This document shows positions 1 to 24,562 of a stretch of DNA of 24,562 nt, one piece after another. Position 1 is the first letter of the stretch. The number at the start of each line of letters is the position of its first letter. This DNA is from a virus. Made by a program: the position numbers and the translations under genes. The DNA is taken from IMG/VR virus record IMGVR_UViG_3300024348_002438, positions 1 through 24,562 of that record, one strand, 5' to 3'. The notes below the pieces were generated by a model. It ran no database searches and had not been told where the DNA came from. It worked only from the letters and a program-made list of their open reading frames with translations.

Positions 1-56
1 GGTAGAGCAGCAGACTTTTAATCTGCGGGTCGATGGTTCGAGCCCATCTGGGGACA
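1..56 (+). tRNA. tRNA-Lys(TTT), 5' end outside the window
   Basis: The anticodon arm is GCAGA / loop CTTTTAA / TCTGC at 10-26, giving anticodon TTT. The T arm is GATGG / TTCGAGC / CCATC at 32-48, followed by the 3' acceptor strand and discriminator A at 56. No CCA is encoded. The 5' acceptor strand and part of the D arm lie before the window. Confidence 0.9.
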
Positions 57-86
57 CACGTGTAAGATAAACTATATAGGAGAAAA

Positions 87-623
87 ATGAAAACAGTAGG
101 AGATAAGTTAGGAACGTTTGCAGTTACTGGTGTAAAGCCAGGAGCCCTAAGCTATGAAGATAGCTCTTTTGAAGTATTAAATCAAGACTCTTTCCCTGGA
201 AAGTGGAAGATTATTGCTTTTTATCCAAAGGATTTTACATTTGTATGCCCAACAGAAATTGTTGCATATGATGCATTAGTAAATGATTTTAATGATAGAG
301 ATGCCATTCTTATGACTGGTTCGGTTGATAATGAATTTTGTAAGATTGCATGGCGTAACGCACATGAAGATCTAAAGAAAACTAATTCATGGTCATTTGC
401 AGACACTGGTCATCAGCTTGCTAACGATCTTGGTGTACATCACCCATCTGGAGTTACATATCGTGCAACATTTATTATTGATCCAGAAAATACAATTCAG
501 CATGTAACTGTAAACAATTTAGATGTAGGTAGAAACCCAGACGAAACTCTTCGTGTACTAGATGCATTACAAACTGGTGAGCTATGTGCATGTAACAGAT
601 CTTTAGGTGGAGAAACTCTATAA
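87..623 (+). CDS. ahpC: alkyl hydroperoxide reductase AhpC (2-Cys peroxiredoxin)
   Basis: Reduces H2O2, alkyl hydroperoxides and peroxynitrite in the cytoplasm. The 178-residue protein carries the peroxiredoxin signature PKDFTFVCPTE with P47, T51 and peroxidatic C54, and active-site R126. The tail reads ELCACN, with C167 and C169 as candidate resolving cysteines. This double-Cys tail is typical of mycobacterial AhpC, which has C61, C174 and C176. The C-terminus is about ten residues shorter than the bacterial protein. AGGAG at 78-82 precedes the ATG. The stop shares a base with the next start (TAATG), so ahpC and ahpD are coupled, as in actinobacteria. An extra C85 is visible. Family assignment is firm; peroxidase activity is inferred. 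Confidence 0.95.
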   Translation: MKTVGDKLGTFAVTGVKPGALSYEDSSFEVLNQDSFPGKWKIIAFYPKDFTFVCPTEIVAYDALVNDFNDRDAILMTGSVDNEFCKIAWRNAHEDLKKTNSWSFADTGHQLANDLGVHHPSGVTYRATFIIDPENTIQHVTVNNLDVGRNPDETLRVLDALQTGELCACNRSLGGETL

Positions 624-1135
624 TGACATGGGTAGACCAGCTTAAGGATTCTCTTCCAGAATATGCTAAAGACATCAAATTAAATCTTGATGCTGTAATC
701 AATAGATCATCTATTGATGTAGAGCATGCTACGTATATTTCAATAGCAGCAGCATTTGCAACAGGCAATGGCAAGCTGCTTGCCTTTATTACTGCTAATG
801 CAAATGATGAAGTTGAAAAAAATGCTGCCCTTACTGCTGGTGCTATCATGGCACAGAATAACGTTTGGTATCCATTTATTGAAATGGCTGATGACGTAAA
901 CTTAAAGGGGCTACCAGCTCAGCTAAGAATGAATGCTATTACTTCTCACGGTGGCACAACCAAAGGTAAGTTTGAAGCTTATTCATTAGCATCGTCTATT
1001 GTTGGTAAATGTCATTTTTGTGTTAAAGCACATTATGAAACATTAAAGCAAGAAGGATACACGGTAGAACAACTACGTGACATAGGAAGAATTGCAGCAA
1101 CAATTAATGCATTAGCAAAGATACTCTCAGCGTGA
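623..1135 (+). CDS. ahpD: alkylhydroperoxidase AhpD (CMD/AhpD family)
   Basis: In mycobacteria AhpD passes electrons from lipoylated dihydrolipoamide acyltransferase and Lpd to AhpC, and has weak peroxidase activity itself. This 170-residue protein has the motif GKCHFCVKAH with C130, C133 and H137, plus E118 upstream; the catalytic numbering matches the M. tuberculosis protein. The N-terminal LPEYAKDIKLNL segment is also typical. It overlaps ahpC by one base and the next gene by four (GTGA), so it belongs to one transcript. No lipoyl or Lpd gene is in the window, so reducing power would have to come from the host. Confidence 0.94.
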   Translation: MTWVDQLKDSLPEYAKDIKLNLDAVINRSSIDVEHATYISIAAAFATGNGKLLAFITANANDEVEKNAALTAGAIMAQNNVWYPFIEMADDVNLKGLPAQLRMNAITSHGGTTKGKFEAYSLASSIVGKCHFCVKAHYETLKQEGYTVEQLRDIGRIAATINALAKILSA

Positions 1136-1602
1136 TAAAAAGGCCAGCCTGGATATTTGACGTAGATGGGACCTTAGTTGATGTGGATCCAATACTTCAC
1201 CACATACTAAATCAAGATAGGTCTAGCGAATCATTTAAGAAAAATTATGATGCTTTTCATAAGGCTTCTATAAGCTGTGATCCACATAAAGATGTAGTTG
1301 ATATGGTCTGGCAGGTATGTAATGATTTAGATATTATTATAGTTACTGCTAGAAAAGAAAAGTATAGGGCTCTAACTTCTAGATGGCTAAAGAATAACGA
1401 TGTCCCACATGATGCCTTATTTATGAGACAAGATGATGATCATAGAGAAGACTATGAAGTCAAAAAAGATATTCTTGAGCACATCGAAGTGTATTGGGAT
1501 GTAAAGCATGCGGTAGATGACAATCCAAGCATTATTAGACTTTGGGAAGAAAATGGGATTACAACTACTAAAATAGGAACATGGGACGGGGTTAAAAGAT
1601 GA
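1132..1602 (+). CDS. HAD-superfamily phosphatase, polynucleotide-kinase 3'-phosphatase-like
   Basis: The 156-residue protein has the HAD motifs: motif I FDVDGT with D10 and D12, motif II T72 in IIIVTAR, a lysine-rich motif III near 111, and motif IV VDDNPS with D129 and D130. Length and layout resemble the stand-alone 3'-phosphatase domain of T4 Pnk. No kinase domain is attached. It may repair 3'-phosphate ends of nucleic acid or dephosphorylate a nucleotide. The start is GTG, overlapping the ahpD stop (GTGA); no good SD is visible, so translation is probably coupled. Confidence 0.8.
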   Translation: MIKRPAWIFDVDGTLVDVDPILHHILNQDRSSESFKKNYDAFHKASISCDPHKDVVDMVWQVCNDLDIIIVTARKEKYRALTSRWLKNNDVPHDALFMRQDDDHREDYEVKKDILEHIEVYWDVKHAVDDNPSIIRLWEENGITTTKIGTWDGVKR

Positions 1603-2144
1603 TAATTGGTCTATCTGGATATGCTAGATCTGGTAAAGATACAGCTGCAGACAGGTTGGTAGAGCAACACATGTTTACGCGGTACTCCTTTGCTGCACCA
1701 ATGAAAGAAGCAATGTACAAGCTTAATCCCATAGTTCATTCAGACAGTATAGGTAATTTTAGATATAAAGATTTAGTAGATACCTGTGGTCTAGATGTTG
1801 CTAAAGAAAATACTCCAGAAATACGCAGGCTCCTACAAGTATTTGGGACAGAAGTTGGAAGAGATATGTTTGGTATTAACTTTTGGGTTGACCTTGCCTT
1901 GAATAGTATTAAAGAAGACAATGCAGTTATAAGTGATGTAAGGTTTAAAAATGAAGCAGACGCAATAAAATCAATTGGTGGGCAAGTCTGGAGAATAAAT
2001 AGGAATGGCGTAGGCCCAGTAACTAACCATTCTTCTGAATTAGATCTAGATAACTACAACTTTGACTACATAATTGATAATGATTACAGTGTGGTAGACT
2101 TAAATAATATAGTGGATATGCTATGGGAGAAAAAGAATGTTTAA
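1599..2144 (+). CDS. deoxynucleoside monophosphate kinase
   Basis: Predicted to phosphorylate dNMPs to dNDPs for phage DNA synthesis (T4 gp1-like family). The Walker A loop is GYARSGKDT at residues 7-15 with K13. The central ISDVRFKNEADAI segment and the later N-H-S-S-E motif are typical of phage dNMP kinases. At 181 residues it is shorter than T4 gp1 (241) but normal for actinophage relatives. It overlaps the upstream gene by four bases (ATGA) and the downstream small gene by eight. Confidence 0.88.
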   Translation: MIIGLSGYARSGKDTAADRLVEQHMFTRYSFAAPMKEAMYKLNPIVHSDSIGNFRYKDLVDTCGLDVAKENTPEIRRLLQVFGTEVGRDMFGINFWVDLALNSIKEDNAVISDVRFKNEADAIKSIGGQVWRINRNGVGPVTNHSSELDLDNYNFDYIIDNDYSVVDLNNIVDMLWEKKNV

Positions 2145-2265
2145 TTCATTGATTTGTAAGATTAAAAGTCATATGCTTGAAAAGGCAGGCTCATGCCCAT
2201 TTACTGGTAAAACTTATAATGTATGTACAAGGTGCAATAAAATGGTTGAGGTAACAAATGAATAA
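2137..2265 (+). CDS. 42-residue zinc-ribbon-like protein
   Basis: Starts at an ATG inside the last codons of the dNMP kinase and overlaps the next gene's start by eight bases. The C-terminal half has C-P-F-T-G-K-x-Y then VCTRC, i.e. an isolated Cys followed by CxxC, as in small phage zinc-ribbon proteins. Function unknown. AGAAAAAGA precedes the ATG as a weak SD, so coupling is likely. Confidence 0.7.
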   Translation: MFNSLICKIKSHMLEKAGSCPFTGKTYNVCTRCNKMVEVTNE

Positions 2266-2833
2266 GGCAATCAATAAAAAAAATGGAATATGGGAATGGC
2301 ATAATGTTTTGGATAACCCCAATGAACTAATTGATGGTATTCAAGATGACAAATGGGAGTATTATACCAATAAGGGTGGCGGGGAAACAATAATTGGAAG
2401 ATCTGTATTTTTACGCAAAGGAGAAGATTTGCATTCAAAAGCGATAAAAGTATTTTTTGACTGTGTGGCAGAATATTCTTCATGCAACGGATTAAATTTT
2501 AATGATGAGAATGTAGGACAAGATTGGCTTTTGATTAGAGAGTACAATACTGGATCTAAAATGTCAGCACATAGCGATGCATATAGCTATGTAAAAAAAG
2601 ATGGCAACCCTGTAAAGCCATCTTTAACCGCTATACTATATATAAATGATGATTATACTGGAGGAGAAATTGATTTTATTCATGATGATTTATGCATAAA
2701 GCCAAAAGCTGGTTCAATGGTAGTTTTCCCAAGTGACAAACAGCACGAGGTGTTAGAAATATTAAGTGGAAATAGATACATGACTCAAACTTATATATAT
2801 GAGCACCCAACTTCTTTTTATGACAAAAACTGA
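2258..2833 (+). CDS. 2OG-Fe(II) oxygenase, prolyl 4-hydroxylase-like (copy 1)
   Basis: The 191-residue protein has the double-stranded beta-helix iron site: HSD with H105 and D107, distal H163 (KQHEV), and R173 for 2-oxoglutarate (GNRYMTQTYI). YINDDYTGGEIDF is the usual strand before the distal His. The substrate cannot be told; related phage proteins may hydroxylate proteins or nucleobases. It is one of four paralogues in this window, and they share little outside the core. It overlaps the upstream zinc protein. Confidence 0.87.
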   Translation: MNKAINKKNGIWEWHNVLDNPNELIDGIQDDKWEYYTNKGGGETIIGRSVFLRKGEDLHSKAIKVFFDCVAEYSSCNGLNFNDENVGQDWLLIREYNTGSKMSAHSDAYSYVKKDGNPVKPSLTAILYINDDYTGGEIDFIHDDLCIKPKAGSMVVFPSDKQHEVLEILSGNRYMTQTYIYEHPTSFYDKN

Positions 2834-2839
2834 TATAAT
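2831..2839 (+). promoter_or_regulatory. extended -10 promoter for a leaderless gene
   Basis: TGATATAAT fits TGnTATAAT and ends six bases before the ATG at 2846, so predicted +1 is the A of the start codon. No -35 match is visible at the normal distance. It overlaps the 3' end of the oxygenase gene. The same arrangement recurs at 7212, 19713 and 20345. Confidence 0.65.
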
Positions 2840-2845
2840 GTATAC

Positions 2846-2971
2846 ATGATAGATAACATACCACCTTGCTTTTATTGTCCACTAGAAAGTAAGTACTCAG
2901 AGCCAGAGCTACTTACTGGTATTGTAATAGATGTGTGTGAAAAACATTTTCATTTAAAGTACATGGGATAA
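2846..2971 (+). CDS. 41-residue CxxC zinc-binding-like protein
   Basis: Has C-F-Y-C near the N-terminus and V-C-E-K-H-F-H near the end, a likely single-zinc fold. No SD lies before the ATG, and the -10 motif six bases upstream predicts a leaderless mRNA. Function unknown. It is followed after three bases by the TTG start of the next gene. Confidence 0.7.
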   Translation: MIDNIPPCFYCPLESKYSEPELLTGIVIDVCEKHFHLKYMG

Positions 2972-2974
2972 ATT

Positions 2975-3202
2975 TTGGCATACAGCAGGTTTTTTGACAG
3001 CGATATATACATATATCCACATGTCGAAGGGTATATTTATTGTGCAGCCTGCCTACTTTCAGAAGAGTCTGAAACAATTAAGGACGACGAACACCTATTT
3101 GTTCACCTTCATGAACATCTTAAGGCGGGTCATGATGTACCAGAGATGCTCTACTATGAAATCATAATGGATGAAGATAGATATACCCCGTTGACAGATT
3201 GA
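2975..3202 (+). CDS. actinophage small protein with CxxC and His cluster
   Basis: The 75-residue protein opens with MAYSRF-x-DSDIYIY, then YCAAC, then several His (FVHLHEH and AGHDVPE). I recognise this as a recurrent small protein of actinobacteriophages, probably a C2H2-like zinc fold, without a known role. The start is TTG at 2975; the conserved N-terminus begins exactly there, which decides the start. Only a weak SD (GGGA) is present. Confidence 0.8.
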   Translation: MAYSRFFDSDIYIYPHVEGYIYCAACLLSEESETIKDDEHLFVHLHEHLKAGHDVPEMLYYEIIMDEDRYTPLTD

Positions 3203-3229
3203 ACAATAAATAGTATTATATAGATATAA

Positions 3230-3241
3230 GGCAATTTTGCC
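3230..3241 (+). repeat. short inverted repeat in the leader of the GPx gene
   Basis: GGCAATTTTGCC is a 5-bp stem around TT, 18 bases before the chosen GPx start and just before an in-frame ATG at 3242 that lacks an SD. It may be a leader hairpin or an operator; no further support. Confidence 0.35.
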
Positions 3242-3259
3242 ATGAAAAAGGAGATTATT

Positions 3260-3727
3260 ATGTCAGTTTATGATTACAGTTTTACAGATAACAATGGCAA
3301 TATTGTTGAGCTGTCAAAATTTAAAGAGAATACTTTATTATTGGTAAACGTTGCAAGCAATTGCGGATTTACTGTTCAGTACGAAGGACTTCAGGCTCTT
3401 AGCAAAAAGCATGAGAATAGAGGGCTTGTAGTGATTGGATTCCCATGCAATCAATTTAATGAACAAGAGCCTGGCACTGATGAAGATATTAAAGATTTTT
3501 GCCAAACAAGGTATGGAGTAGACTTCTTAATCTCTACAAAGATTAATGTTAATGGTGAAGATGCACATCCGCTATTTAAATATTTAGTTTCTAAAGCAGA
3601 GTTTGATGAAGTTCCATGGAATTTTACTAAATTCATTGTTAATGATGCTGAATTTACAGCAATTTCTCCACATGTTACTCCAGAAGAAATGGAAAACGTA
3701 ATAGAGTTAGCCTTACAGAAGAATTAA
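3260..3727 (+). CDS. glutathione peroxidase family protein (likely thioredoxin-type)
   Basis: Reduces peroxides with a cysteine nucleophile. The 155 residues from this start contain C35 in NVASNCGFT, FPCNQF at 61-66 with Q69 just after, and WNF with W120 and N121, completing the Cys-Gln-Trp-Asn tetrad. C81 in DFCQTR sits where thioredoxin-dependent GPx proteins have the resolving Cys. I chose ATG 3260 over ATG 3242 because AAGGAG at 3248-3253 is six bases upstream and the family begins around VYDYSF. It is the third peroxide-reducing enzyme in this stretch, after AhpC and AhpD. Confidence 0.93.
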   Translation: MSVYDYSFTDNNGNIVELSKFKENTLLLVNVASNCGFTVQYEGLQALSKKHENRGLVVIGFPCNQFNEQEPGTDEDIKDFCQTRYGVDFLISTKINVNGEDAHPLFKYLVSKAEFDEVPWNFTKFIVNDAEFTAISPHVTPEEMENVIELALQKN

Positions 3728-3728
3728 A

Positions 3729-4361
3729 TTGTCTAAAAATGTTATTGGATATGAAGCTTTTAGTAACAACCCCCTCTTGCCAGCTAAAAGCTTTATTCCC
3801 GAATGGTACAAGGGCAGCACATCTAAAACTTTAAAAAAATGTGTTCCATTTTTGGATGCCTTTATGTCTGGATATATTATAACTTTGCCAAATGATCTGT
3901 ATGTTAGCTATGACAATAAAACTCCAGAAATAAAGTTAGAGGATGGCACAATATATAAAGGCTCATATAGAGACGCCCAAAGTGTAAACACAATCCCATT
4001 CAATCACTATGATATAGAGTTTGCATGGGATCTTTGTATTGCTATCCATATACCAGCTGGAGCAAGCCTAGTACTTACTCATCCCTTTAACAGATATGAT
4101 TTGCCATTTACTACTTTAAGTGGAATAATAGATGGAGACTTTACAATAGTCCCACATGGTGCAATACCATTTTATATCCAAAAGGGGTTTGAAGGGTTAA
4201 TAAAGGCTGGTACTCCAGTAGCTCAACTAATTCCTTTTAATCGTGATTCATGGAAAGCAGAAGTAGAGGCAGGACTTTTTGAAAATTCAAAAAAGAATCG
4301 CAGATCAATGCCAAGTGACTGGTACAAAAAAAGCTCGTGGAAAAGGAAAAGCTATGATTAG
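3729..4361 (+). CDS. conserved phage protein of unknown function, 210 residues
   Basis: I do not recognise a function with confidence. Visible features: FIPEWYKG near residue 22, CVPFLDAFMSGYIITLP around 38-54, a central beta-rich region (LCIAIHIPAGASLVLTHPFNR), and a basic, aromatic tail. Such proteins occur in large marine phages; the layout may correspond to DUF6065, which I cannot verify. The start is TTG at 3729, directly after the GPx stop with a weak AGAAGAA SD. It lies in the same run as the oxygenases. Confidence 0.75.
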   Translation: MSKNVIGYEAFSNNPLLPAKSFIPEWYKGSTSKTLKKCVPFLDAFMSGYIITLPNDLYVSYDNKTPEIKLEDGTIYKGSYRDAQSVNTIPFNHYDIEFAWDLCIAIHIPAGASLVLTHPFNRYDLPFTTLSGIIDGDFTIVPHGAIPFYIQKGFEGLIKAGTPVAQLIPFNRDSWKAEVEAGLFENSKKNRRSMPSDWYKKSSWKRKSYD

Positions 4362-4382
4362 AAAGAAGAAAGGTATAACTAA

Positions 4383-5048
4383 ATGAATCCGATAAAGATG
4401 TCAGATGAGGTTTGGTATTTTGAAGACGCTCTAGAAAATCCTGACGAATTATTACAATACCCTACTAATTGGGAAAAGACACCAAATCATGACGACATGG
4501 TAACCGCTAGAATTAACACCAAGGAATACCTTGATGTTACAGATGATGCAATATTTAAGTGTTTAGATGTGTGGTACAAGAATCATTTGCATTTGAATGC
4601 AGTAAAATATAAGTTAGCAAAGTCGACCTTTATACACAGCAGGGGCCCAGGCCCAGGCTACGGCCCACATACAGACTTTATGGCACTTCCAGATGGAACT
4701 TATGAGCAGGTTAGCGCCACGATACTTGCGTACCTTCATGACCCAGAAGAATTTGAAGGCGGAGAAATATTTTTCCCAGACTATGATGTTACACTTAGAC
4801 CCAAAAAAGGAAGCGTAATAATATTTGGAAACAAAGTAAGACATGCAGTAACTGATGTTATATCTGGAAGACGATCTATTGCAAGCGTATTCTTAGTTAA
4901 AGAGAAATATTTTTATAAAGAAATGTTTGCTGTTGATCCAAATAATCCAACTCCAGAAGAGCTAAGAAGATTTGAATTATTAGTGCCACAATACGAAATG
5001 AAAAATGGAAACTCAGACGTATCTAAATTTGCTAATGATCTAGGATAA
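4383..5048 (+). CDS. 2OG-Fe(II) oxygenase, prolyl 4-hydroxylase-like (copy 2)
   Basis: The 221-residue protein has an HTD iron motif (H96, D98) in GYGPHTDFM, strand EFEGGEIFFP, distal H154 (KVRHAV) and R163/R164 (SGRRSIASVF). A C-terminal extension of about 50 residues after the core is not seen in copy 1. AAAGG 14 bases upstream is a poor but usable SD. Substrate unknown. Confidence 0.87.
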   Translation: MNPIKMSDEVWYFEDALENPDELLQYPTNWEKTPNHDDMVTARINTKEYLDVTDDAIFKCLDVWYKNHLHLNAVKYKLAKSTFIHSRGPGPGYGPHTDFMALPDGTYEQVSATILAYLHDPEEFEGGEIFFPDYDVTLRPKKGSVIIFGNKVRHAVTDVISGRRSIASVFLVKEKYFYKEMFAVDPNNPTPEELRRFELLVPQYEMKNGNSDVSKFANDLG

Positions 5049-5051
5049 AAA

Positions 5052-5336
5052 ATGATTAATTGGTTAGTCAATAGGATATTCAGGTGGGACACACTGAGGC
5101 ATGCAGTATTTGATGAAGTAATGCTATATCAATCCGTAGATAGATCACTATGGGAACATTCAAAATATGGCCCAATGAATCTTACCTGGTCAGAGGGAGA
5201 CACTTGGTATGGCTGGACCTATAATGAATCTAATAAAAGATATTATTTTGATGATATTGGCAATACATCACTTATGGGTTTATGGGAAGATCAATGGATG
5301 AGGGAAGCCGAAGGCCTAGACGATACTAGGGTATAA
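5052..5336 (+). CDS. hypothetical protein, 94 residues, Trp/Tyr-rich
   Basis: Starts three bases after the oxygenase stop, with AGGAT serving as SD. Aromatic-rich (W at many positions) with an acidic C-terminus. No motif recognised. It belongs to the same run of genes. Confidence 0.7.
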   Translation: MINWLVNRIFRWDTLRHAVFDEVMLYQSVDRSLWEHSKYGPMNLTWSEGDTWYGWTYNESNKRYYFDDIGNTSLMGLWEDQWMREAEGLDDTRV

Positions 5337-5361
5337 TAGTTATCTAAGAGAAAGAAATACT

Positions 5362-5568
5362 ATGACCGTTTCAATGTGCGATAAATGCTCGATCAAGACT
5401 AACAAGGAAGCTTGGGCTAAGTATCCAGAAATGCTTGATTTATGTAAGATGTGTGAGTCATTCCAGATGGCTATAAACAACACTATAGATGAGCAGGCGG
5501 AAAAGCTAGGAATAGTAACCAGCGTAACAAAGAGAATGAGGAAGAAAAACAATGGGCATACTAGATAA
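5362..5568 (+). CDS. 68-residue two-CxxC zinc-ribbon-like protein
   Basis: CDKC at residues 6-9 and CKMC near 28-31 form a four-Cys site, followed by a helix and a basic C-terminus (KRMRKKNNG). Nucleic-acid binding is a plausible inference. TATAAT at 5332-5337 gives a predicted transcript start near 5344, and an A/G-rich SD precedes the ATG. It overlaps the next gene by 17 bases. Confidence 0.75.
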   Translation: MTVSMCDKCSIKTNKEAWAKYPEMLDLCKMCESFQMAINNTIDEQAEKLGIVTSVTKRMRKKNNGHTR

Positions 5569-5659
5569 CCTTGAGGCATACATAGACTTAGATCTATTAG
5601 GCAATCTTGATATGAGAGAAGATATAGATATATTTGAGACCCAGAAGGATTTTGAGTAA
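5552..5659 (+). CDS. 35-residue acidic protein
   Basis: ATG at 5552 lies inside the end of the zinc-ribbon gene, preceded by GAGGAAG. The peptide is acidic (DLDLLGNLDMREDIDIFE). Its stop shares a base with the next ATG (TAATG), so it fits a coupled chain. No family recognised. Confidence 0.6.
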   Translation: MGILDNLEAYIDLDLLGNLDMREDIDIFETQKDFE

Positions 5660-5892
5660 TGTATTGGTCATATATCCTAGCAGTCATTGGAGTCACAGGC
5701 ATATTCTTTGTTGGTCGAAAGACAATATGGGGATGGCATATCCTATTGGTTAATGAGGCTTTGTGGATTACGTATGCAATTATAACAAAACAATATGGGT
5801 TTATATTATCAGCAATAGCATATGCAGCAGTTTATGTTAGGTCTTACATACATTGGTCTAAGGAGCCAGTAAATGAGATCCACCTTGGATAA
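5659..5892 (+). CDS. small membrane protein, about three transmembrane helices
   Basis: In the 77 residues, hydrophobic segments lie at about 3-18, 26-43 and 47-64, with a charged tail. The arrangement recalls small PnuC-like or phage inner-membrane proteins, but no defining motif is seen. The 3' end overlaps the next gene by 20 bases. Confidence 0.7.
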   Translation: MYWSYILAVIGVTGIFFVGRKTIWGWHILLVNEALWITYAIITKQYGFILSAIAYAAVYVRSYIHWSKEPVNEIHLG

Positions 5893-6475
5893 GTTTAAGA
5901 TTGTAGAGACATTCAATTCTTCTGTAATGCATATTTCAAACTGTTTAGAAGATCCAGAAAAAATTGTATCTGGGCTAGAATTTAAAACTTGGAAAGAGAT
6001 GCTTAACAAAGATGGCGTAACTGGACATTTTTGTTTTTTTAAAGAGCCAGACGTAGAGTATACTCAAATACTTGATGCCATGCTTCAGGCAGCAAAAATA
6101 TTTTTATTGAATACTGGCAGGGATATTGCAGATTACGAAAAAAGGTATGATTCTCACAGAGTAGTTAAGTGGGAACAAAAAGGTAGGTATTTAGTTCAAC
6201 ATGTGGACAGATGGTCAACTGGAGGAGATCAAATAACTCCAGACATAAGCCTAAGCATGTATTTAACTGATGACTATGAAGGCGGCGGCTTGAACTTTAG
6301 CTTGCTTGATAAAACAATTAGACCATTAGCTGGAGACATTGTGGCATTTGACCATCACCAGCTGCATGGTACTGAGCCTTATTTAGGCGGAAGAAGAATT
6401 ACAATACAGTTTTATTTATTTAAGAAAGAAAAGGGAGAGACTAATGACAAAGAAGAAGATAAAGCTTCCGCTTAA
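5873..6475 (+). CDS. 2OG-Fe(II) oxygenase, prolyl 4-hydroxylase-like (copy 3)
   Basis: The 200-residue protein has an HVD iron motif (H110, D112), strand DDYEGGGLNF, distal H165 in QLHGTEP, and R174/R175 (GGRRITIQFYL). The H-G-x-E-P then G-R-R spacing matches copy 4, so these two are closer to each other than to copies 1 and 2. The C-terminus is lysine/glutamate-rich. It starts within the membrane-protein gene. Confidence 0.87.
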   Translation: MRSTLDKFKIVETFNSSVMHISNCLEDPEKIVSGLEFKTWKEMLNKDGVTGHFCFFKEPDVEYTQILDAMLQAAKIFLLNTGRDIADYEKRYDSHRVVKWEQKGRYLVQHVDRWSTGGDQITPDISLSMYLTDDYEGGGLNFSLLDKTIRPLAGDIVAFDHHQLHGTEPYLGGRRITIQFYLFKKEKGETNDKEEDKASA

Positions 6476-6545
6476 ATGGTGGAAGAATCCAATTACATAC
6501 GTAAAGTTTCATAGATCAATGAAGAAGCTAAAAAAGGCTCTATAA
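6444..6545 (+). CDS. 33-residue highly basic peptide
   Basis: GGGAGAG lies just upstream of the ATG. The ORF overlaps the end of oxygenase copy 3 by 32 bases. Lysine-rich with a WW pair and an amphipathic C-terminus. It stops five bases before tRNA-Arg. No family recognised. Confidence 0.55.
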   Translation: MTKKKIKLPLKWWKNPITYVKFHRSMKKLKKAL

Positions 6546-6550
6546 GCCTT

Positions 6551-6621
6551 TTCAGGTTCCTATAATGGTCGTAGAGCGGTTTCCGAAACCGACAATGAAG
6601 GTCCGATTCCTTCACCTGAAG
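6551..6621 (+). tRNA. tRNA-Arg(CCG), structurally atypical
   Basis: The acceptor strand 6551-6557 pairs perfectly with 6614-6620. The anticodon loop TTCCGAA at 6581-6587 gives CCG, decoding CGG. The T stem is GAAGG/CCTTC with loop TCCGATT, where position 55 is C rather than the near-universal T. The anticodon stem has a G-A mismatch at its base and the D stem begins C10-G25. 71 bases, no encoded CCA. Confidence 0.82.
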
Positions 6622-6622
6622 C

Positions 6623-6757
6623 ATGAGTAAGCACTGGGAGGATAAGTCCCAATGGATCACACACTGTCCCATATGCTTTTGTGCGGTCACACACCAGCTA
6701 TATGACTTTCATATGCAATATCATGAAAACCAGGCGGGCAAAGAGGCTATTGACTAG
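6623..6757 (+). CDS. 44-residue Cys/His-rich protein
   Basis: The ATG lies two bases after tRNA-Arg. The peptide has CPICFC plus H24, H30 and H34, a possible C2H2-type zinc site. No SD is visible since the tRNA occupies that space, so expression is uncertain. The end of this ORF holds the -35 of the next promoter. Confidence 0.5.
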   Translation: MSKHWEDKSQWITHCPICFCAVTHQLYDFHMQYHENQAGKEAID

Positions 6758-6778
6758 CCCACCAACATATAGTACAAT
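6750..6778 (+). promoter_or_regulatory. sigma-70-like promoter for a leaderless gene
   Basis: TTGACT (6750-6755), a 17-base spacer, TACAAT (6773-6778), then six bases to the ATG at 6785. Predicted +1 is the start codon itself. Confidence 0.75.
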
Positions 6779-6784
6779 AAATAT

Positions 6785-6997
6785 ATGAAATCATCTAGAG
6801 ACAAGTCAATGCTTAATACATCAAAGGCGAAGCCTTCTGGCGTTGATCTTCCTAAAGAAGCTATGGATATACTAAAAAGATTGCAGGCTGCAAAGGTTTA
6901 CGGCAGTAAAAGAAAGTACAACAAAGTATTACAAGATCTTGCAGATTCATATCCTGAGATGGCATCAGATATATTTAAGCTAAAGGTATGGGAGTAA
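6785..6997 (+). CDS. hypothetical protein, 70 residues, helical and basic
   Basis: Lysine-rich N-terminus, then a predicted helical region (PKEAMDILKRLQAAK). No SD; a good promoter predicts a leaderless transcript. The next gene starts one base after the stop. No family recognised. Confidence 0.7.
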   Translation: MKSSRDKSMLNTSKAKPSGVDLPKEAMDILKRLQAAKVYGSKRKYNKVLQDLADSYPEMASDIFKLKVWE

Positions 6998-6998
6998 A

Positions 6999-7127
6999 AT
7001 GAGCCTAGATGAGATTACACTAAGAGAAGAGATTGCAAGGGCTATAGAGGCCATAGAGATCGAAGAGTCAGTAACCAATGCCATAGGCATGCGTATGCTG
7101 GCTGCTAAGATAGCTAGAAATAACTAA
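6999..7127 (+). CDS. 42-residue helical protein
   Basis: GGGAG in the end of the upstream gene serves as SD. The peptide is a charged amphipathic helix (EEIARAIEAIEIEESV) with a short basic tail. Second gene of a two-gene unit. Confidence 0.6.
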   Translation: MSLDEITLREEIARAIEAIEIEESVTNAIGMRMLAAKIARNN

Positions 7128-7131
7128 TATA

Positions 7132-7173
7132 GCCTATATAGGCCCCATTTAGTGAAGCGAAAAAGTGAAGCGG
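7132..7173 (+). repeat. palindrome and direct repeats after the two-gene unit
   Basis: GCCTATATAGGC (7132-7143) is a perfect palindrome. It is followed by two copies of AGTGAAGCG (starting 7151 and 7164) in an A-rich context. The role is unknown: transcription stop or protein site. Confidence 0.4.
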
Positions 7174-7191
7174 AAAATGAGAGAGGGTTTA

Positions 7192-7220
7192 GTCAACTAC
7201 GTTGACATAAATGCTATAAT
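7192..7220 (+). promoter_or_regulatory. promoter with overlapping inverted-repeat operator
   Basis: TGCTATAAT (extended -10) at 7212-7220 ends six bases before ATG 7227, predicting a leaderless mRNA. GTCAAC-TAC-GTTGAC at 7192-7206 is an inverted repeat centred about 28 bases before that start, where the -35 would be, so it may be a repressor or activator site. A second TATAAT at 7223-7228 overlaps the ATG and lies 15 bases after TTGACA; if that one is used, translation would begin further in. Confidence 0.6.
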
Positions 7221-7226
7221 ACTATA

Positions 7227-7553
7227 ATGGATAAACTTAACTCATCATATGGCAAGTACATGAAAAAGGTAATGATAGCAGACTTGATCAAAGAGTCTGA
7301 GATTCCAGTACCTGGAGATCCAGAGGATGCTGGGATAGAGAACGTAATAGACCTATCTCCTATTGGTATAGCCACATACGAGCATAACCCTGAACATGAC
7401 GTTTACATCGTCACACTTAAGCTCGAAAAGGGCGGGGAATCAATACAATACGTATTAGACCCCCAAGGACTAAAGGATCTAATAGAGTTAGGCAAGAAGT
7501 ATTTCTATCAAGAGATGGAATCTAATACCTTTGATATGAGATCAATACTCTAA
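7227..7553 (+). CDS. hypothetical protein, 108 residues
   Basis: A beta-rich central part (YIVTLKLEKGGESIQYVLDP) and acidic N-terminal third. The second methionine at 7260 (MKKVMIADL) is an alternative start. Last plus-strand gene before the non-coding junction. No family recognised. Confidence 0.7.
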   Translation: MDKLNSSYGKYMKKVMIADLIKESEIPVPGDPEDAGIENVIDLSPIGIATYEHNPEHDVYIVTLKLEKGGESIQYVLDPQGLKDLIELGKKYFYQEMESNTFDMRSIL

Positions 7554-8054
7554 TAGGCACAGTATAGACCAAGGATAAGCTGTAGAAAATTACAGCAAAT
7601 GGTCTCTAACTCCTATATCCCCCTCCCGTTTTCCTTGTCTCATATAGCCCTTAGAAGGCTTATATAGTGGAGTAAAGTGGAGCATAGTGGAGAATATATA
7701 CTATAGATTCTATATCATATACTATAGTTATATCTATTTAAACAATACTATGTAATTGAGCATATCATAATCATAACCGTAATGTCAATAGGGGCATATG
7801 GACTTATATGAGACATAGCGCATATTCCAGCGATATTGTCAATAGCCCCGTAAATGGCATATTTGGCCCACATTGTCAACATAATTTGTATAACAATTGT
7901 ATATAAATTCTGACAGATTCTGGGTATATTATGCCTAATTCATTATATGTTTTATTAGATAATATATTCATTTTATTATATTCTCCTGAATATTCCAGGG
8001 ATTTTTTTAGCTTGGTCGTAAACGAATAATTTTGCCCACATGCCCATACATAAA
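7554..8054. other. AT-rich non-coding junction
   Basis: No plausible gene in about 500 bases between plus-strand genes ending here and minus-strand genes ending beyond. It contains the AGTGGAG repeat, three TGTCAA hexamers (7783, 7837, 7874), many TATA-rich steps and a CCTGAATATTCCAGG dyad near 7992. A replication or packaging role is possible but not shown. Confidence 0.6.
7666..7692 (+). repeat. AGTGGAG repeated three times with exact 10-bp period
   Basis: Copies begin at 7666, 7676 and 7686, each AGTGGAG plus three variable bases, placing them on one face of the helix. This suggests cooperative protein binding (iteron-like). Confidence 0.6.
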
Positions 8055-8094
8055 AAGATATCCACAGGACCTGTGTAGATCCTATGGATATCTT
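8052..8094 (-). terminator. intrinsic terminator of the first minus-strand gene
   Basis: AAGATATCCA (8055-8064) pairs perfectly with TGGATATCTT (8085-8094); on the minus strand the stem runs into TTTTT. The loop holds an ATATCCACA, one base off the DnaA box. Confidence 0.8.
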
Positions 8095-8115
8095 GGGCTA
8101 TATATTTAATCTATC

Positions 8116-8391
8116 CTATGTTGTAATAGGTTCAAAGTTAGCAATGTAATCATTTAGTCTATCTGCCATCATTAGGGCTTCTGATGTTACTCCTTCTTCC
8201 CAAGCATTATCAAATTGTCCCGCCGTTTGTTTGATAATTTCGACACATAGTTCCATTACCTTTGATTGAGTATAATACCCACAACCATTTACGAGTTCCC
8301 GTGCCATGATAGTTGGATTAAACCAATGACTATCCATAGCCTCCAGTACTTTTTCTGCTGCTTTGGTTTCGATTGATGATGTTTTTGCCAT
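8116..8391 (-). CDS. hypothetical phage protein, 91 residues
   Basis: Mostly helical, acidic, with one Cys in NGCGYY. No motif recognised. It has its own canonical promoter just upstream and a strong terminator just downstream, so it is monocistronic. Confidence 0.75.
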   Translation of the reverse strand: MAKTSSIETKAAEKVLEAMDSHWFNPTIMARELVNGCGYYTQSKVMELCVEIIKQTAGQFDNAWEEGVTSEALMMADRLNDYIANFEPITT

Positions 8392-8414
8392 GTCCGCCTC
8401 TCGCCTAACTATTG

Positions 8415-8443
8415 ATTATACCAAAAATAAGAGAGGAGGTCAA
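8415..8443 (-). promoter_or_regulatory. canonical sigma-70-like promoter
   Basis: Minus strand: TTGACC (8443-8438), 17-base spacer, TATAAT (8420-8415). It drives the 91-residue gene and lacks the TGTC-N12 element of the other minus-strand promoters. Confidence 0.8.
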
Positions 8444-8465
8444 GGACCAACGAGCCCCGACCTCC
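8422..8465 (-). terminator. intrinsic terminator overlapping the next promoter
   Basis: GGAGGTC (8435-8441) pairs with GACCTCC (8459-8465); on the minus strand the stem is followed by TCTCTTATTTTT. It ends the Lsr2-like gene's transcript while containing the -35 of the downstream promoter. Confidence 0.6.
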
Positions 8466-8474
8466 ACCCTGGTT

Positions 8475-8624
8475 TTACTTAGCCTTCTTGGCTGGTGTTT
8501 CTGCAGTAAATGTAACGCCCTTGGCTACCGCCTCCGCTAGAGCTACCTTTGCTGCGCCTGAGAAGCGACCACGTACGCCGACTGTGATGCCCTGTGCCTT
8601 TAGATATTCACGCTTTGTTGCCAT
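8475..8624 (-). CDS. 49-residue Lsr2-tail-like DNA-binding protein
   Basis: The sequence runs TKREYLKAQGITVGVRGRF, followed by an alanine-rich helix and a lysine tail. The helix - G - V - x - x - RGR - helix layout recalls the C-terminal DNA-binding domain of actinobacterial Lsr2, whose RGR inserts into AT-rich minor grooves. No oligomerisation domain is present, so it might bind AT-rich DNA or interfere with host Lsr2. This is inference from a short motif. AAGGAG SD nine bases upstream; own promoter. Visibly more GC-rich than its neighbours. Confidence 0.7.
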   Translation of the reverse strand: MATKREYLKAQGITVGVRGRFSGAAKVALAEAVAKGVTFTAETPAKKAK

Positions 8625-8660
8625 TTGTTGATCTCCTTTCAAGAGATATAGTTTGATTTA

Positions 8661-8689
8661 ATTATAGCAACTTTCCACGGATTTGTAAA
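8661..8689 (-). promoter_or_regulatory. sigma-70-like promoter of the Lsr2-like gene
   Basis: Minus strand: TTTACA (8689-8684), 17-base spacer ending TTGC, TATAAT (8666-8661). Confidence 0.75.
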
Positions 8690-8717
8690 TAGTTGCCGTA
8701 AGACATTTTTTCTGCCC

Positions 8718-8852
8718 TTATGAAACTTGTTCTATCTTATCTTTAATTAATCTAGAGATTATATTATGTGCTTCAATGTTCTCAGTTTCGCTGCCACCCC
8801 ACAAAAGCTTTTGGGCTTTGTTTAACTGATCATTAATATAGTCATCACTCAT
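8718..8852 (-). CDS. 44-residue hypothetical protein
   Basis: Start overlaps the upstream stop by eight bases. Acidic start (MSDDYIND), then a helical basic tail. Last gene of the long operon that begins at 10875. Confidence 0.6.
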   Translation of the reverse strand: MSDDYINDQLNKAQKLLWGGSETENIEAHNIISRLIKDKIEQVS

Positions 8853-9177
8853 CTTCATCTTCGTCCTCCTCTTCCTCAAACATTGTGTCCACAATGTAGT
8901 CCCTGCTCAACATCCAGTCTTGTACTTCTTCGTGGTGCTGTTCGGCACCGTATTCCAAGGAGAAGCCTTGGCCAGCCTCTACAGCCTCGCAGAGGTGGTC
9001 CCACATCTGGTCCTTGGTTACCTTGGCCTTGTAGGTCTCATCCTCTAGAATGTTGCCAATTGTTGACCATGTCCATAGCCATACCATAGAGAGACCTAGG
9101 TCGGTAGTATCTAGAATCTCTAGACATTTGTTTAGTTTATCTTTATCGTCAGACTTCAATTTGTTCTCCAATCGCAA
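8845..9177 (-). CDS. 110-residue protein with polyacidic tail
   Basis: Helical, two Trp-containing segments (VWLWTW) and a C-terminal run of Glu/Asp about 12 residues long. Acidic tails occur in DNA-mimic or histone-binding proteins, but nothing else supports that here. Overlaps both neighbours. Confidence 0.7.
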   Translation of the reverse strand: MRLENKLKSDDKDKLNKCLEILDTTDLGLSMVWLWTWSTIGNILEDETYKAKVTKDQMWDHLCEAVEAGQGFSLEYGAEQHHEEVQDWMLSRDYIVDTMFEEEEDEDEDE

Positions 9178-9421
9178 ATGATAGTTGGTATGTTAGTTCA
9201 TATAGAGCAACCAAGGTGTCTAGTCGTCCTTCACATTCTGTACGGACCATAGAATCCATTGCTTCTTCGGAGCGCTCCTCTTGTTCTAATGCGTCTGCTA
9301 GGTCCTGCTCAGCAATTAACATTAGATTCTTTAGTTCTCCGTGTATGATGTCAAGACCTGATACACGTGCATTAACCATGCGTTGCAAATGGGGCGGGAG
9401 CCCAATGTCTTCTTTATTCAT
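9149..9421 (-). CDS. 90-residue helical protein
   Basis: Strongly helical, acidic (EQDLADALEQEERSEEAMD). First gene after the internal promoter at 9448-9469, with AACGAAAGG as SD. Overlaps the next gene by 29 bases. Confidence 0.7.
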   Translation of the reverse strand: MNKEDIGLPPHLQRMVNARVSGLDIIHGELKNLMLIAEQDLADALEQEERSEEAMDSMVRTECEGRLDTLVALYELTYQLSFAIGEQIEV

Positions 9422-9629
9422 TGATATACCTTTCGTTAGAGTTATTCATTATATCATCTGCCACTGACAAAATATGTTCCATGGTATCAATTGCACCTGT
9501 GTAATATGCATCTGATTCAAAATACTCATCTTCATTTAAAGGTATGTTATTTCTAGCATCCTCTAAATCTTGTTCTAAACTAATCTTATGTATCTTCATG
9601 TATTCCAGGAAATGTGATGACTTAGTCAA
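9414..9629 (-). CDS. 71-residue acidic protein, TTG start
   Basis: The TTG at 9629 has GGAGGG five bases upstream, which decides the start; the next ATG is ten codons in. Acidic and helical. Its last codons contain the internal promoter for the downstream genes. Confidence 0.65.
   Translation of the reverse strand: MTKSSHFLEYMKIHKISLEQDLEDARNNIPLNEDEYFESDAYYTGAIDTMEHILSVADDIMNNSNERYINE
9448..9469 (-). promoter_or_regulatory. TGTC-N12-TATAAT promoter, internal to operon
   Basis: Minus strand TGTCAGTGGC, then TATAAT, with 16 bases from the T of TGTC to the -10. Lies inside the upstream coding region. AACGAAAGG leader follows (9437-9429). No CRP-like site upstream. Confidence 0.7.
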
Positions 9630-9795
9630 AATAGCCCTCCGCCCAAAGCCCCTGGAGAAAACTAACTGTCATCTCCAAATTAGTTCTAAGTTCTGTCTTG
9701 TCCATTAAATCGGACGGGGATCGAAGATAGAATAACTTAGCATCATGTACTGAGTTAATCATAGTATCTAAATCCTTTTTCTCATAACCTAGCAT
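9622..9795 (-). CDS. 57-residue hypothetical protein
   Basis: Helical, mixed charge, ending FLQGLWAEGYFD. Overlaps the upstream gene by seven bases and the downstream TTG start by eight, in a coupled chain. Confidence 0.65.
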   Translation of the reverse strand: MLGYEKKDLDTMINSVHDAKLFYLRSPSDLMDKTELRTNLEMTVSFLQGLWAEGYFD

Positions 9796-9935
9796 TCAAT
9801 TGCCTCCATATATTTAATCATAGTATTAAGTGTTATATGAATGTGACAGTCACAATCATCTGATGTATCTCTGTCGTCAAAATGGATTAAGTTGTCATCG
9901 TACATATAATCAATTAGTTCTTGGCTGGTAATCAT
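9789..9935 (-). CDS. 48-residue acidic protein with CDCHIH motif
   Basis: Acidic N-terminus and DDCDCHIHIT in the middle, a possible metal site, then a helix. Overlaps the upstream stop (ATGA). No family recognised. Confidence 0.65.
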   Translation of the reverse strand: MITSQELIDYMYDDNLIHFDDRDTSDDCDCHIHITLNTMIKYMEAIEC

Positions 9936-10144
9936 AGGAGAAATTCATCTCCTTCAATATAACCATAGTATTCATTGTATGATTGTTTTAAGGTATCAGG
10001 AGCAAATTGCATAAATCTATATTCAGCATATGCTTCACCCTCATCTAAGTTAGATTGATTCCAATCTTCAAATAGTGCTTGCTCAATATCTACTTGAATT
10101 GCTCCAAGGATATGTTCTCCTACTGTATCTGTAAATGCTTCCAT
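9932..10144 (-). CDS. 70-residue acidic hypothetical protein
   Basis: Tyr/Glu-rich (YAEYRFMQF, YNEYYGYIEGDE). Start shares one base with the upstream stop. No family recognised. Confidence 0.65.
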   Translation of the reverse strand: MEAFTDTVGEHILGAIQVDIEQALFEDWNQSNLDEGEAYAEYRFMQFAPDTLKQSYNEYYGYIEGDEFLL

Positions 10145-10875
10145 TATGCTTCCGCCTTTCTATATTCGGGTACTTTAGTTTCTAAGTATATCTTATGGGT
10201 CTGACAAATTGCGACAGCATCTAGGTCAGCCTCTCCTAGCCAATTGCAGTTGCCACAAATCTGACCACATTCATTGTCGCAGTATTCCATTTGGTCAGTT
10301 GCATCACAATCACGGCACATAGTATCGTATTCTGATTCTGAGATAACTTCTCCACGAAGGAATTCACATTCCCCACCCCAACCTGTTTCTTCTTCATATG
10401 ATAAAGTAAAGAGTAGATTAGGATACTGTGCAGATAGTTTTTGGAGAGCAGGCATTGGTCGTGACCATGCAGTATTAAAGTTATAATGAACTACATAGTT
10501 CTCGCCATTCTCGGCTTCTTCCATAGTAGTATCAGGATACTTATCATCCTCAGATACGGCTACATCCCATTTTGTGCCCCACTCACGGACATTGAAGTTA
10601 TACCAATCATTAGTATCAAACTTAAACCAATCCTTTTCGGTAGAACGAGGCGGTTGAGAATGATAGGTCTCATCAGTAATACCAGCATCTCTATAGTTAT
10701 AGATATTATGAAAAGCAAAGATAGGATTAACATATTTAGTCTGCTTAACATCATATGACAAATCACCTACTGCAGTAATAGAATAAATAAATGGCTTATT
10801 CATCTGCTTGATTAGAGATTTAACTTGCTCAGGATTTCCCTCGATAGTCAAACCATTAAATACCCAATTTGGCAT
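10144..10875 (-). CDS. YubB-like ferredoxin-fold protein with zinc-ribbon tail
   Basis: 243 residues. The opening MPNWVFNGLTIEG, then NIYNYRDAG, a WYNFN-REWGTKWD block and NFNTAWSRP are the hallmarks of the plasmid/phage YubB ferredoxin-like domain (DUF1281-type). The last 60 residues add CRDC, C-x3-C and CGNC clusters, a probable zinc ribbon. I start at ATG 10875, not at the 28-codon upstream extension, because the leader AACGAAAGG and the family's N-terminus fit there and the promoter lies inside the extension. Function unknown. First gene of the operon. Confidence 0.85.
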   Translation of the reverse strand: MPNWVFNGLTIEGNPEQVKSLIKQMNKPFIYSITAVGDLSYDVKQTKYVNPIFAFHNIYNYRDAGITDETYHSQPPRSTEKDWFKFDTNDWYNFNVREWGTKWDVAVSEDDKYPDTTMEEAENGENYVVHYNFNTAWSRPMPALQKLSAQYPNLLFTLSYEEETGWGGECEFLRGEVISESEYDTMCRDCDATDQMEYCDNECGQICGNCNWLGEADLDAVAICQTHKIYLETKVPEYRKAEA

Positions 10876-10902
10876 TTTATATCCTTTCGTTGATATGTTC
10901 CA

Positions 10903-10924
10903 ATTATAGACTAGACCACTGACA
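10903..10924 (-). promoter_or_regulatory. TGTC-N12-TATAAT promoter
   Basis: Minus strand TGTCAGTGGT, then TATAAT after the standard 16 bases. AACGAAAGG leader at 10891-10883. Drives the YubB-like operon. Confidence 0.75.
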
Positions 10925-10940
10925 AATGGAATACCTTTTG

Positions 10941-10985
10941 GGTGTGAGTCACACCACATTTTGTATGCATGTGGTCAAGATCACA
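10941..10985. promoter_or_regulatory. two TGTGA-type palindromes upstream of the YubB-like operon
   Basis: GGTGTGAGTCACACC (10941-10955) is a perfect dyad with one central base. TGTGG-TCAAGA-TCACA (10970-10985) fits TGTGA-N6-TCACA with one mismatch, centred 81.5 bases before the predicted +1. AATTCCAGG follows, as at other such sites. Confidence 0.6.
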
Positions 10986-11054
10986 GAATTCCAGGCGATT
11001 TCATATTGACACCGTAAAAGAAATATATTACCCTTAGTCTTTTGCGGGCCATGC

Positions 11055-11092
11055 AAAAACCCCAGCTGTAGGGGCTTATTCCATAACTGGGG
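11055..11092 (-). terminator. intrinsic terminator of the 12763-11191 operon
   Basis: CCCCAG (11060-11065) pairs with CTGGGG (11087-11092), with a shorter CCCC/GGGG alternative inside. On the minus strand TTTTT follows. The rest of 10986-11190 has no gene. Confidence 0.75.
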
Positions 11093-11190
11093 CTTTACAT
11101 AGGCTGCTAGAGGTTCACCAACGAAAGTAAAAGAACTCTGCTTTATTTAACCCCTGGCCATTAATGACTATAGGGGCACCCTTAGATTAA

Positions 11191-11592
11191 TTATGCATTA
11201 ACCCTTGAGTACTTATTAATAAATGAATCCAATGTCATTGTGAACATGGGCTCGTCTTGCATTCCACGTACCTTATATTCTGTCGACTCGGACCAAGGCG
11301 CCTCTTCGTGCAGTGAAAACGTTTGTGTATTCCAGTCAATCAAAGGAATCTTGTGCTCGTTGTCTAGGATGTTATTAACAGATAATCCCCATCCAGTTGT
11401 ATCTTGCCACTGCTCTCCAACTAAATGCGAAACCGCAATGCGGGTAGCATATGATTCATCTCCCCACCTAGAACGTGCTGCTTCAACAGCATCTGCTAAG
11501 CGCTCTAACATACCGTGTCCAGCCCAATGTCCGTATAGCACAATTGTTTCTCCATTGGATTGTTTAAATCCGAAGTTTGCTCTATCTCCCAT
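11191..11592 (-). CDS. conserved actinophage protein, 133 residues
   Basis: Starts MGDRANFGF, then LYGHWAGHGMLERLADAV, RWGDESYATRI, and DNEH-x-IPLIDW. I recognise this as a family common in actinobacteriophages, with no known role. Last gene of its operon. Overlap with upstream gene is nearly zero; AAATGG-type SD weak. Confidence 0.82.
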   Translation of the reverse strand: MGDRANFGFKQSNGETIVLYGHWAGHGMLERLADAVEAARSRWGDESYATRIAVSHLVGEQWQDTTGWGLSVNNILDNEHKIPLIDWNTQTFSLHEEAPWSESTEYKVRGMQDEPMFTMTLDSFINKYSRVNA

Positions 11593-11593
11593 T

Positions 11594-11791
11594 TTATTCC
11601 GCCATTTCTACTAGTTGAGGTACTTCTTCTGTTTTGTTTAATTCTATCACTTCGTAAGCGATTTTGTCAAGACTAGGCTTGAATTTGTTAAAGTGGTGGC
11701 CGCAGAAAGCAAGCTCTCCACTAACCATCTTAACAAGATACATTGCAGGTACTACTGAGTTACACTTATCGCATCCAACCCATTCGCTCAT
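11594..11791 (-). CDS. 65-residue CxxC/CGHH zinc protein (DUF7455-like)
   Basis: CDKC at residues 7-10 and FCGHHFNKF around 29-37 make a Cys3-His zinc site as in actinobacterial DUF7455 proteins (CxxC ... CGHHxxK). C-terminal helix is acidic. Overlaps the upstream stop (ATGA). Role unknown. Confidence 0.78.
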   Translation of the reverse strand: MSEWVGCDKCNSVVPAMYLVKMVSGELAFCGHHFNKFKPSLDKIAYEVIELNKTEEVPQLVEMAE

Positions 11792-11934
11792 ATTGTTCCG
11801 CCTTCAATCATGTCAGATAGTCGATCAAGAATCCATGTATCGATATCAGTGATATCAATCTCTGCTAGTTTTTCTATAATCTCTTCACGAGCAAATTTGT
11901 ACCCGTCTTGAAATCCATCTTTATAGTCTGACAT
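11788..11934 (-). CDS. 48-residue helical protein
   Basis: MSDYKDGFQDGYKFAREEII: the DGF-x-DGY start followed by a helix is common in small phage proteins. SD AGGAG seven bases upstream. Part of the operon from 12763. Confidence 0.7.
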   Translation of the reverse strand: MSDYKDGFQDGYKFAREEIIEKLAEIDITDIDTWILDRLSDMIEGGTI

Positions 11935-11942
11935 TATTTCTC

Positions 11943-12146
11943 CTAGTATCCTGTAACTTTACTATCGCTTACATAAGATTCGATTAAGTTATACTTATCA
12001 CGAAGCCTACTTACTTTCTCAATACTACCAGTTCCGATGTTGAATGTCAATGCTGACATTGCTTCAGGGTCCAGTCCAGTTATCTCTGCATCCCAATAGG
12101 CCCTCTCCATAGAGAGCCTATCGGGAGCGGTAAGTTCAAAATACAT
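11943..12146 (-). CDS. 67-residue hypothetical protein
   Basis: No motif recognised; mixed helix and strand. Start overlaps the upstream stop by one base. Confidence 0.65.
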   Translation of the reverse strand: MYFELTAPDRLSMERAYWDAEITGLDPEAMSALTFNIGTGSIEKVSRLRDKYNLIESYVSDSKVTGY

Positions 12147-12763
12147 TAGCCCTCAATTCTATCTACAGATGATGATAGCCAACTAATACCGTCTGAGTCA
12201 TAAGACACAGTGTCAAAATCAATATCATGAATTAGATTGTGTGCACTCTCTTCATCACGAGCATTAACTGTAATTGAATATAGAACTGTTACTTCTAGTT
12301 CAAACTCATTTGTTAGTTCAAATCCACAGATGCCAGCAATTTCTTCTGCTTGAAATTCTGTAAGAGATTCGTCATCAAGGCCTTCGAGTGTGAATACCTT
12401 CATGTCATCACGCAATTTGCTTAGAGTTCCTGCAGTTGCATAATCACGCTGAGTTATACGCTGGATGTGCTCTTCTAACTGCGTAATGCGGGCTTTGTTA
12501 TCTACTAACTGTGACTCAAGGAATTCTCGTGTCATGTAGTGATTATCTGTAGTTGTTTCCATTTTTACCTCTTCCGTTGTTGTTGGTGTAATTGTAGCAT
12601 GCTCGACTGACAATAAGGTGGTCTTACGTCCGCAAGGGCATGTGAGTTCTGTCACACCTGAAGGAAAACCAAATCCATCAGATGATGTTAATTGAATTAA
12701 AGAATCGCATTCATCTGGGTCACAGACAAATGTATATACGCTTGATACTAGTTCGTTGGTCAT
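12146..12763 (-). CDS. 205-residue protein: zinc-ribbon head, coiled coil, beta-rich tail
   Basis: The head has CDPDEC and CPCG (four Cys). Around residues 65-115 there is a coiled coil (LEEHIQRITQRDY region), then a tail with LEVTVLYSITVNA and DSDGISW typical of small phage proteins. I start at ATG 12763 because the promoter's -10 ends seven bases before it; the ten upstream codons are promoter. An internal ATG at 12562 has a strong GGAAGAGG SD, so head and tail may also be made separately. Confidence 0.7.
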   Translation of the reverse strand: MTNELVSSVYTFVCDPDECDSLIQLTSSDGFGFPSGVTELTCPCGRKTTLLSVEHATITPTTTEEVKMETTTDNHYMTREFLESQLVDNKARITQLEEHIQRITQRDYATAGTLSKLRDDMKVFTLEGLDDESLTEFQAEEIAGICGFELTNEFELEVTVLYSITVNARDEESAHNLIHDIDFDTVSYDSDGISWLSSSVDRIEG

Positions 12764-12770
12764 GTAGAGA

Positions 12771-12792
12771 ATTATACAGGGTCCCACTGACA
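12771..12792 (-). promoter_or_regulatory. TGTC-N12-TATAAT promoter, leaderless
   Basis: Minus strand TGTCAGTGGG, then TATAAT after 16 bases, then seven bases to ATG. The only member of the set without the AACGAAAGG leader. Confidence 0.75.
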
Positions 12793-12820
12793 TTTGTCTA
12801 TAGATTCCAGGGACTTTTTA

Positions 12821-12836
12821 TGTGATCCGTAACACA
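12821..12836. promoter_or_regulatory. CRP/GlxR-like site
   Basis: TGTGA-TCCGTA-ACACA, one mismatch to TGTGA-N6-TCACA, centred 64.5 bases before the predicted start. It lies within a larger AGGGAC/GTCCCT inverted repeat. Confidence 0.55.
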
Positions 12837-12868
12837 AAATTTTGTCCCTAAGTACTGCGGGAATTTTG

Positions 12869-12942
12869 CGATCCATAACGGACTTGAACCGTCGGCCTCT
12901 ACCGTGACAGGGTAGCGCTCTAACCAACTGAGCTAATGGACC
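12869..12942 (-). tRNA. tRNA-Asp(GTC)
   Basis: Complete 74-base cloverleaf: acceptor GGTCCAT/ATGGATC, anticodon stem CTACC/GGTAG with loop CTGTCAC giving GTC, T arm GACGG/TTCAAGT/CCGTT, discriminator G. No encoded CCA. Follows the TIGR03299-type gene in the same direction. Confidence 0.95.
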
Positions 12943-12954
12943 TAGAAAAAATTG

Positions 12955-12977
12955 TGAGCAGTTTTTATTCATGCTCA
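12955..12977 (-). repeat. hairpin with conserved 11-base loop (copy 1)
   Basis: TGAGCA/TGCTCA stem with loop TGAATAAAAAC on the minus strand, between a coding gene and tRNA-Asp; followed by ATTTTTT. Related copies at 14467 and 14992. Confidence 0.55.
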
Positions 12978-12989
12978 GGAATTTATTTA

Positions 12990-13997
12990 TTAAAACGCAG
13001 AAATTAATTTCTTAATTTTATTTTTTTCTGCGGTGAGAATTGGGTCAAACCCTGATGCACCAGCCATAAGTGTTTCAGAATTTCCGCGACCTGAACGATA
13101 GTAGTCAAGGCGTTCAGTTAGTGCATTGAATGCACCCCACTTAGTTCCCTTGATGTTAGCGTTAGTTGGTGAGTTGTGATAAAGATTGTCAAGAAGCACA
13201 ACCTTATTCTCCCACTTAGTTAGCGCAACCTTAGCAGAATCTTTATCTGGCTTAGGATAAATTGTCTGAATCAACTTAGAAAATTCAGCATCAGTAATTG
13301 ATTGAGAATAAAGAGCCTGAGCCTCTTTCTCAAATTCATCAAAGTATCCAAGAGCAAGACCAAGAGTCTCGCGGGCTACCTGAATGCGACCTTCAACAGA
13401 TTGCGTGTGACGAATCTTGAAAGATTGCTTAGCATTCTTCATTGCTAGGTTTAGTGTATTTTGGCAAACTACACGAACAGGAGTAACCGCAGCCTGAACA
13501 GCAACAGACCCGTCATGAGATGTCCATACGATTAGATATAACTTGGTTGCATCATTTGCGCCTTGTGGGTCAAGCACCATTGTGCGAGGAATATCCACAG
13601 TACCGAAAACAACCTTACCGCTACGAAGCGAGCCAGCAGATTCCCAACGGCAATCGGCATTGGCATCATGAATTGCATCAGCGAATGCAAACAATTCTTC
13701 ATTCTGCACAGGCTTGTAACGCTTACCAACAGTAGCAAGAACATCAGTTCCGCTATTGAATGGGTTGTCACGAATAACTAATTGAGCATTAGATACATCA
13801 TTCCATGTATCTGAGATATGGTCGGTCAATGGAGATAGACGGACATTCCAGTTAGATAGTTTTGCCTCATCTAACATCATTTGAGTAGTAACATCTTCAT
13901 CTTGTGTGAAGATACGATTAGCAAGATTATGCCATGCAGGTGCGCCACGCAATGCAAAAGCAACTTCGCCGTTTTCAGTTTCTAGATTATGAGCCAT
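12990..13997 (-). CDS. phage/plasmid-like protein, DUF932 / TIGR03299 family
   Basis: 335 residues, full length for the family. The typical opening appears as FALRGAPAWHNLANRI, followed by the central VRVVCQNTLNLAM motif and the distal KGTKWGAFNALTERLDYYR block. The family is widespread in actinophages and plasmids and has no settled biochemical role. AACGAAAGG leader before ATG 13997. It is the largest gene of the minus block and is the sole coding gene of its promoter. Confidence 0.92.
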   Translation of the reverse strand: MAHNLETENGEVAFALRGAPAWHNLANRIFTQDEDVTTQMMLDEAKLSNWNVRLSPLTDHISDTWNDVSNAQLVIRDNPFNSGTDVLATVGKRYKPVQNEELFAFADAIHDANADCRWESAGSLRSGKVVFGTVDIPRTMVLDPQGANDATKLYLIVWTSHDGSVAVQAAVTPVRVVCQNTLNLAMKNAKQSFKIRHTQSVEGRIQVARETLGLALGYFDEFEKEAQALYSQSITDAEFSKLIQTIYPKPDKDSAKVALTKWENKVVLLDNLYHNSPTNANIKGTKWGAFNALTERLDYYRSGRGNSETLMAGASGFDPILTAEKNKIKKLISAF

Positions 13998-14027
13998 TAT
14001 TTTTTACCTTTCGTTTGATTAGTTGTA

Positions 14028-14049
14028 AGTATAACAGATGCCACTGACA
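14028..14049 (-). promoter_or_regulatory. TGTC-N12-TATACT promoter
   Basis: Minus strand TGTCAGTGGCATCTGT followed directly by TATACT. AACGAAAGG leader at 14015-14007. Confidence 0.78.
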
Positions 14050-14087
14050 TTGTCTAGGATTAGTTACTATATGTCCGAATTGATCCA

Positions 14088-14103
14088 TGTGATTAATCTC
14101 ACA
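14088..14103. promoter_or_regulatory. CRP/GlxR-like site, perfect
   Basis: TGTGA-TTAATC-TCACA, centred 74.5 bases before the predicted +1 of the 13997 gene. Confidence 0.75.
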
Positions 14104-14115
14104 AAATTCCTGGCG

Positions 14116-14147
14116 TTTTCCACAGGCCCTCTTAAACCTGTGGATAA
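14116..14147. promoter_or_regulatory. pair of inverted DnaA boxes
   Basis: TTTTCCACA (14116-14124, one mismatch) faces TGTGGATAA (14139-14147, perfect reverse of TTATCCACA), each extended by GG/CC. Confidence 0.65.
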
Positions 14148-14198
14148 CCCCGCACATTATTGCGGGCCAAGCTTGGGCGGGGCAGAATTAGCTGCCCC
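14145..14198 (-). terminator. tandem hairpins ending the 14925-14204 operon
   Basis: GGGGCAG/CTGCCCC (14179-14198) lies right after the stop codon. CCCGCA/TGCGGG (14149-14166) follows, then GTTATC on the minus strand. T-tracts are weak, so termination is inferred from stem strength and position. Confidence 0.6.
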
Positions 14199-14203
14199 AC
14201 CTT

Positions 14204-14431
14204 TTACTTAGATAAGGACTTTACGTAGTTTACTGTTTCCATTGGAAAGAACGCTGCTGATGTTTTCTTTTTATTTTTTTGATCATAAACAAAAGCCTTA
14301 ACATTTCCATCAAATCTTTTTAAGTTTGAGAAAACTAATTCCTTTAGGCTCTCATTGTCATAGCCTTCTTCAGAATAAATTGTTAAATCGTTTTGCTTTA
14401 CTTCATCATACATTTCTATCTTGAATCGCAT
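14204..14431 (-). CDS. 75-residue hypothetical protein
   Basis: Begins MRFKIEMYDEV with alternating strands, lysine-rich near the end. AAGG SD nine bases upstream. No family recognised. Confidence 0.7.
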   Translation of the reverse strand: MRFKIEMYDEVKQNDLTIYSEEGYDNESLKELVFSNLKRFDGNVKAFVYDQKNKKKTSAAFFPMETVNYVKSLSK

Positions 14432-14466
14432 TGTATTGCCTTTGTTAGTAGTTGTCCCCGAAGGGA

Positions 14467-14487
14467 GAGCAGTTTGGCGACATACTC
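14467..14487 (-). repeat. hairpin with conserved 11-base loop (copy 2)
   Basis: GAGTA/TGCTC (one G-T pair) with loop TGTCGCCAAAC, in the gap between two genes of one operon. Confidence 0.55.
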
Positions 14488-14502
14488 AGGTCGTTGGATT
14501 AT

Positions 14503-14925
14503 TTAGAGATAACGAGCAATAGCGTTGTATGTGCTAGTGCTAACTGTTTCCTCATCTGTCATCTTGAGAATACGAATAGCGTTCTCAAGTTCCTCTTTCA
14601 TCTCATTGTATGAGTGGCGGTGTAGAACTTCGTAGTCCTTCTCAGGCTCTTTAGGAAAGTCTGACTCATTAACTGTTAAATCAAAATCAACATTTAGAGT
14701 CTTGTTCCATGAGCGATAGTTTGTGCGGAAGTTTTCTGCCTTAGCAAAATTAGTCATAGCAAACTTTCCTACTTCTTTGCGCCACTTTTCCATAGCCTTT
14801 TCATGCTTTGCTTCGTTGGCTTCCTGTGATGCGTAGTCTGCTTGTAACTTTGTAAGACGAGTTTCTAGTGCCTTGATTACCTTTGGTGTTGCGATTTTAA
14901 CTGAGATTGCTTTCTGTCGTGCCAT
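14503..14925 (-). CDS. 140-residue coiled-coil phage protein
   Basis: Basic N-terminus (MARQKAISVKIATPKVIKAL), then a long heptad-rich helix (to about residue 60) and an acidic second half. Similar lengths and openings occur in actinophage proteins of unknown role. Leader AACGAAAGAGAG. Confidence 0.75.
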   Translation of the reverse strand: MARQKAISVKIATPKVIKALETRLTKLQADYASQEANEAKHEKAMEKWRKEVGKFAMTNFAKAENFRTNYRSWNKTLNVDFDLTVNESDFPKEPEKDYEVLHRHSYNEMKEELENAIRILKMTDEETVSTSTYNAIARYL

Positions 14926-14956
14926 TTATTTTCTCTCTTTCGTTGGTTGGTTGATT

Positions 14957-14978
14957 ATTATAGCAGATGCTACTGACA
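14957..14978 (-). promoter_or_regulatory. TGTC-N12-TATAAT promoter
   Basis: Minus strand TGTCAGTAGCATCTGC directly before TATAAT. No CRP-like site upstream; the loop-hairpin copy 3 sits there instead. Confidence 0.75.
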
Positions 14979-14991
14979 TTATTAAATTGTG

Positions 14992-15014
14992 TGAGTAGTT
15001 TTAAGACATACTCA
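14992..15014 (-). repeat. hairpin with conserved 11-base loop (copy 3)
   Basis: TGAGTA/TACTCA stem, loop TGTCTTAAAAC, just upstream of the promoter. Confidence 0.55.
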
Positions 15015-15054
15015 GGTCTTGGCTTAGCACCCTTTTATGGTGTGTGCCTCCGCT

Positions 15055-15237
15055 TTATGCGCCCGCTAAGGTGCTTGCTGATACTGTTGTCCAGCGAGTT
15101 TCCTTTGTTGGCATTTCTAATAGCACACGCACCGAGCCAGATGCCTGTGGGTGGATTTCTTTAATCACACCTGTTTTCTTTGACTTTAGTGTGGTGAATA
15201 AATCGCCAACCTGATACAACTTATCTTGTATTGTCAT
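15055..15237 (-). CDS. 60-residue SH3/KOW-like small protein
   Basis: YQVGDLFTTLKSKKTGVIKEI and VRVLLEM suggest a small beta barrel (KOW/Tudor-like). Function unknown. Single gene under its own promoter. Confidence 0.7.
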   Translation of the reverse strand: MTIQDKLYQVGDLFTTLKSKKTGVIKEIHPQASGSVRVLLEMPTKETRWTTVSASTLAGA

Positions 15238-15265
15238 TTATTGCCTCTTTTCTTTGTAGGGTAGT

Positions 15266-15287
15266 ATTGTAGCATTGGGGGCTGACA
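15266..15287 (-). promoter_or_regulatory. TGTC-N12-TACAAT promoter
   Basis: Minus strand TGTCAGCCCCCAATGC directly before TACAAT. TGTC lies in the loop of a GGGGG/CCCCC inverted repeat (15277-15300). Confidence 0.72.
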
Positions 15288-15325
15288 TTTATCAACCCCC
15301 ATCTCATTATTTGAGAAAGTTATTG

Positions 15326-15341
15326 TGTGACCTTAGTCACT
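15326..15341. promoter_or_regulatory. CRP/GlxR-like site
   Basis: TGTGA-CCTTAG-TCACT, one mismatch, centred 74.5 bases before the predicted +1. Overlaps the stop codon of the upstream gene. Confidence 0.6.
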
Positions 15342-15602
15342 TTCAGGTAGCCAAAAGTGTAAGTGGTGAGCCTCGATGATCGCCCATACTGGCGCACATG
15401 TTTCACCCTTGTAAGAAATACCATCAGGCATTTCAATAGTTTCGTCCCACATTTCATCATAAGCAAAGTCTATTGCTTGAATACATACTGGCACCATAGA
15501 AAGTGGAACGGGTGGGTAATGATTACCCTGTAAGTGATAGGCTAATTGTGTTTCTAAATCTAACACACTGTCCTGAATACCTAATGCTGTTACGCTTCCC
15601 AT
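15333..15602 (-). CDS. 89-residue conserved-looking phage protein
   Basis: LAYHLQGNHYPPVP, a central helix and HHLHFWLPESD at the end. Second gene after 15805, sharing one base with it. Function unknown. Confidence 0.72.
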   Translation of the reverse strand: MGSVTALGIQDSVLDLETQLAYHLQGNHYPPVPLSMVPVCIQAIDFAYDEMWDETIEMPDGISYKGETCAPVWAIIEAHHLHFWLPESD

Positions 15603-15805
15603 TAGTTAGCCACCTTTAGAATTGCGTAAGTGCCATTTTCATTTATTTCATCAAGGATTGGTTGTAAGCGAGAGCCTACTAAATCCTTTAGCATACCTTC
15701 AAGCATTTCAATACGCATTGACTCATCAAGTGCCATTACCTGTGCAGTTACTGGGTGGCCTTCTGCAAACTCAGTTACAAACTTTAGGTTGTGTTCTATT
15801 TTCAT
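15602..15805 (-). CDS. 67-residue phage protein
   Basis: ALDESMRIEMLEGMLKDLV helix followed by a short strand (GTYAILKVAN). AACGAAAGG leader. Function unknown. Confidence 0.72.
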   Translation of the reverse strand: MKIEHNLKFVTEFAEGHPVTAQVMALDESMRIEMLEGMLKDLVGSRLQPILDEINENGTYAILKVAN

Positions 15806-15833
15806 TTATTGCCTTTCGTTGTTGGATAAGAGA

Positions 15834-15855
15834 ATTATAGCATAGGCCACCGACA
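15834..15855 (-). promoter_or_regulatory. TGTC-N12-TATAAT promoter
   Basis: Minus strand TGTCGGTGGCCTATGC directly before TATAAT. AACGAAAGG at 15820-15812. Confidence 0.8.
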
Positions 15856-15882
15856 TTACCTAATCCATTTGCCCATAAGCCT

Positions 15883-15898
15883 TGTGATAAATCTCACA
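15883..15898. promoter_or_regulatory. CRP/GlxR-like site, perfect
   Basis: TGTGA-TAAATC-TCACA, centred 63.5 bases before the predicted +1. Same half-sites and spacer as at 17345. Confidence 0.78.
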
Positions 15899-15912
15899 TA
15901 ATTCCAGGGGGT

Positions 15913-15942
15913 TGTGGATAACTCCCTTAAACCTGTGGAAAA
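15913..15942. promoter_or_regulatory. pair of DnaA boxes in the same orientation
   Basis: TGTGGATAA (15913-15921, perfect) and TGTGGAAAA (15934-15942, one mismatch), separated by 12 bases. Confidence 0.62.
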
Positions 15943-15959
15943 CCCCGCAACATTGCGGG
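15939..15959 (-). terminator. intrinsic terminator of the 16578-15990 operon
   Basis: CCCGCAA (15944-15950) pairs with TTGCGGG (15953-15959); on the minus strand GTTTT follows. Immediately upstream (15963-15979) lies the dyad GCTTGACA-T-TGTCAAGC. Confidence 0.75.
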
Positions 15960-15962
15960 CCA

Positions 15963-15979
15963 GCTTGACATTGTCAAGC
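15963..15979. repeat. 17-base dyad containing TTGACA
   Basis: GCTTGACA-T-TGTCAAGC, perfect 8-bp arms. A near copy is at 18421-18437. Operator or extra terminator stem; undecided. Confidence 0.55.
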
Positions 15980-15989
15980 CGAAACGCTT

Positions 15990-16088
15990 TTATAAATTAG
16001 AAAAAATATAATAAACAAGAGCAAAAGGCAAGAGGGCCAATCCGATAGCAACTACTCCACCAAGTGCACCAATTAGATCATAGATCAT
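15990..16088 (-). CDS. 32-residue single-span membrane protein
   Basis: Nearly all hydrophobic after MIYD, with GALGGVVAIGLALLPFALVYY as the membrane helix. AAGGG SD eight bases upstream. Overlaps the upstream basic ORF. Confidence 0.65.
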   Translation of the reverse strand: MIYDLIGALGGVVAIGLALLPFALVYYIFSNL

Positions 16089-16209
16089 TTTTACCCTTGT
16101 GTTTTATTTTACGTGTGTATTTTTTTTTATTACGAACAGGTTGCGCCGCATTACTGCGGCGCAATTCCTGAATTCGTTTTACTTTATCTCGAAGTGAATT
16201 TTGGAACAT
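16078..16209 (-). CDS. 43-residue strongly basic peptide
   Basis: Rich in Lys/Arg throughout; overlaps the ends of both neighbours. It contains a perfect 10-bp hairpin, TTGCGCCGCA/TGCGGCGCAA (16140-16163), so the stretch might be structural rather than coding. Confidence 0.45.
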   Translation of the reverse strand: MFQNSLRDKVKRIQELRRSNAAQPVRNKKKYTRKIKHKGKNDL

Positions 16210-16375
16210 TGTATCCACTCGCTTCGTGAAATCGTGTTACATCAAATCGCTCATTATCTTTTGCGAACATCTCCGCAAAATCATTTACCATTTTAGAAAA
16301 TAAAGCAGGGTGCGTTTTATCGCTTGCATACTTTAGAATTTCTGCGGTTGCTACATAGTCTTTACGAGTCATCAT
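16184..16375 (-). CDS. 63-residue conserved actinophage protein
   Basis: MTRKDYVATAEILKYA and NERFDVTRFHEA match the recurrent small phage family with RKDY-x-hydrophobic start and FD-x-x-RF end. Role unknown. Overlaps the upstream stop by four bases. M2 is an equally possible start. Confidence 0.78.
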   Translation of the reverse strand: MMTRKDYVATAEILKYASDKTHPALFSKMVNDFAEMFAKDNERFDVTRFHEASGYNVPKFTSR

Positions 16376-16578
16376 TTAATTACGACCTTTCGTCCTGCAC
16401 GATAAAAAACTTTTGTGTGGCATTTGCCTGCTGGCGTGTATAGATTTACAGTTGAGTATTCATCTGCAAAACCCCAATCGGTAAATAAGAAAAAGTTTTC
16501 CCATGCCCCGTATTCGTTTTCGTATTCTGCTGACCAATGCGGAGCATTTCCGTCATAAGCGCAAGTTATTTTATACAT
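16372..16578 (-). CDS. 68-residue aromatic-rich protein
   Basis: Beta-rich, many Trp/Tyr/Phe (WENFFLFTDWGFADEY). AACGAAAGGG leader. Function unknown. Confidence 0.72.
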   Translation of the reverse strand: MYKITCAYDGNAPHWSAEYENEYGAWENFFLFTDWGFADEYSTVNLYTPAGKCHTKVFYRAGRKVVIK

Positions 16579-16607
16579 TAGTTTCCCTTTCGTTTGTTTG
16601 TTTGGTA

Positions 16608-16629
16608 ATTATAGCACCTGCCACCGACA
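16608..16629 (-). promoter_or_regulatory. TGTC-N12-TATAAT promoter
   Basis: Minus strand TGTCGGTGGCAGGTGC directly before TATAAT. Overlaps none of the CRP-like sites; upstream is coding. Confidence 0.8.
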
Positions 16630-16631
16630 AA

Positions 16632-16775
16632 TTATTCGGCTTCGGGGGTATAGAATAAGGCTCCCTCATTAAGTAGCCCAACCTCAATAGTAAATAGTTC
16701 ATCTGGGGTGGCTTCGGATAAATCTACCCAACCCGCCCCGTCTTGATCCATTCTAAAAATCTCAATGTATCCCAT
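16632..16775 (-). CDS. 47-residue acidic protein
   Basis: MGYIEIFRMDQDGAGW, then acidic. Start shares a base with the upstream stop (TAATG). No family recognised. Confidence 0.62.
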   Translation of the reverse strand: MGYIEIFRMDQDGAGWVDLSEATPDELFTIEVGLLNEGALFYTPEAE

Positions 16776-16939
16776 TAGTGTTGTTCCTCGCAATCCTTAT
16801 CGTAGTCAAATCCGCAAAAGTAGCAACCCATAAATTCTAGGTGTTCGATACAGTAATACTTAAATTGACTTTCATCACAACAAAAATGTTGCTCGTCTGC
16901 GATTTCATAGAAATCAGTTTTGTCGATTATGTTTAGCAT
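16775..16939 (-). CDS. 54-residue Cys-rich protein
   Basis: Seven residues of zinc-ligand type: CC at 20-21, YC near 30, then GCYFCG and DC near the end, with His between. AACGAAAGG at 16954-16946 is the SD. Confidence 0.68.
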   Translation of the reverse strand: MLNIIDKTDFYEIADEQHFCCDESQFKYYCIEHLEFMGCYFCGFDYDKDCEEQH

Positions 16940-16954
16940 AGTTTTCCTTTCGTT

Positions 16955-17004
16955 AAAAAAATTGGTGAGAGTTCTTACTTACGACATTGGGCGAGAACAC
17001 TCTC
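16955..17004 (-). terminator. possible terminator or attenuator
   Basis: GAGAG-TG-TTCT pairs with AGAACTCTC with a two-base bulge; minus-strand ATTTTTTT follows after five bases. It sits between the 17030 gene and the 16939 gene. The loop contains AATGTCG, as in the promoter set, but no -10 is present. Confidence 0.45.
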
Positions 17005-17029
17005 TAAACTGCCCCTGTTTCGATTTTAT

Positions 17030-17242
17030 TTAATCGGAAGTTTTTACCGCTAAATAGCGGTAAGTATCTTTTAGATTTAGTGGTGCAGAATAAATTGGGC
17101 GTACCTGCACTTTGTAAGTATCTGCATTTGCATACCAGACACTATCATTTTTTTCTGCTGAGATAATTTCTCCAGTAATAGAATTTGAGCGATACATTTT
17201 CCCTACAAGTAGGCTTTCGATTGTGTAGACATTTGCGGACAT
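17030..17242 (-). CDS. 70-residue hypothetical protein
   Basis: MSANVYTIESLLVGKMYRS, then strands. I start at ATG 17242, after the AACGAAAGAAGG leader; upstream in-frame codons cover the promoter. Function unknown. Confidence 0.72.
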   Translation of the reverse strand: MSANVYTIESLLVGKMYRSNSITGEIISAEKNDSVWYANADTYKVQVRPIYSAPLNLKDTYRYLAVKTSD

Positions 17243-17274
17243 TAGTTGCCTTCTTTCGTTGTTGTTATAAGAGT

Positions 17275-17296
17275 ATTGTACCAGAACGCACCGACA
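17275..17296 (-). promoter_or_regulatory. TGTC-N12-TACAAT promoter
   Basis: Minus strand TGTCGGTGCGTTCTGG directly before TACAAT. Confidence 0.75.
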
Positions 17297-17344
17297 TAAT
17301 CTAATTACTAGCCAGTAATTCCAAATAATGAGACGCTCAACCAA

Positions 17345-17360
17345 TGTGATAAATCTCACA
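17345..17360. promoter_or_regulatory. CRP/GlxR-like site, perfect
   Basis: TGTGA-TAAATC-TCACA, centred 84.5 bases before the predicted +1. Confidence 0.76.
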
Positions 17361-17452
17361 AATTTCAGGGGATTTTATAACGACTTCATAACGACACGCC
17401 CGACCCCGTGCATATGTGCGGGGCGCATCGCCTTTGTCAAGACGACACGCCG
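17361..17452. repeat. intergenic module, copy A
   Basis: Shares about 90 bases of interrupted identity with 18358-18447: AATTTCAGGGGATTTTATAA, TTCATAACGACACGCCCGAC, a CCCCG..CGGGG stem and GTCAAG near CGACACGCCG. Confidence 0.65.
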
Positions 17453-17456
17453 CTAT

Positions 17457-17555
17457 CTATTGATAATCTTTTAGAATTTCTTCTAATTGATTTATTTGTT
17501 CATCGCTAAGATGATCTAATTGAATTGCTTTTTCAAATCCGAATAAATCGCTCAT
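17457..17555 (-). CDS. 32-residue acidic peptide
   Basis: MSDLFGFEKAIQLDHLSDEQ then a helix. Overlaps the upstream stop (ATGA). Last gene of the 18198 operon. Confidence 0.58.
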   Translation of the reverse strand: MSDLFGFEKAIQLDHLSDEQINQLEEILKDYQ

Positions 17556-17746
17556 TCGTTTTCCATTTCTGCCAAATAATCTTCATGCTCTGCTAAACCA
17601 ATTGCAAATGCTATTGGGTCACAACATTCTAAAATTTCGGCGGGGGTAAAAGTAGAGTATCCAATCTTTACACTAGGATAAACATCATTAAGTAAATCTA
17701 TAAAGCTTTCTTTTGTTTCTATGTCTTTTTCTAATTGTGATTTCAT
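17552..17746 (-). CDS. 64-residue phage protein
   Basis: Acidic; YSTFTPAEILECCDPIAFAIGL is a distinct central motif, perhaps a conserved phage family. Shares one base with the upstream stop. Role unknown. Confidence 0.7.
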   Translation of the reverse strand: MKSQLEKDIETKESFIDLLNDVYPSVKIGYSTFTPAEILECCDPIAFAIGLAEHEDYLAEMENE

Positions 17747-17877
17747 TAGTTAGCCTCCTCTAAAAATAAAGCGTACATTGGTGAACATGTTAAGCAAATC
17801 GGATACTCAAAACGGAAATCGAAAAAATCATCTTCCATGTTTACTGAGCATTCCTCGCAATAAGTTAAATCTTTCAT
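17746..17877 (-). CDS. 43-residue two-CxxC zinc protein
   Basis: CEEC near residue 7 and CLTC near 31 form a four-Cys site. Acidic. Stop codon overlaps the next ATG. Confidence 0.68.
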   Translation of the reverse strand: MKDLTYCEECSVNMEDDFFDFRFEYPICLTCSPMYALFLEEAN

Positions 17878-17879
17878 TG

Positions 17880-18017
17880 TTAAGCCTCCAATTGCTTATA
17901 GTCGATTACATGAAAGTCTAATTGTCTCTCAAGGGGCATAGCCTTTAGCCATGAGTAGGCAGACTCAAAATCATCTGCCTCTACATCTACAAATAACTCA
18001 AAATTAAAAATAGCCAT
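17880..18017 (-). CDS. 45-residue hypothetical protein
   Basis: MAIFNFELFVDVEADDFESA resembles the small ferredoxin-like phage proteins with an xFxVEADD pattern. I start at ATG 18017 (GGAG upstream), not at the in-frame upstream ATG inside the previous gene. Confidence 0.65.
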   Translation of the reverse strand: MAIFNFELFVDVEADDFESAYSWLKAMPLERQLDFHVIDYKQLEA

Positions 18018-18018
18018 G

Positions 18019-18198
18019 TTACCAACACTCCTCACATGTAAATTTGGTAAAGTCTGCATCTTTTGCAAAAATCTCTAAATAGTTATTTGCACAAATTGTG
18101 CAAGCAAGTAAATAAGTATTTGCCTTGCGGTACATGTAAGGCTGAGCAATAGACAAGGCTCTATTCTCCAAAACCTCTGAGGCTATTAGTATGGTCAA
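18019..18198 (-). CDS. 59-residue two-CxxC protein, TTG start
   Basis: CTIC in the middle and CEEC two residues from the end form a split zinc site. TTG 18198 lies seven bases after AAAGGGG; no ATG fits the leader, so TTG is chosen. Confidence 0.65.
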   Translation of the reverse strand: MTILIASEVLENRALSIAQPYMYRKANTYLLACTICANNYLEIFAKDADFTKFTCEECW

Positions 18199-18230
18199 GG
18201 TATGACCCCTTTCGTTGTTGTTATAGTGGA

Positions 18231-18252
18231 ATTGTAGCATGGGGGTACGACA
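18231..18252 (-). promoter_or_regulatory. TGTC-N12-TACAAT promoter
   Basis: Minus strand TGTCGTACCCCCATGC directly before TACAAT. AACGAAAGG at 18216-18208. Confidence 0.75.
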
Positions 18253-18301
18253 TTTCTCTACCTACTAGCGAGTAAGTCCAAGATGTGAGACGCTCAGCCT
18301 A

Positions 18302-18317
18302 TGTGATACTAGTCACA
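18302..18317. promoter_or_regulatory. CRP/GlxR-like site, perfect half-sites
   Basis: TGTGA-TACTAG-TCACA, centred 85.5 bases before the predicted +1. Confidence 0.76.
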
Positions 18318-18357
18318 CGCAAATGTCCGATTTGTCCGTCAAATCGACACGCCGTAG

Positions 18358-18447
18358 AATTTCAGGGGATTTTATAACATGTTCATAACGACACGCCCGA
18401 CCCCGTGCTTTTGCGGGCCAGCTTGACTATGTCAAGCCGACACGCCG
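18358..18447. repeat. intergenic module, copy B
   Basis: Partner of 17361-17452. It additionally holds the dyad GCTTGAC-TAT-GTCAAGC (18421-18437). The CGACACGCCG string occurs on both sides. Confidence 0.65.
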
Positions 18448-18452
18448 TAGCG

Positions 18453-18575
18453 CTAGTGTGATTCTTGCCACAATTCACGCATCTCTGCCATGAAATCATG
18501 ATAGACGATCCTCGCCATGTATAGGGCGGGGATAGCGATAGATAGTTGCACTAGTGTAGTTAGTAAGCGATTCAT
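18453..18575 (-). CDS. 40-residue membrane-anchored peptide
   Basis: Residues 3-20 are hydrophobic (LLTTLVQLSIAIPALYMA), then a charged tail. Overlaps the upstream gene by four bases. Confidence 0.6.
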   Translation of the reverse strand: MNRLLTTLVQLSIAIPALYMARIVYHDFMAEMRELWQESH

Positions 18576-18763
18576 TTAGTCATCCAATCATCATCATTGT
18601 TAAAGCCGATAGGGGCTACTTGCTTATTACTCTTTATCTTATTGTATACCTTAGCACCGACAAGAATAACGGCGGTCAAGATAATAAAAGCCCATGATAG
18701 CGATACATAGAGAAAGTCCCCTAGGTCAATCATTAAGCCGTAGTCATTTAGTTCGATAGTCAT
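18572..18763 (-). CDS. 63-residue single-span membrane protein
   Basis: Hydrophobic helix around residues 17-38 (LYVSLSWAFIILTAVILVGA), then a basic stretch and an acidic end. Adjacent to another membrane peptide. Role unknown. Confidence 0.7.
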   Translation of the reverse strand: MTIELNDYGLMIDLGDFLYVSLSWAFIILTAVILVGAKVYNKIKSNKQVAPIGFNNDDDWMTK

Positions 18764-18927
18764 GCGGTCACCTTGATGTCCATTACATTAGCGGTAAACT
18801 TTTTACCCTTGCCTAATTCGCTATTGTTTAGCGATTGTATTAAGTGGTCAATAGCATTTACATCATGAGCAATGTTATCGATTGAGATTAGTTTAGAGCC
18901 TTGCCAAATTGAGTATTTGATAGTCAT
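18760..18927 (-). CDS. 55-residue hypothetical protein
   Basis: I start at MTIKYSIWQG (18927), eight bases after GGGAG; the longer in-frame start lies in the upstream gene. No motif recognised. Confidence 0.65.
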   Translation of the reverse strand: MTIKYSIWQGSKLISIDNIAHDVNAIDHLIQSLNNSELGKGKKFTANVMDIKVTA

Positions 18928-18929
18928 TA

Positions 18930-19109
18930 TTAGTTCTCCCATGTTAGTGCGAATAGTTGTGCTAGTTGTTCAGAATCTTCATCATAGAATTCATCTAGTG
19001 GAGGTTGTTCCTCATCTACCTCATCAAGGTAAGTGTATTGGTCTGCGACATCCTCTTGGATAGTATCCCACTTAGACACGCTATTAGTTTGGTATGAGTA
19101 TGCGTACAT
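18930..19109 (-). CDS. 59-residue acidic protein
   Basis: Very acidic centre (YLDEVDEEQPPLDEFYDEDSEQ). Starts at the upstream gene's stop (TAATG) with AACGAAAGAGG nearby as SD. Confidence 0.65.
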   Translation of the reverse strand: MYAYSYQTNSVSKWDTIQEDVADQYTYLDEVDEEQPPLDEFYDEDSEQLAQLFALTWEN

Positions 19110-19201
19110 TATTTAACCTCTTTCGTTAGTACGGATAGGGCTTGTGCAAGGCTTTCCTTGCGTTGCGCCTCAATAAGCGCCTTGTATTCTTCTAGAGTCA
19201 T
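19109..19201 (-). CDS. 30-residue helical peptide
   Basis: MTLEEYKALIEAQRKESLAQ, a charged helix. AACGAAAGG SD. First gene of its operon. Confidence 0.58.
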   Translation of the reverse strand: MTLEEYKALIEAQRKESLAQALSVLTKEVK

Positions 19202-19231
19202 GTTACGACCTTTCGTTGTTGTTATGTTGTA

Positions 19232-19253
19232 AGTGTAGCGTATAGAGCAGACA
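19232..19253 (-). promoter_or_regulatory. TGTC-N12-TACACT promoter
   Basis: Minus strand TGTCTGCTCTATACGC directly before TACACT. AACGAAAGG at 19217-19209. Weakest -10 of the set together with 19473. Confidence 0.65.
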
Positions 19254-19280
19254 AATTGGGGAGGTTGCTAGGGTGTGTCG

Positions 19281-19296
19281 TGTGATTTACCTCACA
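19281..19296. promoter_or_regulatory. CRP/GlxR-like site, perfect
   Basis: TGTGA-TTTACC-TCACA, centred 63.5 bases before the predicted +1; contains the stop codon of the upstream gene. Confidence 0.76.
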
Positions 19297-19439
19297 CAAC
19301 AAGCGCAATAGGTAGGGAGAGAGAATAAGTGCTTAAGTAGCGCCTTACGCTCAGCAGTAGTCAATTCGGGGTGATTAGATTTCACGCCCCCGTGTTGGTA
19401 TTCATAGACGATTGAGTCTAGTGTGTTTTGAGTGAGCAT
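19287..19439 (-). CDS. 50-residue hypothetical protein
   Basis: Basic; ends PTYCACCVR with a CxCC cluster. AACGAAAGGGG leader. First gene of the minus block, single-gene unit. No family recognised. Confidence 0.65.
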   Translation of the reverse strand: MLTQNTLDSIVYEYQHGGVKSNHPELTTAERKALLKHLFSLPTYCACCVR

Positions 19440-19472
19440 TTATTTGCCCCTTTCGTTTGTTGTTATACCTTA

Positions 19473-19494
19473 AGCATAGCATGGGGGACCGACA
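19473..19494 (-). promoter_or_regulatory. TGTC-N12-TATGCT promoter
   Basis: Minus strand TGTCGGTCCCCCATGC directly before TATGCT. AACGAAAGG at 19457-19449. Confidence 0.65.
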
Positions 19495-19532
19495 TTTATG
19501 CCCGTTTCTCGGGCGTGTCGTCAAAAAACTTT

Positions 19533-19548
19533 TGTGAGGTCAATCACA
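19533..19548. promoter_or_regulatory. CRP/GlxR-like site, perfect
   Basis: TGTGA-GGTCAA-TCACA, centred 74.5 bases before the predicted +1 of the 19439 gene. Confidence 0.75.
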
Positions 19549-19712
19549 TTCACGCTTAAGCCCTTAAACCTATGTGCGGACTATGCAGACAAAACGGACA
19601 TTTTAAATACGTGTATCATACATATTAAAAATTTATTAACATTTTATGAAATCTAAAATAGCAGTGAACTAGGATTTATATTAATGGACCACAAAACCTA
19701 TTAAAATACAAA
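19549..19712. other. AT-rich divergent spacer
   Basis: No gene. It separates the minus block from the plus-strand sulfotransferase-like gene. No further motif seen. Confidence 0.6.
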
Positions 19713-19721
19713 TGCTATAAT
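19713..19721 (+). promoter_or_regulatory. extended -10 promoter for a leaderless gene
   Basis: TGCTATAAT, then six bases to ATG 19728. No clear -35. Confidence 0.7.
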
Positions 19722-19727
19722 TAAGAT

Positions 19728-20351
19728 ATGAGCCTAACACCAGTTATAATAAATTCTCCTCCTGGATCAGGCGGGATATTTGCAAGAGAGTTAATAAGAA
19801 ACAATTTAAAAGCAGAAGTGATTTGGCCACTACATCAGCTTGATGGGTTTAAAGAAGACTCTATTAACATATGCATAATAAGAAATCCATACGAATGCTT
19901 AGCATCAGGATTAGAGGCTGGATTTAGAGATAAAGATAGTAGAACTCAGGAAGAGCTTGATTGGTATGATCGAGATCCATATAATGCAACGCTAACAGTT
20001 TTGCCATTCACCTTAAAAATTTACAATGACTTTTTAGATGCTTGTGAAAATCTTGAATATGTTACTGCAATTAGTTTTGAATTTTTAACAGAAAATCCAG
20101 AAAAATTTTTAAAATATATTTCTGAAAAATTTAAAATTGATTTTAGACCTGAGCAAGAAAGGGTTTCTGCAGAAGATACTAAATTAATGATAGCAAGTAA
20201 TGAAAGTCATGGGACTAGAGTTCCACGTGAAACAACTGAAATGCGAAAAATAATGGATCCTGTAGTTAGTGAATATTCTGAAGTTAAAGATGCTTATGAT
20301 AGGCACCTTATACTAAAAAATACTATCCAGTTGACTGAAAATATGTTATAA
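19728..20351 (+). CDS. sulfotransferase-like P-loop protein
   Basis: The 207-residue protein has an N-terminal NSPPGSGGIFARELI, matching the 5'-phosphosulfate-binding loop of sulfotransferases, and IIRNPYECLASGLEAGF, matching the 3'-phosphate motif (R-x-P-x-x-x-x-x-S). It may transfer sulfate from PAPS to a carbohydrate or protein; the acceptor is unknown. No SD; leaderless by promoter position. Alternative: another P-loop kinase, since several sulfotransferase residues are not distinct. Confidence 0.72.
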   Translation: MSLTPVIINSPPGSGGIFARELIRNNLKAEVIWPLHQLDGFKEDSINICIIRNPYECLASGLEAGFRDKDSRTQEELDWYDRDPYNATLTVLPFTLKIYNDFLDACENLEYVTAISFEFLTENPEKFLKYISEKFKIDFRPEQERVSAEDTKLMIASNESHGTRVPRETTEMRKIMDPVVSEYSEVKDAYDRHLILKNTIQLTENML

Positions 20352-20352
20352 T
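20345..20352 (+). promoter_or_regulatory. extended -10 promoter for a leaderless gene
   Basis: TGTTATAAT from 20344-20345 to 20352, six bases before ATG 20359. TTGACT begins 16 bases before the -10. It overlaps the end of the sulfotransferase-like gene and would also serve tRNA-Ile and the SGNH gene. Confidence 0.65.
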
Positions 20353-20358
20353 CATATT

Positions 20359-20475
20359 ATGAAATGTGATTTCTGTGAAAACCCAAAGTATGTTGAGCGT
20401 ATCAACTCTAAAGGCATACTTGAAAACTTTTGCACGAACTGCATTGAAAAATTAGTAGCAAGCCGAATACGCTAG
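20359..20475 (+). CDS. 38-residue two-CxxC zinc-ribbon protein
   Basis: CDFC at residues 3-6 and CTNC near 24-27 form a classic four-Cys zinc ribbon. Leaderless start. Role unknown. Confidence 0.72.
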   Translation: MKCDFCENPKYVERINSKGILENFCTNCIEKLVASRIR

Positions 20476-20481
20476 TCCCTA

Positions 20482-20556
20482 GGGGATATAGCTTAATCTG
20501 GTTAAAGCACTTGTCTTATATACAATAGATTCTGGGTTCAAATCCCAGTATCCCTA
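20482..20556 (+). tRNA. tRNA-Ile(TAT), reads AUA
   Basis: The acceptor GGGGATA pairs with TATCCCT (one G-T). D stem GCTT/AAGC, anticodon loop CTTATAT giving TAT, T arm CTGGG/TTCAAAT/CCCAG, discriminator A. The anticodon stem has one C-T mismatch at its base. 75 bases, no CCA. Most bacteria read AUA with a lysidine-modified CAU tRNA, so a TAT anticodon is notable. Confidence 0.85.
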
Positions 20557-20570
20557 CAATGGAGTTATAT

Positions 20571-21236
20571 ATGAAAAACATCTATATGCTTAGTGATTGT
20601 CACTTATCTAGAGCCATAGAGCACTACTATCCAGAAAAGCATGATGTCACATTTATTCCTTGGCCTAAAGCTGGACTTAAGATGCATGCATTCAGTATTG
20701 AAAAAATGCGGGAAGAAAAAGAAATGTCATCTGGAGTTGAATTTACAAGAACTGTTAATCATTTGCCACAACCAATATCAATTGTTAAAGATGATGGCAT
20801 ATTAGCTTTATGGATGGGATATGTAGATACTAGAACTTTCTTGCCTAGATATCAAAATGCAGATGTTACAGTAAAAAACTTTATCGACAATATTAAATTA
20901 AACTTTCCTAATTCTCGTGTTGTGATTATAGAGCCATTACCTCAGTTTACTGAGATGCTGCTAAAGCATGAAGGAATTAGTCCTTACTACACACATGAGC
21001 AGAGGATAGATCAGAATAGAGAGTTCTTGGCTGCATTACACAAGTATTCAAGTGAAGCGGGATTCGAAATAATTATTACTCAGCAGGATATACTAGATGC
21101 ATTAGGAGTTCCTGAACTAACTCCATCTATGACACATACAGATGCTCCTCATCCAGTAGATGGATTAAAGCCTGAGTACATGGAAAAGATCTGGAAGCTA
21201 TTCTCAGATAAACTTAGTATAATTGCAGTTGACTAG
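20571..21236 (+). CDS. SGNH/GDSL hydrolase-like protein
   Basis: The 221-residue protein begins MKNIYMLSDCHLSRA, where the SDCH block sits like SGNH block I (GDS). Near the C-terminus TDAPHPVDGLKPEYMEKIW carries the D-x-x-H of block V. Between them, a WMGYVDTR segment could be block II/III. Esterase or lipase activity on a cell-surface ester is possible, but the nucleophile Ser29 position is not typical. ATG 20571 follows GGAG by six bases, which I prefer over the upstream ATG 20559. Confidence 0.7.
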   Translation: MKNIYMLSDCHLSRAIEHYYPEKHDVTFIPWPKAGLKMHAFSIEKMREEKEMSSGVEFTRTVNHLPQPISIVKDDGILALWMGYVDTRTFLPRYQNADVTVKNFIDNIKLNFPNSRVVIIEPLPQFTEMLLKHEGISPYYTHEQRIDQNREFLAALHKYSSEAGFEIIITQQDILDALGVPELTPSMTHTDAPHPVDGLKPEYMEKIWKLFSDKLSIIAVD

Positions 21237-21243
21237 GATATAT

Positions 21244-21372
21244 ATGAAGAAGATTTACGCAGGGATATTCCTAATTGCGACAGCAATCCTTACAGGAGCT
21301 ATGTTGTCTTCATTTTTAAAATGGGCGGGGGATAAAGAGATCTTTGATTTCGATGACGAATATGACCTATAA
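21244..21372 (+). CDS. 42-residue membrane protein
   Basis: Hydrophobic helix at residues 5-24 (YAGIFLIATAILTGAMLSS), then an acidic tail. AGGAT SD. Overlaps the next gene by 11 bases. Confidence 0.65.
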   Translation: MKKIYAGIFLIATAILTGAMLSSFLKWAGDKEIFDFDDEYDL

Positions 21373-21460
21373 GAAATGGAAAGTATATATCTATCTAATT
21401 AGATTCTCTATGACTCTTATCAGTCTAGTTATCGTCCTACTTGCTACTGGGAAAATTTAG
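21362..21460 (+). CDS. 32-residue membrane peptide
   Basis: Hydrophobic helix at about 12-29 with basic N-terminus (MTYKKWK). Paired with the preceding membrane peptide; a holin-like or other two-component role is possible but unsupported. Confidence 0.55.
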   Translation: MTYKKWKVYIYLIRFSMTLISLVIVLLATGKI

Positions 21461-21533
21461 AGTAATTACGTAAAGGGCTTTTTTGGCCCCTTCCCGCCCT
21501 TGGGTAGGCAAAGAGTCCAGAAATGGCTTAGAG

Positions 21534-21547
21534 AGCCTCTAGAGGCT
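21534..21547. repeat. perfect 14-bp palindrome
   Basis: AGCCTCTAGAGGCT, followed by TTTA. In the convergent gap; might act as a weak terminator for plus-strand genes. Confidence 0.4.
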
Positions 21548-21571
21548 TTATGAAGGGTATTTCAGATAATA

Positions 21572-21587
21572 TGTTCCACGTGAAACC
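21572..21587. promoter_or_regulatory. parS-like ParB-binding site
   Basis: TGTTCCACGTGAAACC matches the bacterial parS consensus TGTTTCACGTGAAACA at 14 of 16 positions, with the CACGTGAAAC core intact. In a 190-base convergent non-coding gap (21461-21650) with no other use evident. Confidence 0.65.
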
Positions 21588-21650
21588 ATATATTACAGTT
21601 GACTAGAATGTTCTTCTCTCGCGGCGCACTTTTTTCGCACTATATAGCGA

Positions 21651-22499
21651 TTAGTGTTCTTTAAATTCTCCCATAAATGCATCAGAAAGTTTTTCGCCTT
21701 CTAATCCAGAAGCCTGATATTTTTTAATCAGCTCTCTTGTAAATTGTGGGTTTTCTTTTAAAGGTTGCATCCACTTACCAATAAATTGCATAAATGTAAT
21801 GTCGTCTTTATCTTTAATCTGCTCATAATATTCTGGAGTCTTGTAGTTATAAAATGTTCCAGGATTATCTTCTGCTTTTAGCACAAAGTTTGAGAACGCA
21901 TATCTTCTTCCAGAAGAAACTGGCTCAACTCCATGTGCATGTGTGTTAAAAGCTCCATGAATAACAAGGTCGCCTCTTTCTGGCTTTATTCTTAACTGAT
22001 CTTCTTGCTTAACTGCATCTTGTCTAATTCCGTCTTTGTCTATGTTTACATAGAATATTTCTCCGCCTTCAAAATCGCCAAAGTATGCTACTAGGCCAAA
22101 ATCAAGCTCGCAGCAAGTCTTCCATACGTCAACTTGTGACAGTCTGTGGCACTCGCCTTTTCCAGGAGAGTCTGAGTGAGTAAACATTCCCTCATTCATT
22201 TCTGGAGTGATAATTAATACGTTTCCTTGTGGGTGCATGACATACTCTGGATACAAAAGCTCGCTTGCTTTTTCCCAAAGCGGGTGAATAGATTGAAGAG
22301 GTGGGCTTATTTTATTAGAGTACCAGCTTATAAGCGTATCCATGTATTCTTGATCACATTTGTAGTCTTTAAGTTCTTCTTCAACCGTCTTACACTCTTC
22401 GTCAGTAAAAAATCCTTTAAATATAAAAACTCCGCTTTGGGTGCCATATTCATCTAAAAAGAATGAAGCCTTGATGCAATCTTCTCTATCGTAGAACAT
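21651..22499 (-). CDS. 2OG-Fe(II) oxygenase, prolyl 4-hydroxylase-like (copy 4)
   Basis: The largest of the four at 282 residues. Iron ligands H108 and D110 (FTHSDSPGKG) and H189 (THAHGVEP), with R198/R199 (SGRRYAFSNF). A 90-residue N-terminal part (FKGFFTDEECKTVEEELKDY) resembles P4H N-terminal regions. The DFEGGEIFY strand precedes the distal His. Alone among the four it is on the minus strand, in an operon with a Cys/His small protein. Confidence 0.88.
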   Translation of the reverse strand: MFYDREDCIKASFFLDEYGTQSGVFIFKGFFTDEECKTVEEELKDYKCDQEYMDTLISWYSNKISPPLQSIHPLWEKASELLYPEYVMHPQGNVLIITPEMNEGMFTHSDSPGKGECHRLSQVDVWKTCCELDFGLVAYFGDFEGGEIFYVNIDKDGIRQDAVKQEDQLRIKPERGDLVIHGAFNTHAHGVEPVSSGRRYAFSNFVLKAEDNPGTFYNYKTPEYYEQIKDKDDITFMQFIGKWMQPLKENPQFTRELIKKYQASGLEGEKLSDAFMGEFKEH

Positions 22500-22633
22500 T
22501 ATTTTCTTACCACCTTTTTTATAATTTTTTCAAACAAGGATTCTTGCTTGTGATGATCTTTAATGCTACATGCGCCATCGCAGTTATGATTAAACTGTGG
22601 GCTAGCCATAAACTTAGCAAAATGATGAGCCAT
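22499..22633 (-). CDS. 44-residue Cys/His protein
   Basis: HNCDGACSIKDHHK is a possible metal site; basic C-terminus. Its stop overlaps the oxygenase start by one base, so they are coupled. Confidence 0.65.
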   Translation of the reverse strand: MAHHFAKFMASPQFNHNCDGACSIKDHHKQESLFEKIIKKVVRK

Positions 22634-22642
22634 AGTAATTAT

Positions 22643-22651
22643 ATTATAGCA
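22643..22651 (-). promoter_or_regulatory. extended -10 promoter, near-leaderless
   Basis: Minus strand TGCTATAAT, nine bases before ATG 22633, so only about three leader bases are predicted. Confidence 0.62.
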
Positions 22652-22653
22652 TG

Positions 22654-22686
22654 CAAAACCCCTACAGAGGCGGATCCGTAGGGGTT
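22654..22686 (-). terminator. intrinsic terminator
   Basis: AACCCCTAC (22657-22665) pairs perfectly with GTAGGGGTT (22678-22686); minus-strand TTTT follows. It ends the transglycosylase operon. Confidence 0.8.
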
Positions 22687-22703
22687 ATGTGCATCTTCAT
22701 GCA

Positions 22704-22730
22704 TACGTCAGGATTGACTCAACTGACGTA
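22704..22730. repeat. 8-bp inverted repeat
   Basis: TACGTCAG / 11-base spacer / CTGACGTA. Either a second terminator stem or an operator. The rest of 22731-22767 is AT-rich without motif. Confidence 0.5.
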
Positions 22731-22767
22731 ATTATATGATAGTATATATATTATTAAAAATCAATAC

Positions 22768-22950
22768 TTAAAATATATTTTTTTCAAACATTTTTTCTAC
22801 AACTTGGGCCAACAAAAACTTAATAGATACAGAATATTCTATGTTTTTGGCGTCTGCCTCTTCTGCTGACATACCACTATTTATCATAGCTTCTTTATTA
22901 GCACTTTCAAACTCAGTTATCATAAAATTTAACAACTCTTCTTTATTCAT
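22768..22950 (-). CDS. 60-residue helical protein
   Basis: Fully helical, MSAEEADAKNIEYSVS central. Last gene before the terminator. Overlaps the upstream gene by eight bases. Confidence 0.68.
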   Translation of the reverse strand: MNKEELLNFMITEFESANKEAMINSGMSAEEADAKNIEYSVSIKFLLAQVVEKMFEKNIF

Positions 22951-23155
22951 TTTCTTCTCCTGGGTTAAAAGATGGGACTGGTCCTAATAGGTATCCCGCA
23001 TCATGATATTCAATTATTTTTTCTACATCTTTGGGATCCGCTACTTTACTAGCTATCAAACTAAGCAAATCATATATTCGGTGAAGCATTATGTAAGTAA
23101 CCATTGGTAGGCTATCTTCTAGGTTACTGGTTTCTGCCTTCTGGTCTTCCTGCAT
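22943..23155 (-). CDS. 70-residue hypothetical protein
   Basis: Acidic N-terminus, helix (YIMLHRIYDLLSLIASKV), then a Gly/Pro-rich tail. No family recognised. Confidence 0.66.
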   Translation of the reverse strand: MQEDQKAETSNLEDSLPMVTYIMLHRIYDLLSLIASKVADPKDVEKIIEYHDAGYLLGPVPSFNPGEENE

Positions 23156-23234
23156 CTTCCCACCAAATTTCTCTTCCCATAGAATCCGTAGTGGATACTA
23201 TGCTTGACTCAAACTCAATCTCTTTTTTGTCCAT
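23124..23234 (-). CDS. 36-residue peptide
   Basis: MDKKEIEFESSIVSTTDSMG then WWEDAG. Overlaps both neighbours, as is normal in this operon. Confidence 0.5.
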   Translation of the reverse strand: MDKKEIEFESSIVSTTDSMGREIWWEDAGRPEGRNQ

Positions 23235-23430
23235 TTACTAATTCTACTATATTTTCGTACTTTGCTATGCCCATTGTGTTTTTATAATTGCACTCAAGAC
23301 AGTATAAATAAATTAAAGAATCTCCGTCGCCATTACATTGAAGAGAGCCTTGATCCTGTGGGCATAATAGCTTAGGAACAAGGCCCTCTTCCGAAAGTTT
23401 AATGTATGTAGACACATATTGTATCCTCAT
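23215..23430 (-). CDS. 71-residue zinc-ribbon-like protein
   Basis: LLCPQDQGSLQCNG then YCLECNYKNTMG: a Cys-rich ribbon in the middle (C23, C32, C44, C47 region). AGAAAGGAAG SD. Follows the transglycosylase gene by 12 bases. Confidence 0.68.
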   Translation of the reverse strand: MRIQYVSTYIKLSEEGLVPKLLCPQDQGSLQCNGDGDSLIYLYCLECNYKNTMGIAKYENIVELVNGQKRD

Positions 23431-23442
23431 TACACTTCCTTT

Positions 23443-23991
23443 CTAATTTGTCGGGAACTTTAAATAAAATTCCTTTGCTCTTGGGGTTAAACCCTTCCAA
23501 GCTGTCCAATTTTCTCCGCCATTGGACATATGGTACGCTATCTCTGCATTTATAGTTGGGTCAAATAATAGTACGTTTGACTTTAAATTAAATTTTTCTT
23601 TACGATCTGTGCCGAGTGAACCCAACATATTGATCTGAAAAATTCCGTAAGAACTGTCTCCAGTATTCCTGTTACCATTGTATGCCATTGGTCGTCCGTT
23701 GGACTCCCTCTTGGCAATGGCCCAAGCCGTTTTAAGGGCTTTTCCTTCAAAGCCTACTGCTGCCAGTAGTTCTTTCAGTTCTGTGTCTGAAAGCATTTCT
23801 GAAGGCTTATAAACAGTATTGCTGTACTTCTCTAAGGTTTCTTTCTTAAGTTGTACTTCTGTCTTTGGTTTTACTATTAGAGCTTGAGCGGCTGGTGCAC
23901 CAACTGTATTCGAAAACAAAAACATTACTGTAATTGCAATCGCAGCATATTGATGAACAATATCGCTTAAACTTTTCTTTATATTCTCCAT
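23443..23991 (-). CDS. membrane-anchored lytic transglycosylase (SLT/lysozyme-like)
   Basis: 182 residues from this start. An N-terminal basic segment and a hydrophobic helix (YAAIAITVMFLFSNTVGAPAAQAL) give a signal or anchor. The catalytic part begins WAIAKRESNG with the Glu, followed by GDSSYGIFQINM and the NAEIAYHMSNGG helix: the SLT/lysozyme fold used by actinobacterial Rpf-like and phage cell-wall hydrolases. Likely cuts peptidoglycan for lysis or entry. ATG 23991 sits eight bases after GGAGG and is preferred over ATG 23997. Confidence 0.85.
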   Translation of the reverse strand: MENIKKSLSDIVHQYAAIAITVMFLFSNTVGAPAAQALIVKPKTEVQLKKETLEKYSNTVYKPSEMLSDTELKELLAAVGFEGKALKTAWAIAKRESNGRPMAYNGNRNTGDSSYGIFQINMLGSLGTDRKEKFNLKSNVLLFDPTINAEIAYHMSNGGENWTAWKGLTPRAKEFYLKFPTN

Positions 23992-24024
23992 TGGCATTTC
24001 CTCCTTTAGAGATAGCGAGATATA

Positions 24025-24054
24025 ATCATACCATTTGAATTAAGAACATGTCAA
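24025..24054 (-). promoter_or_regulatory. sigma-70-like promoter of the transglycosylase operon
   Basis: Minus strand: TTGACA (24054-24049), 18-base spacer, TATGAT (24030-24025). Confidence 0.7.
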
Positions 24055-24066
24055 ATCATTTTTCTC

Positions 24067-24094
24067 TTGACAAAGAATATGTAAATAGTATACT
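24067..24094 (+). promoter_or_regulatory. sigma-70-like promoter of the RNR gene
   Basis: TTGACA (24067-24072), 16-base spacer, TATACT (24089-24094). Predicted start is around 24101, where AGGGGGGTCGGGGGGTC begins. Confidence 0.75.
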
Positions 24095-24100
24095 TCCAAT

Positions 24101-24293
24101 AGGGGGGTCGGGGGGTCAGCAAATCAACAAAAATCAACATATATTATATATATGTATATATAGAGTATTATATATTATAGTTAACTAAAAAACAACAACA
24201 AAATTATTTTTCTTTTCTTTTATAAAAAAGTTTGATACACTTAGACTTCACTTAAAAAATAATTAATCCGTATGGCGGAAGAAAAGGCGACAA
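24101..24293 (+). other. long RNR leader with G-runs and AT tract
   Basis: About 190 bases: two G6 runs at the 5' end, TATATA-rich low complexity around 24138-24180, then A/T runs. No cobalamin riboswitch consensus was recognised, but it may hold RNA structure. Confidence 0.5.
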
Positions 24294-24562
24294 ATGAAAA
24301 ATACTATTGAAAATCCTTATGAAAACTTTATTGCACTATCAAGATATGCTAAATGGGTAGAAGCAGAAGGACGTAGAGAAACATGGGGAGAAACAGTAGA
24401 TAGATACTTTTCTTTTATGACTAACCACTTAGAAAAAAATCACAATTACATTCCAAATGAAAAGCTAGTTGCGGAATTAAAAGAGTTTGTTTTTGAACGA
24501 AATGTAATGCCCTCCATGAGATCTGTAATGACTTCTGGAGCAGCCCTTGAAAGAGATAATGT
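24294..24562 (+). CDS. nrdJ: class II (B12-dependent) ribonucleotide reductase, N-terminal part
   Basis: The first 89 residues match the start of adenosylcobalamin-dependent RTPR: ALSRYAKW-EGRRETWGETV, then VFERNVMPSMRSVMTSGAALERDN (compare the L. leichmannii YARWLPEKGRSENW and GRNLWISG segments). It reduces NTPs to dNTPs without oxygen, pairing with the dNMP kinase for nucleotide supply. ATG 24294 follows AAGG by seven bases. The window ends inside the gene. Confidence 0.9.
   Translation, partial: MKNTIENPYENFIALSRYAKWVEAEGRRETWGETVDRYFSFMTNHLEKNHNYIPNEKLVAELKEFVFERNVMPSMRSVMTSGAALERDN

Follow-up and report, generated by a model that had tools for sequence, protein, structure and literature searches.

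The window (the whole stretch of DNA analysed, a virus contig fragment of 24,562 bases) encodes a glutathione peroxidase (GPx)-family protein close to an ahpC-ahpD pair, which raises the questions of what such an enzyme does in a phage, what reduces it, and whether its proximity to ahpCD reflects a joint role in infection. From our analyses, we consider it probable that the gene is an accessory phage cassette with its own promoter, encoding a GPx-type peroxidase that depends on thioredoxin and lowers peroxide during infection; the reductant, substrate, expression and benefit in this reading are predicted. The relevant features, all on the plus strand, are:

87..623, plus strand: AhpC, a 2-Cys peroxiredoxin with FVCPTE and a C-terminal CxC (Pfam AhpC-TSA, 6.6e-22)
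623..1135, plus strand: AhpD, with CxxC and its Glu and His neighbours, overlapping the ahpC stop (Pfam CMD, 8.9e-9)
2975..3202, plus strand: 75-aa open reading frame with a TTG start, immediately before GPx in most GPx-bearing relatives (gene-order table)
3191..3219, plus strand: promoter-like element TTGACA-17-TATTAT serving GPx (11/12 match; conserved in relatives)
3230..3241, plus strand: small leader hairpin GGCA-ATTT-TGCC between promoter and Shine-Dalgarno sequence (RNAalifold consensus)
3248..3253, plus strand: Shine-Dalgarno sequence AAGGAG for the start at 3260 (from sequence; a purine-rich element is kept in relatives)
3260..3727, plus strand: GPx-family thiol peroxidase, 155 aa (Pfam GSHPx, alignment, AlphaFold/Foldseek)
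3729..4361, plus strand: PHROG 7084 protein of unknown function, its start adjoining the GPx stop

The product of 3260-3727 matched the Pfam GSHPx profile (PF00255) with E=1.7e-41 and 140.6 bits, over the curated cut-off of 27, as well as PHROG 5295 (E=3e-46) and 41 distinct PDB sequences; NCBIfam matches were under their equivalog cut-offs. An in-frame ATG at 3242 is an alternative start of this frame, which stops at 3727, and 3260 was chosen because it has AAGGAG a short way upstream and gives a protein beginning with MSVYDYS, as in relatives. The AlphaFold model (pLDDT 88.8) has the GPx fold, with poplar GPX5 as its top Foldseek match (E=3.8e-18, TM 0.89).

The preliminary description of this locus had reported an intact GPx tetrad of C35, Q69, W120 and N121. 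Its numbering, counted from 3260, is right, and an alignment of 14 viral homologues shows no variation at the four positions; a complete tetrad is present in 47 of the 48 phage rows, the remaining row being without the W and N columns. C35 is encoded by TGC in the window and is a cysteine in all rows compared, and a classical glutathione-dependent selenoprotein was rejected on the absence of selenocysteine at this codon. Overlooked at the time was the resolving cysteine, C81, which sits in the helix after FPCNQF and is found without exception in the 48 phage rows and the 78 cellular rows compared. Since it is invariant in the cellular rows too, C81 marks the ordinary bacterial type of GPx and is no phage speciality. 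The third cysteine is C63. Homologues were searched for with the patterns FPCNQF and WNF(T/E)KF, so that the conservation of C63, W120 and N121 was partly selected for; C35, Q69 and C81 lie outside these patterns. Judged from its sequence, the gene most likely encodes a thioredoxin-type peroxidase, C35 and C81 most likely making the protein a 2-Cys GPx of this type rather than a glutathione enzyme.

In fold, tetrad and pair of peroxidatic and resolving cysteines, the phage GPx resembles the thioredoxin-dependent Cys-GPx enzymes known from poplar (GPX5) and yeast (Gpx3/Orp1/HYR1). It differs from poplar GPX5 in being phage-encoded, with about 40% identity in the structural alignment and an activity that is predicted. 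C35/C81 matches Cys36/Cys82, the peroxidatic/resolving pair of a fungal thioredoxin-dependent GPx, fission yeast Gpx1 (PMC9001804). From their spacing, C35/C63/C81 would also correspond to cysteines C38/C66/C84 of actinobacterial mycothiol peroxidase (C. glutamicum Mpx, S. olindensis CosP), which accepts thioredoxin and thioredoxin reductase (PMC9241694). Among phages, Stenotrophomonas phage TS-12 (MW302330), which has a different host, carries an annotated GPx-like protein of 43.7% identity.

A candidate source of reducing power was found in a twin contig (L008, 23,072 bases), which is identical to the window over 1-7801, reaches further left and, some 6.7 kb ahead of ahpC, encodes a thioredoxin (L008:2699-3001). 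Because of this contig, the phage of the window very probably has a thioredoxin of its own. Among 24 long relatives, thioredoxin (PF00085) was detected by profile match in 22 and glutaredoxin (PF00462) over its cut-off in two, and a full Pyr_redox_2 of the thioredoxin reductase type was absent. The reductant of GPx leans to thioredoxin, because C81 is invariant, thioredoxin is widespread in these relatives and a glutaredoxin- or mycoredoxin-like gene is almost absent. Glutathione was rejected as the leading candidate for the reductant, since C81 is present and phage glutaredoxin is nearly missing.

The phage thioredoxin, whose gene lies outside the window, has another likely client, because ribonucleotide reductase matches, many of them weak, occurred in all 19 long relatives tested. 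It might therefore mainly serve that enzyme, with the same peroxidase being reduced by host mycothiol and mycoredoxin in the style of Corynebacterium or Streptomyces. Actinobacterial GPx proteins with the same three-cysteine layout do accept Mrx1/MSH/Mtr as well as Trx/TrxR (PMC9241694), and the WhiB protein encoded in a 113-kb relative suggests an actinobacterial host, indirectly so for the phage of the window, WhiB having been used as an indicator of such hosts before (PMC6802176). The likely host group is shared with mycothiol peroxidase, but the phage GPx lies outside the actinobacterial rows in the tree: the clustered ones (L248, L267, L275) fall among the cellular rows, outside the phage group. 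As glutaredoxin-like phage genes are also few, we regard reduction by mycothiol as unlikely.

In the favoured, thioredoxin-dependent reaction, C35, activated by Q69, W120 and N121, would attack H2O2 or an organic hydroperoxide, and the sulfenic acid formed on C35 would condense with C81. The resulting C35-C81 disulfide would be reduced by the phage's own thioredoxin, which host thioredoxin reductase would recharge, since no phage thioredoxin reductase was found in the long relatives. With GPx transcribed from its private promoter, peroxide could be kept low in infection of a probably actinobacterial, freshwater host via GPx and, separately, via AhpC with AhpD as electron donor. Direct support within this scheme concerns the fold family, the residues and their conservation, selection on the gene, conservation of the promoter and the phage thioredoxin in the twin contig.

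The protein could also be a redox relay or sensor like yeast Orp1, passing oxidation to a phage or host regulator, or a specific protector of iron enzymes, for example the 2OG-Fe(II) oxygenases encoded nearby. Among the PDB sequences that match GPx, yeast HYR1/Orp1 ranks second, and the window encodes four 2OG-FeII_Oxy_3 (PF13640) matches, at 2258-2833, 4383-5048 and 5873-6475 on the plus strand, all over the Pfam cut-off, and at 21651-22499 on the minus strand, just below it; others are found in the 113-kb relative (L301). Scavenging is nevertheless the default role of the GPx family, and a candidate partner was not identified, which makes a relay or protective role quite improbable beside peroxide removal.

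The TTGACA-17-TATTAT element was the top promoter-like match within positions 1-6800 of the window, and in 11 of 11 aligned relatives its -35 was invariant and its -10 nearly so. Promoter-like matches across the whole region were no more numerous than in shuffles, and the weight of the element therefore rests on its conservation. RNAalifold indicated a two-sided G-C to A-U swap in the leader hairpin, at one pair in 4 of 11 sequences and at another in 1 of 11. Because of the conserved predicted promoter and the leader hairpin, the GPx gene seems to be expressed autonomously, in the manner of phage 'morons'. Directly behind GPx, the search gave no terminator-like site, so co-transcription with 3729-4361 may occur.

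The dN/dS ratio of GPx was 0.11-0.16 (about 0.12) against relatives of 68-91% identity, with synonymous sites near saturation in more distant pairs, and by this measure the gene is under purifying selection. The top cellular match showed 51% identity, and 46 of the 48 phage rows clustered in a quick tree whose basal support was weak (64); good support was obtained for the group of 19 to which the window GPx belongs. A recent capture of GPx from the host was rejected on the low cellular identity and the clustering of the phage rows, for all the weakness at the base, and these same observations indicate that GPx has probably been moving among phages for a long time. The gene might still be a neutral, host-derived passenger with no selected role in infection, and its patchy occurrence (canonical GPx in 5 of 25 records picked via a neighbouring gene) would fit. 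The low dN/dS, the conserved promoter and leader, and the long-standing phage lineage all argue against such a passenger, to which we give hardly any credence.

The similarity of the window to described freshwater phages points to a freshwater habitat. Its GPx, AhpC and AhpD, together with the thioredoxin of the twin contig, were compared with the ROS-defence set of those phages. Kavagutti et al. (2019) reported that glutathione peroxidases, thioredoxins and further ROS genes occur in freshwater phages, in many cases actinophages, and proposed that the infected host is protected from environmental ROS and from the oxidative bursts of grazers (PMC6802176). Later surveys include GPx among virus-borne genes (PMC12724203, PMC11053968). 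The general idea of GPx and thioredoxin as a phage ROS defence is thus already published (PMC6802176), whereas the main text of that study is silent on alkyl hydroperoxide reductase and on the combination of modules. Within our partial coverage of the literature, no paper on phage ahpCD in this clade was found. Our analysis adds the assignment to the thioredoxin type, a promoter and leader specific to the gene, and evidence that GPx and AhpCD are separable modules.

Both ahp genes are genuine, and the gap from the end of ahpD to the start of GPx is 2.1 kb, in agreement with the 2 kb given previously. The pair resembles mycobacterial AhpC/AhpD in its CxC and CxxC motifs and in its best PDB matches, which are M. 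tuberculosis AhpC (1.6e-44) and M. tuberculosis AhpD (5.9e-24). The phage AhpD has CHFC in place of the CSHC of M. tuberculosis and lacks His132, but it retains the Glu, both cysteines and the His that follows. AhpD acts chiefly as electron donor to AhpC. GPx therefore represents a second intact peroxidase system in the window, and calling it a third peroxide-reducing enzyme, as the preliminary description did, was something of an overcount.

Relatives of AhpC were found in at least about 600 stretches, relatives of AhpD likewise in at least about 600, and 302 GPx relatives with alignment in viral contigs. Among the matches listed, GPx lay within 5 kb in 12 of 93 loci that had been selected by AhpC/AhpD and extended at least 5 kb downstream, some contigs being counted twice. 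Such counts are conditioned on one gene of the pair, hence two samples were drawn via neighbouring genes. When records with sufficient flank were selected through the 94-aa gene at 5052-5336, 4 had both modules, 6 had ahpCD only, 3 had GPx only and 4 had neither (odds ratio 0.9, p=1); selection by the gene at 12990-13997 gave 3 with both, 5 with AhpC only, 2 with GPx only and 15 with neither (odds ratio 4.5, p=0.28). The latter gene, on the minus strand, matches PHROG 1221 of unknown function, is 91-100% identical in the best 80 contigs and is usable as a clade marker. Pooled, the two samples showed no significant association of GPx with ahpCD (Fisher p=0.30), and as rough samples of related records, with a few contigs in both and many fragments, they are compatible with modest or no coupling. 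A terminase-based sample consisted mostly of short contigs and was too weak for base rates.

Within the same gene neighbourhood, GPx occurs without ahpCD (L407, L411, L152, L150, L162, L176) and ahpCD without GPx (L405, L409, L412, L414, L419, L420). The order dNMP kinase - ORF2975 - GPx - ORF5052 was seen with and without ahpCD, and the order ahpCD - ORF5052 without GPx. The two modules are present together in several relatives, roughly as often as they are apart, so that the lack of co-occurrence which would have refuted the earlier reading was not observed, but tight coupling was rejected for want of support in the neighbour-selected samples. Because the modules are also found singly and show no significant association, their pairing does not support the earlier proposal that two peroxidase systems in one phage mark oxidative stress as a real barrier in this infection. 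Their supposed independence is likewise doubtful, as the GPx very likely uses the phage's own thioredoxin. GPx and ahpCD seem to be peroxidase cassettes that are exchanged independently of each other, against the background of a thioredoxin that is nearly always present. Closely related phages that have both peroxidases, a single one or none at one genome place form natural sets, in which the question of why antioxidant enzymes occur in phages can be approached by concrete comparison.

A diverged AhpC/TSA protein was seen only where canonical GPx is lacking, in six records (G002, G004-G007, G063); in G002 and G004 it lies about 5 kb after thioredoxin, near the place of GPx in G011 and G012. 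It is suggestive only, several of the records being close relatives, that this protein takes a GPx-like place where canonical GPx is missing. Tentatively, a clade of freshwater phages of about 110 kb might have a near-universal thioredoxin as a hub for interchangeable peroxidase cassettes, namely GPx, AhpCD, diverged AhpC/TSA and a 311-aa GPx-like form. If so, such a mix-and-match phage redox module would be a new variant of the known phage ROS-defence genes.

Diverged AhpC/TSA proteins of 159-165 aa with the motif SD(M/T)CS(V/I)E occur at L307:12401-12880, near 18777 in L315, and in L319, all relatives without canonical GPx. Longer GPx-like frames of 271-311 aa (L027:16419-17303, G044, G048, G034, G019) are matched by the GSHPx profile in part only; in L027, the N-terminal part is followed by a long stretch before NFEKYLV is reached. 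The 113-kb relative encodes a luciferase-like monooxygenase (PF00296; L301:7447-8241) between thioredoxin and ahpCD. Elsewhere in the window, tRNA genes are located at 6551-6622 (Arg, ccg), 12868-12942 (Asp, gtc) and 20482-20557 (Ile, tat). The product of 23443-23997 on the minus strand has an SLT_3 lysozyme-like domain after an apparent N-terminal hydrophobic segment, and is likely an endolysin or exported muralytic enzyme.
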